From NCBI GenBank assembly GCA_029224465.1, contig JAQXUQ010000006.1:62001-126000 (forward strand): a DNA stretch of 64,000 bases. The letters are read 5' to 3'. The translations under genes and the position numbers were made by a program. Of this stretch, positions 1 through 64,000 are shown piece after piece. The stretch is from Bacillota bacterium. GTDB taxonomy: Bacteria; Bacillota; Clostridia; Lachnospirales; Lachnospiraceae. The notes beneath the pieces were generated by a model. It did no database searches and had not been told where the DNA came from. It saw only the letters and a list, made by a program, of their open reading frames with translations. Positions within the stretch are counted from its first letter, which is position 1, and every line of letters begins with the position of its first letter.

Positions 1-284
1 CGATCCTTGACGCTGTTGTAAACGGCAAGGTAACTGCTGATCAGGTTAACGCGCAGATGAAGGCTGAGGAGACCGAGTCCTTCGAGTACAACACCGATGA
101 GATCGTTTCTTCCGATATCATCAACAGCACAGCAGGCTCCATCTTTGACGCTACACAGACAAAGGTTCTGCCGATGGGCGACAAGACTCTGGTTCAGGTT
201 GTATCCTGGTATGACAACGAGAACTCCTATACAAGCCAGATGGTTAGAACAATCAAGCACTTCGGTTCCCTGCTGAACAAGTAA
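1..284 (+). CDS. gap: Glyceraldehyde-3-phosphate dehydrogenase, C-terminal part (5' truncated by window)
   Basis: Only the last ~93 codons are inside the window; the frame is open from base 3 and no start is visible. The protein is the C-terminal end of NAD-dependent glyceraldehyde-3-phosphate dehydrogenase, which oxidises and phosphorylates GAP to 1,3-bisphosphoglycerate in cytosolic glycolysis. The diagnostic segment is SWYDNENSYTSQMV near the end, the conserved C-terminal signature of the family. It lies just upstream of pgk and tpiA, the usual glycolytic cluster order, but a hairpin with a T-run separates it from pgk. The catalytic cysteine lies upstream of the window and cannot be checked. 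Confidence 0.95.
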   Translation, partial: ILDAVVNGKVTADQVNAQMKAEETESFEYNTDEIVSSDIINSTAGSIFDATQTKVLPMGDKTLVQVVSWYDNENSYTSQMVRTIKHFGSLLNK

Positions 285-330
285 TCCGGGACTGAATTGT
301 TTCATCGTTTTTAACTGAAGAAACAGATTG

Positions 331-369
331 CGAGGTCCGGTGCCTTTCGTGGGCCCGGGCCTCGTTTTT
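331..369 (+). terminator. Rho-independent terminator after gap
   Basis: A 10-bp stem (331-340 pairing with 355-364, one G-U) is followed by TTTTT at 365-369. It sits in the 146-bp gap-pgk interval, so gap may be transcribed partly apart from pgk, for example at a higher level. Confidence 0.8.
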
Positions 370-430
370 CGTTTTTCACAGGCAGCGGGAAAATTTGCTG
401 TCTTCATTGTTTTGACGAAGGAGGCCGGTT

Positions 431-1672
431 ATGGCAGCATTAAACAAAAAGACTGTGGATGATTTCAATGCATCCCACAGAAGAGTTCTGGTAAGATGCG
501 ATTTTAACGTTCCTCTGAAGGAAGGCAAGATTACGGACGATACACGTATCGTTGCGGCTCTTCCTACAATTCAGAAGCTGATTGACGAGGGCGCGAAGGT
601 CATTCTGTGCTCTCACCTTGGTAAGGTCAAGAACGGACCCAACGAAGGCGAGTCCCTTGCGCCGGTTGCGGCAAGACTTTCCGAAAAGCTCGGAAAGGAA
701 GTAAAGTTCATTCCGGATTACAATGTAACCGGTGAAGCTGCTACAAAGGCAGTTCAGGAGATGAAGGACGGCGATGTCATTCTCCTGCAGAACACCAGAT
801 TCAGAGGCAAAGAGGAGACCAAGCCGCAGGATGCCGGCGAGGGATTCGCGAAGGAGCTGGCTGATCTCGCGGATGATTATGTATGCGACGCATTCGGCTC
901 CGCGCACAGAGCGCACGCATCTGTTTCCGTTGTTACCAAATATATCCGCGAAAAGGGCGGCAACTGCGCGGTCGGCTATCTGATGCAGAAGGAGATCAAG
1001 TTCCTCGGCAATGCCGTTGAGAACCCGGTTCATCCTTTTGTTGCGATCCTCGGCGGTGCAAAGGTTGCGGACAAGCTGAACGTTATCTCGAATCTTCTTG
1101 AGAAGTGCGACACGCTGATTATCGGCGGCGGCATGGCTTATACTTTCGAGAAAGCGCAGGGATATGAAATCGGCACTTCTCTTTGCGATGACACGAAGCT
1201 GGATTACTGCAAGGAGATGATGGAAAAGGCGCAGAAGCTCGGCAAGAATCTGCTTCTTCCTGTAGACGCTGTCATTACTGATCATTTCCCGGATCCGATC
1301 GATGACGCTTCGATCGCTACGGAAGTTGTCGATATCGACAAGATTCCGGCTGACAAGATGGGAATGGATATCGGACCGAAGACACGCGCGCTTTACGAGG
1401 AAGCTGTGAAATCCGCCAAGACCGTTGTCTGGAACGGACCGATGGGCGTATTCGAGAACCCCGTTCTCGCAGCCGGCACAAAGGCGGTTGCTGCGGCGCT
1501 TGCAGAGACCGAAGCGACAACAATTATCGGCGGCGGTGACAGTGCGGCTGCTGTAAACCAGCTGGGCTATGCGGACAAGATGTCTCACATTTCCACCGGC
1601 GGCGGCGCATCTCTGGAATTCCTGGAAGGCAAGGAACTGCCGGGCGTTTATGCGGCGGATGACAAGAACTGA
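431..1672 (+). CDS. pgk: Phosphoglycerate kinase
   Basis: This 413-residue enzyme moves a phosphate from 1,3-bisphosphoglycerate to ADP, the first ATP-yielding step of glycolysis, in the cytosol. The length is normal for bacterial PGK. The N-terminal substrate motif VRCDFNVPL (about residues 21-29), GGAKVADKL in the middle, WNGPMGVFE and the nucleotide-binding GGGDSAAAV near the end are all present. The ATG at 431 has a strong AAGGAGG site 8-12 bases upstream. tpiA follows after 66 bp with no terminator in between, so pgk-tpiA is likely one operon. Confidence 0.98.
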
Positions 1673-1738
1673 GACTGCAAAACAACGAAAGTCAGCCGCA
1701 GCGCGGCTTCGCGCTGCAGCTGTAAAGGAGATCACGAA

Positions 1739-2491
1739 ATGGCTAGAAGAAAAATCATTGCCGGCAACTGGAAGATGAATAAAACTCCGAGCGAAGCGAA
1801 GGCGCTGGTAGAGCTGCTCGCGCCGCTTGTAAAGGATGCGGACGCGGAAGTCGTTTACTGCGTTCCTGCGATTGATATTGTACCGGTAGCGGAAGCGATT
1901 AAAGGCTCCAATGTACAGCTGGGCGCGGAGAACCTTTCCGATCAGGATGCCGGAGCATTTACCGGCGAGATTTCCGCGGACATGCTGCTTGACGCCGGCG
2001 TTAAATATGTCATTATCGGACATTCCGAACGGAGACAGTATTACAAGGAAGACGATGCTTTCCTGAACAGAAAGGTGCTCAAGGCGCTGGAAAAGGGCCT
2101 TACACCGATTCTGTGCTGCGGCGAGACACTCGAGCAGAGAGAAGCAGGCGTTACACTGGACTGGATCCGTCTGCAGATCAAGTCTGACCTGCAGGGAGTT
2201 ACCGCGGAGCAGGCAGCTTCGATGGTCATTGCCTATGAGCCGATCTGGGCTATCGGTACCGGCAAAACAGCGACATCCGACCAGGCGGAGGAAGTCTGCA
2301 AGGCAATTCGCGAGACAATCGCCGACATCTATGATACCGACACCGCAGAGAAAATCCGTATTCAGTACGGCGGCTCTATGAAGCCCGCGAACTGCAGGGA
2401 ACTGCTTGCAAAGCCGGACATTGACGGCGGCCTTATCGGCGGCGCAGCCCTGAAGGCTGATTTCGCTGAAATCGTCAATTACAACAAGTAA
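1739..2491 (+). CDS. tpiA: Triosephosphate isomerase
   Basis: This 250-residue TIM barrel interconverts dihydroxyacetone phosphate and glyceraldehyde 3-phosphate. GNWKMN (residues 9-14, catalytic Lys), GHSERR (catalytic His95) and [11 protein letters not shown] (catalytic Glu167) are intact, as is the phosphate-binding YGGS near the C-terminus. The start is supported by AAAGGAGAT just upstream. It is the last gene of the glycolytic cluster and is followed by a strong terminator; no phosphoglycerate mutase or enolase gene follows here. Confidence 0.98.
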
Positions 2492-2510
2492 TCAGGACGT
2501 GGCAATGCGT

Positions 2511-2543
2511 AAAAGGGGAGCCGGCAGCGGCTCCTCTTTTTTC
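2511..2543 (+). terminator. Rho-independent terminator after tpiA
   Basis: The stem GGGGAGCCG / CGGCTCCTC (one mismatch) with a 4-base loop is followed by six Ts, 20 bases after the tpiA stop. It ends the pgk-tpiA transcript. Confidence 0.85.
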
Positions 2544-2597
2544 GTCGCGCGGCTGACGCATGTGTGTAATTATCCTGCGTGCTGCGCCTTTCTTAAT

Positions 2598-2636
2598 AAA
2601 TTCTTCAGAGAATTTCCATTCAATCCGTACTATAAT
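2598..2636 (+). promoter_or_regulatory. Candidate promoter with adjacent inverted repeat upstream of the LCP gene
   Basis: A perfect -10 box TATAAT lies at 2631-2636, 74 bases before the LCP start at 2710. No good -35 box is visible at the usual spacing. The palindrome AAATTCT-TCAG-AGAATTT at 2598-2615 overlaps the -35 zone and could be an activator or repressor site. The -10 box is seen directly; regulation is inferred. Confidence 0.4.
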
Positions 2637-2709
2637 GTGGTTCTGACTATGACCTTGGAGTATTCTTATAACCGGAGAAATGCCCGGAGATCTCATTTGT
2701 GAGGACGCT

Positions 2710-4179
2710 ATGGAAAAAGACTTTGATAAAGATAACGACAGCCTTTTATTTGACGACGAAGATACAGAAGAAATCCCGGCAGCGGAAAAGGAAGTGCATG
2801 CGTCCGATATGCCAAGAGAGGCGGATGTCGTGAGAGAAGCCCTGCGGGAGGCCGGCATGCTCTCTTCGGAGCATCGGGCGGACAGCGCGGCACCGGATCG
2901 TGGCTACGAAGATATGGATGATACCGGCAGGGATTCTGAAGACTGGTATGCCCCTTCTTACAGAAAGCCGGTAAGACGCGGTGCCGCAGGGGAGGAAAGA
3001 AATATGCGCGCAGCAGACAGCCGGCGGCAGCCGCGGGAAAAACGCCCGGCCCGGAGACAGGAGCGCGGGCAGCAGGAGCGCAGACAGAAGGAATATAGAC
3101 AGCCGGATCGCAGGAAGAGGGAGCGCAGGCAGCAGGAGCGCAGGCAGAAACGCCATCATCCGATCCGGAATTTCTTCCTGACACTTCTCATACTGATCAT
3201 CCTGCTTCCTGTTTTATATGTACTGGCCAAGTTCGGCGGCCTGCATTCGGAAAAGTTTGACACGGGATTTGTCAGGAAGTTTGTTTCCGAAGAGGTTAAA
3301 AAGAGCCAGCAGACAGGACCGATGGCCGGATATACGAATATCGCGCTGTTTGGTCTGGATTCTGTCAGCAACAGTCTGGATAAAGGCAACAACCGAAGCG
3401 ATGTCATGATCATTGCTTCGATCAATGATGCGACGGGTGACGTCAAGCTGGTGTCTTTGTACAGAGATACCTATCTGGATATCGGGGATGGCAAGTACCA
3501 GAAAGCGAACGCGGCATATGCATTTGGCGGTCCCGATCAGGCAGTCGCGATGCTGAACCGGAATCTGGATCTGAATATCGACGATTACGTGACGGTCGGC
3601 TTTAACGGCGTTGCCAGCCTGATTGATGAGGTCGGCGGCGTTGAGATAGACGTACAGCCGGACGAGATCGAGCATCTGAACAATTATCAGTCCACAATGG
3701 CGCAGGAACTCGGCAGACAGTATGTACCGGTGCAGAACACCGGTCTGCAGACACTGAACGGACTGCAGGCGACAGCTTACTGCAGAATCCGTTATACAGA
3801 CGGCGGCGATTTTAAGAGAACGCAGCGGCAGAAGGAAGTCCTTTCGAAGGCTTTCGCGAAACTGAAGGCAGCCGGACCCGTCACGATGCTCAAGGTTGCG
3901 AACGACATGACGGACAAGATGCGCACTTCTCTCGATATGGGCGAAATTGCCTCGATGGCTATGAAAGCGTCCAGATACAACATTACAGAGACAACCGGGA
4001 TGCCGTTTGACGGTATGGTCACCGTCGGCTACATCGGTGATCAGTCGTGTGTCATCCCGGTTCACCTGACGGATAATGTTAAAAAGCTCCACTCGGTTCT
4101 TTTCGGAGACGAGAATTACAATGTCAGCAGCACCGTGCAGCAGATCAGCGATCATGTGAGCAGCGTTTCCGGACGTTGA
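2710..4179 (+). CDS. LCP (LytR-CpsA-Psr) family cell-wall polymer ligase
   Basis: LCP proteins transfer undecaprenyl-linked glycopolymers such as teichoic acids or capsule to peptidoglycan on the outer face of the membrane. From the ATG at 2710 (GAGGA five bases upstream; an earlier in-frame ATG at 2680 has poor spacing) the protein has 489 residues. It has an acidic, then very Arg/Gln-rich cytoplasmic tail (about residues 90-150), one membrane helix (about 154-177) and an extracellular LCP domain from about 210. Visible LCP hallmarks are the Asp/Arg stretch VSLYRDTYLDI and the later RIRYTDGGDFKRTQRQ with its pyrophosphate-binding arginines. The long basic linker is unusually repetitive. A second LCP gene lies at 41,830. 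Confidence 0.9.
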   Translation: MEKDFDKDNDSLLFDDEDTEEIPAAEKEVHASDMPREADVVREALREAGMLSSEHRADSAAPDRGYEDMDDTGRDSEDWYAPSYRKPVRRGAAGEERNMRAADSRRQPREKRPARRQERGQQERRQKEYRQPDRRKRERRQQERRQKRHHPIRNFFLTLLILIILLPVLYVLAKFGGLHSEKFDTGFVRKFVSEEVKKSQQTGPMAGYTNIALFGLDSVSNSLDKGNNRSDVMIIASINDATGDVKLVSLYRDTYLDIGDGKYQKANAAYAFGGPDQAVAMLNRNLDLNIDDYVTVGFNGVASLIDEVGGVEIDVQPDEIEHLNNYQSTMAQELGRQYVPVQNTGLQTLNGLQATAYCRIRYTDGGDFKRTQRQKEVLSKAFAKLKAAGPVTMLKVANDMTDKMRTSLDMGEIASMAMKASRYNITETTGMPFDGMVTVGYIGDQSCVIPVHLTDNVKKLHSVLFGDENYNVSSTVQQISDHVSSVSGR

Positions 4180-4205
4180 CGGAAAAAGGACAGATACCGT
4201 ATTTT

Positions 4206-5579
4206 ATGGGCAAAACAAAAATCATCGTCATCGGTGCCGGCGCAGCCGGTCTTATGGCCGCGTGCGCGGCATCGGACGCCGGCGCGGATGTTACAATATT
4301 CGAGCATAACGAAAAAGCGGGGAAAAAGATCTTCATCACCGGAAAAGGACGCTGTAATTTTACAAACGCCTGTGCTGCCGGTGACTTTTTCCAGAATGTG
4401 CCCCGCAACCCCAAGTTTTTATATAGCGCTCTGTATGATTTTGACTCACAGGATATGATCCGTTTTCTTGAGGAGAACGGATGCCCCACAAAGGTGGAGC
4501 GCGGACGACGGGCGTTTCCTCTTTCCGATCACGCATTTGATGTTACGGATGCGCTGGTCCGCCATTGCAGAAAAAACGGCGTAAAGATTGTTTTTCACTG
4601 CGGCGTAAAGGAAATTCTGGCGACGGAAAGCGTGCAGGGGGTCGTTCTGGATGACGGCCGAAGGATCAGCTGCGGACGGGTCATTCTGGCCACCGGAGGC
4701 CTTTCCTATCCGTCGACCGGTTCAACCGGCGACGGTCTGCGCTTTGCGCAAAGCTTAGGCCTGCAGCTGACAGAGACAGCACCTTCGCTGGTGCCTCTCG
4801 TCACAAAAGAAACATGGCCGCTGCAGCTGCAGGGATTGTCGCTGAAAAATGTCGGGGTCAGAATCCTGCCCCGGGAAAGCTCCGAAGAAAAAGATACAGC
4901 CTGCGCACCGGAGGCAGGCGCCGCCGGCAGGAAGAAAACAGGTGCGGCACGAAGGCAGAGGCCGGTCTATGAAGGCTTCGGGGAGATGTTATTTACGCAT
5001 TTCGGCCTGAGTGGTCCTTTGATTCTGACGGCCTCTTCACTATGTGATTTTCATAAATATCCGGAAGGTTTTATCCTACACCTGGATCTGAAACCTGCGC
5101 TTTCAGGGGACCAGCTGGTGAACCGTCTGAAAAGAGAATTTCTGGAGGCACCGGACAGAGAACTCTCAAATGCGCTGCGCCCGCTGTTTCCGGAGAGGCT
5201 TGCGCTCGAGATCGCGCGGATATTTGCTGCATGCCAGGAGAATGGAAGTGTCAAAGTGAGAGCATCTGCGGAAGGAGGAGAATTCCGAAAGGCGCGGACG
5301 CTCAATGTGCGGGAAATTGAAGAGCTGGCAGCGCTGATCCGGGATCTTCCGATTACGCTGACAGGAACCCGCGGTTATGCGGAGGCGATTGTCACAAGGG
5401 GCGGCATCAGTGTCCGGGAATTCAATCCGTCCACGATGGAATCAAGAAAGATCAAAGGGCTTTTCGCCGCCGGCGAGGTACTGGATCTGGATGCCTTTAC
5501 CGGTGGCTATAACCTGCAGATCGCATGGTCCACCGGACATCTCGCGGGGATCAGTGCGGCGGCCTTGGAGGAAGAATAA
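4206..5579 (+). CDS. BaiN/YhiN-like FAD-dependent oxidoreductase (HI0933 family)
   Basis: The 457-residue flavoprotein starts with a Rossmann FAD-binding motif (IVIGAGAAGLMAA). Further family marks are GKGRCNFTNA, ATGGLSYPSTGSTGDG and a C-terminal FAD-contacting segment ending in GGYNLQIAWSTG. Members are called NAD(P)/FAD-dependent oxidoreductases or BaiN-like; the natural substrate is usually unknown. In Clostridia this gene often sits directly before cmk, as here, where its stop touches the cmk start. A TTG at 4176 overlapping the LCP stop would extend the protein by 10 residues; I favour the ATG at 4206. The mid-region has an Ala/Arg-rich insert (about residues 225-255) that may be a surface loop. 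Confidence 0.85.
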   Translation: MGKTKIIVIGAGAAGLMAACAASDAGADVTIFEHNEKAGKKIFITGKGRCNFTNACAAGDFFQNVPRNPKFLYSALYDFDSQDMIRFLEENGCPTKVERGRRAFPLSDHAFDVTDALVRHCRKNGVKIVFHCGVKEILATESVQGVVLDDGRRISCGRVILATGGLSYPSTGSTGDGLRFAQSLGLQLTETAPSLVPLVTKETWPLQLQGLSLKNVGVRILPRESSEEKDTACAPEAGAAGRKKTGAARRQRPVYEGFGEMLFTHFGLSGPLILTASSLCDFHKYPEGFILHLDLKPALSGDQLVNRLKREFLEAPDRELSNALRPLFPERLALEIARIFAACQENGSVKVRASAEGGEFRKARTLNVREIEELAALIRDLPITLTGTRGYAEAIVTRGGISVREFNPSTMESRKIKGLFAAGEVLDLDAFTGGYNLQIAWSTGHLAGISAAALEEE

Positions 5580-7151
5580 ATGGATGAGAATTTCAATATC
5601 GCGATAGACGGACCTGCCGGAGCTGGCAAGAGTACGATTGCGCGGAAAGTTGCGCGTACACTCGATTTTGTCTATGTGGACACCGGAGCGATGTACCGGG
5701 CGGCAGCGCTGCATATGCTGCGGAGCGGCCTTCCCAAGCCGGACGCAGATATGGCTGAAAGTTTTCGGCAAGAGGTGTGCAGCCGCCTGCAAGATGCGGA
5801 TATCCGGCTGGAGTATCAGAACGGGCAGCAGGTAGTACTTCTGAATGGAGAGAATGTCAATCCGTATATCCGCACCGAAGAAGTCAGCAGTATGGCAAGT
5901 GTTGTCAGCGCGATTCCACAGGTTCGGGAAGAAATGGTGCGCCTGCAGCAGAAGATTGCGTCTTCCGGAAATGTTGTCATGGATGGCCGCGACATCGGAA
6001 CGGTTGTTCTTCCGGATGCGCAGATTAAGGTGTTCCTCACAGCCAGCGTGGAGGTGAGGGCACGGCGCCGCTATCTGGAGAATCTGGAAAAGCAGAAAGC
6101 CGGAAAGCCGGTCAGCAGTGAAGATCTGGACCTTGCGGTGATCGCGAAAGATATTGCGGAGCGTGATTACAGGGACACACACCGTGAGAAGGGGCCGCTC
6201 GTGCAGGCTTCCGACGCTGTCCTGATAGACAGCTCCGAAATGAGTATTTCGCAGGTTGCCGAGGCAATATTGAATCTGTATGCCGACAAAAAAGGCCGGC
6301 CCCGGGTGATTACTGCCCGGACGGCGGGATTTTGTTTTGGCGTAAAGAGAGCAGTGGATGCAGTCTACAACGAAGCGGGAAACGGAAGCCCGATTTACAC
6401 TTACGGACCGATTATTCACAATGAAGTTGTTGTCGAAGATCTGCGGCGCAGGGGCGTTGATGTCATCCATACGCCGGAGGAGCTTGAAGGCCACAAGGAT
6501 GCCACCATCGTCATCCGTTCTCATGGCGTGACGAAAGAGCTGCAGCAGAAAATAGAAACCTCGTGCGCGCAGTGCATCGATACGACCTGCACATTCGTTA
6601 AACGGATTCATGAAATTGTCGAGAAGGAGAGCGCAGCCGGAAAGAAAATCATTATTATCGGCAATCATGGTCACGCAGAAGCCGAAGGACATGTCGGCTG
6701 GTCCGGAACACCTGCGACGATTATAGAAAACGAGCGGGAGGCGGAATGTTTTGACGGGGATAAGAGCATTCCTCTTTGCGTTGTTGCGCAGACGACATTT
6801 AATGGCAACAAGTTTTCAGAATTAGTTGATATTTTGAAGCAGAGACAATATAATGTCACTGTTAACAATACTATCTGTAATGCTACGCGCGAGAGGCAGA
6901 CCGAAGCCGGGGAAATCGCTTCAAAGGCGGACATTATGATAGTAATAGGTGGAAAGAGCAGTTCCAATACGGCTAAATTGTATGAGATCTGCAAGGAAGT
7001 CTGCGACAGGACATATTTGATCCAGACCGCGGAAGACCTTGATCTGCATTTGAACGGCAGCGAGAAACTCATTGGAATTACCGCGGGAGCTTCGACCCCT
7101 AATAATATTATAGAGGAGGTTCAAAAAGATGTCAGAAGAACAGACTTTTGA
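5580..7151 (+). CDS. cmk-ispH: Cytidylate kinase / 4-hydroxy-3-methylbut-2-enyl diphosphate reductase fusion
   Basis: A single 523-residue frame encodes two enzymes. Residues 1-232 are CMP/dCMP kinase, with the P-loop GPAGAGKST at 11-19, VDTGAMYR at 33-40 and GRDIGTVV at 136-143. Residues 242-520 are IspH (LytB), the [4Fe-4S] enzyme of the last non-mevalonate isoprenoid step. Its three cluster cysteines are visible at about 252 (AGFCFGVKRA), 337 (DTTCTFVK) and 433 (TICNATRERQ), along with the catalytic TTFN-type region. The start codon abuts the preceding stop, so translation is probably coupled. The 3' end overlaps the S1 gene by 23 bp. In many Clostridia ispH is instead fused to the S1 gene; here the join is on the other side. 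Confidence 0.93.
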   Translation: MDENFNIAIDGPAGAGKSTIARKVARTLDFVYVDTGAMYRAAALHMLRSGLPKPDADMAESFRQEVCSRLQDADIRLEYQNGQQVVLLNGENVNPYIRTEEVSSMASVVSAIPQVREEMVRLQQKIASSGNVVMDGRDIGTVVLPDAQIKVFLTASVEVRARRRYLENLEKQKAGKPVSSEDLDLAVIAKDIAERDYRDTHREKGPLVQASDAVLIDSSEMSISQVAEAILNLYADKKGRPRVITARTAGFCFGVKRAVDAVYNEAGNGSPIYTYGPIIHNEVVVEDLRRRGVDVIHTPEELEGHKDATIVIRSHGVTKELQQKIETSCAQCIDTTCTFVKRIHEIVEKESAAGKKIIIIGNHGHAEAEGHVGWSGTPATIIENEREAECFDGDKSIPLCVVAQTTFNGNKFSELVDILKQRQYNVTVNNTICNATRERQTEAGEIASKADIMIVIGGKSSSNTAKLYEICKEVCDRTYLIQTAEDLDLHLNGSEKLIGITAGASTPNNIIEEVQKDVRRTDF

Positions 7152-8340
7152 ACAGATGCTGGAAGCATCATTTAAATCGATTAAGACAGGAGAGGTGGTC
7201 GAAGGTACCGTCATCGACGTTAAGCCCGATGCGGCTGTGCTGAACATCAACTACAAGGCGGATGGTATTCTTACGCGCGATGAGTATTCCGCGGACAAGA
7301 CACTCGATCTTACAACGAAGCTGAATCCCGGCGACAAGCTTCAGGTGAAGGTTATCAAGGTGAATGACGGCGAAGGCCAGGTCGCGCTTTCCTACAGAAA
7401 GATGGCACAGGAAAGAGCCAACAAGGAACTGGAAGAAGCATTCAATAACAAGACCGTACTTACAGCACCGGTTGTTCAGGTTCTTTCGGGCGGCGTAGTC
7501 TGTGAAGTTTCCGGAGCGAGAGTGTTCATTCCGGCAAGCCTTGTATCGGATACATTTGTGAAAGATCTTACCCAGTTCCAGGGCAAAGAGCTTTCTTTTG
7601 TAATCACGGAGTTTGATCCTTCCAGAAGACGGATCATCGGAAACCGCAAGCAGCTTCTTATTGCGGAGAAGGAGAAAAAGGCGGAAGAGCTGCTTTCCTC
7701 CCTTCGTCCCGGCGATGTCGTTGAAGGTACAGTCAGAAATGTCACAGACTTTGGCGCTTTCATCGATCTTGGCGGCGTGGACGGCCTGCTTCATGTTTCC
7801 GAGATGGGCTGGGGAAGAGTCGGCAATCCGAAGAAGCTGTATAAGTCCGGAGAAAAGGTCAACGTTATTATTCTGAGTATTGAAGGAAAGAAGATTGCTT
7901 TGTCCCAGAAATTCCCGGAAGAGAATCCATGGCTGGATGCGGAGACGAAGTTCGCGCCCGGAACGATTGTTACCGGCAAGGTTGCGAGACTGACAGATTT
8001 TGGTGCTTTTGTTGAGCTCGCGAAGGGCGTTGATGGCCTGCTTCACGTATCCCAGATTTCCAAGGAGCGTGTGGAGAAGCCGTCGGATGTTCTGAAGGTT
8101 GGCGATGAGGTAACGGCGAAGATCATCAAGTTTGAGCCGGATACGCATAAGATCAGCCTTTCCGTACGTGCGATAGCAGAAGATGAGGAAAGAGCAAAGA
8201 GAGAAGCCGAGCGCGCAAAGAAAGCTGCGCAGAAGGCTGCTTCATCCCGTGATGATAATGGCGAGGAAGCGGTAACGTTCGATATCGACGCGTATATTGC
8301 GAAGACGAAGAACGAAGAAGAGAATAAGGAAGAAAAGTAA
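7129..8340 (+). CDS. rpsA: S1 RNA-binding domain protein (30S ribosomal protein S1 homologue)
   Basis: The 403-residue protein contains four OB-fold S1 repeats at about residues 14-90, 105-175, 193-265 and 278-350. The last two have the classical pattern TDFGAFIDL...GVDGLLHVSEM and TDFGAFVEL...GVDGLLHVSQI. The C-terminus is charged and rich in Ala/Lys/Glu. It probably helps mRNA binding on the 30S subunit or acts as a general RNA-binding protein, as assigned for low-GC Gram-positive S1 homologues. The ATG at 7129 lies inside the end of cmk-ispH and has a strong AGAGGAGG site. A strong terminator follows. Confidence 0.93.
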   Translation: MSEEQTFEQMLEASFKSIKTGEVVEGTVIDVKPDAAVLNINYKADGILTRDEYSADKTLDLTTKLNPGDKLQVKVIKVNDGEGQVALSYRKMAQERANKELEEAFNNKTVLTAPVVQVLSGGVVCEVSGARVFIPASLVSDTFVKDLTQFQGKELSFVITEFDPSRRRIIGNRKQLLIAEKEKKAEELLSSLRPGDVVEGTVRNVTDFGAFIDLGGVDGLLHVSEMGWGRVGNPKKLYKSGEKVNVIILSIEGKKIALSQKFPEENPWLDAETKFAPGTIVTGKVARLTDFGAFVELAKGVDGLLHVSQISKERVEKPSDVLKVGDEVTAKIIKFEPDTHKISLSVRAIAEDEERAKREAERAKKAAQKAASSRDDNGEEAVTFDIDAYIAKTKNEEENKEEK

Positions 8341-8372
8341 TATCCTTTCCGCATAGGACAATAAAGTTTGGA

Positions 8373-8410
8373 AGAGACTGCCGTATGGATGTGTACGGCA
8401 GTCTCTTTTC
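8373..8410 (+). terminator. Rho-independent terminator after rpsA
   Basis: A perfect 13-bp stem (8373-8385 with 8394-8406) with an 8-base loop is followed by TTTT. It closes the LCP-BaiN-cmk-ispH-rpsA transcript. Confidence 0.9.
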
Positions 8411-8450
8411 GATAAAAAAGGTGAGCAGAGGATGCTTATTGTTTCAGTTC

Positions 8451-8526
8451 TGCCTGCCGGTTTCCCGCCTACGTAACCTTGAAATGCGCGCAGCTCCGGA
8501 GGAACATCGTCCATATGGCCGGCAGC
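8451..8526 (-). pseudogene. Remnant duplicating part of the neighbouring Rpn gene
   Basis: The 76 bases here closely match 8890-8965 inside the adjacent Rpn-family gene (constant offset 439, same orientation). Read on the minus strand they give DDVPPELRAF..YVGGKPAGR, almost the same as the intact gene, and then diverge. There is no start, catalytic region or end, so this is a broken copy left by an unequal duplication or by decay of a tandem second gene. The rest of the 8411-8557 gap holds nothing I recognise. Confidence 0.75.
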
Positions 8527-8557
8527 CGGGTGACGGTGCTTCAGAAACAGTCATATG

Positions 8558-9469
8558 TTACACATCCGGTTTTTGCAAGATTTCGGAAGCCTTGTGCATC
8601 GCCTGTTCCATTGTAAGAGAGTCATCCAGGGATTTCAGGTAAGCGGCAAGGGCTTTAATGTTTTCGGCGAGATTTTCAGCCTTGCCCTCAGCTTTGCCTT
8701 CAACTCTACCTTCAGCCTTGCCTTTAGCTTCGCCCTCAGCGAGCCCTTCAGCTCGCCCCTCCTTACGGGCTGTCCATTCGATCTCTTTCTTCTCCATTTC
8801 CCAATCCATATATTGTTTCCTCCAGACAGCATTTTTCTTAACCCTTCGGACCGCTCTGTCAATCTGCTGAACATAGGAATCGTCTGATCTGCCGGCCGGT
8901 TTCCCGCCTACGTAGTCGAGAAATGCGCGCAGCTCCGGAGGGACATCGTCCGTACTGCCGGCAGCATTCAGGAAGATCCTTCTCTGCCCGTCGCCAAGTT
9001 CCAGATCCGGGCAGCCGACACAGGTGGAGCGGAAGACATATGCGTACCTGCCCTTTTTGAATGGGTCGAAAGAACACAGGAAGATCACGTATGAATCCGC
9101 CAGCTCCTTATACAACCCGCTGTGCTGCAGCTGCATTTCATCCATCATCGAACTGTAGTAGCGGCTCCTTTTCGGCAGTTCCCCGGTATCCTGCGCCTGC
9201 ATCTCGATGTCATAGTAATTGCCGTTTTCGGAAGAGCAGAGGATATCCAGCCGAACACTTTTCGAGTCCGGTCCTGCTTCTATTGTACCCTCTGTCCGGA
9301 TACTTTCGATAGAGGAAATGTGAATATCGGGCAAAACGAGCTGCAGAAAATGCAGACAGTTGTCAGGATCGCCCATAACCTTTGCGAAAAGATAGCGGTT
9401 CCGGATGGTAAGGCTTTCCCATTGCTGTTCAAGCTGTTTGTAGAGTGTGAGAGTTCTGCTTTGTTCCAT
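8558..9469 (-). CDS. Rpn family recombination-promoting nuclease / PD-(D/E)XK transposase-like protein
   Basis: The 303-residue protein belongs to the Rpn/YhgA-like group, DNA endonucleases of the PD-(D/E)XK fold that promote RecA-independent recombination and are often annotated as putative transposases. The active-site pattern is visible as RLDILCSSENG followed by YYDIEMQ (Asp, then Glu-x-Gln), preceded by FAKVMGD. A C-terminal tail of repeated EG/AEGxAEGK units (8665-8770) is typical low-complexity sequence for these proteins. The ATG at 9469 has AAGGAGGAG upstream; an upstream in-frame extension lacks such a site. It is transcribed opposite to rpsA from an extended -10 promoter near 9640, and has a truncated duplicate downstream. 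Confidence 0.88.
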   Translation of the reverse strand: MEQSRTLTLYKQLEQQWESLTIRNRYLFAKVMGDPDNCLHFLQLVLPDIHISSIESIRTEGTIEAGPDSKSVRLDILCSSENGNYYDIEMQAQDTGELPKRSRYYSSMMDEMQLQHSGLYKELADSYVIFLCSFDPFKKGRYAYVFRSTCVGCPDLELGDGQRRIFLNAAGSTDDVPPELRAFLDYVGGKPAGRSDDSYVQQIDRAVRRVKKNAVWRKQYMDWEMEKKEIEWTARKEGRAEGLAEGEAKGKAEGRVEGKAEGKAENLAENIKALAAYLKSLDDSLTMEQAMHKASEILQKPDV

Positions 9470-9634
9470 GAATTTCTCCTCCTTGTAGGATGGTGCAGGA
9501 GAAATGCGGACTACGGCAAACTCCTGCGGATGAAAAAGTCTGCGTGCATGAGATTCGTTCGAATGAACAGAAGTGATAGAAAGACAGGACCGGCAAAAGC
9601 CGGCGTTCATCAGAAGACGAAGAGCATGTCACTG

Positions 9635-9651
9635 CTGTGATTATAGCACAG
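9635..9651 (-). promoter_or_regulatory. Extended -10 promoter of the Rpn gene inside an inverted repeat
   Basis: On the minus strand the sequence reads TGTGCTATAAT, an extended -10 element (TGn-TATAAT). It is embedded in the inverted repeat CTGTG-N7-CACAG, which could be an operator. No clear -35 is visible, as is normal for extended -10 promoters. The same TGTGCTATAAT string precedes the minus-strand toxin-antitoxin-like pair near 58,111. Confidence 0.6.
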
Positions 9652-9693
9652 ATCCATCGTATCAGTTAGGGAAAATGAGAGTGAGCCGCACCG

Positions 9694-9748
9694 AATAAAT
9701 CAGGCCGCGCGGCGAAGCCCTCGAAGAGCCGGAGTGAGCACCGCGCGG
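9694..9748 (+). repeat. 55-bp direct repeat, left copy
   Basis: Matches 9982-10036 at a constant offset of 288 with about 6 differences in 55 bases. It starts AATAAATCAGG and ends in the self-complementary CCGCGCGG, which also occurs near its start, so each copy can fold into a hairpin. The two copies bracket 165-bp repeat copy A. Confidence 0.8.
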
Positions 9749-9767
9749 ACAAGATTGGATCAGTTCC

Positions 9768-9932
9768 ATGCAATATGGAAGAAGCGCGCCGGGATGCATA
9801 GAGAATCCAAGACGACTCCATCGGCCGGCGCGGTATTGCCTGAAAAGCGAGGAAATCTATGCAATACGCGCGCAGCCGCCGGAGATGTCTTGAATAATCC
9901 ATGCAAAAGCGGGAAAAAGCGCGCCATTGCAT
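9768..9932 (+). repeat. 165-bp dyad repeat, copy A
   Basis: First and most diverged of three 165-bp elements sharing boxes at fixed offsets. ATGCAATAT is at 0, TGCAT at 27, the CAAGAC core within 38-50, TATTGC at 66, GCAATA at 93, GTCTTG within 114-126, ATGCA at 133 and ATTGCAT ends at 164. Each box has an inverted partner equidistant from offset 82. Sequence between the boxes here is GC-rich and differs from the other copies while keeping their lengths. No coding content is supported. Confidence 0.85.
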
Positions 9933-9981
9933 AGAAAGCGGCCGGCTATCGCCGCGCCCGACCCGCCGCACCGCCGCTCCA

Positions 9982-10036
9982 AATAAATCAGGTCCCGCGG
10001 CGAAGCCCTTGAAGGGCCGGAGTGAACGCCGCGCGG
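9982..10036 (+). repeat. 55-bp direct repeat, right copy
   Basis: Partner of 9694-9748. It is followed by a small hairpin CTCCGGA-TTA-TCCGGAG at 10043-10059 and a further GCCGCGCGGACAA, echoing the right edge of the left copy. With copy A in between, these repeats fill the 612-bp gap between the Rpn promoter region and the exonuclease gene; no gene is seen there. Confidence 0.8.
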
Positions 10037-10081
10037 CGACACCTCCGGATTATCCGGAGAGTATTGCCGCGCGGACAAATT

Positions 10082-11266
10082 TTACGCCTGTACAATATGC
10101 CGGTAAATATAGGTCGCGTAGGCGGAAAAGAAATCCTTATCCTTTTTCATTTCCTGCGTGAACTCGAAGAAGATGCCGCTGTCCTTATAGCTTTTCTTAA
10201 AGAACGGTGCTCTGAACGCATCCCATTCGGGAAGAAACGAGGAGGTCTTCCGGGTATAACAGTTCTCGGCTTTTGCCTGTTCCCGTCTCGAACTATCAAC
10301 GAAAGAGGCGATTGATTTGTGCATCGCGAGATCCTGACCGGGCAGATAGTAATAGTCCTTGTAGTTCGCGTAGAAGTATTTCATTTCCTGGCAATACAGT
10401 GGAACTTTGATCGTAACGTGCGTTCCGTCTGTTGTGAAGTAACAGCCATCTGCGGAAGCAGTAACAGGCCGTACCCATAGCGATGAAGAGCAGCGCGAAG
10501 CGTCCGCATCACGCTGTATAAGCGTTTCATCCCCTGCCGGCAGGTCTTCCTGCTCTGCCAGCATGTCCCGTGAAGGGACGCAGCTTATAATGACTTCCTG
10601 CCGGAAAACGCCTTCCGCGTCATGATAGCGGTTCGCCCGCGCGCTTTCAGCAGTCAGCTCGGCGCCGAAGATTCTACGCAGCAGCACGACCGGTGAAATC
10701 CGAAGAAGTGCTGCGAGATCAGAGACGTTGTGGGCGGATAATGTTCTCACGGTTTCAGGAAGATGATTTCCAAGGAAGCTGCTGTAAAGCGCAATCAGGT
10801 CTTTACCGGAGGGGGTGGCAGCCTCTGTTTTGCCGAAAAATTCCACAACAGAGGAGAGACGGTAACTGGGAAGCGCAAGGAGCTTACGGAACGGTTTCAC
10901 ATACTTGTAAAGATCGATGGAACGTTTATTGATGGTCGTATTCTCGATCCGGTACGCTTCGATCCTTCTTGTCAAAAACGGGATGTCAAAACGATCGCCG
11001 TTATAATGCACGAACGCGCCGAACGGGTTCGCGTATGCGAGAAAGGAAACCAGCAGATCTTTTTCGCTGTTCCCGGTATCATCAAACCACTGCGTTATAT
11101 GCCAGCTGTCTCCTTGAAAACAGGCGCAGCCGATCATCCAGATTCTGTCCTGCTGCGCGGAAAGGCCTGTTGTTTCAATATCGATATAAAGGGCGTTTTC
11201 CAGCGGCGTCTCGAAAGACAGAGCCTGCGCGGCAGGTTCCTGAACTGTACTGGTTATGATCTGCAT
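10082..11266 (-). CDS. YprB-like ribonuclease H-fold exonuclease
   Basis: The 394-residue protein has a DEDD-type 3'-5' exonuclease fold of the YprB group. LYIDIETTGL (about residues 27-36) gives the first Asp/Glu pair, VHYNGDRFDIPFL (about 105-117) the next acidic residue, and YHDAEGVF further on the C-terminal His/Asp. Members are RNase H-like nucleases of uncertain substrate. The C-terminal ~180 residues are less conserved and hold no motif I recognise. The ATG at 11266 has GGGAGG 9 bases upstream. The gene ends beside the 55-bp repeats and is divergent from rnfC. Confidence 0.8.
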   Translation of the reverse strand: MQIITSTVQEPAAQALSFETPLENALYIDIETTGLSAQQDRIWMIGCACFQGDSWHITQWFDDTGNSEKDLLVSFLAYANPFGAFVHYNGDRFDIPFLTRRIEAYRIENTTINKRSIDLYKYVKPFRKLLALPSYRLSSVVEFFGKTEAATPSGKDLIALYSSFLGNHLPETVRTLSAHNVSDLAALLRISPVVLLRRIFGAELTAESARANRYHDAEGVFRQEVIISCVPSRDMLAEQEDLPAGDETLIQRDADASRCSSSLWVRPVTASADGCYFTTDGTHVTIKVPLYCQEMKYFYANYKDYYYLPGQDLAMHKSIASFVDSSRREQAKAENCYTRKTSSFLPEWDAFRAPFFKKSYKDSGIFFEFTQEMKKDKDFFSAYATYIYRHIVQA

Positions 11267-11297
11267 AATGGCAACCTCCCTGAATATGAATCCAGTC

Positions 11298-11326
11298 TAG
11301 CATAAAAGCACTGCGTTTTGTATAAT
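11298..11326 (+). promoter_or_regulatory. Candidate promoter for the rnfC operon
   Basis: A TATAAT -10 box lies at 11321-11326, 60 bases before the rnfC ATG, in the intergenic region shared with the divergent exonuclease gene. The -35 zone (11298-11303, TAGCAT) is a poor match. Confidence 0.45.
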
Positions 11327-11386
11327 GGAATATATTTTACCGCCGGCTCCGGAACGGACCGGACGGCGGAAAAAGGTGTGATTTTT

Positions 11387-12751
11387 ATGGCAAAACATAC
11401 TTTTACAGGCGGAGTTCATCCCTTTGAGGGGAAAGACATGTCCAGAGACGTGCCGATCAAGACGCTCCTCCCTGACACAGGGGAGATGGTTTATCCGCTT
11501 CTTCAGCATATAGGAAATCCGTCGGTTCCGGTGGTGCGGCGCGGCGATTACGTGCGCACCGGCCAGCTGATTGCCAGAGCTGACAGGGACCCGAGCGCGA
11601 ATCTTCATGCTTCTGTTTCCGGGCAGGTCCTCGGCATCGATAAAAGGAGAATGGCTGACGGATCACTGCAGCCTTGCATTATTATCGCAAATGACGGAAT
11701 CTTTCTGGAAATCGGTTATCCGCAGGACAGGGAACTGTCGTTTTTAACGAGGGAAACGGTTTTAAACGTAGTCAAAAACGCGGGTATTGTAGGGATGGGC
11801 GGCTCCGGCCTTCCGACGCACATCAAGCTCCGGAGCGCTGGGGAGGAAGATATCGATACCATCATCGCCAACTGCGTGGAATGTGAGCCTTATCTTACGA
11901 GCGATTACAGAAGGCTTCTTGAGAATCCGTGGAAAGTAATCAGCGGACTCGCGGTACTGCTTCAGATTTACAAGAGAGCACGCGGATATATCGCTGTAAG
12001 TGAAGACAACGTGGAAGGGTACCGGCTGCTGCGGGAACTGCTGCGGGACGACCCCCGGATTTATGTGAAACGCCTGCGGACCAAGTATCCGCAGGGCGCA
12101 GAACGGCAGTTGATTTACGCGCTGACAGGGAGAACGCTGAATGCGAAGATGCTGCCCCGGGACATCGGCTGCCTTGTCTGCAATACGGACACGCTGGTTG
12201 CCGTGAATCAGGCTGTGATCATGCATGAGCCTCTGATTACGAGGATTGTGACCGTCACAGGAGATGCCGCCGCGCAGCCGGGAAATTTCCGCGTCAGAAT
12301 CGGAATGAGCTACCGGCAGGTACTGGAACAGGCAGGCGGACTTGCGGACGGGTTGAAACAGGAGGATGCCTTGATTCTCGACGGCGGCCCGATGACCGGT
12401 GTTCCGATCAGGGATCTGGATGTTCCTATTACAAAACTCAGTTCCGCGATCGTGTGTCTTCGCAAGGAAGAAATACAGCGGCAGAAAGAGACTGCCTGCA
12501 CGAGATGCTCCAGATGTCTGGATGTATGTCCGAACCGCCTGATGCCTGTAGTGCTCTATCAGGACGCGAGAAAGAGCAGCGCGCGTTCTTTTATCGACCA
12601 CAACGGCCTTGAGTGCTGCGACTGCGGCTGCTGCAGTTACATCTGCCCGTCCAAGATTTCTCTGGCGGCACCGATCATTGCCATGCGGCACGCGCTCCTT
12701 AAAAAGCCGGAGCTGGCAGGAGATTACGCGAGGAGGTTTCAGAGGGAATGA
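11387..12751 (+). CDS. rnfC: RnfC-like electron transport complex subunit
   Basis: The 454-residue protein matches RnfC, the NADH/FMN and Fe-S subunit that feeds electrons into the Rnf ferredoxin:NAD+ oxidoreductase at the membrane. Seen directly are the N-terminal GGVHPFEGKDMS segment, a Gly-rich GMGGSGLPTH nucleotide/FMN region, and two [4Fe-4S] motifs near the C-terminus: CTRCSRCLDVCPNR and CCDCGCCSYICPSK. The ATG at 11387 follows AAAAGG; an upstream in-frame extension to 11318 begins before the promoter-like region and is unlikely. Its stop overlaps the rnfD start by 4 bp. No rnfG, rnfE, rnfA or rnfB follows, so a complete Rnf complex cannot be made from this locus alone. Confidence 0.9.
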   Translation: MAKHTFTGGVHPFEGKDMSRDVPIKTLLPDTGEMVYPLLQHIGNPSVPVVRRGDYVRTGQLIARADRDPSANLHASVSGQVLGIDKRRMADGSLQPCIIIANDGIFLEIGYPQDRELSFLTRETVLNVVKNAGIVGMGGSGLPTHIKLRSAGEEDIDTIIANCVECEPYLTSDYRRLLENPWKVISGLAVLLQIYKRARGYIAVSEDNVEGYRLLRELLRDDPRIYVKRLRTKYPQGAERQLIYALTGRTLNAKMLPRDIGCLVCNTDTLVAVNQAVIMHEPLITRIVTVTGDAAAQPGNFRVRIGMSYRQVLEQAGGLADGLKQEDALILDGGPMTGVPIRDLDVPITKLSSAIVCLRKEEIQRQKETACTRCSRCLDVCPNRLMPVVLYQDARKSSARSFIDHNGLECCDCGCCSYICPSKISLAAPIIAMRHALLKKPELAGDYARRFQRE

Positions 12752-15450
12752 AAAGACGTGTGTACAATGTTTATCAGCATGCGCCGTTTTCCAGATCGGG
12801 ACTTACAACCTCCGAGTGCATGTTTTTCGTGATCCTCTCGCTCCTTCCCGCGGCCGGCCACGGAATTTACAATTACGGGATCCATGCAGCCCTGCTGATC
12901 TTCATCAGCATTTCTTCAGCGGTTCTGTGTGAACTGTTTGCCGACGCGCTCCTGCGGAAGGGCGTTACAATTCTCGATTATTCCTGTATTGTGACGGGAC
13001 TTGTCGGAGCGCTGCTGCTTCCGCCTTCCGTCCCGCTGTATTATCCTGTCATTGCGAATGCCGCCGCGATTATCGGCGCGAAAATGCTTTTCGGTGGAAT
13101 CGGGAAGAACATCCTGAATCCGGCAGCGGCCGGCAATCTGCTTCTGATGATCGTTTTCCGCACGCGGATGAGTGATTTCCACGGCGGTGTATTTGCATCC
13201 GGGGAAGAACCGCTGCAGGCACTTCTTTCAGGTGCGCTTCCTGATTTGAAGGCACTGATCACAGGTAATACACCCGGGAGAATCGGCACCGGAAGCGCTG
13301 TTATGATCCTGCTGGGGGCCGCCTTTTTATTCGCAGCCGGAATCGTGGATATCCTGATTCCTCTTGTTTCGATTCTGACGTTCGCGGTCCTGTTTTCGTT
13401 GTTCGGCGGACAGGGACTGAGCCCGTATTATCTTCTGGTTCAGCTGATCGGCGGCGGCTTCCTGTTCGCAGCGTTCTTTATGGCCAACGATTATACAACG
13501 ACCCCGATGTCAAGAAAGGGGAAGGTATATTTTGGCGTGCTTTACGGAGCTTTCGTCTTTGTTCTCCGAAAGCTGTCTTTACAGGAAGAGTCCGCGGTGA
13601 TCGGGCTTCTTGCCGCGAACGCTTTTGTCAGGCTCATTGACAAGGCCTCTATGACAAAGCCTTTCGGCGTTGTGCAGGCGAAGAAGATTATCCGGATCGG
13701 TACGCCGCAGAGGCGTCCGGCGAGCAGTGTTTTGACGGAGAAAGAAGCAGAGCGGATTCCTGCCGCACAGGTTACGGGCTCGGAGACAGCCGGTACAATC
13801 AGCGATGAGGCATTGAACGCGCAGAGGCAGCGCCGGCCGGTCGAGCACAGAGAGCCGGAAATCCGGGACAACGATATGACAGAGCTGCAGGAAATCGTTG
13901 CAAAAGAGAGAAGACGCGGCGTAAAGGCAGCGAGAAAGAGAAGAGGAGGACAGACGAGAATGGAAGTTATGTATAAGAGCACCAGATCTGACGCAGCACC
14001 GATCACGGCTTCCGCAGCCATTCTGAAGGGTCTTGCGGATGACGGAGGACTTTTCGTTCCGACAGTCATTCCCGCACTGGACAGAAGTTTTGAAGAGCTG
14101 GCGGGAATGAATTATAAGGAAGTCGCCTATGAAGTCATGAAGCTTGTCCTTACCGATTTCACGGAGGAGGAGCTTCGCGGGTGTATAGACAAGGCATATG
14201 GAGAGAACTTTGACACCGCCAAAATCGCACCGATCAAGGACGAGAGCGGCACCTATTTCATGGAGCTGTTCCACGGCCCGACGATCGCGTTCAAGGACAT
14301 GGCGCTCCAGATTCTGCCGCATCTTATGACGACTGCCGCGAAGAAGAACCATCTGGACAGAAAGATCGTGATCCTGACCGCAACCAGCGGAGATACCGGA
14401 AAGGCAGCCCTTGCCGGTTTCGCGGGCGTCCCGGACACAAAGATTGTTGTCTTTTATCCGAAAGACGGTGTTTCCGCGATTCAAAAGCGCCAGATGGTCA
14501 CGCAGCAGGGAAACAATACCTGCGTGATTGCGGCGGAGGGCAATTTTGACAACTGCCAGAGCGGGGTGAAACAGATCTTTACGGACGAAGCTCTCCGCAA
14601 AAAGATGGAAGCCGCAGGATATCAGTTCTCTTCCGCAAACTCGATCAATATCGGCCGTCTTGTACCGCAGATTGTTTATTATGTCTGGGCATATACAAGG
14701 CTCCTTCGAAACCGCAGAATCAGTTCCGGCGATGAAGTCAACTTCGTTGTTCCGACCGGCAATTTCGGCGATATTCTCGCGGCGTACTACGCGAAAGCGA
14801 TGGGAATTCCCGTGCACAGACTGATCTGCGCTTCCAATTCCAACAAGGTCCTGTTCGACTTCTTCAGAACTGGAACCTATGACAGAAACCGCGAGTTTAT
14901 CCTGACCAGTTCTCCGTCAATGGATATCCTGATTTCGAGCAATCTGGAACGCCTGATTTATCATATTGCCGGCGATAACGCGGCGGTTAACGCACAGCTG
15001 ATGAAGGATCTGGCGGAGAAAGGCGTATACCATATTTCGGATGAGATGCGTTCGAAGCTGGATTGCTTTTACGGCGGATACGCGGATGAGGATCAGACTG
15101 CGGATGCAATCCGTCTGATGTATGAAAACCACCGATATGTGATCGATCCGCACACAGCCGTCGCGGCAAGCGTATACGCGCAGTACCAGACGGAAACCGC
15201 GGATGAAACGCCGACGGTCATTGTTTCCACGGCAAGTCCGTTTAAGTTCGAGACAAGCGTCATGCGGGCTCTCGGTAAAGAGACGAACATGGATGATCTG
15301 GATCTTGCGGATGAACTTGCCAGAACAGCAGGCGTCCCGGTTCCGCAGGCTGTCGCTTCCCTTCGCGGCGCGAAGATTCTGCACAAAGGTGTCTGCGGCA
15401 AGGACAAGGCATCCATGCAGTCCATGGTCGAGAAGTTTCTCGGTCTGTAA
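12748..15450 (+). CDS. rnfD-thrC: RnfD-like membrane subunit continuing in frame into threonine synthase
   Basis: One 900-codon frame covers two unrelated proteins. Residues 1-310 are RnfD-like: several membrane helices, NILNPAAAGN, GNTPGRIGTGSA and MANDYTTTPMSRKG. The expected covalent-FMN threonine motif (SGAT type) reads SGEEPL at 151-156, so flavinylation there is doubtful. Residues 311-404 are a charged linker. Residues 405-900 are threonine synthase, which makes threonine from O-phosphohomoserine, with PLP lysine in HGPTIAFKDMALQ and phosphate loop TATSGDTGKAA. An ATG at 13,960 (MEVMYKSTRS) has AGAGGAGGA upstream and would give a normal 496-residue ThrC, so thrC may be translated separately even though no stop separates the two. 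Confidence 0.85.
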   Translation: MKRRVYNVYQHAPFSRSGLTTSECMFFVILSLLPAAGHGIYNYGIHAALLIFISISSAVLCELFADALLRKGVTILDYSCIVTGLVGALLLPPSVPLYYPVIANAAAIIGAKMLFGGIGKNILNPAAAGNLLLMIVFRTRMSDFHGGVFASGEEPLQALLSGALPDLKALITGNTPGRIGTGSAVMILLGAAFLFAAGIVDILIPLVSILTFAVLFSLFGGQGLSPYYLLVQLIGGGFLFAAFFMANDYTTTPMSRKGKVYFGVLYGAFVFVLRKLSLQEESAVIGLLAANAFVRLIDKASMTKPFGVVQAKKIIRIGTPQRRPASSVLTEKEAERIPAAQVTGSETAGTISDEALNAQRQRRPVEHREPEIRDNDMTELQEIVAKERRRGVKAARKRRGGQTRMEVMYKSTRSDAAPITASAAILKGLADDGGLFVPTVIPALDRSFEELAGMNYKEVAYEVMKLVLTDFTEEELRGCIDKAYGENFDTAKIAPIKDESGTYFMELFHGPTIAFKDMALQILPHLMTTAAKKNHLDRKIVILTATSGDTGKAALAGFAGVPDTKIVVFYPKDGVSAIQKRQMVTQQGNNTCVIAAEGNFDNCQSGVKQIFTDEALRKKMEAAGYQFSSANSINIGRLVPQIVYYVWAYTRLLRNRRISSGDEVNFVVPTGNFGDILAAYYAKAMGIPVHRLICASNSNKVLFDFFRTGTYDRNREFILTSSPSMDILISSNLERLIYHIAGDNAAVNAQLMKDLAEKGVYHISDEMRSKLDCFYGGYADEDQTADAIRLMYENHRYVIDPHTAVAASVYAQYQTETADETPTVIVSTASPFKFETSVMRALGKETNMDDLDLADELARTAGVPVPQAVASLRGAKILHKGVCGKDKASMQSMVEKFLGL
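13960..15450 (+). CDS. thrC: Threonine synthase, from the internal start
   Basis: This is the alternative separate product of the second half of the rnfD-thrC frame. It starts at ATG 13,960, 10 bases after GAGGAGG; a second ATG at 13,969 fits the common family start MYKST. It has 496 residues, the usual size of clostridial threonine synthase, with the PLP lysine at residue 112. The good ribosome site favours independent initiation. Whether the full 900-residue fusion is also made cannot be told from sequence. Confidence 0.75.
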   Translation: MEVMYKSTRSDAAPITASAAILKGLADDGGLFVPTVIPALDRSFEELAGMNYKEVAYEVMKLVLTDFTEEELRGCIDKAYGENFDTAKIAPIKDESGTYFMELFHGPTIAFKDMALQILPHLMTTAAKKNHLDRKIVILTATSGDTGKAALAGFAGVPDTKIVVFYPKDGVSAIQKRQMVTQQGNNTCVIAAEGNFDNCQSGVKQIFTDEALRKKMEAAGYQFSSANSINIGRLVPQIVYYVWAYTRLLRNRRISSGDEVNFVVPTGNFGDILAAYYAKAMGIPVHRLICASNSNKVLFDFFRTGTYDRNREFILTSSPSMDILISSNLERLIYHIAGDNAAVNAQLMKDLAEKGVYHISDEMRSKLDCFYGGYADEDQTADAIRLMYENHRYVIDPHTAVAASVYAQYQTETADETPTVIVSTASPFKFETSVMRALGKETNMDDLDLADELARTAGVPVPQAVASLRGAKILHKGVCGKDKASMQSMVEKFLGL

Positions 15451-15461
15451 GGGAGCGGCAA

Positions 15462-15824
15462 ATGGATGAAGTCATCAGTTTATTAATTATTGCCTCCGGA
15501 ATCTATGTCCTGTACGCGGCAATCCGGCTGAAAAATGACGGACAGATCAATAAAAGCCTCATGATCTCCCCTTCGCAGCCGGAGAACAGAAAAAACTGCA
15601 AGGACATACAGGGATTTCAGAAGTTTATGTTTCCGAGAACGCTCGCGCTTTCGCTGGTTACAATCCTTCTGGGACTCTGGGAGCTGGCCGGCAAGTATAC
15701 CGGCCTGTTTGAGATTGTTTCCGATTTTGCGCTGTTTTCGGAGCTGGCGGTACTGATTTTGTTTTTCGGTACTTTTATCTATTATCTGCGGAGTGTCAGG
15801 AAGGCGGGAAAGCTGTTTTTCTGA
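15462..15824 (+). CDS. Small membrane protein, unknown function
   Basis: The 120-residue protein has about three hydrophobic helices (near residues 3-22, 58-76 and 88-108) and a short basic C-terminus, so it is likely an inner-membrane protein. GGGAG precedes the ATG. It lies 11 bp after thrC and 60 bp before citrate synthase, in the same direction and probably in the same transcript. I recognise no family motif. Confidence 0.65.
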   Translation: MDEVISLLIIASGIYVLYAAIRLKNDGQINKSLMISPSQPENRKNCKDIQGFQKFMFPRTLALSLVTILLGLWELAGKYTGLFEIVSDFALFSELAVLILFFGTFIYYLRSVRKAGKLFF

Positions 15825-15884
15825 TCCCTCCGGTTCCGCCGCGCTATGCACCGCAGCTGCATGTACAGTTAAGGAGACCAGTGT

Positions 15885-17261
15885 ATGGAAAAAGATAAAG
15901 AAATAAACGCGTACTCTCAGGTTACACCGGAAATTGACGCACTCGCGGAGGGCGTACGCGCGGCGGACCGTATTGATCCGCAGCTTTATACCAAATATGA
16001 TGTCAAGCGAGGGCTCCGCGACCTGAACGGAAAAGGCGTTCTGGCGGGGCTGACCAACATCGCGGAAATCCGCGCGAAGAAGATCGTGGACGGTCAGGAA
16101 GTTCCGGATTACGGTCATCTTTTTTACCGGGGATATCCGATCGAGGACCTGATCAGCGGCTTTGTTTCGGAGAACCGGTTCGGCTTTGAGGAAATGGCGT
16201 ACCTTCTGATGATCGGAAGACTCCCGGACCGGAAAGAGCTGGACGAGTTCACGAAAACGCTGAATTTTTACCGGAGCCTTCCGACAAATTTCGTCCGTGA
16301 TGTCATCATGAAAGCACCAAGCGCGGACATGATGAATACGCTGGCGAGGAGTGTTTTGACGCTGTATGCGTATGATGACAAGGCGGATGATATTTCCCTG
16401 CCGAACGTTCTGCGCCAGAGCATGATGCTGACCAGCGTGTTTCCGATGCTGTCCATCTACGGGTATCAGGCGTACAATCATTACGTGAACGGGAAGAGTC
16501 TTGTCATTCACCCGCCGCTCATGGAAGGCAGTATTTCGCAGAATATTCTGCACCTGCTGCGTCCGGACAGCAAATTTACCGATATTGAAGCAAGAGTTCT
16601 CGATGTATGCCTTGCGCTCCACATGGATCATGGCGGCGGTAACAACAGTGCCTTTACGATGCATGTTGTTACTTCCACGCAGACGGACACGTATTCCGCG
16701 GTTGCGGCGTCGCTTGCTTCCCTGAAAGGACCGCGTCACGGCGGCGCAAATATCAAGGTTGTCCGGATGTTTGAGGACATGAAGAAGTGTGTGTCCGACT
16801 GGACCGACGAAGAGGCGGTCGCGGATTATCTGGCAAAACTTCTGCACGGCGAGGCTTTTGATCACGCAGGGCTGATTTACGGCGTCGGACATGCGGTATA
16901 TTCGCTTTCGGATCCCCGCGCGGTTATTTTCAAGCAGTTCGTTGAAAAACTGGCGCATGCGGACGGCTACGACAAGGAGTTCCGGCTGTATTCACTGGTC
17001 GAGAAGCTGGCCCCGCAGGTAATTGCGAAGGAACGCAAGATGTACAAGGGTGTCTGTGTCAATGTCGACTTTTATTCCGGCTTTGTCTATCAGATGCTGG
17101 GACTGCCGATGGAGCTTTTCACACCGCTGTTCGCTATGGCAAGAATCGTCGGCTGGAGCGCGCACCGCATGGAAGAGCTTGCCAACAACGGCAAGATCAT
17201 CCGTCCGGCATACCGTTCGATCTGCACGGAATATCCTTACAAACCGATGAAAGACAGATAG
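15885..17261 (+). CDS. gltA: Citrate synthase family protein
   Basis: The 458-residue enzyme condenses acetyl-CoA with oxaloacetate; the family also includes 2-methylcitrate synthases. The conserved HMDHGGGNNSAFT (catalytic His), GPRHGGAN (second His) and DFYSGFVYQMLG (catalytic Asp) are all present. It has an N-terminal extension of about 60 residues relative to the shortest forms. AAGGAG precedes the ATG. Its likely role is making citrate for glutamate in the incomplete TCA cycle of an anaerobe. The downstream peptidase starts 12 bp after the stop, suggesting co-transcription. Confidence 0.93.
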   Translation: MEKDKEINAYSQVTPEIDALAEGVRAADRIDPQLYTKYDVKRGLRDLNGKGVLAGLTNIAEIRAKKIVDGQEVPDYGHLFYRGYPIEDLISGFVSENRFGFEEMAYLLMIGRLPDRKELDEFTKTLNFYRSLPTNFVRDVIMKAPSADMMNTLARSVLTLYAYDDKADDISLPNVLRQSMMLTSVFPMLSIYGYQAYNHYVNGKSLVIHPPLMEGSISQNILHLLRPDSKFTDIEARVLDVCLALHMDHGGGNNSAFTMHVVTSTQTDTYSAVAASLASLKGPRHGGANIKVVRMFEDMKKCVSDWTDEEAVADYLAKLLHGEAFDHAGLIYGVGHAVYSLSDPRAVIFKQFVEKLAHADGYDKEFRLYSLVEKLAPQVIAKERKMYKGVCVNVDFYSGFVYQMLGLPMELFTPLFAMARIVGWSAHRMEELANNGKIIRPAYRSICTEYPYKPMKDR

Positions 17262-17273
17262 GAGGAAACGAAA

Positions 17274-19103
17274 ATGGCACAGAATGTCTGCGTGTCCAGA
17301 CTGGACGCGCTTCGAAAAGCCATGGAAAAGAACGGCATTGATGTCTACATGATTCCGACCGCGGATTTTCATGGCAGTGAGTATGTGGCGGACTATTTCA
17401 AGGTCAGAGAGTATTTCTCGGGATTCACAGGGGAAAATTCAACGCTTGTAGTTACAAAAGACGAGGCGGATCTGTGGGTGGACGGAAGGTTTTTCATCCA
17501 GGCCGAGCATGAGCTCGAGGGAAGCGGTATTATCGAGCAGCGCATGGGAGAGCCCGGCGTGCCGACGCTGCACGAATTTCTCCGCAAAACAATCCGGGAC
17601 GGAGAGACCCTCGGCTTCGACGGCAGATGTGTAAACGAAACGCAGGGAAGAGAAATCGCAAGACTCCTGGCAGGCAGAAATGTAAATATCCGCTCGGATA
17701 AGGATCTTGCGGAGGAAGTATGGACGGACAGGCCGGCGCTTCCATCCCATCCTGTTTTTCTTCTGGACGCGGAAAAGTATGCCGGTGAAACAGCGGCGTC
17801 CAAGCTTTCGCGCCTTCGCGCGGTCATGGACGAAAAGGGAGCCAAGTTCTATGTCAGCAGCAAGCTTGACGAGATCATGTGGCTCTACAATATCCGCGGG
17901 TTTGACGTGACCTGTAACCCGGTGGCACTCTCTTATACGTTTGTCACACCGGATGAGGCGTTTCTGTTCATTCAGGACAGTGAAGTGACCGACGGGCTTC
18001 GGGAGTACGCGAAGGAAATCGGCCTCGTCATCTGCCATTATTTTGCATTCGACGAATTTTTAAGAACGCGTGTTGTCTATGACGGACCGGTGCTGTATGA
18101 CCCTGCGTTTACGGGATATCAGATCTGCCAGACGATCCGCGAAGTGATGACAGCTTCCGGCGCGGATTCTTCGCTTCTTATGATCCCGGACAACAGCCCT
18201 GTCGATTACATGAAAGCGGTCAAGAACGAAACAGAAATCCGCAACTTCAAGGAGATCTACATTGAAGATTCGGCGGCTGTCACCAAGTTCATCTACTGGC
18301 TGAAGAAGACCGTCGGAAAAGAAAAAATGACGGAAGGCAGCGCGGCCGCTTATCTGGACGGCCTTCGCGCGAAGATTAAAGACTATGTTGAACTGAGCTT
18401 CCCCACGATCTCCGCTTACGGTGAAAACGCGGCGATGATGCACTATGAGCCGAAGGGAGAAGGCGCGGAAGTAAAGCCTGAGGGAATGCTGCTTGTCGAT
18501 TCCGGCGGACAGTATATGCGCGGCACAACCGATGTCACACGGACAATGGCTCTCGGTCCTGTGACAGATGACATGAAGAAGAGCTATACGCTGACCGCAG
18601 CCAGCATGCTGCAGCTGATGGACACGAAATTCCTTGCGGGCAGCTCCGGCATCACACTGGATATCATGGCGCGGGAGCCGATGTGGCGTGAAGGCATGGA
18701 CTATAAGTGCGGAACAGGACACGGGATCGGGTACCTTCTGAACGTACATGAAGGCCCGCAAAGCATCCGCTACAGAAAAAGAGACGCCGCTGACATGACA
18801 GCGTTCGCGCCGGGCATGGTCGTTTCCGATGAGCCGGGCGTCTACAAGTCGGGCAGGTACGGCATCCGTATCGAGACGATTCTTCTGTGCGTTCGCGACA
18901 GGACGACCGGAGACGGCGAGTTCTACGGCTTTGAGCCGCTGACCTTTGTTCCGTTTGACCGGGAGCTGATCGATCCGCAGTATCTGACCAAAGAGAACCT
19001 TGCGTTATTGAACGACTATAACGCGCAGGTACTGGAGAAGATTGCACCGCTCCTTGACGGGGAGGAAAAAGCATGGCTCGAAGAGCAGTGCGCACGCATT
19101 TAA
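17274..19103 (+). CDS. Xaa-Pro aminopeptidase, M24B family, three-domain type
   Basis: The 609-residue protein has the length and layout of large three-domain aminopeptidase P: two N-terminal creatinase-like domains, then a C-terminal pita-bread metal-binding domain. Metal ligands are visible in DSGGQYMRGTTDVTRT (two Asp), GTGHGIGYLLNVHEGP (His) and later DEPGVYKSGRYGIRIE (Glu). It removes N-terminal residues before proline from cytosolic peptides. The strong AGGAGG before the ATG supports the start. The next gene begins inside its last codons. Confidence 0.92.
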   Translation: MAQNVCVSRLDALRKAMEKNGIDVYMIPTADFHGSEYVADYFKVREYFSGFTGENSTLVVTKDEADLWVDGRFFIQAEHELEGSGIIEQRMGEPGVPTLHEFLRKTIRDGETLGFDGRCVNETQGREIARLLAGRNVNIRSDKDLAEEVWTDRPALPSHPVFLLDAEKYAGETAASKLSRLRAVMDEKGAKFYVSSKLDEIMWLYNIRGFDVTCNPVALSYTFVTPDEAFLFIQDSEVTDGLREYAKEIGLVICHYFAFDEFLRTRVVYDGPVLYDPAFTGYQICQTIREVMTASGADSSLLMIPDNSPVDYMKAVKNETEIRNFKEIYIEDSAAVTKFIYWLKKTVGKEKMTEGSAAAYLDGLRAKIKDYVELSFPTISAYGENAAMMHYEPKGEGAEVKPEGMLLVDSGGQYMRGTTDVTRTMALGPVTDDMKKSYTLTAASMLQLMDTKFLAGSSGITLDIMAREPMWREGMDYKCGTGHGIGYLLNVHEGPQSIRYRKRDAADMTAFAPGMVVSDEPGVYKSGRYGIRIETILLCVRDRTTGDGEFYGFEPLTFVPFDRELIDPQYLTKENLALLNDYNAQVLEKIAPLLDGEEKAWLEEQCARI

Positions 19104-20875
19104 CTGGCAGAAAAAGAAGTGTCCGCGGGTCAGCCGCGGCACTTCTTTTTCTGATCATAGCCCTGCAGCTTCTCACAATGGGATACTGCGGAACGCGGAA
19201 GTACGGAATGCATGAAGATGAGTATTACTCGTATTATTCGACGAACCGCAGCACCGGACTCTACCTTTCGGACCGCGCGTGGATGTCCTCCGACGATTTG
19301 CGGAAGGACTTTACCGCGCTGCCGGGGGACAGGCTTGACCTTTCTCTCGTCAAAACAGTACAAAGCTGGGACGTCCACCCGCCGCTTTATTACTATGCGC
19401 TCCGCGTCGTGTGTTATCTTACGCCCGGCGTTTTCAGCAAATGGCAGGGGCTTGCCGTAAACTTTATCGGCTTTTTCTTCGCGCAGTTGCTTCTCGCCGC
19501 GCTTTCGTACCATCTTTCCGGCTCACGTCCGTTTTCCCTGATGATTACCGCTGTGTGGGGCTTTTCGCCGGTCGCGTTTTCCGCCGTCATGTTTATCAGA
19601 ATGTATCAGTGTCTGATCGTCTGGACGCTGCTGCAGCTGCTGCTTCTGGTACTGGTCATGGAGGAGATGTCCGGGCAGGCTGCGGGCGGTCGGAGTTCCC
19701 TGCCGGAGGCGTCTGCAGGCCGGCCGCGGCGGCAAACGCCCGCGTGCCTGCAACGGATGCGGCATCACAGGACCGCCGTGCTGCTTGCGCTTATGGCACT
19801 TTGCACCTTCTGCGGTTTCCTGACACAGTATTACTATCTGATCATTTTATTCTTCGAAGGGGTTTGTTTTGAGCTGTATGCGCTCACCCATACGAAGGGT
19901 GTGACGCGTTTGAAGACCTGCGGAGGATATGCGCTCGCGCAGCTTCTTGCCCTTGCTGCCGGCGTGCTGTATTATCCGGCGAGTCTGTCGCAGATTTTCC
20001 ATGGATACCGCGGCAGGCAGGCGCAGACCGAGTTTATCGATTTTTCCAACACGCCGGACCGGTGGAAAACATTCCTCAGCCTCTTGAACGATCAAATGTT
20101 TGCGGGCAGGCTTTTCTGGTTTCTGCTTGCAGCGGCTGTCTGTGCACTGCTTTCCGCGATTGCCGCAGGGGGATCCCGGCGCAGGAGAGCGCGCTGCGAG
20201 GAACCGGCCGGTGATCATATACCTACCGCAGCTAACGCAGGAGATCTTCCTTTATATCGCTCTGCGTACGTGATACTGCTTGTCAGCACGGCAGCCTCTT
20301 TCCTTGTTGTGTCGAAGACCGCGCTGATTCTGGGAGCCAGCTCTATCCGCTATGTGATGAACTTGTGTCCTTTGCTGCTTCTTCTGATTTTGCTGCCGCC
20401 GCAGCGGCTGATTAGGAAGCAAGCGGCGGCGGGCGGGGCAGCACCGCAGCCGGCGGGAATATCGCCCCGGATGGCAGCCCTTCTTTTAGGACTTATTTTT
20501 CTTGTGACAGATGCGGCGGGGCTGGCAGCAGGAAAAGTTCAGTTTCTGTTTCCGGAGGACCGGCAGAGAATGGCCTATGCGAAGGAACATGCGGAGGACA
20601 CAGTTGTCGTAGCCTATAATCCGGCGAACACATCGCACATTTATTTCCTGAGCAATGAGCTGCTGACCTATCGCAGGTTTTTCTGTATGGATGAAAGCAA
20701 CACGGCACCGCTGGATGACGTTCTGCCGCAGCGGGCGGAAGGACTGACTGCGTACATCGCGGATTCGGATAACGCGGAGCAGATCCTGCAGAATCTTGTG
20801 AAAGCTGTGGAAGCGAAGCATGGCGCTGTTCTCCTGGACACAAAACAGATGTGGAAAAAATACAGAATATATTGA
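19073..20875 (+). CDS. GT-C fold membrane glycosyltransferase (GT39/ArnT-like)
   Basis: The 600-residue polytopic membrane protein begins with a basic cytoplasmic end, a signal-anchor helix, and then GMHEDEYYSYY in the first external loop, the acidic metal/lipid-sugar motif typical of polyprenyl-phosphate-dependent GT-C enzymes. HPPLYYYALR follows, another common element of this group. About ten hydrophobic helices are visible, with two Arg/Pro-rich loops (about 200-230 and 365-390), and a soluble C-terminal tail. It probably transfers a sugar from a lipid carrier outside the cell; substrate unknown. The start overlaps the peptidase gene by 31 bp, and GGGGAGG lies before the ATG, pointing to translational coupling. 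Confidence 0.75.
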   Translation: MARRAVRTHLTGRKRSVRGSAAALLFLIIALQLLTMGYCGTRKYGMHEDEYYSYYSTNRSTGLYLSDRAWMSSDDLRKDFTALPGDRLDLSLVKTVQSWDVHPPLYYYALRVVCYLTPGVFSKWQGLAVNFIGFFFAQLLLAALSYHLSGSRPFSLMITAVWGFSPVAFSAVMFIRMYQCLIVWTLLQLLLLVLVMEEMSGQAAGGRSSLPEASAGRPRRQTPACLQRMRHHRTAVLLALMALCTFCGFLTQYYYLIILFFEGVCFELYALTHTKGVTRLKTCGGYALAQLLALAAGVLYYPASLSQIFHGYRGRQAQTEFIDFSNTPDRWKTFLSLLNDQMFAGRLFWFLLAAAVCALLSAIAAGGSRRRRARCEEPAGDHIPTAANAGDLPLYRSAYVILLVSTAASFLVVSKTALILGASSIRYVMNLCPLLLLLILLPPQRLIRKQAAAGGAAPQPAGISPRMAALLLGLIFLVTDAAGLAAGKVQFLFPEDRQRMAYAKEHAEDTVVVAYNPANTSHIYFLSNELLTYRRFFCMDESNTAPLDDVLPQRAEGLTAYIADSDNAEQILQNLVKAVEAKHGAVLLDTKQMWKKYRIY

Positions 20876-20889
20876 AATTTCGGAGCCGG

Positions 20890-20918
20890 TTGTATCGCGG
20901 GAAATGATTTGCTATACT
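20890..20918 (+). promoter_or_regulatory. Sigma-A type promoter of the 6S-like RNA
   Basis: TTGTAT at 20890-20895 and TATACT at 20913-20918 are separated by exactly 17 bases. This would start a transcript near 20,921-20,926, right at the base of the long RNA stem described next. Confidence 0.75.
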
Positions 20919-20920
20919 CG

Positions 20921-21159
20921 AGTTGCCTGAAATCCTTTTGCTTTATTTGATCCTACAAATACTTTAAACGGGAGTTCTAAATTGTTTCAGCAGCTGTCAC
21001 GCCCTCGGCAGCGGCTCCGGCCGCGGCAATGGTCAGGGGAAGGCAAAAACTGTTCTGCGGACACCCACCTGGCTTGAGGCTAGGAGTCAACTGGCAGGGG
21101 GAGGACAGGTCAATAGGAAATGAGAACCGGTGCAGGCGGCAGCTTGTACCGGCTTTTTT
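20921..21159 (+). ncRNA. ssrS: Probable 6S RNA (RNA polymerase-binding regulator)
   Basis: No credible coding frame lies here, but a promoter, a folded body and a terminator line up. Bases 20922-20941 pair with 21094-21114 (GTTGCCTG with CAGG-U-CAAT, then TCCTTTTGC with GCAGGGGGA after a symmetric 3x3 loop), giving a closed body of 193 nt, the size of 6S RNA. Inside are a poorly paired central region (5' side AU-rich, TTTGATCCTACAAATAC) and a GC-rich apical stem near 20,995-21,060. A terminator follows at 21126-21159. Closing stem, central bubble and terminal stem match known 6S architecture. The family name is inferred from this fold and size, not from a database match. Confidence 0.55.
21126..21159 (+). 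terminator. Rho-independent terminator of the 6S-like RNA
   Basis: CCGGTGCAGGC pairs with GCTTGTACCGG (two G-U pairs) around a short loop and is followed by TTTTTT at 21154-21159. Confidence 0.85.
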
Positions 21160-21233
21160 ATCATCGGATGTTTGCGCGGTGCGGCTGCGCCGGTCTTGCA
21201 TGGGAGCGTTGCGGCGCCGGCCACTGCCAATCT

Positions 21234-21398
21234 ATGCAATATACTGGCCACCGGCGCCGCTGCATTGAAAATCCAAGACATTTCAAGAAGAAGCAAACAT
21301 ATTGCCTGAAAATCGATGAAATTCATGCAATACAGGCCCGGCTGCCGGAAATGTCTTGGAATATCTATGCAAAATGACGGCGAGCGCTCATATTGCAT
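21234..21398 (+). repeat. 165-bp dyad repeat, copy B
   Basis: The best-preserved copy. ATGCAATAT (21234) pairs with ATATTGCAT (ends 21398); TCCAAGACATTTC (21272-21284) is the exact inverse of 21348-21360; TATTGC (21300) pairs with GCAATA (ends 21332). All are centred on 21316. It shares the preceding CCAATCT with copy C. The remaining bases up to the gene end at 21541 hold nothing recognised. Confidence 0.9.
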
Positions 21399-21540
21399 TA
21401 CGCGTGGACGTTGCGACTACTATGAAGTGCGTTCGGCCATTGCGCAAGGCGCCGCGGCTGCGGGAATAGAATATTAGCGCTGTCGCCCGGGCTGCAGATA
21501 AGCCTTGCACCAAAGTACTTCAGCAAAATTCCGGAAAACC

Positions 21541-22326
21541 TCACAAGAAGAATTCCTGAATTATATTTTCGATGTGCTGCATATTCAGATGCAGTTTTTC
21601 AGATTCAAAAGTAAGTATCAGGTTATGACCGGAAAGAAAACCTGCTTCCGCATATGTCTGCAGTTTTAATGCGGCATTCTTCCGGTATTCCGAAGAATCC
21701 ATCATACCCATGTGTTCCCACGGAATAAACAATCCGGTTTTCTTCTGCATAACCAGAAAGTCAGGATGCATTGTCGTTGTATTCACTTCCATCAACGGTT
21801 CATAGACAAAATTAATTCCATGTCTGATCAACTGCGTCTGTATCAGCAGTTCACCTTTTGATCGCACCTTTTCACCGTTCAGGCCTGTATAGATCAGAGC
21901 TTCAGGATGGAAATCTTTAGAAGATTTCTGCTTCATCGCTTCCATAATCTGTAATGGACTATATGGCAAAACAAGAAGCGCAGATTTATTCGGATCATTG
22001 AGCAGTTTTTCGAGCTTTTCGGAGGGGAGTCCGTCATAGACTTTTAAGTATCTCTGAATTGCCGTCAGTTCTTTCTGATATTCCCTGATAAGACAAGTCT
22101 TTAGCTCGCGGTTTACGAGTGCCTTTTGAAGCTCGATGTCAGCCTTTGGAATGTTTGAGCGTACGCGGTGCCCATGAACGCGTGTAATGACATACCATTG
22201 CACATATTTGCCGCAGGTGTATGCCCGTATCTCACCGTCGGGCAGCTTGTCAAGCTCCTCCTGCAATACGCGGATCTGATCCTTCAGATAGTTTTCTCGA
22301 AGTGTCATTGCGTCGGTTAGATTCAT
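21541..22326 (-). CDS. Putative PD-(D/E)XK nuclease-fold protein
   Basis: The 261-residue protein has a helical, charged N-terminal half and a C-terminal half with a nuclease-like pattern: VRSKGELLIQTQL (Glu), then MHPDFLV (Pro-Asp), then IPWEHMGMMDS (Glu), then YRKNAALKLQTYAEAG. This spacing (E...PD...(W)EH.G...Y...K...Y...G) is seen in restriction-endonuclease-like folds, though the usual lysine after the Glu is not clear. CAGGAG precedes the ATG. It is AT-richer than its neighbours and lies between two same-orientation 165-bp repeats, so it may be a transferred cassette. I cannot assign a biological role. Confidence 0.6.
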   Translation of the reverse strand: MNLTDAMTLRENYLKDQIRVLQEELDKLPDGEIRAYTCGKYVQWYVITRVHGHRVRSNIPKADIELQKALVNRELKTCLIREYQKELTAIQRYLKVYDGLPSEKLEKLLNDPNKSALLVLPYSPLQIMEAMKQKSSKDFHPEALIYTGLNGEKVRSKGELLIQTQLIRHGINFVYEPLMEVNTTTMHPDFLVMQKKTGLFIPWEHMGMMDSSEYRKNAALKLQTYAEAGFLSGHNLILTFESEKLHLNMQHIENIIQEFFL

Positions 22327-22479
22327 GTTTTTCTCCTGATCAAAGATATGATTAATAAGATATGAGTTACAAGATATCAGACATTAAAGCCTGACAAAAA
22401 CAATTGTATAGCAGCATGCAACGAAAGAGAAGAACAAACCTGTATCTTTTTCGAAAGTGTCGTACCGCATATCCAATCT

Positions 22480-22644
22480 ATACAATATGAGCGTACACCT
22501 CTATTCTGCATAGATTATTCAAGACGAAATCAGCTGCCAGCTTCATATTGCCTGAAAATCGATGAAATTCATGCAATACAGGCCTGCCTGCCGGAAATGT
22601 CTTGGAATATCTATGCAAAAACAACAACAGCCGCCATATTGCAT
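22480..22644 (+). repeat. 165-bp dyad repeat, copy C
   Basis: Same length and box offsets as copies A and B; one outer box has a change (ATACAATAT). The central part (22546-22584, beginning TATTGCCTGAAAATCG) is identical or nearly so to copy B over ~39 bases, and CTGCCGGAAATGTCTTGG also matches. The spacers at offsets 9-26, 51-65 and 138-155 are unrelated to those of copy B. Confidence 0.9.
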
Positions 22645-22797
22645 AGAAACCCGATTGCCCGCCCATGCGGCCGCCTTGACAAGCTTGCGCCGCGGCCTGA
22701 TCACCGCCGCAGCCGACAGTTCATTCATGCTGCGGCGCCGATATCCGCCGCGGCCGCTTCTTCACTCTATGCCGCAGCAGTTTCCGCCGCCTGCCCC

Positions 22798-22827
22798 TTG
22801 ACGTTTCCCCTGCTTCCGACCTATAAT
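22798..22827 (+). promoter_or_regulatory. Promoter of the pheST T-box transcript
   Basis: TTGACG at 22798-22803 and TATAAT at 22822-22827, spacing 18. Transcription would start near 22,834, just before the T-box leader. The stretch between copy C and this promoter (22645-22797) is GC-rich and holds nothing I can name. Confidence 0.75.
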
Positions 22828-22833
22828 TCATGC

Positions 22834-23143
22834 AGATTTTCAAAAATTTCAACAAATGCATTGACGGAGACAGACATCCGATACCCGGAATAACAGAGAG
22901 GAAGTTCACCGGCTGAAAGACTTCCTGAACGGGCCGTATGAATTCACTCCCGAGCAGGTCAAAAGAACATTTGATATTCTGCAGCTGCCTTTGGAATGCA
23001 GCAGGCAGACCGAACCAGTAGTTTGATCCGCAGAGCCGGCGTTACAGGCATGAATGAAGTGCCGTCTATGACGGAATACGGGTGGTACCGCGGAGCAGAG
23101 AAGAAGCTTCGTCCCTGAACGAAAACAGGGGCGGGGCTTTTTT
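22834..23143 (+). promoter_or_regulatory. T-box riboswitch leader of pheST, with terminator
   Basis: The T-box sequence AATACGGGTGGTACCGCGG is at 23075-23093. Upstream are stem I features: AACAGAGAGG (K-turn type) near 22,890, GGCTGAAAG near 22,910, and a plausible specifier UUC at 22943-22945 followed by A, fitting tRNA-Phe. Downstream, 23106-23117 pairs with 23126-23139 and is followed by a T-run to 23143, the terminator alternative. T-box RNAs sense uncharged tRNA and then form an antiterminator, so pheST should be induced by phenylalanine starvation. The specifier choice is inferred from context and the downstream genes. Confidence 0.9.
23106..23143 (+). terminator. T-box regulated terminator before pheS
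   Basis: Stem AGCTTCGTCCCTG / CAGGGGCGGGGCT (several G-U pairs), then TTTTTT. It competes with the T-box antiterminator. The 133 bases from here to pheS carry GGCC-rich inverted repeats but no gene. Confidence 0.85.
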
Positions 23144-23276
23144 ACATGCATTCCGGCCGATCGCACTGCTGCGCACCGTATGCGGCGGCAGTCACCCGAC
23201 CGGGCCGGCACTGGCCGATCCGGCGTAGCCGGCACCGGCCACAGATGCAGAAAGCCCCACAGAAAGAGGAGGAATT

Positions 23277-24299
23277 ATGATTCAGGAAGATCTTGAGAAG
23301 ATCAGGCTTCAGGCAAAGGAAGCGCTGGAAAACGCGAAGACTTCGGAGGACATTAACCGTATCCGCGTGGATATCCTCGGAAAGAAAGGCGCGCTGACTG
23401 GCATTCTGCGCGGCATGAAGGACGTTTCCAAGGAAGACCGCCCGAAAGTCGGACAGATGGTCAATGATGTCCGCGCGAAAATCGAGACCAGACTCGAAGA
23501 AGCACAGAAAGAAATCGAAGAGAAGGCGCAGGAACTGCGTCTTGCTTCCGAGACGATCGATGTGACACTTCCTTCCAGAAGAATGCAGAGAGGTCACCTG
23601 CATCCCAACACAGTCGCCCTCCGCGAAATCGAAGACATCTTCATCGGCATGGGATATGAAGTTGTCGACGGACCCGAAGTCGAGAAGGACTACTACAACT
23701 TTGAGGCGCTCAACATTCCCGCGGATCACCCGGCAAAGGATGAACAGGATACTTTCTACATTAACGGAGACATGCTTCTTCGTACACAGACATCCGGCGT
23801 TCAGATTCACGAAATGGAAAAAGGCAGGATCCCGATCCGCATGATCGCACCGGGCCGCGTCTACAGAGCGGACGAGGTGGATGCCACGCATTCGCCTGTT
23901 TTCCATCAGGTGGAAGGCCTCGTCGTCGATAAAGGCATCACATTTGCGGATTTAAAGGGAACGCTGGCAGAATTCGCAAAGGGAGTCTTCGGCGAAAAGA
24001 CACAGGTCCGCTTTCGCCCGCACCACTTCCCGTTCACGGAGCCGTCCGCGGAAATGGATATTTCCTGCTTCAAGTGCGGCGGCAAGGGCTGCAGCTTCTG
24101 CAAGGGAGAAGGCTGGATCGAGATTCTGGGCTGCGGCATGGTTCACCCGCATGTACTTGAGATGTGCCACATTGATCCGGACGAGTATTCCGGATTTGCT
24201 TTCGGCATCGGTCTGGAACGTATCGCCCTTCTGAAATACGAAATTGATGATATGCGTCTTCTGTATGAGAACGATGTCCGCTTCATCAACCAGTTCTGA
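23277..24299 (+). CDS. pheS: Phenylalanyl-tRNA synthetase alpha subunit
   Basis: This 340-residue class II synthetase subunit charges tRNA-Phe as an alpha2-beta2 enzyme with PheT. An N-terminal coiled coil (about residues 1-90) is followed by the catalytic core with motif 2 (VFHQVEGLVVD), the FKCGGKGCSFC zinc-knuckle-like loop and motif 3 (GFAFGIGLERIALLKY). AGAGGAGG precedes the ATG. The T-box leader is directly upstream and pheT follows after 54 bp. Confidence 0.97.
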   Translation: MIQEDLEKIRLQAKEALENAKTSEDINRIRVDILGKKGALTGILRGMKDVSKEDRPKVGQMVNDVRAKIETRLEEAQKEIEEKAQELRLASETIDVTLPSRRMQRGHLHPNTVALREIEDIFIGMGYEVVDGPEVEKDYYNFEALNIPADHPAKDEQDTFYINGDMLLRTQTSGVQIHEMEKGRIPIRMIAPGRVYRADEVDATHSPVFHQVEGLVVDKGITFADLKGTLAEFAKGVFGEKTQVRFRPHHFPFTEPSAEMDISCFKCGGKGCSFCKGEGWIEILGCGMVHPHVLEMCHIDPDEYSGFAFGIGLERIALLKYEIDDMRLLYENDVRFINQF

Positions 24300-24353
24300 T
24301 GAGCTTACGGAAGAAATTGTTTTGGCGGATAAACGGAAGAAAGAGGAGATAAA

Positions 24354-26840
24354 ATGAACACACCACTTTCATGGATCAAGGATTACGTTCCTGAACTGGA
24401 ATGCACGGATAAAGAATACTATGACAAAATGACACTCTCCGGAACCAAAGTCGAAAGCTGGGAGCGTCTTGACAAAAACTGCGAGAAGATCGTTGTCGGC
24501 CGGGTAGAAAGCATTGAAAAACATCCGGACGCGGAGCACCTGTGGGTCTGCGAAGTCAACATCGGAAAAGCCTATGAAGGAAATTACACAAAGGAGACCG
24601 ACGGACAGGACGGGAAACTTCCGTGCTGCATTCAGATCTGCACATCGGCGCAGAATCTTATAAAAGGCGCAGTTGTACCGGTCTGCTTAAACGGCGGCAG
24701 AGTCGCGGGCGGACATGACGGCAGCCCGCTTCCCGAGGGCGGCATCCCGATCAAAGCCGGCAAGATGAGAGGCCTTGCCTCCGTCGGCATGATGTGCGGC
24801 ATTACCGAGCTCGGCTCCGATGAATCCATGTACCCCGGGTCGACCAATGACGGCATTTATATTTTTCCGGAGGATCAGGCGAAAGACCTGCCGCTCGGGA
24901 GCGACGCCATCGAGGCGCTCGGACTTCACGATACAAATTTCGAGTATGAAATCACTTCGAACCGCGTGGACTGCTACAGCATGCTCGGCATCGCGCGGGA
25001 AGCGGCCGTAACATTTGACAAGCCGTTCCGTGCGCCGCACGTTACGGTAAAACACGAAGGCCCGAAAAACACAAAAGACTGCGTCACTGTCGACATTGAG
25101 GCGAAGGATCTCTGCACGAGATATGTCGCGGCGATCTGCACAGACGTAAAAATCGCGCCGTCCCCGCGCTGGATGCAGAGGCGCCTTTCAAATTTCGGCA
25201 TCCGCCCGATCAACAATCTGGTTGACATCACGAATTTTGTCATGATGGAGTACGGCCAGCCGATGCACGCGTATGATTTTGACAAAATTCACGGCGGAAA
25301 GATCATCGTAAAGAGAGCATCTGACGGAGAAACCTTCACGACACTGGACGGGCAGGAGAGAAAGCTCGATTCCAATGTCCTGATGATCAGCGACGCGGAC
25401 CGGTATGTCGGCATTGCGGGCATCATGGGCGGCCAGGATTCGATGATCACGGACAGTGTCAAAACAGTGCTCTTCGAGGCCGCAACATTCAACGGAACCA
25501 ATATCCGCAAATCCTCGAAGAGGATCGGCATGCGTACGGACGCTTCCGCGATTTTCGAGAAGGGACTGGATCCGTATAACGCGCTGGCCGCAATGGACCG
25601 CGCCTGCCAGCTGATGGAAGAACTCGGCTGCGGCACCGTCGCGAAAACGTATGTGGATGTGCATGACGAGCTTCCGCAGCTGCGCAGAATCCCGTTTGAA
25701 CCGGAGAAGATCAACGCGTACCTTGGAACTTCTTACACAAGAGAGCATATGCTGGACATCTTCCGGAAGGAAGAGCTGGTCTATGACGAGGCAGATAATG
25801 CGCTGATTATTCCGTCCTTCCGTCAGGACCTGAAGCAGATGTGCGACCTTGCCGAAGAGTGCGCGCGCTTCGACGGCTATGACAAAGTACCGTCCACACT
25901 GCCAAAGAGCAGCGCGACCATCGGCGGACGCACCCCGATGATGCATCTGCAGGACGGCGCGCGGGATATCGCGATGGACTACGGATATTCGGAATCCGAG
26001 ACCTTCTCATTCGAGAGCCCGAAGGTATTTGATGCGCTGCGCATGAAAGAAGATTCGCCGATGAGAAACGCGATCCGCATTTCCAATCCGCTCGGCGAAG
26101 ATTATTCCCTGATGCGTACGTCCATGCTGAACGGTATTCTGACATCGCTTGGTACGAACTACGCCCGCCGCAACAAAAACGTCAAGCTCTTTGACCTTGG
26201 AAAGATTTATATCGCAAAACAGCTCCCGCTTACCGACTACGCCGATGAGCGCCCGCAGTTCACGCTTGGTTTTTACGGAGACGGGGATTTCTTTGACCTG
26301 AAGGGGGTTCTGGAGGACTTCCTTGCTTTTGTCGGCATTAAGACGAAAATGGAGTGCCGCAGAAGCTCGCTGTCCTTCTTCCATCCGGGCAGACAGGCAG
26401 ATGTTCTTGTCGATGGCAGGGTCCTCGGTTTTATGGGTGAGATTCATCCGGACGTAGCCGCAGCCTATGGCATGAACGAGCGCGTATACGTCGCACAGAT
26501 CGATCTCAAGAATGTCCTTGAACTGGCAAGCTTTGCCCATCATTTTGAAGGCATCGCAAAGTTCCCGGCCATGAGCAGAGACATCTCCATGCTGGTTCCG
26601 AAGCATGTGACAGCAGGTGAGATCGAAGCTGTCATTGAGCAGCGGGGCGGCAGGATTCTCGAAGAATATCATCTGTTTGATATCTACGAAGGCTCGCAGG
26701 TCAGGGAAGGTTATAAGTCCATGGCTTACACGATGACATTCCGTCATAAGGACACAACACTGACGGCGGAAGAAGTCGACAAGGCAATGAAGAAGATCCT
26801 GAACGGTCTTGAAAATCTGGGCATCGAGCTCAGATCGTAA
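24354..26840 (+). CDS. pheT: Phenylalanyl-tRNA synthetase beta subunit
   Basis: The 828-residue subunit has an N-terminal OB-fold tRNA-binding domain (about residues 40-155, with VGRVESIEKHPDAEHLWVC), B3/B4 editing domain, B5 domain, a catalytic-like core and a C-terminal ferredoxin-fold anticodon-binding domain (YKSMAYTMTFRHKDTTLT near the end). It pairs with PheS, proofreads Tyr-tRNA-Phe and binds the tRNA anticodon. Length is normal. AGAGGAGAT precedes the start. Confidence 0.97.
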   Translation: MNTPLSWIKDYVPELECTDKEYYDKMTLSGTKVESWERLDKNCEKIVVGRVESIEKHPDAEHLWVCEVNIGKAYEGNYTKETDGQDGKLPCCIQICTSAQNLIKGAVVPVCLNGGRVAGGHDGSPLPEGGIPIKAGKMRGLASVGMMCGITELGSDESMYPGSTNDGIYIFPEDQAKDLPLGSDAIEALGLHDTNFEYEITSNRVDCYSMLGIAREAAVTFDKPFRAPHVTVKHEGPKNTKDCVTVDIEAKDLCTRYVAAICTDVKIAPSPRWMQRRLSNFGIRPINNLVDITNFVMMEYGQPMHAYDFDKIHGGKIIVKRASDGETFTTLDGQERKLDSNVLMISDADRYVGIAGIMGGQDSMITDSVKTVLFEAATFNGTNIRKSSKRIGMRTDASAIFEKGLDPYNALAAMDRACQLMEELGCGTVAKTYVDVHDELPQLRRIPFEPEKINAYLGTSYTREHMLDIFRKEELVYDEADNALIIPSFRQDLKQMCDLAEECARFDGYDKVPSTLPKSSATIGGRTPMMHLQDGARDIAMDYGYSESETFSFESPKVFDALRMKEDSPMRNAIRISNPLGEDYSLMRTSMLNGILTSLGTNYARRNKNVKLFDLGKIYIAKQLPLTDYADERPQFTLGFYGDGDFFDLKGVLEDFLAFVGIKTKMECRRSSLSFFHPGRQADVLVDGRVLGFMGEIHPDVAAAYGMNERVYVAQIDLKNVLELASFAHHFEGIAKFPAMSRDISMLVPKHVTAGEIEAVIEQRGGRILEEYHLFDIYEGSQVREGYKSMAYTMTFRHKDTTLTAEEVDKAMKKILNGLENLGIELRS

Positions 26841-26864
26841 GTAAAATGCCGCAAGGAGAAACGG

Positions 26865-28508
26865 ATGAAGAAAAATTCACTGCGGCTGCCGGCGGTTATC
26901 AGTGTGGTGCTGTTTGTTTTGACGCTGATCCCGATCATCCTGATCGCGCCGTTCGGTCATGCGACCGGGGACGATCTCGGATACGGAGCGCATGTCATGC
27001 AGGCGCTCCGGGAAGGAACCGGCGTCGCGGGCGCCCTTTCGAATATCGCGGGAGAGATTGTCTCCAAATGGTACACATGGCAGGGAACGTGGGCGTCCAT
27101 CTTCCTGTTCTGCATAGAGCCGAGCGTGTTCGGTGAAAAGTTTTATACGATTGTGCCGCTCCTTGCGGTTGCCATGTTCTGTATCGGCACGGGGTATTTC
27201 CTGTATCATTTTCTGACGCGGGTGATGCGGATCAGCGGGGCGGCGTTCGTTACGATTTTTTCGCTCCTGTCCATTCTCGCGATCCAGTACATGCCGTATA
27301 TGCGCGGTGGCATCTTCTGGTATACAAGCATCGCACACTACCTGATCCCGTACTGCGCGGCGATGGTCAGCGCCGTCTTTGCGGACAGGTTCCTGCAATC
27401 CGGCCAAAACAAATACCTCGCGGGTATGTGCCTCCTGATGACATATCTTGGCGGTGCGAGTTATCCGGCAATTGTGCTTTCACTGGAGCTGACCCTGCTG
27501 CTGATTCTGTATGCGGCGGCAGACGGACGGATGAGCCGCCGGCGCCTTCTGATCCTGCTGCCTCTTGCGCTTATGCTCGCTGGTTTTGCCGTTTCGGCGG
27601 CGGCGCCGGGCAATAAAGTTCGTGGCGGCGAAGGGTTCGGAAGCCGCGGCGCCGCCGGCATTCTGATGGTCATCGTAAATTCCGTCAAGGTCTGCGCGGT
27701 CCGCGGCGTTAGATATTTCCTGCAGGCAAGGCCGCTCATTCTGCTGCTCCCGATTACGCTTGGATTTGCGGCAGAAGGCTGTCAAGCACGAGCGGACGCC
27801 GCGCCGGCAGCGGGCACAGCACCGGATTGTGCCATGCCGGAAAACGCCGCTCCGGCGGAGCGCATGTCCGGCGAGTGCGGCGAAGCGGGCATGCCCCGGC
27901 TGCTCGCGTTTCTGCGGTATCCGGTTACGGTGGCAGTTCTTTGCTTTCTTACCGCAGCCGGTGTTTATGCCCCGGAGGTATACTCCGCTGTGGATGTGTC
28001 CGGTGGCGTTCCGGATACGGAATATTTTGTGACGCTGGTCATGCTGGTCGTGGCTTTATCCTATGCCGGGTGTGCGCTGCGACGGCGTGCGGACCGCGCA
28101 TCGCGGCGGCAGGAAGCCAGCGCGTGCTCCGCATCGCGGCAGCATATACTAAATATAGCTGTTTTTTTCGGAGCACTGGTTCTCTGCGCAGTCTTCGGAA
28201 AACACCTGATCGGGAACAGCGTCGACTATACCTGCTATACGTTCTGGAAAAGCGGGCAGCTTTCCGATTATACAAGACAGATGGAAGAGAAACTTTCGAT
28301 TCTGCAAAGTGACGACACTGGAGATGTGCTGGTGCCGGAAATGAACAATGAACAGGGACCGTTCATGTGCATGGCGGAAATTGACGATCCGGACAACTTT
28401 AACAACGCTTCGTCGGCAGCGTTTTACGGAAAGCGCTCTGTTACCGCGGTGCCGCGGCAGGAACTTGTGGAAAGAGGTGTTTTGCCGCCGCTTCGCGGGG
28501 AAAAGTAA
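26865..28508 (+). CDS. Polytopic membrane protein, DUF6056-like
   Basis: This 547-residue protein has about 11 hydrophobic helices. After the first helix is GHATGDDLGYG, an acidic loop like that of DUF6056 and GT-C-type membrane glycosyltransferases, followed by KWYTWQGTWASIF. A low-complexity Ala/Pro/Glu loop (about residues 300-340) interrupts the helices, and a soluble C-terminal tail follows. AAGGAG precedes the ATG, 24 bp after pheT, so it may be read through from the T-box transcript. The function is not known; a lipid-linked sugar transferase is the best guess. Confidence 0.6.
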   Translation: MKKNSLRLPAVISVVLFVLTLIPIILIAPFGHATGDDLGYGAHVMQALREGTGVAGALSNIAGEIVSKWYTWQGTWASIFLFCIEPSVFGEKFYTIVPLLAVAMFCIGTGYFLYHFLTRVMRISGAAFVTIFSLLSILAIQYMPYMRGGIFWYTSIAHYLIPYCAAMVSAVFADRFLQSGQNKYLAGMCLLMTYLGGASYPAIVLSLELTLLLILYAAADGRMSRRRLLILLPLALMLAGFAVSAAAPGNKVRGGEGFGSRGAAGILMVIVNSVKVCAVRGVRYFLQARPLILLLPITLGFAAEGCQARADAAPAAGTAPDCAMPENAAPAERMSGECGEAGMPRLLAFLRYPVTVAVLCFLTAAGVYAPEVYSAVDVSGGVPDTEYFVTLVMLVVALSYAGCALRRRADRASRRQEASACSASRQHILNIAVFFGALVLCAVFGKHLIGNSVDYTCYTFWKSGQLSDYTRQMEEKLSILQSDDTGDVLVPEMNNEQGPFMCMAEIDDPDNFNNASSAAFYGKRSVTAVPRQELVERGVLPPLRGEK

Positions 28509-28559
28509 TATCCGCGGGACAGTTTTCCTTTTTTGTTGATGATTATTCTTCCGGCTTCA

Positions 28560-28568
28560 TGCTACAAT
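28560..28568 (+). promoter_or_regulatory. Candidate extended -10 promoter
   Basis: TGC-TACAAT at 28560-28568, 70 bases before the ATG of the secreted protein gene; no clear -35 at standard spacing. Confidence 0.4.
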
Positions 28569-28637
28569 CATAGTGTAGTGGTGACGATGCCGGATGCAGG
28601 ACGCACCGGCTGGGACGTCATCCGGAAAGGAAATCTT

Positions 28638-29330
28638 ATGAAAGGAAAGATGCCCGGAAAACTGGCAGCGCTGTTCCTTACAGCCGTTCTGTGCCTTACC
28701 GGAATGCTGCTGCCTGTGAACGCACACGCGGCCACGCAGCTTACCGTGAAGGACGCCCTGCGGATGATTTACAGTGACAAATCGAACTGCGGCGACACGG
28801 CGTACAAAAGCGTGCGCTCCGGATTGAAGAGCGCGGCTTCCGGAGATATTCTCGCCGGCAGATATACGAAGAACGCGGTGGCAGCTTTTCTTGATCACGG
28901 ATATTTTGCAGATTCGTATTCCGATTTTCTGGAGAAGGGACTTCTTCCGGACGGATACCGGCTCCCGGAGAAAACGTATCAGGTTACGAGAACACAGGAC
29001 CCTGTCAATTACAGCAGGAGCGGCGATCTTGTGCGCAGAAACGTGATTGTCACAGATTCTTTATACCTGCAGACCGAACAGCTGTATCAGATCGCAGTTT
29101 ATCACGGCTTCGCGCAGATAAAGGAGTACGAGAAGCAGCTTTCGGAATTTGATTCCGAATATGTGCCGAAATATCAGTGGGATCAGAAACAAACGGACAA
29201 GACGGAGTCTCCGGATTCCGGGGAAGACACGGATACATCGGCGGAGAAACAGACAGAACCGCCCGTTATTAAGGCGGAGCCGGTGCAGGAAGAGAACCTG
29301 CTTCCGGTGATCGAAGAGGAAGGAGAATAA
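28638..29330 (+). CDS. Secreted protein, unknown function
   Basis: The 230-residue protein has a clear signal peptide: basic start, hydrophobic core AALFLTAVLCLTGMLL, and likely cleavage after AHA. The mature part starts TQLTVKDALRMIY and ends in an acidic, Thr/Glu/Pro-rich tail (from about residue 185). The ATG at 28638 has AAAGGA upstream; an upstream in-frame extension from 28533 would hide the signal peptide. No lipobox or LPxTG motif is seen. It sits 7 bp before the M18 peptidase gene. Confidence 0.65.
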   Translation: MKGKMPGKLAALFLTAVLCLTGMLLPVNAHAATQLTVKDALRMIYSDKSNCGDTAYKSVRSGLKSAASGDILAGRYTKNAVAAFLDHGYFADSYSDFLEKGLLPDGYRLPEKTYQVTRTQDPVNYSRSGDLVRRNVIVTDSLYLQTEQLYQIAVYHGFAQIKEYEKQLSEFDSEYVPKYQWDQKQTDKTESPDSGEDTDTSAEKQTEPPVIKAEPVQEENLLPVIEEEGE

Positions 29331-29337
29331 CTATAGC

Positions 29338-30786
29338 ATGGAACGACTGAACGCATGGACAACTTACGATCTGGACACACAGAAAGCGTGCCTTTCGTTC
29401 GCGGAAGATTACCGTCAGTTTATTTCCGACAACAAGACGGAGCGCGAGTGCGTTGATACATTTGTCAACGAGGCGGCTAAGGCCGGATATATTGAGCTTT
29501 GCGAGGCTGTCAAGGAAAAGAAAGAGTTAAAGCCCGGGGATAAGGTTTACTGCGCATGGATGAATAAATCCATTGTGCTGTTCCAGATCGGTACGGAGCC
29601 CATGGAAAACGGCCTGAACATTCTGGGCGCGCACATCGACAGCCCCAGACTGGATGTCAAACAGAATCCGCTGTATGAGAAGGGCGGCTTCGGTTATCTG
29701 GATACACACTATTACGGCGGCATCAAGAAGTATCAGTTTGTCGCCCGCCCGCTTGCGCTGCACGGCGTCATTGTGAAGAAGAACGGCGAGACCGTGGTCC
29801 TTTCCGTTGGCGAGGACGAGGACGATCCGGTATTTTTTGTATCGGATCTTCTGATCCATCTCGCGCAGGATCAGATGCAGAAGAAGGCGGCGGAAGTCAT
29901 TGAAGGCGAGGCGCTCGATCTGATCATCGGCAACAAACCGATCATCATTGACGCGAAGACAAAGCCTCTTACAGTACAGGATAAATTTGACGACGAGAAG
30001 AAGCTTGCGGCGGACGCGGTCAAGAAAGCGCTGCTGCAGCTGCTCGAAGAGAAATACGGGATTAAGGAAGATGACTTTGAGTCCGCGGAGCTCGAGGTGG
30101 TTCCCGCCGGCAAGGCCAGAGACGCCGGCTTTGACCGCAGCATGATCCTCGGCTACGGCCAGGACGACAGAGTCTGCGCGTATCCTTCTTTCCGTGCGCA
30201 GCTTGCTGTCGAAATGCCGAAGAGAACCAGCGTGACACTGCTCGTCGACAAGGAAGAGATCGGAAGCGTCGGCGCGACCGGCATGCAGTCACATTTCTTT
30301 GAAAACGCACTTGCCGAGGTTATGAATCTCGCGGGCCAGTACAGCGAACTTTCTCTGCGCAGATGCCTTGCGAATTCGGACATGCTCAGCTCCGATGTTT
30401 CGAGCGCGTTCGATCCTTCGTGGGCGCAGTGTTTTGAGGAGAAGAATACCGCTTACCTCGGCAGAGGCATGGTATTCAACAAATTCACAGGCTCCCGCGG
30501 AAAGAGCGGTTCCAATGACGCGAGCGCGGAATACATTGCGCACCTTCGCGCGATCTTCGATCAGGAAGGCGTCATCACGCAGACGGCAGAGCTTGGAAAA
30601 GTCGATGTCGGCGGCGGCGGAACCATCGCGTATATTCTTGCGCGGTACGGTATGAACGTCATCGACAGCGGTGTGCCGGTTCTGAACATGCACGCGCCGT
30701 CGGAGGCAACAAGCAAAGCGGACATTTATGAAGCGTTCCGCGGATACAAGGCATTCCTGCGGGAAGCATCTCTTAGAAACGAATAA
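29338..30786 (+). CDS. apeB: M18 family aminopeptidase
   Basis: The 482-residue zinc aminopeptidase belongs to the M18 (aspartyl aminopeptidase) family and trims acidic or neutral N-terminal residues from cytosolic peptides. [13 protein letters not shown] (metal His and Asp), [23 protein letters not shown] (catalytic and metal Glu) and [11 protein letters not shown] (metal His) are present. Length is typical. AAGGAG lies about 13 bases before the ATG, a little far. A strong hairpin follows the gene. Confidence 0.93.
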
Positions 30787-30790
30787 ACTT

Positions 30791-30835
30791 AAGACTGCCC
30801 GGCGCCCGGTCCTTGCAGGCGGCGGGCAGTCTTTA
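30791..30835 (+). terminator. Hairpin, probable terminator after apeB
   Basis: A perfect 11-bp stem, AAGACTGCCCG (30791-30801) with its inverse at 30823-30833. The following T-run is only CTTTAC, so termination may be partial and queA could still be reached. Confidence 0.6.
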
Positions 30836-30854
30836 CATCATGAAAGAAGTTACT

Positions 30855-31940
30855 ATGTCAGAAGAACAGATGCAGAATAAAGCCGGAACGGAAGAGCATT
30901 CCGTTCCGGTTGGTTATGCTACGAAAGATTATTATTTTGACCTGCCGAAGGAACTGATTGCGCAGGACCCTATGATGCAGCGGGATAACTGCCGCATGAT
31001 GGTTATTGACAGAAAAACCGGCGCGCTGGAGCACAAGGTTTTCCATGACATCATTGATTACCTTGAACCCGGCGAGACACTGGTGCTCAACGACACCAAG
31101 GTTATTCCGGCAAGGCTCCTTGGCACCAAGGCGGATACCGGAGCGAATGTCGAGATTCTGCTTTTGAACCGCAGAACCGAAGATACCTGGGAAACGCTGG
31201 TAAAGCCAGGCAAGAAGCTCCGTCCGGGTGCAAAAGTCACCTTCGGCGACGGGAGCCTGACCGCGGAGATTCTGGATATCATCGACGACGGAGACCGGCT
31301 TGTGAAATTCCACTATGACGGAATCTGGGAAGAAGTGCTGGACCGGCTCGGAGAAATGCCGCTTCCTCCGTACATCACGCACAAGCTGCAGGACCCCGGC
31401 ATGTACAATACCGTCTATGCGAAATTCGACGGCAGCGCAGCCGCGCCGACAGCGGGACTGCACTTTACGAAGGAACTGCTGCAGAGAATTCAGGATAAGG
31501 GGGTTAACCTTGCGTATGTGACGCTCCATGTCGGCCTCGGGACTTTCCGGCCGGTGAAGGTGGACGACGTGACTAAACACCACATGCATACCGAATGGTA
31601 CAATGTAACGCCGAAGGTAGCGGACCTGATCAACAACACGAAGACCGCCGGCAAGCGTGTCATCTGCGTCGGCACAACCAGCTGCCGTACCGTGGAGAGC
31701 GCGGCGGACGAGAACGGCATCGTGCACGCGGGATCGGACAACACCTCGATCTTCATTTACCCCGGCTATAAGTTCAAGGTAATGGACGGGCTGATCACCA
31801 ACTTCCATCTTCCGGAATCGACGCTGATCATGCTGGTGTCCGCTTTCGCTGGCAGAGAGAATATTCTGCACGCGTATCAGACCGCCGTTGAGGAGAGGTA
31901 CAGATTCTTTTCTTTTGGCGATGCTACATACCTTCATTGA
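30855..31940 (+). CDS. queA: S-adenosylmethionine:tRNA ribosyltransferase-isomerase
   Basis: The 361-residue enzyme adds the ribosyl group of SAM to preQ1 in tRNA, forming epoxyqueuosine in queuosine synthesis. Family marks are [13 protein letters not shown] near the start, [41 protein letters not shown] and [11 protein letters not shown]. The ATG at 30855 has AAAGAAG upstream; in-frame codons upstream fall inside the terminator hairpin. Its stop is 15 bp from the lipid kinase start. Confidence 0.95.
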
Positions 31941-31955
31941 GATCATGAGGATGCC

Positions 31956-32849
31956 ATGAAAAAAATCCTTCTTATCGCCAACATGGTTTCGGGACAGAAC
32001 AGCTCCCGCAGCCACCTGCCGGCGATCATCGAAAAGCTTTCCATTCTGGGCTGCGAAGTGACCGTTTATCCGCTGATTCCGGGCGAGGGCCTGACTTCGG
32101 AGGCGATTATTCCGGAGGCCGGCAGCCGTTTTGACGAAATTGTCTGCAGCGGCGGCGACGGGACGCTCAATCACCTTGTCAATGCCATGAAAAAGTGCGG
32201 CAACACAACGCCGATCGGCTATATCCCGAGCGGCAGCACCAATGATTTTTCCCGCAATATCAACGGCAAACTGACGACGGACGAGCTTTGCAAAGTCATT
32301 GCCGGCAGTAAGACCATGCAGTATGACCTCGGGAAGCTGCAGAATCAGTATTTCAATTACGTGGCAGGCTTCGGCGCATTCACCGAAGTCAGTTATACGA
32401 CGCCGCAGAACATCAAGAACATCTTCGGATACGGCGCCTACGTCCTCAATATCATCGGAACGCTGCCCGGAAATCTTTCCTATCAGGTTCACGCGAAGAT
32501 CGAGCATGACGGCGTGACCGAAGAGGGAGATTATGTTTTCTGCGGCGTTACGAATTCGACCTCTGTCGGCGGCGTGCAGACGCCGATTCTCGAGAAGGCA
32601 AATCTGTGTGATGGAGTTTTTGAAGTTGTTCTGATTTCCGCGCCGAAAGACCTGATTTCGCTGAACGGCATCCTGCAGTCCCTGAGCAAGGGGCGGGTAG
32701 ATAATGAGTACGTCAAGGTGTTTCAGACCAGTCATGTCCGCTTCCTGACGGACAAGCCCGTGAACTGGACAGTGGACGGTGAATTCGGCGGCCAGTATCA
32801 GGACGCGTCAATCGAAGTCATTCCGAAGGGAATGACGATTATGGTATAA
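31956..32849 (+). CDS. Diacylglycerol kinase-family lipid kinase (YegS/DgkB type)
   Basis: The 297-residue protein has the diacylglycerol kinase catalytic fold: CSGGDGTLNHLVNAM (GGDGT nucleotide loop, about residues 66-80) and YIPSGSTNDFSRNI. Such enzymes phosphorylate diacylglycerol or related lipids and help recycle lipids released by teichoic-acid synthesis. GAGGA is just upstream of the ATG. The next gene starts 5 bp later. Confidence 0.88.
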   Translation: MKKILLIANMVSGQNSSRSHLPAIIEKLSILGCEVTVYPLIPGEGLTSEAIIPEAGSRFDEIVCSGGDGTLNHLVNAMKKCGNTTPIGYIPSGSTNDFSRNINGKLTTDELCKVIAGSKTMQYDLGKLQNQYFNYVAGFGAFTEVSYTTPQNIKNIFGYGAYVLNIIGTLPGNLSYQVHAKIEHDGVTEEGDYVFCGVTNSTSVGGVQTPILEKANLCDGVFEVVLISAPKDLISLNGILQSLSKGRVDNEYVKVFQTSHVRFLTDKPVNWTVDGEFGGQYQDASIEVIPKGMTIMV

Positions 32850-32853
32850 ACGC

Positions 32854-34008
32854 ATGCATGAACATTCTGCGACTGAGGCAAAACAGCGCTCCGGTCTTTT
32901 ATCCATCGTACTTCCCGCCTATAACGAGGAGGCGACACTGTTTAAGACCGCAGAGGTGATTCCTTCAATTCTGGACGCTGCCGGAATTCCTTTCGAAATT
33001 GTCTTTGTCAGTGACGGATCCAAAGACAGAACATGGGATGAAATCTGCGCTGCCGCAGCGAAGGATCATAGAATCCGTGGCGTCCGGTTTTCAAGGAATT
33101 TCGGCAAGGAAGCGGCTGTTTTTGCCGGCCTTGCACAGGCTCACGGAGACTGCACAGCCGTCATGGACTGCGACCTGCAGCATCCGCCGGAAAAGCTGAT
33201 CGAGATGTACCGGCTCTGGCAGCAGGGATATGATGTCATTGAGGGCGTCAAAAAGGACCGCGGCAGGGAATCCGCGCTGCATTCTCTGGCGGCAAAATCC
33301 TTCTACAAAATCATCAGCTCGGCGACCGGCATCGACATGTCCAATGCTTCCGATTTCAAACTTCTGGACAGGAACGTCGTAAATGCGCTTTTAAACATGA
33401 ACGAGAAACACGCGTTTTTCCGCGCGCTTTCCTCGTGGGTCGGCTTCCGCACGATCGCGGTTCCTTTTGAGGTACACGAACGGGAAGCCGGCAGCTCCAA
33501 ATGGTCGACGAAATCGCTGATCCGGTACGCGGTTTTCAACATTACTTCGTTTACAACGCTGCCGATGCAGATCGTCACATGGCTCGGCGTCATCATGTTC
33601 ATTCTGATGATTCTGCAGGGAATTGATTCGCTTCGTTCGTATATTCTGGGGCGGTCCGTGCCCGGCGCGACGACGATTATTCTGCTGCTTCTTTTTATCG
33701 GCAGCATTGTCATGATGAGTCTCGGTGTGATCGGATACTACATCGCGAGAATTTATGAAGAAGTGCTGGGGCGGCCCAGATACATCATTGCGCAGCGGAC
33801 GGAGAACGAGGCGGACACGGACGCCGCCGCCCCTGTTGCTCCCGCACACGATACGTCACCAGCCGGCAGCGGCGCTGCGCCCTCGAGGCCGACAGTCTCC
33901 GATAACGGTGCAGATGATGACCATGCCGCGGCGCCCTGCAGCCCGGCACCGGCCGGCCGTGACGAAGCGCCCGCCGCGCAAAAGGAGCGCAGCCCTTATG
34001 AGAATTGA
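32854..34008 (+). CDS. Glycosyltransferase family 2, DPM1/GtrB-like, with two membrane helices
   Basis: The 384-residue protein has a GT2 catalytic domain (IVLPAYNEEATLF near the N-terminus; the metal-binding DCD motif in VMDCDLQHPPEKL) and two C-terminal helices (about 235-260 and 268-295). This is the layout of enzymes that make undecaprenyl-phosphate-hexose from a nucleotide sugar. The last ~75 residues are an Ala/Pro-rich, disordered tail. It could supply lipid-linked sugar to the GT-C enzymes in this window (inference). It overlaps the deacetylase start by 11 bp. Confidence 0.88.
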   Translation: MHEHSATEAKQRSGLLSIVLPAYNEEATLFKTAEVIPSILDAAGIPFEIVFVSDGSKDRTWDEICAAAAKDHRIRGVRFSRNFGKEAAVFAGLAQAHGDCTAVMDCDLQHPPEKLIEMYRLWQQGYDVIEGVKKDRGRESALHSLAAKSFYKIISSATGIDMSNASDFKLLDRNVVNALLNMNEKHAFFRALSSWVGFRTIAVPFEVHEREAGSSKWSTKSLIRYAVFNITSFTTLPMQIVTWLGVIMFILMILQGIDSLRSYILGRSVPGATTIILLLLFIGSIVMMSLGVIGYYIARIYEEVLGRPRYIIAQRTENEADTDAAAPVAPAHDTSPAGSGAAPSRPTVSDNGADDDHAAAPCSPAPAGRDEAPAAQKERSPYEN

Positions 34009-34921
34009 ATTTCACGCGGATGACTACGGACTTTTTCCGGCGCAGAGCCGCCGGATTCTGGACTGTTATGAACATGGCGTGTTAAACGGCATCAGCATCA
34101 TGCCGAACAGCCCGTATCTTGCGGAATGTATGGAACTGGTCCGGCCGGTGCGGAAAGACCTGCAGCTGACGATTCACCTGAATCTTGTCGAAGGGAAAGC
34201 CCTTACGCCGGCAGAGGAAATCCCGCATCTGACAGACAGCAGCGGCATCTTCCGTATTTCTTTCGGGAAGCTTCTTTTCGCTTCTTATAATCCGCTGATC
34301 CGTCAAACTTATTATCTGGAGATCAGGAAGGAGCTGAGAGCGCAGATTACGAGGTGTCTGCCGTATTTCAGTGCGGATTTCTGTCAGACGGGAGATGGCA
34401 GGGACTGCCCGGAAGGAGGACTTCGCCTCGACGCGCATGTCCACTACCAGATGCTGCCGGTCTTTTACGACGCGCTTTGTGATCTTATCCGGGAAGAAAA
34501 CTGGAAGGTAACGTTCATCCGCGTGCCGCGGGAGAATACCGCGCTGTATAAAGCACACCGGAAAGAAATTCATGATCTCACGGCGATCAACAAAGTCAAG
34601 GTGCTGGTTCTGAACTTTCTTGCGCGCAGAAACGAAAAGCACCATCCGGAAATGCGGGAAATCCTGCAAAGCTACGATTTTATCGGTGTTATGCTGTCCG
34701 GTCATATGTGCCTCTCAAATGTAAAACCGCTCCTTGCAGATGCGGAGAAGGCAGCCGGAGAGCGCGGCAGGAATCTCGAAATTCTGTTTCATCCCGGATC
34801 GGTGCTGGAGAAAGAAGACATCGCGCTTCTTACGAGCAAAGATGACCTCACGTTCCTGACCAGCCCGTGGCGGGCAAAGGAGGCGGAGGCGCTGCGCGGC
34901 CTGCAGCAGGCGCGGGAATAA
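33998..34921 (+). CDS. YdjC/ChbG family carbohydrate deacetylase
   Basis: The 307-residue protein starts MRIEFHADDYGLFPAQ; HADDYG carries the metal-binding Asp and His, and RLDAHVHYQMLPVF supplies further ligands. Family members remove N-acetyl groups from sugars, such as chitobiose in ChbG. The neighbouring GT2 and lipid kinase suggest a lipid-linked glycan substrate. The ATG at 33998 follows AAAAGGAG. An upstream in-frame extension would read through the GT2 tail and is rejected. Confidence 0.85.
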   Translation: MRIEFHADDYGLFPAQSRRILDCYEHGVLNGISIMPNSPYLAECMELVRPVRKDLQLTIHLNLVEGKALTPAEEIPHLTDSSGIFRISFGKLLFASYNPLIRQTYYLEIRKELRAQITRCLPYFSADFCQTGDGRDCPEGGLRLDAHVHYQMLPVFYDALCDLIREENWKVTFIRVPRENTALYKAHRKEIHDLTAINKVKVLVLNFLARRNEKHHPEMREILQSYDFIGVMLSGHMCLSNVKPLLADAEKAAGERGRNLEILFHPGSVLEKEDIALLTSKDDLTFLTSPWRAKEAEALRGLQQARE

Positions 34922-34991
34922 CCGCCGCGCCGCCGCCGGCTGGCACAGCTGTCATCACAGCGGTGGCAGGAACGGCACGGCCACAGCCCCT

Positions 34992-35864
34992 TCACCAGAG
35001 ACTCCGGTACTCGAGCGGCGACATCCCTTCGATTTTCCTAAACAGCCGCGAAAAGTAATTCGCGTCGGATATGCCGACCATGCTGCTGATTTCCTCGACG
35101 GTTTTGCCCGAAAACCGCAGCAGCTGCTTGGCTTTCGTGATCCGCACATGATGCAGATACGAAACGATGCTGACGCCGTACTGCTCGCGGAAAACCCGCG
35201 TCAGATAAAATTTATTAAACCCGTACTTCCTTGCAAGATCGTCCAGCCGGATTTCTTCGGCATAGCGAAGATCAAGATCCTCCTTCACTTCACGCACACT
35301 CTGGCGTTTCCGGGAGGCGGCCGCCGCCTTGCCCGCCGCGTTTTCGGGGTGCCAGCTTTCCTCCATGATCAGACACAGAAGGCCGGAGAGCTTCTCGTTG
35401 ATCCGCATATCCCGGATGTAATCTTCTGACGAAGCAAGAGCGTAAAGCGAAGACAGACACTCCAGATACGCGTCCAGCGTGTCCGGATGAAAGACAGGGC
35501 TGCCTCCGCGCTCCATGTATTTCGCGTAAATTTCCCGCATTGTCCTGCCGGAAAAGTGCACCCACTCCAGCTCCCACAGATTTTCCGAAGTCGTATGAGA
35601 ATATCCTTCGCTGCAGTCGAGAAAGATACAGTCGCCGCGCCGCAGTGCGTAGGTATTTCCCTGAAAAGCCAGCGTCCCTGCACCGGAACGCACGATGAAA
35701 AACAAAAACGACGGCAGGTCCTTTCTCGCGCTCGTATGCGGCTTCCTTGCCTGCAGCGCGCCGGTTTCCTGCAGATACAGGAGCGTATTCTTTGCAAAAA
35801 CAGACGGTGTATAGATGATCCGCCTCGCCGTTACCATATTTCCATGAAAAAGAGAAGTATCCAT
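34992..35864 (-). CDS. AraC family transcriptional regulator
   Basis: The 290-residue protein has an N-terminal cupin sensor (LAFQGNTYALRRGDCIFLDC) and a C-terminal pair of helix-turn-helix motifs (DDLARKYGFNKFYLTRVFREQYG and ISSMVGISDANYFSRLFRKIEG, the latter the AraC signature). It is probably a sugar-responsive activator. CTGGAGG precedes the ATG. It is divergent from gmd with about 185 bp between the starts, so it may control the downstream glycan locus or itself; no operator is evident. Confidence 0.9.
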   Translation of the reverse strand: MDTSLFHGNMVTARRIIYTPSVFAKNTLLYLQETGALQARKPHTSARKDLPSFLFFIVRSGAGTLAFQGNTYALRRGDCIFLDCSEGYSHTTSENLWELEWVHFSGRTMREIYAKYMERGGSPVFHPDTLDAYLECLSSLYALASSEDYIRDMRINEKLSGLLCLIMEESWHPENAAGKAAAASRKRQSVREVKEDLDLRYAEEIRLDDLARKYGFNKFYLTRVFREQYGVSIVSYLHHVRITKAKQLLRFSGKTVEEISSMVGISDANYFSRLFRKIEGMSPLEYRSLW

Positions 35865-36049
35865 CGGTGCGCCTCCAGCTGTTTTGATAGTAGTTCAATT
35901 TTGTGCTAAAGTAAATCAATATCCTTCATTCATTTTCCGGGAAAACTGCGTTATTATCGTTACCGTCAATCATGGCAGTACCGGATTCTGCCGCAAAAAT
36001 CCGCAGCAAGATAAAGCAGTCCGGGAGACTGCATCTACAGGAGGTTTCT

Positions 36050-37102
36050 ATGTCCCACAAAGCGCTCATTACCGGAATCACCGGTCAGGATGGTTCCTAT
36101 CTCGCCGAGTTCCTTCTGGAAAAAGGATACGAGGTGCACGGCATCACAAGGCGGAGCTCGATTTCCAACACGGCAAGAATCGATCATCTGATCGAGGCAG
36201 GTTCCATTGCTCTGCATGACGGCGATCTGTCCGATTCTTCTTCCCTGATCCGCATCATCCATGAAGTGCAGCCCGATGAGATCTACAATCTGGCCGCCCA
36301 GTCGCATGTGCAGGTTTCTTTTGACGCTCCCGAATACTCGGGCGATGTCGACGCGCTCGGCGTTCTTCGTATTCTCGAAGCGGTCCGGATCTGCGGCCTT
36401 GCGAAGAAGACGAAGGTTTATCAGGCGTCGACGTCCGAACTGTTCGGAAAGGTCGAGGAAGTGCCGCAGAGAGAAACGACGCCGTTCCATCCTTACAGCC
36501 CATACGCGGTTGCCAAGCAGTACGGCTTCTGGATGGTCAAGGAGTACAGAGAAGCCTACGGCATGTTCGCGGTGAACGGGATTCTGTTCAACCACGAATC
36601 GGAGCGGCGCGGTGAAAACTTTGTGACAAGAAAGATCACACTGGCAGCCGGCCGTATCGCGGAAGGCCTGCAGGACCATCTCGAGCTCGGCAACATGGAC
36701 TCCAAAAGGGACTGGGGCTACGCGAAGGATTACGTTGAATGCATGTGGTTAATCATGCAGCAGGACAAACCGGAAGACTTTGTCATTGCGACCGGCGAGC
36801 AGCATACCGTACAGGACTTCACCGACAAGGCTTTCCGCGCGAACGGAATCGACCTTCGCTGGGAAGGCGAGGGAATCGACAAGAAAGCTTATGATGCGGA
36901 GACCGGAAAGCTCCTTGTCTGCACGAATCCGAGATGGTACCGCCCGACCGATGTCGACAATCTCTGGGGCGATCCGACCAAAGCCAGAACCATCCTCGGC
37001 TGGAACCCGCAGAAGACCAGCTACGAACAGCTTGTAAAGATCATGGCGGAACATGACAGAGCACTTGCAAAAAGAGAAAAAGCGCTGCGCGGCGCAATTT
37101 AA
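36050..37102 (+). CDS. gmd: GDP-mannose 4,6-dehydratase
   Basis: The 350-residue SDR-family enzyme turns GDP-mannose into GDP-4-keto-6-deoxymannose. [16 protein letters not shown] at the N-terminus binds NADP+; STSELFG and [13 protein letters not shown] carry the catalytic Thr/Glu and Tyr-x3-Lys; [10 protein letters not shown] follows. The ATG at 36050 has a strong AGGAGG site, whereas an earlier in-frame ATG at 35972 does not. It is the first gene of the surface-glycan locus and acts right before fcl. Confidence 0.95.
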
Positions 37103-37214
37103 GCCGCAGCGCATGCAGTATGGCTTGCAGCACGAGCGGCGTGGCAGTTCGCTGCACGTGCAGCCTGTCAAACTGCCGCCCGTGCGGCAGAATACATAGA
37201 AAGAAGGCAATGAA

Positions 37215-38198
37215 ATGACAGAAATACCGGAAGAATACAGATCCAAACAACCCCCGATGCCCAAAGACGCGAAAATTTACGTTGCGGGTCACCGCGGCAT
37301 GGTCGGCTCCGCAATCGTGCGTGAGCTCGAAAGACAAGGCTACACCAATATCATTACGAGAACCCACAGGGAACTTGACCTCACAAGACAGGAAGCCGTA
37401 GAGGCGTTTTTCGCAGAGGAAAAGCCGGAGTATGTTTTCCTCGCGGCAGCGAAAGTCGGCGGCATCGTCGCGAATCAGGAAGCGCTTGCAGATTTTATGT
37501 ATGACAACATGACGCTCGAAATGAATGTCATTCACTCCGCATGGAAAAACGGCGTGAAGAAGTTCGAGTTCCTCGGCAGCTCCTGTATCTATCCCCGCAT
37601 GGCGCCGCAGCCGATGAAGGAATCCTGCCTGCTGACCTCGGAGCTGGAGAAGACCAACGAAGCGTACGCGCTCGCCAAGATTTCCGGCCTCAAATACTGC
37701 GAGTTTTTGAACCGTCAGTACGGCACCGACTATATTTCCGTTATGCCGACCAACCTGTACGGTCCGAACGACAATTATCATCCGACGCACAGTCATGTTT
37801 TGCCGGCGCTGATCCGCAGATTCCACGAAGCGAAGGAACAGAACCTTCCTTACGTAACCTGCTGGGGCGACGGCTCCCCGCTCCGCGAGTTCCTTTATGT
37901 CGATGACCTCGCGAACCTGTGCGTGTTCCTGATGAACAACTACAGCGGCAATGAAACCGTAAACGCGGGCACCGGCAAGGAGCTGACGATCAAAGAACTG
38001 ACAGAAAAGGTCGCAAAAATCGTCGGCTACAACGGAGAGATCCGCTGGGATCCGTCCAAACCGAACGGAACACCCAGAAAGCTGCTCGACGTATCCAAGA
38101 GCAAGGCCATGGGTTGGGAGCCGAAAACATCGCTCGATGAAGGCATCCGGCTCACCTATCATGATTTCCTGACAAATCCGATGCGCGCGGAGAGATAA
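37215..38198 (+). CDS. fcl: GDP-L-fucose synthase
   Basis: This 327-residue epimerase/reductase converts the Gmd product into GDP-L-fucose using NADPH. VAGHRGMVGSAIVREL is the dinucleotide-binding motif; FLGSSCIYPRMAPQPMKE holds the catalytic Ser and Cys; YALAKISGLKYC gives Tyr-x3-Lys. AAGGCAATGAA precedes the start. The 112-bp gap after gmd holds GC-rich inverted repeats (TGCAGC/GCTGCA type) but no gene. manC begins 3 bp after the stop. Confidence 0.95.
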   Translation: MTEIPEEYRSKQPPMPKDAKIYVAGHRGMVGSAIVRELERQGYTNIITRTHRELDLTRQEAVEAFFAEEKPEYVFLAAAKVGGIVANQEALADFMYDNMTLEMNVIHSAWKNGVKKFEFLGSSCIYPRMAPQPMKESCLLTSELEKTNEAYALAKISGLKYCEFLNRQYGTDYISVMPTNLYGPNDNYHPTHSHVLPALIRRFHEAKEQNLPYVTCWGDGSPLREFLYVDDLANLCVFLMNNYSGNETVNAGTGKELTIKELTEKVAKIVGYNGEIRWDPSKPNGTPRKLLDVSKSKAMGWEPKTSLDEGIRLTYHDFLTNPMRAER

Positions 38199-38201
38199 AC
38201 C

Positions 38202-39521
38202 ATGCATATCATCCTTTTATCCGGCGGTTCCGGGAAGCGGCTCTGGCCGCTTTCCAACGACATCCGCTCCAAACAGTTCATCAAGATTTTCAAGACCGGA
38301 GACGGCGGCTATGAATCCATGGTCCAGCGGATGTACAGACAGATCAAAGCCGTGGACACAGACGCTACGGTTACAGTCGCAACATCCAAATCGCAGATTT
38401 CCCAGCTGCGCAACCAGATCGGCGATGAGGCGGGAATTTCGGTAGAGCCCTGCCGCAGGGATACGTTTCCCGCGATCGCACTCGCAACGGCTTTCCTTCA
38501 CGATGTGCAGGGAGTCGGCGAGGATGAACCGGTTGTTGTCTGCCCCGTGGACCCGTATGTGGAACGGGACTACTTTGAGGCGCTGCGGGATCTTTCCCGC
38601 CTCGCGCAGGAAGGGAACGCGAATCTGACCGTGATGGGCATCGAGCCGACCTATCCGTCCGAGAAATACGGCTACGTGATTCCCGAAAATACAGACAAAG
38701 TCAGCGCGGTCCGGACATTCAAGGAAAAGCCGGACGCGGAAACGGCGGCGCGGTATATCAGCCAGGGAGCGCTCTGGAACGCGGGTGTTTTTGCCTACAG
38801 GATCGGCTATGTTCTGCAGAAAGCACACGAACTCATGGACTTTACCGATTACGACGACCTTTTCTCCAAATATGAGACTGTGCGCAAGATCAGTTTTGAC
38901 TACGCGGTCGCGGAAAAGGAACAGAAGATCCGGGTCATGCGTTTCGCGGGCCGGTGGAAGGACATGGGAACGTGGAACACATTGACCGAAGCCATGGAAG
39001 AGCCTGTCATTGGAAAGGGAACGCTTGGCGACGCCTGTGAAAACGTGGATATCGTCAATGAACTTGATGTTCCGATTCTCGTCATGGGACTGAAGAACGC
39101 GGTTGTCGCGGCCAGCCCCGAAGGCATCCTCGTTACGGACAAGGAGCAGTCAAGCTATATCAAGCCGTACGTGGACGCGATGGACCAGCAGGTGATGTTC
39201 GCGGAGAAATCCTGGGGCAGCTTTCAGGTGCTCGATGTCGAAAAAGAGAGCCTGACAATCCTTGTTACCTTGAAGCCGGGCCACCGGATGAACTATCACA
39301 GCCACGATCACAGGGACGAGGTCTGGAACGTGATTTCCGGAAGCGGCCGCACAATCGTGGACGGCATGGAACAGAAGGTACATGCCGGCGACGTCATCAC
39401 TATGCAGGCCGGCTGCCGGCACACAATCATTTCGGATAACGAAGAAATCCGGCTGATTGAAGTGCAGCTCGGCAAATCCATCAGTGTTCATGACAAGAAG
39501 AAGTACGCGCTGGAGGAGTGA
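38202..39521 (+). CDS. manC: Mannose-1-phosphate guanylyltransferase with C-terminal cupin
   Basis: The 439-residue protein has an N-terminal nucleotidyltransferase (LLSGGSGKRLWPLS, with Lys where most members have Thr; then FIKIF) that makes GDP-mannose from GTP and mannose 1-phosphate. A C-terminal cupin (about 360-430, GHRMNYHSHDHRDEVWNV) looks like the phosphomannose isomerase part of bifunctional enzymes. A separate isomerase gene follows, so the cupin may be redundant or non-catalytic. Confidence 0.88.
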   Translation: MHIILLSGGSGKRLWPLSNDIRSKQFIKIFKTGDGGYESMVQRMYRQIKAVDTDATVTVATSKSQISQLRNQIGDEAGISVEPCRRDTFPAIALATAFLHDVQGVGEDEPVVVCPVDPYVERDYFEALRDLSRLAQEGNANLTVMGIEPTYPSEKYGYVIPENTDKVSAVRTFKEKPDAETAARYISQGALWNAGVFAYRIGYVLQKAHELMDFTDYDDLFSKYETVRKISFDYAVAEKEQKIRVMRFAGRWKDMGTWNTLTEAMEEPVIGKGTLGDACENVDIVNELDVPILVMGLKNAVVAASPEGILVTDKEQSSYIKPYVDAMDQQVMFAEKSWGSFQVLDVEKESLTILVTLKPGHRMNYHSHDHRDEVWNVISGSGRTIVDGMEQKVHAGDVITMQAGCRHTIISDNEEIRLIEVQLGKSISVHDKKKYALEE

Positions 39522-39526
39522 ACTTT

Positions 39527-40561
39527 ATGGCGCCATTGCACGAACCGTTTCTTTTATCGCCCGCGGGCAAGGATTACCTGTGGGGAGGAGAGCGGCTGCG
39601 GGACGATTTCGACAAACAGCTGCAGCTGCAGCCCCTCGCGGAGACCTGGGAATGCTCCACGCATCCGGACGGCGAAAGCCGCGCGGCTTCCGGGCCTTTT
39701 ACGGGAAGGCTGCTTTCTGCTATTCTAAGAGAGTATCCGGAGTTCATCGGAACGCATCCCGGGACGATTGACGGCGTCCGGACGGACCGCGGCGAGATAC
39801 CGATTCTTGTTAAATTTATCGACGCTTCCCGCGACCTGTCCGTGCAGGTGCATCCGGATGATCAGTACGCGCGGCGCAGGGAGAACGGCTCTTTAGGCAA
39901 AACAGAACTCTGGTACGTCGCCGACGCCTCCAAAGACGCGAGCCTGATTTACGGTTTCAACCGCGACGTCACAAAAGAGGAGCTGCGGAAGTCTCTGGAA
40001 GACGGGACGGTTATGAAACTCCTGCAGAAAGTCCCGGTACATAAAAACGATGTCTTTTTCATCACGCCGGGAACGGTGCACGCAATCTGCAGCGGCAGCC
40101 TTGTGGTGGAAATTCAGGAGAGCTCGAACCTTACATACCGTTTGTTCGACTATCACAGAGTCGATAAAAACGGGAAGGAAAGGGAACTCCATATCGGCAA
40201 GGCGCTCGATGTCGCGAACCTGCATGGCAGCAGCACGCCCAGACAGCCGATGCGTGTGCTCCGCTATAAACCGGGATATGCTTCGGAATTTCTTGGAAGA
40301 TGCAGGTATTTCTCGGTCGAACGTGTAAGCGTCAATACCCAGCGCGTCAGAAATCTTGCCGCATATCATACGGATGAGACTTCGTTTCAGGTGCTCGTCT
40401 GCATAGACGGCTGCGGTACGCTGTTTTTCCATGCGGACGGAGAGGACGCGGACGCAGAGAAGTTTCTCCGCTTCTTCAAGGGCGATACGGTTTTCGTTCC
40501 GGCGTCGTCCGCAGACATCCGCATCCACGGCTGCGCGCAGCTGCTTGCGGTGAACTGTTAA
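39527..40561 (+). CDS. manA: Mannose-6-phosphate isomerase, class I type
   Basis: The 344-residue zinc cupin enzyme interconverts fructose 6-phosphate and mannose 6-phosphate. WGGERLRDDF, the zinc-binding VQVHPDDQYA and TVHAICSGSLVVEIQ are visible. The start is ATG 39527; a GTG at 39518 overlapping the manC stop is less likely because it sits in the GGAGGAG site. It supplies mannose 6-phosphate for the GDP-mannose/fucose branch. Confidence 0.9.
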   Translation: MAPLHEPFLLSPAGKDYLWGGERLRDDFDKQLQLQPLAETWECSTHPDGESRAASGPFTGRLLSAILREYPEFIGTHPGTIDGVRTDRGEIPILVKFIDASRDLSVQVHPDDQYARRRENGSLGKTELWYVADASKDASLIYGFNRDVTKEELRKSLEDGTVMKLLQKVPVHKNDVFFITPGTVHAICSGSLVVEIQESSNLTYRLFDYHRVDKNGKERELHIGKALDVANLHGSSTPRQPMRVLRYKPGYASEFLGRCRYFSVERVSVNTQRVRNLAAYHTDETSFQVLVCIDGCGTLFFHADGEDADAEKFLRFFKGDTVFVPASSADIRIHGCAQLLAVNC

Positions 40562-40589
40562 GCCGGCCGCTCTCGTGAAAGGTAATTAT

Positions 40590-41756
40590 ATGAAGAAATT
40601 AAACGGAACAGTCATTGTCACATACCGCTGCAACGCGCGGTGCACGATGTGCAACAGATACAAGGCGCCCTCCAGACCCGACGAGGAGCTTTCCATCGAA
40701 ACGATCAGGAAGCTCCCGCCGATGTATTTCACGAATATCACGGGCGGCGAGCCGTTCATCCGGACGGATCTGCCGGACATTGTCCGGGAGCTGAACAAGA
40801 TCAGCGACCGTATTGTCATCTCGACGAACGGGTTCTTTACGGACCGGATTGTCGCTCTGTGCAAAGAGTTTCCCAATATCGGCATCCGTATTTCGATCGA
40901 GGGGCTGGAACAGACGAACAATGAGATCCGGGGCCTTCCGGACGGCTTCAACAGGGGTTATGAGACACTGCGCAAGCTCCGCGCGATGGGCATGAAAGAT
41001 GTCGGCTTCGGCATGACCGTGCAGGACCGCAACGCGCCGGATCTGGTTCCTTTGTATGAACTCTCCGACAAGCTTGATATGGAGTTCGCGACGGCCTCTC
41101 TCCATAACAGCTTTTATTTCGTTGAGGCGAAGAACATCATACACGACCGGCCGATGGTCGCGCAGAATTTCGAGGAACTGATCAATGAGCTCCTGAATTC
41201 GAACAGCCCGAAGAAATGGTTCCGCGCCTACTTCAACCACGGCCTCATCAACTACATTTACGGGCAGAAGCGTCTGCTTCCCTGTGACATGAGTTTTGAC
41301 ACATTCTTTATCGATCCGTACGGCGATGTGATGCCCTGCAACGGCACAAAGGACAAGGAGGTCATGGGCAACCTGAATACGCAGACCTTCGACGAGCTGT
41401 GGAACAGCGAACAGGCGGAGGAAGTCCGCAGAAAGGTGCGCCACTGCGAGCGCCAGTGCTGGATGATCGGCTCTGTCAGCCCCGCGATGCACAAATACAT
41501 CTGGAAACCGGCGCTGTGGGTTTTCCATCACAAATTCCTGCGTTTTTATAAGAAGAAAAAGTACAGTATGTATGAACTGAAGGCTGTCAGGGATTACAGG
41601 GACGGCAAAGTTACGAAGGAGCAGCTCGACCGCTGCAGCACCTGTGATCTGCACGCCGCAGTGAGTAACGGGCTGTCCGCGGCATCCAAAGAGCAGCTGA
41701 AAAACCGCTCCGGCGAGGAAATTGTTGCGGAAGATATTGCAAATCAGCAGAAATAA
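40590..41756 (+). CDS. Radical SAM protein with SPASM-like C-terminal domain
   Basis: The 388-residue protein has the radical SAM signature CNARCTMC near the N-terminus (CxxxCxxC for the [4Fe-4S] cluster), then ITGGEPFIR and ISTNGFF. A C-terminal SPASM-like region follows (CDMSFDTFFIDPYGDVMPC, then CERQCW and CSTC), likely holding an auxiliary cluster. Relatives modify peptides, sugars or carry out dehydrogenation; the substrate here is unknown. The position between manA and an LCP ligase suggests a role in glycan modification, which is inference. AAAGG precedes the ATG. Confidence 0.85.
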   Translation: MKKLNGTVIVTYRCNARCTMCNRYKAPSRPDEELSIETIRKLPPMYFTNITGGEPFIRTDLPDIVRELNKISDRIVISTNGFFTDRIVALCKEFPNIGIRISIEGLEQTNNEIRGLPDGFNRGYETLRKLRAMGMKDVGFGMTVQDRNAPDLVPLYELSDKLDMEFATASLHNSFYFVEAKNIIHDRPMVAQNFEELINELLNSNSPKKWFRAYFNHGLINYIYGQKRLLPCDMSFDTFFIDPYGDVMPCNGTKDKEVMGNLNTQTFDELWNSEQAEEVRRKVRHCERQCWMIGSVSPAMHKYIWKPALWVFHHKFLRFYKKKKYSMYELKAVRDYRDGKVTKEQLDRCSTCDLHAAVSNGLSAASKEQLKNRSGEEIVAEDIANQQK

Positions 41757-41829
41757 CGGTATAACGTAAAAAGTTTGTAATTTTATTGTAATCTATACGG
41801 CGGATGCATCCCGCGTGATCAGGAATCCT

Positions 41830-43866
41830 ATGACCAGAAAGAAAAGAAGCAGAAAATCCCAGCAGAAGCGAAGACCCGCGCGAAGAAGCAGCGAAGAAAT
41901 CAAGGTGGAACTGATTGACCTTGGAAGCCGCGAAGGCGATGCCGGGGAGCCGGCGGATACGGGTGACGAGACAAGAATACAGAAGATCCACCCTGTCGAC
42001 GAACTGAAAAAAGCGGAAGAAAAGCCGCAGGAGCAGGCCGGCGACACTGACAATACTGCACCTTCGGCTTCCGCTGCGGCGCAGTCTTCTTCCGAATCGG
42101 CGGGCCGGCAGGCAGAAGCCGCGCCGGAGGATGCAAAGTCCGTCGAAGAGGCAGTCGACGCGGCACAGGGAAACGGCAGTCTGTCCGGCGATGAACTTCC
42201 CGGCACAGAACTGCCCGGCGGAAAGAAGTCCGAAAAGAAGCTTTCCGGCAAAAAGATCACAGTACGGATTCTGCTGATTGTTCTTCTGGTTCTCGTGATT
42301 CTCGCGGCACTGCTTTACGGCGTCTATCACTTTGAGTTCTCGAGACTACAGAAGGAAGACAAGGGCGCGTACAGCGACAAGAACGTCGAGGCGCTCGTAG
42401 CGGGTGACGCGAAAGACAAGGAAATTCAGGAAGTCAACGATTCCGTCAAGAAGCAGCTGGCAGGCCTTGGAGAGGCGGACTCGAAGGCTGCGGAAGGCGA
42501 TGTTTTCAAGGATGATTCTGTTTATAACATCCTGCTGATCGGCACGGACGACCGGACCGATAACTTTTCGGAAAATGCGCGCGGAGACAGCTGTATTCTG
42601 CTTTCTTTGAACAAAGACAACGGAAAGGTATACCTTACAAGCTTCGAGCGTTCGATCGGCGTTCCGGTACTCTGGGGTGCTTATGAGGGACAGTGGGACT
42701 GGCTCACGCATACTTTCCGTTACGGCGGCGCGGAAATGCAGACCGCGGAAGTCCGGGAAAACTTCAAGATCGATGTGGACCGCTACGTCCGTGTCAATCT
42801 CCATACGCTGATTGAGACAATCGACGCAATCGGCGGCGTTGATGTCGCGCTCACAAAGCCGGAAGCCGAGCACCTCAATCATCCCGAAGGCACTTATACC
42901 GCGGGATATATCACAGGCATGCATGTTGAAAAACAGATGCAGGTTGTGCATCCCGGCATGAACCATTTAAACGGCGCGACGGCGATGGTCTATGCGCGTA
43001 CCCGCGCGATTGACGATGACTGGCACCGCGTGAAAAGACAGAGAAGGATCATCATGGCTGCCGCACACAAGCTGAGCAGTCTGAGCGCCGTTGATATGAT
43101 CTCCACGCTCAATAAGCTGGTGCCTTATATCCAGACGAATCTCACCGAGGGAGAAGTCGCAAATCTCTTGACGCTCGCGCCGAAGTTCATGGGCGCCAGC
43201 GTAACGCAGATGACGCTGCCGCAGAAGGGTACGTACGGCGCAATGCGCGGTATGGAAGGCAGAACTCTGACCGCGGTGGATTTTGACCTGAACTCCAAGA
43301 TTTTCCGCAAAACAGTCTACGGCATCGACTATGATGAGGCGGACACTGCTTCGACAGAGGCAGATACAATAGAGAGCGGCGGATACGCGAAGCCATATGA
43401 TGCTGCGACCGGCAAAAGGACCGGCAGCGGCACCGCTGGCTCCGTCAACGGTGCAGCGCAGAGCAGTGTGATTACCGCGCCGGGGGCGACAGCGCCGGTT
43501 TCCCCTTCCGCTTCTACCGGCGGACAGGTGATCACGACGCCGGAAGGCGCGGCTGCAGGAGCCCTGCAGCAGACAATCACAGCGCCCGCAAATCCGCAGG
43601 ATGCGGCAGCGGCGCAGACGCCTTCCATATCCGCGCCTTCGCAGGACCCGACTGCAGGACAGAATGCACCGGCAGCCGGCCAGAACGCGCAGACGGACGG
43701 CACCGCGGGACCGGGCGAAGACACTGCTTTGAAAGCCGCCGCGCAGGCAGCCGCGGAAGCAGCCGCCGCGCAGGCATTTGCGCAGGGAGCGGACCAGAAC
43801 ACGGCACAGGCCGCCGCGCAGGCAGCTGCCGAACAGACGGTGCAAAATGCCGGGGGAAGTCAGTAA
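41830..43866 (+). CDS. LCP family ligase with long Ala/Gln-rich extracellular tail
   Basis: The 678-residue protein has a cytoplasmic N-terminus that is first basic (RKKRSRKSQQKRRPARRSS), then acidic and Ala-rich. One membrane helix follows (about residues 143-165, LLIVLLVLVILAALLYG), then an extracellular LCP domain (LLIGTDDRTDNFSENARGDS; SFERSIGVPV; YARTRAIDDDWHRVKRQRR). The last ~140 residues are a low-complexity Ala/Gln/Pro/Thr tail, probably wall-spanning. It likely joins the polymer made by this locus to peptidoglycan. The ATG at 41830 has CAGGA upstream; a GTG at 41815 is a weaker alternative. Confidence 0.9.
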   Translation: MTRKKRSRKSQQKRRPARRSSEEIKVELIDLGSREGDAGEPADTGDETRIQKIHPVDELKKAEEKPQEQAGDTDNTAPSASAAAQSSSESAGRQAEAAPEDAKSVEEAVDAAQGNGSLSGDELPGTELPGGKKSEKKLSGKKITVRILLIVLLVLVILAALLYGVYHFEFSRLQKEDKGAYSDKNVEALVAGDAKDKEIQEVNDSVKKQLAGLGEADSKAAEGDVFKDDSVYNILLIGTDDRTDNFSENARGDSCILLSLNKDNGKVYLTSFERSIGVPVLWGAYEGQWDWLTHTFRYGGAEMQTAEVRENFKIDVDRYVRVNLHTLIETIDAIGGVDVALTKPEAEHLNHPEGTYTAGYITGMHVEKQMQVVHPGMNHLNGATAMVYARTRAIDDDWHRVKRQRRIIMAAAHKLSSLSAVDMISTLNKLVPYIQTNLTEGEVANLLTLAPKFMGASVTQMTLPQKGTYGAMRGMEGRTLTAVDFDLNSKIFRKTVYGIDYDEADTASTEADTIESGGYAKPYDAATGKRTGSGTAGSVNGAAQSSVITAPGATAPVSPSASTGGQVITTPEGAAAGALQQTITAPANPQDAAAAQTPSISAPSQDPTAGQNAPAAGQNAQTDGTAGPGEDTALKAAAQAAAEAAAAQAFAQGADQNTAQAAAQAAAEQTVQNAGGSQ

Positions 43867-43920
43867 CCAATGAAGCGGCAATGGCGCCGGTCATCAGGAC
43901 AAGCCAGCAAGGACGCTACT

Positions 43921-44781
43921 ATGAAGACGCAGGAGAGCGGACATCAGAATAAGTTCACCGCGAAGATCATCGTCACGACGCATAAGGTTTACCGTATGCC
44001 GCATGACCCGATTTATCTGCCGCTCCAGGTAGGTGCGGCCGTAGCAAAGAATAAGTCCGGGAGCGAACTCGATCTTGGCTATCTCAAGGACAATATCGGT
44101 GATAACATCTCAAGCAGAAATCCGCATTTCTGCGAGCTGACGGGTCTGTACTGGGCATGGAAGCATGTCCACACGGATTATGTCGGCCTTGTCCATTACC
44201 GCCGGTATTTCCGCGGCAGCGGCGCGAAGAAATCCGGCATCCGGGGCGACATATTCGATCATGTCCTGACTTATGACGAGCTGGAGCCGATGCTCGGCAG
44301 ATACAAGGTGTTCGTGCCCAGGAAGCGCTATTACTTCATCGAGACGCTGTACTCGCACTACGATCACACGCATTATATCGAGCATCTCGACAAAACCCGC
44401 GAAATCATTAAGGAAAAGTACCCCGAGTATCTTGATTCCTTTAACAAAGTCATGAAGCAGCGAAGCGGCCACATGTGGAACATGATGATCATGGAACACG
44501 ACATGCTGGACCGGTACTGCACATGGCTGTTCGATATCCTGTTCACACTCGAGAAACGGGTCGATTACAAAGACTACAACTTCTATCAGGGCCGGTACAC
44601 CGGCCGCGTAGGCGAACTGATTCTCAATGTCTGGCTGATGCAGCAGGTGAAGGACGGTGTTCTCGGGGAGGATGAGATCAAGGTTCTCCCTTACCTTTAC
44701 GTCGAGCGCGTGAACTGGGCGCTCAAGATCAGACAGTTCCTTGTCGCGAAGTTTTTCCACAAGAAGTACGACGCGCAGTGA
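43921..44781 (+). CDS. DUF4422 family glycosyltransferase-like protein
   Basis: The 286-residue protein matches the DUF4422 group found in capsule loci: IIVTTHKVYRMP near the start, YLPLQVGAA, DNIGDNISSRNPHFCELTG, then YVGLVHYRRYF and HMWNMMIMEHDMLDRYC. Members are thought to be glycosyltransferases with an unusual fold; the donor is unknown. I favour ATG 43921 (AAGGA upstream) over ATG 43870. A related N-terminal domain occurs in the fusion gene at 61,667. Confidence 0.8.
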   Translation: MKTQESGHQNKFTAKIIVTTHKVYRMPHDPIYLPLQVGAAVAKNKSGSELDLGYLKDNIGDNISSRNPHFCELTGLYWAWKHVHTDYVGLVHYRRYFRGSGAKKSGIRGDIFDHVLTYDELEPMLGRYKVFVPRKRYYFIETLYSHYDHTHYIEHLDKTREIIKEKYPEYLDSFNKVMKQRSGHMWNMMIMEHDMLDRYCTWLFDILFTLEKRVDYKDYNFYQGRYTGRVGELILNVWLMQQVKDGVLGEDEIKVLPYLYVERVNWALKIRQFLVAKFFHKKYDAQ

Positions 44782-44802
44782 CGCAGAAGCCGGAAGTGAC
44801 GT

Positions 44803-45813
44803 ATGAGTCTATCAACGCTCGAAGTTTTCAAGCATATTCAGCCGAGGGACGCTGTTGTTTTGACGGACGAACAGCTCCTTGACCTGCAGAAAACGCTCAA
44901 CGGCATCCTGCGGGATATCGCAGCGGTCTGCGCAAAACATCACCTCCGCTATTTCCTCGGCGGCGGCAGCGCGCTCGGCGCCATTCGGCATCACGGCTTC
45001 ATTCCGTGGGATGACGATATCGACATTAATATGCCGCGGGAGGATCATGACAGGTTTGTCCGGATTTTCCGGCAGGAATTCGGGGAAAAGTACTGGGTGC
45101 ACACGCCCAGGGAAACGGCGGGCTATGGACTTCTGCTTTCCCGCGTTTTATTAAAGGGGACGAGTGTGTGCACAAGGGAAGACTTTCACAATTCCGAGTG
45201 CGGCGCTTTTGTTGATATCTTCGTCATTGAGAACACGTACGACAACATGTTCCTTCGAAACATTCACGGTTTCGGCTGCATGGCCTTCGGTTTCGCGCAG
45301 TCGTGCCGGAAGTTTTTCCGCGACAGAAAAGAGCTGATGGCGCTTGCGAAGACAGCGGAGGGTGATGCAGATAAACGGAAGCAGTATATCCGGACATTCC
45401 GCACGAAAATTGTTCTCGGGGCGCTCCTTTCTTTTGCTTCGCTTGACACCTGGATCCGCTGGTCCGACCGCTGGTACAGCCGCTGCCATGACGGCGGCAG
45501 CCGCTATGTTACGATTCCCGCGGGGCGCGGACACTTTTACGGCGAGCTGTACAGACGCGAAGATATCTGCGAGGGTATTCTGGTGCCGTATGATGACATG
45601 AAAGTCTCCGTTTCCAAGGGATATGATCTGTATCTGCAAAGACTGTACGGCGATTACAGGAAGATACCGGAAGAAGCGGACAGAGAGAGGCATGTGTTCT
45701 TCGCGCCGTTTTATCTGCATGCGCAGAGTGCGGACAGCCCTGCGCGGAGCGGGGATTCACAGGACATGGACAAAGCGGAAAGCGGCAAAGCCCGCGCAGA
45801 ACTTGATTCATAA
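44803..45813 (+). CDS. LicD family phosphotransferase
   Basis: The 336-residue protein has the LicD hallmark YFLGGGSALGAIRHHGFIPWDDDIDI, with the nucleotidyltransferase-like Gly/Ser and Asp cluster. LicD enzymes transfer phosphocholine or other phospho-alcohols from a CDP-activated donor to teichoic acids or capsule. The cytidylyltransferase starts 13 bp downstream, which fits a CDP-linked donor. The C-terminal ~25 residues are low complexity. Confidence 0.87.
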   Translation: MSLSTLEVFKHIQPRDAVVLTDEQLLDLQKTLNGILRDIAAVCAKHHLRYFLGGGSALGAIRHHGFIPWDDDIDINMPREDHDRFVRIFRQEFGEKYWVHTPRETAGYGLLLSRVLLKGTSVCTREDFHNSECGAFVDIFVIENTYDNMFLRNIHGFGCMAFGFAQSCRKFFRDRKELMALAKTAEGDADKRKQYIRTFRTKIVLGALLSFASLDTWIRWSDRWYSRCHDGGSRYVTIPAGRGHFYGELYRREDICEGILVPYDDMKVSVSKGYDLYLQRLYGDYRKIPEEADRERHVFFAPFYLHAQSADSPARSGDSQDMDKAESGKARAELDS

Positions 45814-45825
45814 GGAGACTTTGGC

Positions 45826-46572
45826 ATGAGCAATGTGGCTTTGATATTTGCCGGCGGCACCGGCAAGAGAATGCATGCCGGCGGCGTGCCCAAACAGTTC
45901 CTCGAGCTGTACGGCAAGCCGATCATCATCTATACCCTTGAGAAATTCGAAAACCACGATTATATAGATTCCATTGTCATTTCGTGTCTGGACGGATACA
46001 TCGAAAAGCTATGGAAGCTCTGCGCGAAATTTCACATCACGAAGGTGAAAGCCATTGTCCGCGGCGGCGCGACCGGACAGGAATCGATCTATCACGGACT
46101 TGTCAAGATTCACGAGCTCGATCCGGACACCAATTCGGTCGTTCTTGTGCATGACGGCGTCCGTCCGCTTGTCGATCCCGCGACGATCACGGAAAACATC
46201 AAATGCTGCCGCATCAACGGCAGCGCGATCACCGTGACGCCGGCGATCGAAACCGTGATTCTGGACAGGGAAGCGAATCCGGACATCCATGAGACGAGAG
46301 AGCTCGGCACCATCCTCGACAGGAAACAGTGCCAGCTCGCGAAAGCGCCGCAGACGTTCTTCGTCGACGACCTTCTGGAATGCCACAACAAAGCGATCGA
46401 TGAGGGCAGAAACGACTTTATCGATTCGGCAAATCTGATGCGCTACTATGGCAGGAAGCTTTACACCGTCGAAGGCAGAACCGAGAACATCAAGATCACG
46501 ACGCCGATTGACTACTACATCTTCAAGGCGATCGTCACCGCAAAGGAGAGTTCCAATGCGTTCGGGCTTTAA
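45826..46572 (+). CDS. IspD/TarI-like cytidylyltransferase
   Basis: The 248-residue enzyme has the IspD fold: IFAGGTGKRMHAGGVPKQFLEL (CTP-binding loop), IVRGGATGQESIYHGL, LVHDGVRPLVDP and KAPQTFFVDDLLE. IspD makes CDP-methylerythritol, while TarI homologues make CDP-ribitol for teichoic acid. The LicD and CDP-glycerol-transferase neighbours favour a TarI-like role. No TarJ-like dehydrogenase is seen nearby, so the assignment stays open. AAGGAG precedes the ATG. Confidence 0.85.
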   Translation: MSNVALIFAGGTGKRMHAGGVPKQFLELYGKPIIIYTLEKFENHDYIDSIVISCLDGYIEKLWKLCAKFHITKVKAIVRGGATGQESIYHGLVKIHELDPDTNSVVLVHDGVRPLVDPATITENIKCCRINGSAITVTPAIETVILDREANPDIHETRELGTILDRKQCQLAKAPQTFFVDDLLECHNKAIDEGRNDFIDSANLMRYYGRKLYTVEGRTENIKITTPIDYYIFKAIVTAKESSNAFGL

Positions 46573-46969
46573 GCTGCGGCTTTTTGCTGCCGCCGGAGCC
46601 GTACTGATTCTCTGCGTCCTGTTCGCACGCTGGTATCCGGGTTACATGCGAAGGTACCGTCTGGAAACCTGCGAAAAGGCAAGGCGGGTGCTCGAATACA
46701 CGTACACGCATAAAGTCGAGGCGGCACTGTCTGCCAACGGCGGCCGCGAAGACGATATAGACTACGAAAAGCTGCTGCAGGAGTCTTACATGGAATGCTT
46801 CGGGAAAACGCCCGGAGAGGACGGCCGTATTTCCGGCATCTGCCAGGGCGGCGGAACCTGGACGACAACCATAGACCCCGAAACGCATCATATCCGGACC
46901 GAATGCTCCGCGGACGGGCACGGCACGGTGCAGATTTTTGTCAACGAGCCTTTTCAATACGCACAATAA
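46556..46969 (+). CDS. Small membrane-anchored protein, unknown function
   Basis: The 137-residue protein has one N-terminal membrane helix (about residues 9-25) after a basic start, with the rest outside or in the cytoplasm: an amphipathic helix, then a small GICQGGGTWTTTIDP region. The ATG at 46556 has AAGGAGAG upstream and overlaps the cytidylyltransferase gene by 17 bp, so translation is coupled. I recognise no family. Confidence 0.6.
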   Translation: MRSGFKLRLFAAAGAVLILCVLFARWYPGYMRRYRLETCEKARRVLEYTYTHKVEAALSANGGREDDIDYEKLLQESYMECFGKTPGEDGRISGICQGGGTWTTTIDPETHHIRTECSADGHGTVQIFVNEPFQYAQ

Positions 46970-46980
46970 AAGGAAAAACA

Positions 46981-48327
46981 ATGCTGGTTTTACGCGTACT
47001 CAAAAAGAAATTCAAATCTCTGCCGCACGTCATGGTGGAAGGCAAGACGTTAAAGCGTCTCGGCAACTGTTTTAAACAGTTCAACACGTGGCTCGACCGC
47101 AAGATCGGGTACCTCGCCCGCTCCATCATGTGGCCGCATGTCAGGGTGGTTCCGAACCAGATCATGTTCCTGCCGTTCAACCACAGCGTTTCCTGCAATA
47201 TGAAATATATCAGCGAGGAAATTATCCGGAGGAAGGCGGATGTGGAGCTGTACTGGAGCGTCGCTTCCCCGGAAACCGCGTCGATCGGCGCACAGGAGAT
47301 CCTTGCCCGCGACTTCGGCACGCTGGACCGGAAAGATCCAAGAGTCAAAGAGCTGCAGGCATATATCGATCAGCACGTTCATTTCGTCAAAACAAACTCC
47401 TATGAATACTTCCACGCCGCCGCGTCCTCGAAGGTGATTTACATCAATTCGCTGCTCGGAGACAAGTTTTATCCGTTCCCGACCAAAAAGGAGCAGCATA
47501 TCGTACAGACCTGGCACGGGAGCCTCGGCATCAAGCGTTTCGACATCGCGCATTACAATACGAACATGTCGTGGCCGGTCGCGGCAATGCGGATGGGGCG
47601 CCTGACGACAGAGTGCATTTCGAATTCGACGTTCGAGGACGGTGTTTTCCGTGAAACGTTCTGGAAGGAAACGCCGATCCTGAAACTCGGCCACGCAAGA
47701 AACGACATCTTTTTTCCGAACTATGAAAAGACGAGAGCATACCTGCGCGGCCGCTTCATCAGGGACTATGATCTGCCGGAGGACATTCATTTCGCGCTGT
47801 ACGCGCCGACGTTCCGTGACAATCATAATTTCGCGGTTTATGACCTGCACGCACGCGCGGTCGTCAAGGCGCTCTCGGAGCGTTTTGGCGGAAAGTGGTG
47901 CCTGCTTCTGCGTTACCACGACAATGACAAGAAGAACGAAGCCGGCAAAAACACCGTCCGCTCCGGCGATGTCATCGATGTGACCAAATATCCGGACATG
48001 CAGGAGCTGCTTGCGATTACCGAAGCCGGTATCACCGACTATTCTTCGTGGATCTATGATTATGTCCTGATGCGCAGGCCCGGCTTTATTTTCGCGATGG
48101 ATATTGAAGACTATAACAACGAGCGCGGATTTTACTTCAGGCTTGAGGACACGCCGTTCCCGGTTGCCACGGATACCGCGGAGCTTGTCGAGAACATCCT
48201 CTCGTTCAACGACGATGTGTACCAGAAGAAAGTCACGGCATTCCTCTCCGATAAAGGCTGCATGGACGACGGTCATGCGCAGGAGCGGATCGCCGATGTG
48301 ACACTGCAGTGGCTGCAGAAGGCCTGA
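46981..48327 (+). CDS. CDP-glycerol glycerophosphotransferase family (TagB/TagF-like)
   Basis: The 448-residue protein belongs to the family that transfers glycerol or ribitol phosphate from a CDP donor to teichoic-acid chains. Signature pieces are VQTWHGSLGIKRFD, NSTFEDGVFRETFW, LKLGHARNDIFFP and ITDYSSWIYDYVLMRRPG. The N-terminus has a basic, possibly membrane-associated stretch. AAAAGGAAA precedes ATG 46981; an upstream in-frame extension overlapping the previous gene is rejected. It may build or prime the polymer exported by the TagGH-like transporter. Confidence 0.87.
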   Translation: MLVLRVLKKKFKSLPHVMVEGKTLKRLGNCFKQFNTWLDRKIGYLARSIMWPHVRVVPNQIMFLPFNHSVSCNMKYISEEIIRRKADVELYWSVASPETASIGAQEILARDFGTLDRKDPRVKELQAYIDQHVHFVKTNSYEYFHAAASSKVIYINSLLGDKFYPFPTKKEQHIVQTWHGSLGIKRFDIAHYNTNMSWPVAAMRMGRLTTECISNSTFEDGVFRETFWKETPILKLGHARNDIFFPNYEKTRAYLRGRFIRDYDLPEDIHFALYAPTFRDNHNFAVYDLHARAVVKALSERFGGKWCLLLRYHDNDKKNEAGKNTVRSGDVIDVTKYPDMQELLAITEAGITDYSSWIYDYVLMRRPGFIFAMDIEDYNNERGFYFRLEDTPFPVATDTAELVENILSFNDDVYQKKVTAFLSDKGCMDDGHAQERIADVTLQWLQKA

Positions 48328-48349
48328 GCCCGGCCGGATGGGAGATTCT

Positions 48350-49453
48350 ATGGAACAGCGCAACCGCGAAGTGGATTTTCTTCGCTTTGTATTTGCGGTT
48401 ATCATCATGCTGCATCATTCCAGATATGTGCTGGGCGACGAAAACTGTCTGTTTCTGGGCGGCTCGCTTGCCGTGGAGTTTTTCTTCATCGTATCCGGAT
48501 ATCTGATGATGGCGTCGATTCTTCGCGCGGAGCGCAGGCAAAGCGCCGGCGCGGCGCTCGGAACCGAAACCTATCATTTCCTTCTCCGCAAGATCAGAGC
48601 ATTCCTGCCCGAATATTTGATTGCCTGGTTCATCGGCTTTTTCCTGATCGAGGGCTTCGGTTTTCCGGGACCGCGGCAGGTTCTGCATGATTTCGGCAAA
48701 TATTTCTTTGAGCTGTCGCTGATCAAGATGAGCGGTATCTTTACAGGCGGGATCGACGGCTGTATGTGGTATCTGTCCGCGATGCTGCTTTGTATGGCGG
48801 TCCTGTATCCGCTGATCCGGCGATATAAAGATTTTATGGTGCATATCGGGGCACCGCTTACGGCGATGTTCCTTCTGGGATACCTCTGCCGGACATTCGG
48901 TCATCCGAGGGACCCGGTGGAATGGACCGGACTCGTATATAAGGGTGATCTGCGCGCGATGGCGGAGCTCTGCCTTGGCGTTGTCGCATTTTACGCCGCG
49001 GCCAGACTGCGGGCGCTACGCCTGACCAAACCCGCGCGTATCCTGATCCGGCTTGCCGGGTCCGGCATTTATGCGGCTGTCATCCTTTACATGTATAAAG
49101 AAGATCCGTCGACCGCGGATTATTTCTATATCTTCCTTCTGCTGATCGCAGTCATCCTTACGTTCAGCGGACAGGGAGCCGGCAGCGGACTGTTCGGGAA
49201 GCCGTTCGCCGCGAAACTGACACAGTTTTTCGCGAAATACAGCACGGCGCTTTACTTCTCACATTTATATTTCGCGCAGCATATCAACAATGTTTTGACG
49301 CCGGCGCATTACTCCGGAAGATTTCGGATGACAGTTTATGTCACAGTTTCGCTCCTGAACGGTCTGCTTGTCCTCCTTCTTGCGGCCTGCTGGCGAAGAC
49401 ATGGAAAGAAGCTCACCACGGCCCTCCGGCGGTTTCTGATTGCGAAGGCGTAA
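48350..49453 (+). CDS. Acyltransferase family 3 (OafA/YrhL-like) membrane protein
   Basis: The 367-residue protein has about 10 membrane helices and the acyltransferase-3 start: REVDFLRFVFAVIIMLHH (conserved Arg and paired His), then GGSLAVEFFFIVSGYLM. Such enzymes O-acetylate sugars on lipid-linked or surface polymers. The ATG at 48350 has GGGAG just upstream; the ATG at 48338 lies too early. A second member starts at 63,577. Confidence 0.88.
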   Translation: MEQRNREVDFLRFVFAVIIMLHHSRYVLGDENCLFLGGSLAVEFFFIVSGYLMMASILRAERRQSAGAALGTETYHFLLRKIRAFLPEYLIAWFIGFFLIEGFGFPGPRQVLHDFGKYFFELSLIKMSGIFTGGIDGCMWYLSAMLLCMAVLYPLIRRYKDFMVHIGAPLTAMFLLGYLCRTFGHPRDPVEWTGLVYKGDLRAMAELCLGVVAFYAAARLRALRLTKPARILIRLAGSGIYAAVILYMYKEDPSTADYFYIFLLLIAVILTFSGQGAGSGLFGKPFAAKLTQFFAKYSTALYFSHLYFAQHINNVLTPAHYSGRFRMTVYVTVSLLNGLLVLLLAACWRRHGKKLTTALRRFLIAKA

Positions 49454-49514
49454 ATGCCGGAAGGGGCCGGACAGGGAGCGGGAAAGCGCCTGTTCTAATT
49501 TCGAGGTTGTCAAG

Positions 49515-50660
49515 ATGAACATGAATTCTCCGGAAGCTCCAAACGATCACACGCTGCAGGAAGATCTGCAGATCATTGCGGAAAGCCCGCTCGTCCGGGA
49601 CAACAGAGACAAGCTTGCAGGGCGTACCTTCCTGATCACAGGCGCGACAGGGCTGGTCGGCTCCGTCCTCGTGAAGGCGCTGGCCTGCATTAACCGAACG
49701 AAAAACTACGGCATGCGCATTTTGCCGTTGATCCGCAGCGTGGAGAAGGCAAAGACCGTATACGGAGAGCTGTGGGGACGGGAAGATTTTTTTCCGGTCC
49801 TTTCGGATATCACAGCCCCGGATTTGAACGAAAAGGTGCAGGAAATTTCCGGCGGCCGCCCCGACTACGTCATCCACTGCGCGGCGGTGACGACATCAAA
49901 GGTCATGATTTCCAGACCGGTAGAGACGATCCGTTCCGCAATTGAAGGCACAACGAAGCTGCTCGATGCAGCGATGGCAGGTACTTCCGATGACGCCGGG
50001 CAGCCGGTTTTCCTGTATATTTCTTCGATGGAAGCGTATGGCGACATGAGCGTCTACGGACCGGACACGAGAGCTTCCGAAGAGCGCGGCGGCTTTGTCG
50101 ATCCCATGAAGGTGCGGAGCAACTATCCCCTCAGTAAACGGATGTGCGAGAACCTCTGCGTTGCCTGCCATGAAGAGTACGGTCTGCATACCCGTGTCGC
50201 ACGGCTTGCCCAGACGTTCGGAGCGGGAACGCTTCCCTGGGAGAGCAGAGTTTTTGCGCAGTTCGCGAAGAGCGCTTTGCACGGCGAAGATATTGTTTTG
50301 CATACAAAAGGCCTCTCGGAAGGCAATTACTGCTATACAAGAGACATGGTTCTTGGCCTTCTGACAATTCTTGTGGCAGGACAGGACGCGTCCGCTTACA
50401 ATGTATGTAATATGGCGGCACACACAACGATTGCCGGTATGGCAGAGCTGGTAGCGGACAAAATCGCAGAAGACGTCTGCGGCAGGAAAATCCGTGTGAC
50501 ATATGATATCCCGGAGAACAATATTTACGGGTATGCCGCGGACACGAAGCTTACGCTGGACAGTCATAAGCTGATGGCGCTTGGCTGGCAGCCTGCGGTC
50601 GGTCTCGAAGAGGCTTTCCGCAGAACGATCGCAAGCATGAAAGAGCGGGGAATTTCCTGA
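49515..50660 (+). CDS. NAD-dependent sugar epimerase/dehydratase
   Basis: The 381-residue protein is an extended SDR enzyme: FLITGATGLVGSVLVKAL (NAD-binding TGxxGxxG) at about residues 38-55, HCAAVTTSK, then YISSMEAYG (Ser/Thr) and YPLSKRMCEN (Tyr-x3-Lys). It probably changes a nucleotide sugar for the polymer; the exact substrate cannot be told. GAGGTTGTCAAG precedes the ATG at 49515; an earlier in-frame ATG at 49440 lacks a good site. Confidence 0.83.
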   Translation: MNMNSPEAPNDHTLQEDLQIIAESPLVRDNRDKLAGRTFLITGATGLVGSVLVKALACINRTKNYGMRILPLIRSVEKAKTVYGELWGREDFFPVLSDITAPDLNEKVQEISGGRPDYVIHCAAVTTSKVMISRPVETIRSAIEGTTKLLDAAMAGTSDDAGQPVFLYISSMEAYGDMSVYGPDTRASEERGGFVDPMKVRSNYPLSKRMCENLCVACHEEYGLHTRVARLAQTFGAGTLPWESRVFAQFAKSALHGEDIVLHTKGLSEGNYCYTRDMVLGLLTILVAGQDASAYNVCNMAAHTTIAGMAELVADKIAEDVCGRKIRVTYDIPENNIYGYAADTKLTLDSHKLMALGWQPAVGLEEAFRRTIASMKERGIS

Positions 50661-50691
50661 TCCGGTACAGAGTGCAACAGTGAGGTTTGGC

Positions 50692-51867
50692 ATGTCATTT
50701 CGTAAAAACAACAAAACCGCCACGCGCATCGCCATGATCGGCCAGAAGCATGTGCCGTCCAGAGAGGGCGGCGTCGAAATTGTCGTCTGGGAGCTGGCGC
50801 GACGCCTGCGTGACCGCGGATATACCGTGGACTGCTATAACCGTTCCGGCTATCATCTGCACGCAAGAGACTATGAGAAAATCAAGGGCATGCCCGGATA
50901 CTATTACAGCGGAATCCGGATTCTGACGATTCCGACGTTCAGGAGCAGCAAGCTGAACGCGATCGTTTACTCCGTTCTCGCGACAATCCGCGCTTTGTTC
51001 GGACACTATGATGTCATCCATTATCACGCGGAAGGCCCGTGCCTGATGCTGTGGCTGCCGAAGCTGTTCGGCATTCATGTCGTCGCGACGATCCACGGAC
51101 TTGACTGGCAGAGAGCGAAGTGGGGGAAGTTTGCTTCCCGGATGCTGAAAGCCGGAGAACGCACGGCGGCAAAACATGCCGATGCACTCATTGTTCTGTC
51201 CAAAAACATGCAGGATTATTTCCTCTCGGAATACGGCAGAAAAACGCTCTTTATTCCGAACGGTATCGACAAAGGCTATCATCTGGAGCCGGAAATCATA
51301 ACGAAGCAGTACGGCCTTCAGGGAGACGATTATATCTTATCGCTCTCGCGCATCGTTCCCGAGAAGGGCATTCATTACCTGATTGAGGCTTTCCGGCAGA
51401 TCCGGACGGACAAAAAGCTTGTGATCGCCGGTATGAGCGGCAACGCGCAGGAGTACATGGACGAAATCACGCGGATGGCCGCGGAAGATCCGCGGATTAT
51501 CCTGACCGGCTTTGTGCACGATGAACTTCTCGAGGAGCTGCAGAGCAATCCGTATCTGTTCGTTCTGCCCAGTGACGTCGAGGGCATGTCCATCGGCCTT
51601 CTCGAAGCCATGAGCTACGGCACCTGCTGTCTTGTCAGCGACATTCGGGAAAATATCGAAGTTGTCGAAGACAAAGCCGTTTCCTTCCGGCAGGGCAGCG
51701 TGGAAGACCTCAGGGAGAAGCTGCAGTATCTTCTGGAGCATCCGGAGGTCACGCACGCTTACAGAGACGCCTCGACCGCGTTTATTCTGAACAAATACAG
51801 CTGGGAAAAGATGACAGACGAGACCGAAAAGATCTACGCGTCCGTCTGCGGAGAGGGAAACCGCTAG
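50692..51867 (+). CDS. Glycosyltransferase family 4 with DUF1972-type N-terminus
   Basis: The 391-residue GT-B enzyme begins IAMIGQKHVPSREGGVEIVVWELARRL, the DUF1972 start common in rhamnosyl- and galactosyltransferases of capsule loci. The C-terminal half has ILSLSRIVPEKGIHYLIEAF and VLPSDVEGMSIGLLEAMSYG, with the Glu of the nucleotide-sugar site. GAGG is upstream of ATG 50692; a GTG at 50680 is less likely. It adds one sugar during repeat-unit synthesis on the cytoplasmic side. Confidence 0.88.
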   Translation: MSFRKNNKTATRIAMIGQKHVPSREGGVEIVVWELARRLRDRGYTVDCYNRSGYHLHARDYEKIKGMPGYYYSGIRILTIPTFRSSKLNAIVYSVLATIRALFGHYDVIHYHAEGPCLMLWLPKLFGIHVVATIHGLDWQRAKWGKFASRMLKAGERTAAKHADALIVLSKNMQDYFLSEYGRKTLFIPNGIDKGYHLEPEIITKQYGLQGDDYILSLSRIVPEKGIHYLIEAFRQIRTDKKLVIAGMSGNAQEYMDEITRMAAEDPRIILTGFVHDELLEELQSNPYLFVLPSDVEGMSIGLLEAMSYGTCCLVSDIRENIEVVEDKAVSFRQGSVEDLREKLQYLLEHPEVTHAYRDASTAFILNKYSWEKMTDETEKIYASVCGEGNR

Positions 51868-51869
51868 AG

Positions 51870-52463
51870 ATGGTCGTCTGTTCGAGAGAATACAGAGGTT
51901 CTACATATCTTCTGCGGGAGGCTGTGCCGTCCGACTGCAGACTGCTCTATGACTGGCGGATGGATCCTGTCACGCGCGCGGGGTCGTTTGGTCACAACGT
52001 CTTCCCGTATGAAGAACATGAGAAGTGGTTCCGGAAACTCATGGCTGATCCTTGCAGAAAGCAGTTCATTCTGCTGCGACTGCCGGCAGGGGTAGCGACC
52101 GGCGGCATCCGCGCAGTAGAGCAACCGTGCGCAGGCCGAACCGCAGCGGACGCCGCAGGCACAGCACAATCGTCTGCAGCTGCTCCGGCCGCGCAGCTGC
52201 GGCTCGATCTCACGGGGCAAGAAGCCGAAATCAGCTACAGTGTCGCCGCTTCGGAGCGGGGAAAGGGCATTGGAACACTGCTGATCCGGATGGCGGTTTC
52301 GTATGCGGGAAATTTATCCGGTATCCGTGCGCTGACAGCCGAAGTCCTGCCGGACAATACGGCTTCCCGCAGGATATTTGAAAAGTGCGGCTTCCACCTT
52401 CTAAGCGAAGAGCCCGGGAGGCTGCTGTACATTTGTAAATTGAAAGGGGACACCGATGGGTAG
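51870..52463 (+). CDS. GNAT family N-acetyltransferase
   Basis: This 197-residue protein has the acetyl-CoA loop as SERGKGIGTLLIRMA (about residues 126-140) and a typical C-terminus DNTASRRIFEKCGFHLL. An Ala-rich stretch (about 87-110) interrupts the core, possibly a loop insertion. In glycan loci such enzymes usually N-acetylate an amino sugar, but this is not proven. It starts 2 bp after the GT4 stop and overlaps the mutase gene by 8 bp. Confidence 0.82.
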   Translation: MVVCSREYRGSTYLLREAVPSDCRLLYDWRMDPVTRAGSFGHNVFPYEEHEKWFRKLMADPCRKQFILLRLPAGVATGGIRAVEQPCAGRTAADAAGTAQSSAAAPAAQLRLDLTGQEAEISYSVAASERGKGIGTLLIRMAVSYAGNLSGIRALTAEVLPDNTASRRIFEKCGFHLLSEEPGRLLYICKLKGDTDG

Positions 52464-53847
52464 ATATTTCGGCACCGATGGTTTCCGCGGAGAAGCCGGC
52501 AGGAATCTGACGGCGGATCACGCATACAGGATCGGACGGTTTCTCGGCTGGTACTGCACAGAGCTCAAGCACAGACAGGGCTTTGACGAGCCGGCAAGGA
52601 TCGTAATCGGCAAAGACACAAGACGTTCCAGTTACATGTTCGAATATTCCCTTGTCGGCGGCCTTGTAGCAAGCGGTGCGGACGCGTATCTTCTGCATGT
52701 AACGACAACGCCGTCTGTGTCTTATATTACGCGCGTCGACCGTTTTGACTGCGGCGTTATGATCACGGCGAGCCACAACCCGTTCTATGACAACGGTATC
52801 AAGCTGGTGAATCATCTTGGTGAAAAGATGCCGGATGAAGTCATAGATCTGATTGAAGATTATCTGGACGGAAAACTCTTCGTTTTCGGCGAAGATCACA
52901 GCGAGCTTCCGTTCGCGGCAGGCGACAGGATCGGAACGACTGTCGATTATATCGCCGGCCGCAACCGTTACATCGGTTATCTGATTTCTCTGGGTGTGTA
53001 TGATTTCCGCGGCGTGAAGGTCGGCCTTGACTGCGCGAACGGCGGAGCGTGGACGATCGCCAAGGCGGTCTTCAATGCGCTCGGCGCGGACACCTATGTG
53101 ATCGGCGACCGCCCGAACGGACTCAATATCAACCTGAACGTCGGTTCCACCCATATCGAAAATCTGCAGAGATTCGTCGTGGAAAACCGGCTGGATGTCG
53201 GCTTTGCCTATGACGGAGACGCCGACCGCTGCCTTGCCGTGGATGAAAAGGGAAATGTTGTCACCGGTGACCATATCCTGTACATGTACAGCAAATATAT
53301 GAAGGAGCGCGGCAAACTGATCGACAACACCGTTGTCGCGACAGCGCAGTCGAATTTCGGCCTTTTCAAGTCACTTGAGCGGGACGGGATCAGCTATATC
53401 CGCACGAAGGTCGGAGACAAGTATGTCTACGAGGCAATGAAGAAATACGGCTATAGGATCGGCGGCGAACAGACCGGACACATCATCTTTTCCAAGTATG
53501 CGACAACCGGCGACGGTGTTCTGACGAGTCTGAAAGTCATGCAGGTCATGATGGCCAGAAAGAAGAAACTCTCGGAGCTTGCAGGGACAATGCTGGTTTA
53601 CCCGCAGGTACAGGACAAGGTCGAAGTTACAGATAAAGAGGCGGTTTTTACTTCTCCACGCCTGCAGAACCTTCTTTCGGAGATAGCGGAAAAGCTCGGG
53701 GGCGACGGAAGCCTTCTCGTGCGTCCTTCCGGCACAGAGCCGGTGATCCGGATCGGCGTTGAGGCGGGTACACTGGAAGAAGCCGGAGAGTATGCGGAAC
53801 AGATCGCTGCGGTGATCAGGGAGCTGAATTCGGAGAGCAGAAGCTGA
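52456..53847 (+). CDS. glmM: Phosphohexomutase, GlmM (phosphoglucosamine mutase) type
   Basis: The 463-residue enzyme has the four domains of the alpha-phosphohexomutase family: FGTDGFRGEAG, the phospho-serine motif MITASHNPFYDNG, the metal loop YDGDADRCLAVD, the sugar loop GGEQTGHIIF and the phosphate loop VRPSGTEPVIRI. The GEQTGH loop is nearer to GlmM than to phosphomannomutase (GEM/GEF types). The locus lacks a clear phosphomannomutase, so this enzyme might also serve mannose phosphate; that is an inference. Confidence 0.87.
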   Translation: MGRYFGTDGFRGEAGRNLTADHAYRIGRFLGWYCTELKHRQGFDEPARIVIGKDTRRSSYMFEYSLVGGLVASGADAYLLHVTTTPSVSYITRVDRFDCGVMITASHNPFYDNGIKLVNHLGEKMPDEVIDLIEDYLDGKLFVFGEDHSELPFAAGDRIGTTVDYIAGRNRYIGYLISLGVYDFRGVKVGLDCANGGAWTIAKAVFNALGADTYVIGDRPNGLNINLNVGSTHIENLQRFVVENRLDVGFAYDGDADRCLAVDEKGNVVTGDHILYMYSKYMKERGKLIDNTVVATAQSNFGLFKSLERDGISYIRTKVGDKYVYEAMKKYGYRIGGEQTGHIIFSKYATTGDGVLTSLKVMQVMMARKKKLSELAGTMLVYPQVQDKVEVTDKEAVFTSPRLQNLLSEIAEKLGGDGSLLVRPSGTEPVIRIGVEAGTLEEAGEYAEQIAAVIRELNSESRS

Positions 53848-53911
53848 AACTCCTGCATATTTACAGAACCTGAGGAACGATGACGGGCACAGCCCGGATG
53901 GTATTTACTAC

Positions 53912-54700
53912 ATGAAACGTACAATCGATCGTCTTTTCCGTAATCTGTCCACAAACATGTTCCTTTTCGAAGAGCTCGTGAAGCGTGACTTCGAGAAAAA
54001 ATACAAACGCACGGCACTCGGTATGGCATGGAGTGTTCTCTCACCGATGCTGACCCTCCTTGTCATGAAGATTGTCTTCACCAGATTCTTCGGCAAGGAT
54101 ACACCGCACTATACAACTTACCTGTTCGCCGGCAACATCATCATGTCGTATTACCGCGAAGCGACAAACAACGGCATGTCGAGCCTGATGAACAACGCGA
54201 GCGTCATCACCAAGATCAATATCCCGAAATACCTGTTCGTTCTGTCACAGAATGTATCCGCACTGATCAACTTTCTGCTGACCGTGGTTGTGTTCTTCGC
54301 GTTCGCTTTGCTGGACGGAATTACACTGCACCCCAGAATGCTGATGCTGTTCTATCCGACGCTCTGCCTGATAGTCTTCAATATCGGCGTCGGCATGATC
54401 CTGTCCGCGTTGTTCGTCTTCTTCAGGGACATCCGGTATCTGTATTCTGTATTCCTGATGCTGCTGCAGTACCTGTCCGCCATCTTCTATACGGTGGACC
54501 GGTTTCCCGCAAGCGCACAGAAGCTTTTCCTTCTGAATCCGATCTACGTCTATATCAAATATTTCCGTACGATCGTGATTTCACAGCAGATTCCTTCACC
54601 TGCCTACCATGCGCTCTGCGCCATGTACGCAGTTGTGCTCCTGATCATCGGCGGTGTCATTTACAAGAAGTATAATCACCAGTTTGTATACTATATTTGA
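53912..54700 (+). CDS. ABC-2 type polysaccharide/teichoic acid exporter permease (TagG-like)
   Basis: This 262-residue membrane protein has six helices and begins RDFEKKYKRTALGMAWSVLSPMLTLLVM, the start motif of TagG/Wzm/RfbA-type permeases. It likely moves the lipid-linked polymer across the membrane with the ATPase encoded next. No strong ribosome site precedes the ATG, so the exact start is uncertain by a few codons. The ATPase gene follows with a short gap. Confidence 0.9.
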   Translation: MKRTIDRLFRNLSTNMFLFEELVKRDFEKKYKRTALGMAWSVLSPMLTLLVMKIVFTRFFGKDTPHYTTYLFAGNIIMSYYREATNNGMSSLMNNASVITKINIPKYLFVLSQNVSALINFLLTVVVFFAFALLDGITLHPRMLMLFYPTLCLIVFNIGVGMILSALFVFFRDIRYLYSVFLMLLQYLSAIFYTVDRFPASAQKLFLLNPIYVYIKYFRTIVISQQIPSPAYHALCAMYAVVLLIIGGVIYKKYNHQFVYYI

Positions 54701-54708
54701 GGCAAAAC

Positions 54709-55653
54709 ATGCTAGCGGTTGAATGCGATCACGTTAATATCAGATATATCACCGGCGACATGAAGTCCATCGGACTCAAGGAATACTGCCTTCGCCACAT
54801 CACGGGCAACTATCATGTCAAGGAGTTCTACGCGGACAAGAACATCACCTTCTCGCTCGAGCAGGGCGACATGCTCGGCATTATCGGCTCGAACGGCGCC
54901 GGCAAGAGTACGCTCCTGAAGGCGATCAGCGGCATCCTGATTCCGACCGGCGGCACGATCCGCACGCACGGCAAAATCGCGGCTCTGCTGGAACTCGCAA
55001 GCGGTTTTGACGCGGATATGACTGTCCGGGAGAACACCTATCTTCGCGGCGCAATGCTCGGCTACACCAAGAAGTTCCTCGATGAAAAGTATGACGAAAT
55101 CATCGCGTTCGCAGAGCTCGAGAAGTTTCAGGATTATTATTTCAAGCAGCTGTCCAGCGGCATGAAGAGCAGACTTGCCTTCTCGATTGCCTGCCTTGTC
55201 AATCCGAAGATCCTGATTCTCGATGAGGTCCTGAGCGTAGGAGACGGCGCTTTCCGCAAAAAGAGCGGAGACAAGATGAAGGAGATTCTGGACAGCGGCA
55301 TCACCGGCATTCTGGTTTCCCATTCGATCGATCAGGTCCGGGAGCTGTGCAACAAGATCCTTTGGCTCGATCACGGCAATCAGATCGCGTTTACAAGCGA
55401 CGTCGAACATTACTGCGACGCTTACGAAGAATATCTGATGACTAAGAAGCTGCCGCGCTGCCTCGAAGACATCGACAAACTTGCGGACGGCTGGTCAGTC
55501 CGGTGCGAAAGAGAGCGTCTTGAAAAGGAGGCGAAGGAAACGCAGAAGCTGGAAAAGCTTCTGGAATCCGGCAAATCGGATACCGCCATCAATGCGGCAC
55601 TCGACATTATCCGTAAAAACAAACCGGAACTGCTGCGGGAAACCGCTGAATGA
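54709..55653 (+). CDS. ABC transporter ATP-binding protein (TagH-like)
   Basis: The 314-residue ATPase has Walker A GSNGAGKST (about residues 59-67), signature LSSGMKSRLAF, Walker B PKILILDEVLSVGD and the H-loop VSHSIDQVRELC. The N-terminal ~30 residues contain SIGLKEYCLRH, a TagH/Wzt-type coupling region. The C-terminal extension is short, unlike Wzt proteins with a sugar-binding domain. The start is ATG 54709 with GAGG upstream; a TTG at 54697 is possible. Confidence 0.9.
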   Translation: MLAVECDHVNIRYITGDMKSIGLKEYCLRHITGNYHVKEFYADKNITFSLEQGDMLGIIGSNGAGKSTLLKAISGILIPTGGTIRTHGKIAALLELASGFDADMTVRENTYLRGAMLGYTKKFLDEKYDEIIAFAELEKFQDYYFKQLSSGMKSRLAFSIACLVNPKILILDEVLSVGDGAFRKKSGDKMKEILDSGITGILVSHSIDQVRELCNKILWLDHGNQIAFTSDVEHYCDAYEEYLMTKKLPRCLEDIDKLADGWSVRCERERLEKEAKETQKLEKLLESGKSDTAINAALDIIRKNKPELLRETAE

Positions 55654-55669
55654 GAGGGGAAGTGTCTTT

Positions 55670-57175
55670 ATGTTCTATCTGTCGCATAAAGCGAGGAGAA
55701 GAATTACATTACTGCTGGATCTGATCGCCGTCTTTGTGTCGTTTGAGATCGCAATTCTGCTGCGCTTTCATTCGTTCGTGCCAACCTGGCAGCACCGGCT
55801 GTACCGGACAGTCCTTCTGTTCGAAATTCTGATCTGCCTGATCCTGTACGCGTACCGGTCGAACGAGAACATCTTCCTGTATGTTGAGAAACATGACCCG
55901 ATCGAAAATCTGACCAGCGTTCTTAGAAGCTCGGTTATTATCTTTGCTTCGCTCGTCGTTTTTCTGGTCGCCACGCAGAACGCGCAGCAGCTCTCCCGCA
56001 TTGCGTTTGGCTACAATTTCCTTTTCTATATTATTCTGGATTACCTGCTGCACATGCTGTTCCGAAGGTATTATAAGAAGCATTGCAACAGGGAAATCGT
56101 CAGCACAAAGATCCTGCTCCTGACCTGCAAAGAGATGGCGGACGGTGTCTGGTCGCGCCTCAACACTACACTGAATCAGGAATCCGAACTCGAAGGAATG
56201 TGTCTTCTGGATGAGGACAGAGACAAAATACTGCGGGAGATCGAAAATGGAAATGTAACCGACGTCGTGATCGCCGTTCCCGCCGAAAATATCCGGGAGC
56301 TTGGCATCCCTGATTTTATCCGGACACTCGAACGCCGTGGGACAGGCGTTTACCTCTGCCTTTCCTATGACGGAGACTTTATTCCGTCGAGAGCAGTATC
56401 GAAGATCGGTGATCTGCAGGCGGTCTATTTTGACGGACTTAGAAAGAAATGCAATGTCCTTGGCATTCATTACACCGTTTCGAATGTCGATGAAGCCGCG
56501 ATCTACATTAAAAATACAGTCAGGGAGTTGAAGGGGCAGTACATCTGCTTCTCCAATGTCCATACGACGGTCATGGCGCACGACAATCCGGATTATCTTG
56601 CGATTCAGAACGGCTCCGCGTATACTTTCCCGGACGGCACTCCGATCGCACGGCAGCAGAAGCGCCTGGGCTATATGAACGCAGAACGGGTGTCCGGTCC
56701 TGACTTTATGAACGCCATGTTCCGCGGAACCATGGACGGAAAGATTTCGCATTACTTTTACGGCTCTACCGGAGAGACGATTGAGAAGCTCCGGAAAGGA
56801 CTTGAAAAGAATTACCCCGGTATCAATATCAAGGGAATGTATTCTCCGCCGTTCCGGGACCTGACGCCCGAAGAGGATGCACAGACCGTGCAGATGCTGA
56901 ATGATTCCGGCGCGGATATTATCTGGATCGGACTCGGCGCGCCCAAGCAGGAGAAGTGGATGGCCGCCCATAAAGACAAAGTGAACGCACTCATGATCGG
57001 CGTCGGCGCAGGCTTTAATTTCTATGCCGGAACCGTGAAAAGAGCGCCGAAGTGGGTACAGAAGGCAGGCATGGAATGGCTTTACCGCCTGCTGCAGGAT
57101 CCGAAAAGACTCTGGAAGAGATATTTTGTTACCAATATCAAGTATATATGGTATACGATATCGGCTATTTTTTAG
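55670..57175 (+). CDS. Membrane domain fused to WecG/TagA/CpsF glycosyltransferase domain
   Basis: The 501-residue protein has about four N-terminal helices (residues 10-125) and a Rossmann-like middle region (about 140-260), resembling the front part of polyprenyl-phosphate sugar phosphotransferases. Instead of their catalytic end, the C-terminal ~235 residues are a GT26 WecG/TagA domain: FSNVHTTVMAHDNPDYLAIQN, PDGTPIARQQKRLGY, and WIGLGAPKQEKWMAAH. TagA adds ManNAc to lipid-linked GlcNAc in teichoic acid linkage-unit synthesis. A good AGGGGAAG precedes ATG 55670. Confidence 0.85.
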   Translation: MFYLSHKARRRITLLLDLIAVFVSFEIAILLRFHSFVPTWQHRLYRTVLLFEILICLILYAYRSNENIFLYVEKHDPIENLTSVLRSSVIIFASLVVFLVATQNAQQLSRIAFGYNFLFYIILDYLLHMLFRRYYKKHCNREIVSTKILLLTCKEMADGVWSRLNTTLNQESELEGMCLLDEDRDKILREIENGNVTDVVIAVPAENIRELGIPDFIRTLERRGTGVYLCLSYDGDFIPSRAVSKIGDLQAVYFDGLRKKCNVLGIHYTVSNVDEAAIYIKNTVRELKGQYICFSNVHTTVMAHDNPDYLAIQNGSAYTFPDGTPIARQQKRLGYMNAERVSGPDFMNAMFRGTMDGKISHYFYGSTGETIEKLRKGLEKNYPGINIKGMYSPPFRDLTPEEDAQTVQMLNDSGADIIWIGLGAPKQEKWMAAHKDKVNALMIGVGAGFNFYAGTVKRAPKWVQKAGMEWLYRLLQDPKRLWKRYFVTNIKYIWYTISAIF

Positions 57176-57181
57176 TGTGCG

Positions 57182-57212
57182 AAAAACCGGGGAGAAAAAC
57201 TCCCCGGTTTTT
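57182..57212. terminator. Bidirectional rho-independent terminator
   Basis: A perfect 13-bp stem AAAAACCGGGGAG (57182-57194) with its inverse at 57200-57212 and a 5-base loop. A/T runs on both sides let it stop transcripts from both strands: the glycan operon on plus and the acetyltransferase gene on minus, whose stop lies inside the hairpin. Confidence 0.92.
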
Positions 57213-57816
57213 AATTGTTCAGATCGATTTTCATCGGATCCAAGAACTTGATGTACACCCGATAATCAATATCGTCCTGTTCAGGTTCCTTTTGTATCCG
57301 GTCTCCAATACTTCTATACTGACATGACTCATAGAATTGGAAGAGTTTCGGCTTATGCTCGCACTCAAGATATACAATGCGCCCGCCCGCTTTGTAAAAT
57401 ATCTGTCCTACCTGCTGTTCGGCAAGACGCAGCAGTTCTGATCCGGCGAACGGGAACTCCGCATTTTCATTTTTTCCGATTTGCGCGATCAAGATACCCG
57501 GCACTGTGATTCGTGTTCCTGCCGCGTCATATTTTCCGAATTTTTCCAGCTTCTTCTGCAGACTGCTGCTGATGTTTTCTGTTTCAACCGTCAGCGTTTT
57601 GTTTGCCAGCGCGAAAATTCCCGCAAGATCGCCACTGCTTGAAAACACGAAATAGGTAACAGCTAATCCCTGCTTGGCAAATGGAATCGCTTTGTTGTGT
57701 ACAAATTTATCTACTTCCTCATTCTTTGTACACCTGAACTCATCCAGCAGCCATTGAACAACTTCATCTGGATTCTGTTTGAGCAGATCCAAAATATTTG
57801 TTATTTCATACGACAT
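57211..57816 (-). CDS. GNAT-like acetyltransferase, possible toxin of a two-gene module
   Basis: The 201-residue protein has features of a GNAT fold (LAVTYFVFSSSGDLAGIFALANK; VPGILIAQIGKNENAEF; GSELLRLAEQQVGQIFYKAGG; YLECEHKPKLFQFYESCQY). These resemble GNAT proteins that are found beside small partner genes and are often called toxin-like. AAGGAG precedes ATG 57816. It overlaps the upstream small gene by 11 bp. AT-richer than the surrounding glycan genes, so probably transferred in. A toxin role is inferred from layout only. Confidence 0.7.
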   Translation of the reverse strand: MSYEITNILDLLKQNPDEVVQWLLDEFRCTKNEEVDKFVHNKAIPFAKQGLAVTYFVFSSSGDLAGIFALANKTLTVETENISSSLQKKLEKFGKYDAAGTRITVPGILIAQIGKNENAEFPFAGSELLRLAEQQVGQIFYKAGGRIVYLECEHKPKLFQFYESCQYRSIGDRIQKEPEQDDIDYRVYIKFLDPMKIDLNN

Positions 57817-58003
57817 TGTGTTTCTCCTTCACCCTCTGAATAGCTTTTTGCGAAAAAGTAAAGGATGAAGGATTTTTAGATAATGTCTTGGATACCGGTA
57901 TTTCTTTTTGCCGCTGTTCAAACTCATCATAAGCATCGCAGAGCCGCTTTGCTTCTTCGTTTGTCGTCAGTACTACGTTTGCAAAAATACTCGAAGTAGC
58001 CAT
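57806..58003 (-). CDS. Small protein, possible antitoxin partner
   Basis: The 65-residue protein (MATSSIFANVVLTTNEEAKR at the start) is mostly helical and charged. It lies immediately upstream of the GNAT-like gene with an 11-bp overlap, the usual antitoxin-first order. AAAGGAGG precedes two adjacent ATGs (58006 and 58003); 58003 has the better spacing. No DNA-binding motif is clear, so antitoxin is a guess from context. Confidence 0.6.
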   Translation of the reverse strand: MATSSIFANVVLTTNEEAKRLCDAYDEFEQRQKEIPVSKTLSKNPSSFTFSQKAIQRVKEKHNVV

Positions 58004-58106
58004 CATATTCCTCCTTTCGACTGGTTGTTCTCCATCTGATAAATAATATTAACATAGGAGACGCCTGTCATCCCCTGAAGGTTTTCCGCTCAAGGGATTG
58101 CTGCAC

Positions 58107-58119
58107 TGATATTATAGCA
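58107..58119 (-). promoter_or_regulatory. Extended -10 promoter of the two-gene module
   Basis: On the minus strand the sequence reads TGTGCTATAAT, with the -10 TATAAT at 58116-58111. It lies about 105 bases before the start codon of the small gene and matches the string in the Rpn promoter. Confidence 0.55.
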
Positions 58120-58316
58120 CATACCAATGTTGAAATCTGACATGAGAAGGAAGAGACCAGAATATTTATACAACAATCTGCCGCCCGACAGCGTATAATA
58201 AAGGCTGCCAGGCGGGAGGCTTCTTTATTTCCAATGAAAGGAGCAAAAGGCTACACTAAATTGTAACCTGCAAAATCCGCATCGCGAAAAATACTTTAAA
58301 ATCAAGGAATAAAGAA

Positions 58317-58344
58317 TTGAAATACAATGAAATTATTATATAAT
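58317..58344 (+). promoter_or_regulatory. Promoter upstream of glf
   Basis: TTGAAA at 58317-58322 and TATAAT at 58339-58344, spacing 16, in an AT-rich stretch. It starts a new transcript for the second half of the glycan locus, after the strong terminator at 57,182. Confidence 0.7.
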
Positions 58345-58363
58345 AACCAACTGATGCTATGAT

Positions 58364-58399
58364 TGCAGACAGCTGCTTCCATCGGCGGCTGTCTGCTTG
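58364..58399 (+). promoter_or_regulatory. Hairpin in the glf leader
   Basis: GCAGACAGC pairs with GCTGTCTGC around a 14-17 base loop, within the 5' untranslated region and ~25 bases before the ribosome site. No T-run follows, so it is not a plain terminator. It may stabilise or regulate the mRNA. The rest of 58004-58316 holds an isolated TATAAT (58194) but no gene. Confidence 0.5.
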
Positions 58400-58436
58400 C
58401 ATGTTCAATCATCTGCACCACAGGAGGAAGAATCTA

Positions 58437-59552
58437 ATGAAATATGATTATCTTGTTGTAGGCTCCGGCCTGTACGGCGCTGTTTTCGCAAGAGAAATGA
58501 CGGATGCCGGAAAGAAGGTGCTGGTCATCGACAAGCGTCCGAATATCGCCGGCAATATCTATACCGAGGATATCGAAGGAATCCATGTGCATAAATACGG
58601 TGCGCACATCTTCCATACCAACAATAAAACAGTGTGGGACTATGTGAACCGTTTTGCCGTGTTCAACCGTTTCACGAATTCGCCGGTCGCGAACTATAAG
58701 GGAGAGCTGTTTTCCCTGCCGTTCAATATGTATACGTTCAACCGGATGTGGGGCGTTGTAACGCCGCAGGAAGCGGAAGCCAAGATCGAGGAGCAGAAGA
58801 AGGCTGCCGGCATTACAAATCCGAGAAATCTTGAAGAGCAGGCAATCAGCCTTGTCGGCACCGACATCTATGAGAAGCTGATCAAAGGCTACACGGAGAA
58901 GCAATGGGGCCGCCCCTGCACGGAACTCCCCGCATTCATCATCAAAAGACTGCCGGTGCGCCTGACGTTTGATAATAACTATTTCAACGCGCTGTATCAG
59001 GGAATTCCGATCGGCGGCTACACACAGATGGTCGCGAACATGCTGGACGGCATCGAAGTGCGCCTTGGCATTGATTATCTGGAAAACAAAGAAGAACTGG
59101 ATAAGCTCGCCGACAAAGTAATCTATACCGGTCCGATCGACGCATACTTCGATTACAAGCTCGGACCGCTTCAGTACCGCTCGGTCCGGTTCGAAACGGA
59201 AGTTCTGGATATATCGAATTTCCAGGGTAATGCCGCGGTCAACTATACGGACAGGGAAACTCCATGGACCAGAATCATCGAGCATAAGTGGTTCGAGTTC
59301 GGAAAGGACGCGCAGGGAAACGACCTGCCGAAAACCGTGATCAGCCGCGAGTACAGTTCAGAGTGGAAGCCCGGAGACGAACCGTATTATCCGGTGAATG
59401 ACGCGCAGAACGGCGCGCTGTATCTGGAGTACAAGAAGCTCGGGGATGCGGAGAAGAACGTTGTGTTCGGCGGAAGGCTTGGAGAGTACAAGTACTATGA
59501 TATGGATGCGGTGATTGCGTCGGCGCTGGAGAGGGCCGGGGAGCAGAGGTAG
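58437..59552 (+). CDS. glf: UDP-galactopyranose mutase
   Basis: The 371-residue flavoenzyme converts UDP-galactopyranose to UDP-galactofuranose. YDYLVVGSGLYGAVFA binds FAD; RPNIAGNIYTEDIEGIHVHKYGAHIFHTN is the classic active-site stretch; YTEKQWGRPCTELPAFIIKRLPVR and TPWTRIIEHKWFE contain substrate-binding residues. AGGAGG precedes ATG 58437. It implies that the polymer contains galactofuranose. GC content is still like the upstream genes; the AT-rich part begins right after it. Confidence 0.96.
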   Translation: MKYDYLVVGSGLYGAVFAREMTDAGKKVLVIDKRPNIAGNIYTEDIEGIHVHKYGAHIFHTNNKTVWDYVNRFAVFNRFTNSPVANYKGELFSLPFNMYTFNRMWGVVTPQEAEAKIEEQKKAAGITNPRNLEEQAISLVGTDIYEKLIKGYTEKQWGRPCTELPAFIIKRLPVRLTFDNNYFNALYQGIPIGGYTQMVANMLDGIEVRLGIDYLENKEELDKLADKVIYTGPIDAYFDYKLGPLQYRSVRFETEVLDISNFQGNAAVNYTDRETPWTRIIEHKWFEFGKDAQGNDLPKTVISREYSSEWKPGDEPYYPVNDAQNGALYLEYKKLGDAEKNVVFGGRLGEYKYYDMDAVIASALERAGEQR

Positions 59553-59605
59553 TGGCTTCTTTCGCATAATAACTTTAATATTTGATATATGACAGGATCA
59601 TTTAC

Positions 59606-60379
59606 ATGAAGAACTTGAAGGAAATATATAATTACAGGACCATGATATGGAGCCTTGTGAGAAGGGAATTGCGGGGTAAATATGAAAAGTCCATATTAGG
59701 ATTTTTATGGGCTTTTTTAGGACCACTTTTCCAAATACTAATTTATTCTATCGTGTTCACGGGGATCTTCCACAATGATATGCCTAATTTTTACATATAT
59801 TTGATGTCAGGGATTTTGCCGTGGACGTTTTTTTCCGATTCGTTAAGTCAGGGAACCGGTGCCATTATCTATAACGCGGAAATGGTAAAAAAAATATATT
59901 TTCCGAGAGAAGTATTAGTAATATCTGAGGTATTGGCTAAATTAGTTAATATGCTGTTATCGTTCATCGTAATGGCATTCTTTTTGATTGTATCTGGGGT
60001 GGGCTTTTCATTTCAGCTAATATTCCTTCCTTTTATTATTATAATCGAGACAATTCTTTGCCTTGGGTTTTCCTTTTTTGTTTCTGCGGTAACAGTGTAT
60101 TTCAGAGACTTAGAATATGTTATTCAGGTGGTTTTAATGGCTTGGATTTGGGGAACGCCTATAATGTACTCAATTGATAGTGTTTCCTTCCCATTAAGAC
60201 ACATACTCTTTTTGAATCCTTTAACGCAGGTCATGATCTGCTATCATAACATCTTGTATTTTCATCAATGGACCGCAATGCGTGAATTCTTAATACCTTT
60301 ATGTGAAGGATTGGTGATATTAATAGTTGGATATCTGGTATTTAATCGGACCAAGAAAAGATTCGCAGAGGAATTGTGA
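59606..60379 (+). CDS. ABC-2 type polysaccharide exporter permease (Wzm-like)
   Basis: The 257-residue protein has six helices and the family start LVRRELRGKYEKSILGFLWAFLGPLFQ; WGTPIMYSIDSVSFPLRHILFLNPLTQVM lies near the end. It forms the channel of an ABC exporter for lipid-linked glycan. Base composition and codon use are markedly more AT-rich than upstream, suggesting a separate origin. AGGA is upstream of ATG 59606; an upstream TTG is less likely. Confidence 0.9.
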   Translation: MKNLKEIYNYRTMIWSLVRRELRGKYEKSILGFLWAFLGPLFQILIYSIVFTGIFHNDMPNFYIYLMSGILPWTFFSDSLSQGTGAIIYNAEMVKKIYFPREVLVISEVLAKLVNMLLSFIVMAFFLIVSGVGFSFQLIFLPFIIIIETILCLGFSFFVSAVTVYFRDLEYVIQVVLMAWIWGTPIMYSIDSVSFPLRHILFLNPLTQVMICYHNILYFHQWTAMREFLIPLCEGLVILIVGYLVFNRTKKRFAEEL

Positions 60380-61665
60380 TGCATTCAGATGATGTAGTTA
60401 TTAGAGTGGAAGATGCTTGTAAAGACTTTCGAATATATAAAGATAAGAGTCATACATTCAAAGATTGGATTTTATTTAAAAACCGTCATAATTATACTGT
60501 GAACCATGTATTATCCAATGTAAGTCTTACAGTTAATCGAGGACAGGCTTTAGGATTAATAGGTCACAATGGCTGCGGCAAAAGTACAACGTTAAAGCTG
60601 TTAAACAAGATCCTTTATCCGGATTCAGGAAACATTTATATGAATGGGAAGATTTCCTCCCTTATTGAATTGGGTGCAGGATTTCATCCTGATATGACTG
60701 GCCGGGAAAATATATATATAAACGCTTCTATATTCGGGTTAAAAAAGCATGAAATTGATGAGAGACTCGATGATATTATCAGATTTTCGGAGCTGGAAAG
60801 ATTTATAGATAGCCCGGTAAGAACATATTCTTCCGGAATGTATATGCGGCTTGCATTCTCCATAGCGATCAATGTGAATGCAGATATCTTACTTGTTGAT
60901 GAGATACTAGCTGTTGGGGATGCGAACTTCCAGAAAAAATGCTTTGACAAGATGAAGGAGATAAAGAGTTCAGGTACGACGATTGTAATAGTATCTCACT
61001 CAATGGATCAGATAAAAAGCATATGTGATCGGGTTATCTGGCTCGAAGAAGGAAAAATCCGTGAGGATGGTGACGCATATCAAGTCTGTGATGACTATTT
61101 AACGGCAATGGATGATGCTGCGAAAGCAAGAATGCGAAAAGAGCAGTCTGAAATAACCAATGTAGTAATACAAGATCCTAATATAGCATATCCTATTAGC
61201 CAAATAACAAAACAGGCCGGCAAAAATGCTAGACGTTCCGGAAACATGCGCGCAAGGTTTTCCAATATAGAATTAGATGACCCGAATGGAAAGCCTTGCA
61301 GAATGTTTAGCTTTGGCGATTCTTGTAAAGTGAAATTTAGCATAACTAGTCAACAACCAGATTTGATAGGAGAAATCATATTTAACATCATTACTAAAGA
61401 TGGAAATTGGCTGACTTCTTTGGAGAGCTATCTTAATGTAAACGGTTACTCAAATTATTCTAAGATCACTGGCGGAGAAGTAGAGATTAAAAATATGCCG
61501 TTATCAGAAGGTGATTATATTCTTGAAGCGGTCCTTCGCTCTCCTGAAGGTAAAGATTATGATTGTTTAACACACTTTATTTATTTTCATGTATCAGCTA
61601 AAAACGCATACGGATCCAGACCGGTAGCAATCGAAAATGATTGGAGATTGAAAGGGAGTATTTGA
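60379..61665 (+). CDS. ABC exporter ATP-binding protein with C-terminal Wzt-like domain
   Basis: The 428-residue protein has an ATPase domain (Walker A GHNGCGKST, signature YSSGMYMRLAFSI, Walker B ADILLVDEILAVGD, H-loop VSHSMDQIKSIC) and a C-terminal ~150 residues (from about 275) resembling the Wzt carbohydrate-binding beta-sandwich that recognises the finished polymer. GAGGA precedes ATG 60379; its overlap with the permease stop implies coupled translation. Unlike the first ABC system (54,709) it has this recognition domain, so the two exporters may carry different polymers. Confidence 0.9.
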   Translation: MHSDDVVIRVEDACKDFRIYKDKSHTFKDWILFKNRHNYTVNHVLSNVSLTVNRGQALGLIGHNGCGKSTTLKLLNKILYPDSGNIYMNGKISSLIELGAGFHPDMTGRENIYINASIFGLKKHEIDERLDDIIRFSELERFIDSPVRTYSSGMYMRLAFSIAINVNADILLVDEILAVGDANFQKKCFDKMKEIKSSGTTIVIVSHSMDQIKSICDRVIWLEEGKIREDGDAYQVCDDYLTAMDDAAKARMRKEQSEITNVVIQDPNIAYPISQITKQAGKNARRSGNMRARFSNIELDDPNGKPCRMFSFGDSCKVKFSITSQQPDLIGEIIFNIITKDGNWLTSLESYLNVNGYSNYSKITGGEVEIKNMPLSEGDYILEAVLRSPEGKDYDCLTHFIYFHVSAKNAYGSRPVAIENDWRLKGSI

Positions 61666-61666
61666 G

Positions 61667-63514
61667 TTGAAGGGTAGAATCTTAATTGCTTGTCATAAAA
61701 ATTCCTCTTATGTAAAAAGTAATATTATAAAGCCTATTCAGGTTGGTGCAGTAAACAAAAAGCACCTTGAAGGTATGCTTCATGATGATGATGGAATTAA
61801 TATATCCGAAGAAAATCCGAAGTACTGCGAAATTACCGCACAGTATTATGCTTGGAAAAATTTAACAGATTTCGACTATATCGGACTGTTTCATTACAGA
61901 CGTTATTTATCCTTTAATGATACAAAGAAGTTCGATGTAGATATATGGCAAAATGTCATTGAAAGTGTAATAGATGATTCGGTTGTTGAAAAGTATCATC
62001 TGGATGATACTACAATAAATTTGTTCGCAGAAAAATACGATGTGATTCTGCCAGAAATAAAAGATATCAGAAAAATGCCTTCGATGGGCAATAATATGAG
62101 AGAACAGTATCTGGGATCCGGGTATTTGCATGAATGTGATTACAATACTATGATGACTGTTCTCAATGAGAAATATCCGGAATTTATGAAGTACGCATTA
62201 GAATATGAAAATGGGCATACAACTTATTTAAATAATATGTTCATTATGAAGCGTGAGATCTTTAACGCGTACAGTGCATGGCTGTTTGACATTCTTGAAG
62301 AATGTGATAAGCGAATTGATTACAGTGACTATTCTGTTGAAGCAATTCGTACTTTAGGGCATTTAGCTGAGCGCTTATTGAATGTTTACTGTTTATATTT
62401 AAAATCTCAAAATAAATATAAATTCAAGGAATTGCAGACGGTTGCTTTTTTGAATACTGAAGTAGAGAAAGCAATTACACCGGCATATCCTGTTAACAAT
62501 GTTGCAATTGCATTGTCGGCAAATGATTTTTATGTGCCTTATGTATCGGCTTTACTGATATCACTAAGAGAGAATTGTACGGTAAATAATAATTACGACA
62601 TAATTATTATGCATCGTGATATCTCTCCCGATAGCCAAAGAAAATTAAGCAGTGTATTTAATTCATATAATAATGTGACTGTACGGTTTTTAAATATCAA
62701 TAAATACACATCGAAGTTTAAAAACCTTTATTTAAGAGGACATTTCGCAGTTGAAACATATTTCAGGCTACTTATGCCGGAAATTCTTCCAAACTATGAG
62801 AAAATCCTATATTTAGATTCGGACATTATCGTAAATGCGGATGTCGCAGATCTATATAATGAAAATATCGAAGATTATCTTTTGGCCGCATGCCATGATG
62901 CAGATACCGCAGGTTTATATAATGGATATGAACCAAATAAGAAAGATTATATGGATCATATTCTTAAAATTGAAAAGCCGTATGAATACTTTCAGGCTGG
63001 TGTAATACTCTTTAATCTAAATGAATTTAGAAAGACGTATACTGTTGAAGAAATGCTGAAATTTGCTGCTTCATATCAGTGGCAGTTATTAGATCAGGAT
63101 GTATTAAACTATTTAGCGCAGGGGAGAACCAAAATAGTAGATATGTCTTGGAATGTCATGACAGATTGGCGTGGAATTCGCATCAGGGACATTATCAGCA
63201 GAGCTCCAAAGTACTTATATGATGAGTATATGAATGCACATGATAATCCGAAGATTTTACATTATGCTGGTCCGGATAAACCTTGGCATCAGCCTTATTC
63301 GGATTATGCTGATTTGTTCTGGAAGTATGCGAGGGCTTCTGTTTACTATGAAGTCTTGATTCAGCGGATTGCGATACAAGAAGCAAATGCCGTGCGGAAT
63401 CAGAAGCAAGGCAAACTTGCTGTATTCAGGCCGGCGGTTAACAGACTGATGCCGTATGGAACTATGCGGCGGAAAAGATTGGATAACATATATAGCAAAA
63501 TGTTTAACAAATGA
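61667..63514 (+). CDS. Two-domain transferase: DUF4422 fused to glycosyltransferase family 8
   Basis: The 615-residue protein starts with a TTG (GGGAG 10 bases upstream) and carries two domains. Residues 1-265 are DUF4422-like: ILIACHKNSSYVKSN, IKPIQVGAV, YIGLFHYRRYLSF. Residues 275-540 are GT8: VAIALSANDFYVPYVSALLISL, then KILYLDSDIIVNADVADL (DxD metal motif), and KILHYAGPDKPWHQP. GT8 uses UDP-glucose or UDP-galactose with retention. One protein may add two sugars in sequence. AT-rich like its neighbours. Confidence 0.88.
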   Translation: MKGRILIACHKNSSYVKSNIIKPIQVGAVNKKHLEGMLHDDDGINISEENPKYCEITAQYYAWKNLTDFDYIGLFHYRRYLSFNDTKKFDVDIWQNVIESVIDDSVVEKYHLDDTTINLFAEKYDVILPEIKDIRKMPSMGNNMREQYLGSGYLHECDYNTMMTVLNEKYPEFMKYALEYENGHTTYLNNMFIMKREIFNAYSAWLFDILEECDKRIDYSDYSVEAIRTLGHLAERLLNVYCLYLKSQNKYKFKELQTVAFLNTEVEKAITPAYPVNNVAIALSANDFYVPYVSALLISLRENCTVNNNYDIIIMHRDISPDSQRKLSSVFNSYNNVTVRFLNINKYTSKFKNLYLRGHFAVETYFRLLMPEILPNYEKILYLDSDIIVNADVADLYNENIEDYLLAACHDADTAGLYNGYEPNKKDYMDHILKIEKPYEYFQAGVILFNLNEFRKTYTVEEMLKFAASYQWQLLDQDVLNYLAQGRTKIVDMSWNVMTDWRGIRIRDIISRAPKYLYDEYMNAHDNPKILHYAGPDKPWHQPYSDYADLFWKYARASVYYEVLIQRIAIQEANAVRNQKQGKLAVFRPAVNRLMPYGTMRRKRLDNIYSKMFNK

Positions 63515-63576
63515 TAGTCCTTGGTCATAAGTTACTCGCAGGTTATTAATTCATCGATATAGGAGAGAAAAGTCTT

Positions 63577-64000
63577 ATGCATGCTCAACTGCTTTCTAAA
63601 AAACATCCGAAAGCAAGCAGAATACCATGGATAGATACTGCAAAGGGAATTGCAATCATCTTAACTATTATTGGGCATACTCTAGACTATGGCACATTAG
63701 GAAGAAATATTATTTTTTCTTTTCACATGCCCCTATTCTTTATTTTATCTGGCTACACATTTAAAATTTCAGATCATTGGGATAATTGTTTAATTAGACT
63801 AAAAAAGGACATTGTAAGATTACTCTGCCCAGTATTATTTGTATCCACTATATCCTTATTACTTCAGTATATTATTTCTATCGATCATTCCTTTGATAGA
63901 TTCATTCAATTATTTTTTCAAATGGCATTATCATTGTACTGGGCATCAGGAATTAGTGTGCATGAGGCACCTCCATTAGGAATGTTGTGGTTCTTAATGA
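63577..64000 (+). CDS. Acyltransferase family 3 membrane protein (3' truncated by window)
   Basis: The frame is open from ATG 63577 (AGGAGAG 10 bases upstream) to the window end, giving at least 141 residues. It has the start of acyltransferase-3 proteins: PWIDTAKGIAIILTIIGHTLD (the conserved His), then FSFHMPLFFILSGYTF, and further helices. It probably O-acetylates a sugar of the glycan. Composition is AT-rich, matching the three preceding genes. Confidence 0.88.
   Translation, partial: MHAQLLSKKHPKASRIPWIDTAKGIAIILTIIGHTLDYGTLGRNIIFSFHMPLFFILSGYTFKISDHWDNCLIRLKKDIVRLLCPVLFVSTISLLLQYIISIDHSFDRFIQLFFQMALSLYWASGISVHEAPPLGMLWFLM

Follow-up and report, generated by a model that had tools for sequence, protein, structure and literature searches.

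The window analyzed here, a stretch of 64,000 nucleotides from a Lachnospiraceae genome (G000; 2.55 Mb in 34 contigs), contains three copies of a 165-nt repeat, the second of which is the element under study (Table 1). Copies 2 and 3 are separated by an ORF of 261 amino acids that has no Pfam or NCBIfam match and no relative in viral contigs; this ORF is treated as a neighbor and is not counted as part of the element. Just before copy 2 there is a weak match to 6S/SsrS RNA on the forward strand at 20921-21115 (L120:1422-1616; 32.8 bits, gathering threshold 46.4, E = 0.0047), and a T-box leader-like match, also on the forward strand (22852-23119; 72.6 bits, below the gathering threshold of 93, E = 6e-14), lies upstream of pheS at 23277. 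Copy 1 adjoins a reverse-strand gene for an Rpn family PD-(D/E)XK nuclease (8558-9610), which has a 12-nt tandem repeat within it, and is flanked by a 64-nt direct repeat (9685-9748 and 9973-10036; 88%). The sequence preceding copy 1 also precedes two neighboring C10 copies. Elsewhere in the window, a forward-strand ORF of 900 amino acids (12748-15450) combines an N-terminal match to NQR2/RnfD/RnfE with a C-terminal match to threonine synthase, a predicted fusion that looks unusual.

Architecture of the 165-nt Element

The three window copies form a gap-free alignment across 165 columns, in agreement with an earlier note on this DNA that gave them all the same length. Its placement of the boxes at identical offsets is also borne out, apart from small point differences (copy 3 starts with ATACAATAT, and copy 1 ends with CCATTGCAT), and the mirror symmetry that it described about offset 82 is exact, with a mean pairing of 0.63 for i + j = 164, the highest of all, compared with 0.28-0.39 in 13 neighboring registers (23 copies). 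Each element is built from block B1 (8 nt), block B2 (20 nt, a half-site plus a CAAGAC core), block B3 (11 nt) and an 11-nt loop followed by the mirror images, and all four spacers are 19 nt long (35 copies). The CAAGAC and GTCTTG cores occupy offsets 40-45 and 119-124, inside the longer boxes previously placed at 38 and 114. Terminal inverted repeats are present, as offsets 0-7 and 157-164 are paired in 91.8% of cells (23 copies).

Comparison of 35 copies reveals six occurrences of a single half-site, TTGCATRRA, in each element, with the orientation - + + - - + and with distances of 29, 42, 20, 42, and 29 bp between the half-site centers. The mean match to this half-site is 7.3-8.1 of 9 positions per box in all six boxes. 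In the third box, B3, TTGCCTGAA predominates, and agreement with TTGCATAGA at seven or more of nine positions is limited to 20 of the 35 copies. The CAAGAC motif forms a second short core, located about one helical turn from two half-sites. Family-wide conservation reaches about 3 nt past each end of the element, which brings the constrained span to about 171 bp.

Table 1. Coordinates of the element copies, the blocks of copy 2, and related places in the two carrier genomes (G000, the window's own genome; G029, RUG304). Positions without a genome label are those of the window.
Feature	Position	Strand	Remarks
Copy 1	9768-9932	+	G000 C6:71768-71932; G029 ortholog at C11:51015
Copy 2 (element under study)	21234-21398	+	G000 C6:83234-83398
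Copy 3	22480-22644	+	G000 C6:84480-84644
Block B1, copy 2	21234-21241	-	TTGCATRRA half-site, minus orientation
Block B2, copy 2	21261-21280	+	Half-site TGCATTGA plus CAAGAC core, 20 bp
Block B3, copy 2	21300-21310	+	TATTGCCTGAA
Block B3', copy 2	21322-21332	-	TTCATGCAATA
Block B2', copy 2	21352-21371	-	TGTCTTGGAATATCTATGCA
Block B1', copy 2	21391-21398	+	TATTGCAT
261-aa ORF between copies 2 and 3	21541-22326	-	Neighbor
Copies with inverted B2	G000 C4:315, C4:10913, C22:12315, C22:13447; G029 C28:46209, C28:58309
Half-element (R2) matches outside known copies, among the matches listed	G000 C14:36056, C31:5990, C16:43444; G029 C27:63708, C15:107651, C11:39664, C23:32660

Copy Number, Length, and Distribution

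A BLASTN search of G000 with copy 2 (21234-21398) returns 37 hits at an E value of 1e-3. Length was probed with a pattern of conserved letters in which two inner gaps were left free to span 8-36 and 6-36 nt (a range of 28 and 30 bases). Applied to the whole genome, this pattern gives 29 matches, 28 of them 71 nt long; as five copies are matched on both strands, the matches represent 24 distinct copies. The single off-length match measures 78 nt, with a fitting TGCAATA located further on, and the reversed pattern gives no match in the same genome. A search with a covariance model, which had been suggested together with a length check, was carried out with a model built on 23 copies in which indels are permitted (R1). 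This model identifies 88 two-strand matches in G000, corresponding to 44 distinct copies (with 150 of 697 first-look candidates scored, weak copies may be missing). Length is nearly constant, with 35 of the 44 copies at exactly 165 nt, five at 166, three at 164, and one at 168. The copies are dispersed across 19 contigs and do not form one array, an observation that bears on the attC-like logic suggested earlier, attC sites of integrons being found in cassette arrays beside an integron integrase. A hand tally places none of the copies on the other 15 of the 34 contigs (about 0.67 of the 2.55 Mb).

The search with R1 covered 99 genomes (G000, 60 other members of the genus, and 38 of the order) and found two carriers, G000 and G029 (RUG304, an uncultured Lachnospiraceae of the same genus), which are closely related bacteria of gut type, neither of them cultured. 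G029 contains 23 distinct copies, 15 of them exactly 165 nt long; in both carriers together, 50 of 67 copies are exactly 165 nt and 63 of 67 are within one base of this length. No copy was found in the 59 other genus members under filters stricter than those of the G000 search, and laxer R1 filters in eight genus members gave a single match, in genome G042 (22.7 bits, E = 0.9).

The variable-gap pattern was also scanned against contigs of a set that holds a single genome for each species, and from which the window's own record is possibly absent; this returned 20 stretches. Matches of 70-71 nt occur on nine RUG304 contigs and one RUG409 contig, and the remaining ten, which have lengths of 50-94 nt and come from scattered taxa, are taken as chance matches. 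The RUG409 contig (ONLK01000094.1, L033) is short and carries a single copy at 4302-4466. It is 95.8% identical to G029 from the edge of the element on, and its upstream part has no match in the G029 and G000 stretches compared. Because the similarity starts at the element edge, either a rearrangement point lies there or the contig is chimeric or misbinned; the contig is read as one of these cases, and RUG409 was left out as a third carrier.

Conservation at Orthologous Loci

Based on their flanks, 19 of the 23 G029 copies are located at loci orthologous to G000 copies. Fourteen clean pairs were used, following removal of two pairs truncated in G029, one rearranged pair, and two with an inverted block. 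In these pairs, which consist of copies recognizable by the model in both species and are consequently biased towards conserved boxes, substitutions affect 56 of 1089 box sites (5.1%), 148 of 1055 spacer sites (14.0%), and 351 of 1545 flank sites (22.7%). The box rate is below the spacer rate in 13 of the 14 pairs, one of the 13 being nearly a tie. The contrast between boxes and spacers is strong at A/T sites (33/750 vs 76/429, P = 1e-13) and weaker at G/C sites (23/339 vs 72/626, P = 0.02); its presence in both classes indicates that it is not explained by base composition. In an earlier split count, spacer substitutions numbered 83 of 469 in the outer and 50 of 474 in the inner spacers.

The 14 pairs contain seven indel events per 2144 element sites (four in boxes and three in spacers) and 89 per 1545 sites of the 60-nt flanks, making indels about 18-fold rarer in the element, although the flank count may be inflated by alignments that were forced end to end. 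This difference agrees with the proposal that the repeat is constrained in length, unlike a decaying insertion sequence. The comparison of the two genomes indicates that the boxes have kept both their sequence and their spacing at individual loci since the species split. Repeats scattered through bacterial genomes are commonly regarded as decayed mobile DNA; in this family, the distance between boxes has been preserved across the split in addition to the boxes themselves. The combination of indel depletion with faster-changing spacers is a simple signature that can be searched for in any genome pair.

A pattern of similar boxes might also arise through concerted evolution, wherein gene conversion of central or box segments would keep the boxes alike with no selection on individual sites. 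Copies 2 and 3 are 97% identical at offsets 64-140 and not in their outer parts, and the restriction of this identity to the center suggests conversion between these neighbors. Also consistent with conversion are a G000 copy (C4_10913) that differs from its G029 counterpart at the same locus in most of the left part, and the shared orientation of adjacent G000 copies (7/7 pairs less than 5 kb apart; G029 has no such pairs). Conversion tracts would carry the spacers too, yet the mean identity between G000 copies is 0.35-0.41 in spacers vs 0.28-0.35 in flanks. Since conversion also leaves the depletion of indels unexplained, we consider it a very improbable source of the pattern as a whole.

The earlier note had listed variable length, a lack of further copies, and membership in a known MITE or REP family as findings that would count against the element. 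The outcomes favor the element on these points, and the known families tested do not match. The observation is confirmed and is stronger than first stated, and the element is judged to be real, lineage-private, intergenic, and selectively maintained.

Pairing within the Element

Of the three suggestions originally made for this layout, the protein-binding array fits best, and neither a folded RNA nor a cruciform is supported for the boxes, which display no covariation and include an inverted B2. Compensatory changes in the boxes do not rise above shuffled controls: standard pairs make up 85.7% of box pairs against 85.8% after shuffling, with 289 of 500 shuffled sets reaching at least the observed level, and the covariation score is 0.109 vs 0.104 (137 of 500 as high). 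Covariation over the fixed columns of the whole element places a central pair, 74/90, first and yields no coherent outer helix. Some paired changes are observed in the central palindrome, at column pairs 73/93 and 75/91. The statement that the spacers do not pair stands for the outer ones (offsets 8-26 and 138-156; 4.21 vs 4.14 permuted) and fails for the inner ones (47-65 and 99-117), which pair within their own copy (6.49 vs 4.85 permuted, none of 5000 as high; 35 copies). One of three control pairings, outer-left with inner-right, also exceeds its permutations (4.53 vs 3.97, none of 5000 as high), indicating that the spacer pairing signal is partly compositional.

Further information on pairing comes from block B2, which lies inverted at its normal position in six copies, each 166 nt long (four in G000, two in G029; Table 1); five of these were included in the half-site layout, and the sixth, which has a changed core, was missed by the filter. 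As the spacers on either side of B2 are equal, the inversion preserves the geometry to within one base. Two of the inverted loci are conserved between G000 and G029. With B2 inverted in six copies and two such loci kept in both species, pairing of B2 with B2' looks dispensable, and the same appears to apply to box pairing generally. The boxes are probably read as sequence, with a hairpin possible in the center only.

These results bear on whether the element is a structured RNA or a DNA hairpin, either a cruciform or a single-strand site, in which the 70 nt at the center would fold into a long hairpin and be processed or recognized. The pairing of the inner spacers and the pairwise variation of the central palindrome in some copies are consistent with such a structure, and at 4 of the 20 predicted consensus pairs at least one sequence has both sides changed. 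The consensus fold calculated with RNAalifold is weak, at only -6.84 kcal/mol with a covariation term of -0.48, and the absence of box covariation above shuffles, the inverted B2 blocks, and the compositional share of the spacer signal also argue against it. Rfam gives no match at gathering in the window; at an E value of 0.5, a search of seven loci (six with elements and one with a G042 array) returns T-box, 6S, and FinP matches, none on an element. Membership in an Rfam RNA family was consequently rejected for the elements tested. Simple ORF calls place 61 of the 67 copies in tandem (28), convergent (19), or divergent (14) gene settings, with 17 sense and 11 antisense copies among the tandem ones, and six copies overlap a called ORF. 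This mixed context reveals no tie to transcription, and the divergent pairs are a further point against an RNA. A terminator or 3'-UTR role was rejected on the same grounds. Taken together, a structured RNA or hairpin is quite unlikely to be the main explanation.

Mobility, Loss, and Known Mobile Elements

Some paralogs demonstrate that the element exists as a discrete unit at unrelated sites. In the G000 pairs C4_22745/C24_63069, C10_100071/C17_100240, and C4_69714/C4_73450, all spacers are alike and the flanks are at background identity, suggesting that units moved at some time. In other cases, the paralogs have common flanks, a pattern that larger duplications would leave (C6_71768 with two C10 copies; C4_73450 with C19_77004). 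No direct repeat at a fixed offset that would represent a target-site duplication is present around the 44 G000 copies, the best candidate being a 3-mer in four copies.

Empty sites were sought in G029 for 17 of the 25 G000 copies that lack a paired G029 copy, using one 150-nt flank piece each. Fifteen pieces matched (C17_63442 and C31_5707 did not), C10_79455 was left out on account of a repeated flank found in two places, and 14 G029 regions were compared. At the 11 loci viewed base by base (all but C17_87000, C10_125282, and C31_66363), there is no clean empty site. Five of the 11 retain a remnant of the element in G029 next to a large deletion, indicating that a copy was already present at those five loci in the common ancestor, and at the other six the element is absent through a gap larger than itself, with no clean junction. 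In the region that corresponds to the window, a right-half element remnant is all that G029 retains of the stretch from copy 2 through the 261-aa ORF to copy 3. Given that neither a target-site duplication nor a clean empty site was found, it is the mismatch of paralog flanks that carries the case for mobility.

A model of half the element (R2) was searched in both draft assemblies. Among the matches listed, nearly all are halves of known copies, seven places lie outside known copies (two of them deletion remnants; Table 1), and no autonomous transposon with element ends is seen. The IS200/RAYT-type transposase (Y1_Tnp), which is present in 44 of 62 genus members, has no match in the drafts of G000 and G029 (96% and 87% completeness). 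Copy 3 (22480-22644) has no match in phages and a single 32-nt match in plasmids (E = 0.5), and the variable-gap pattern has none in viral contigs.

Several known systems resemble the element in part. REP/REPIN sequences are private, palindromic intergenic repeats with paired inverted units. The 165-nt element is far longer, and its carriers have no Y1_Tnp; membership in the REP/REPIN-RAYT group was rejected on the latter ground. The ends of Mu and Tn7 carry several transposase half-sites at fixed distances with variable filler and inverted halves, an arrangement resembling that of the element. It differs from these ends in that no target duplication and no transposase gene (IS200/RAYT type) was found and in that the copies are conserved in place. 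YPAL (RU-2) of Yersinia is similar to the element in being intergenic and not A+T-rich, with a length of 168 bp and internal inverted repeats, and it yields target-site duplications and empty sites (PMC2229807). Unlike YPAL as described there, the 165-nt element displays neither target-site duplications nor clean empty sites at the sites examined. Closest in length and copy number is Bcr1 of the Bacillus cereus group, which is given as 167 long with 31 copies and a predicted conserved structure in the tables of PMC2267715, and which is group-specific and mobile according to a title in its reference list. The 165-nt element is distinguished from Bcr1 by boxes with no covariation, by the lack of an observed insertion-site duplication, and by one block that is invertible in place. 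To our knowledge, box offsets that stay fixed while the spacers change have not been reported for Bcr1. None of the papers listed by full-text literature searches was recognized as describing the 165-nt element.

It is worth considering whether the repeat is an ordinary non-autonomous MITE, in which each half represents a transposon end with several transposase sites and the boxes are conserved only through the needs of transposition. The discrete boundaries between paralogs with unrelated flanks, the location of most copies outside called ORFs, a size near that of Bcr1 (167) and YPAL (168) (PMC2267715), the presence of three half-sites per half, and the R2 matches listed, nearly all of them halves of known copies, are all compatible with a MITE. 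Missing from this picture are a target-site duplication, an autonomous copy among the R2 matches listed, and an IS200/RAYT-type transposase in either carrier assembly. Furthermore, a dead MITE would not be expected to show selection on its boxes and their spacing at orthologous loci once the species had separated. Consequently, a MITE of this ordinary kind is a possible but rather unlikely explanation.

A Candidate Protein-Binding Array

The explanation preferred here, which we regard as having about an even chance of being correct, is that an intergenic element of mobile origin is now kept as a candidate six-site protein-binding array. MITE-like discrete units would have spread before the split of the two sister species, and the copies would now be retained as six-site arrays for one putative sequence-specific DNA-binding protein. 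A dimeric or multimeric protein may read the inverted half-sites 29 bp apart and assemble a compact complex on double-stranded DNA; in such a complex, spacing would matter more than spacer sequence. The complex might organize the nucleoid, act in local regulation, or represent the synaptic complex of a recombinase or transposase that has since been lost. The occurrence of one motif in all six boxes favors an array, since separate RNA helices would not be expected to carry the same motif. The self-complementary inner spacers and the paired changes in the center count against an array that acts purely as double-stranded DNA. A further point against the array is that spacer sequence is not entirely unconstrained, as 56 of 595 copy pairs reach a similarity of 75% or more in the right outer spacer. 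The observations make the question of whether such repeat families are taken over as protein scaffolds directly testable.

A Second Private Array Family

The match with an E value of 0.9 in genus member G042 corresponds to an array of TGTCGAANNNNTTCGACA. The G042 arrays consist of TTCGACAT-N21-ATGTCGAA in tandem with a period of 41-42 (L192-L201; for example, L193:2836-3404). Their pattern matches G042 58 times on the forward and 67 times on the reverse strand and has no match in the reversed control or in the other 61 genus members searched. In ten array-holding stretches, the convergent half-sites are spaced by 29 in 63 of 68 cases, and the linkers measure 12 or 13 in 63 of 67. Five of the ten arrays overlie a mechanically called ORF of 98-196 amino acids, with longer ORFs outside, which makes their intergenic nature less clear. 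The arrays share with the G000 element a distance of 29 bp between inverted half-sites and spacers that vary in sequence but hardly in length, and they are private to one of the 62 genus members searched. In contrast to the G000 element, they use another half-site sequence and are arranged in tandem and not as a closed dyad.

The recurrence of this spacing in an unrelated private array of a related genome may be a sign of a wider, unrecognized system. Some members of the genus might carry species-private, chromosome-wide systems in which a DNA-binding protein with its own half-site would read inverted pairs 29 bp apart and build a complex of fixed geometry at dozens of sites; the half-site would diverge between lineages (TTGCATRRA in G000 and G029, ATGTCGAA in G042) and the 29-bp rule stay constant. 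The shared 29-bp spacing, a coincidence noticed after the fact that could be due to chance, is the main reason for this proposal, which we hold to be doubtful. If true, it would point to a fast-diversifying chromosome-organizing or regulatory system or a genome parasite, for which no description was found. A de novo array search in samples of three genomes (G014, 293 kb; G030, 265 kb; G100, 400 kb), detected nothing comparable; its power is modest, as a family with the sparseness of that in G000, which has three copies in the 64-kb window, would give only about five copies per sample. The best words in these samples form seven loops in G014 (CTGCAG, itself a palindrome), four in G100, and three in G030, compared with 21-33 at the chosen loci of the carriers.
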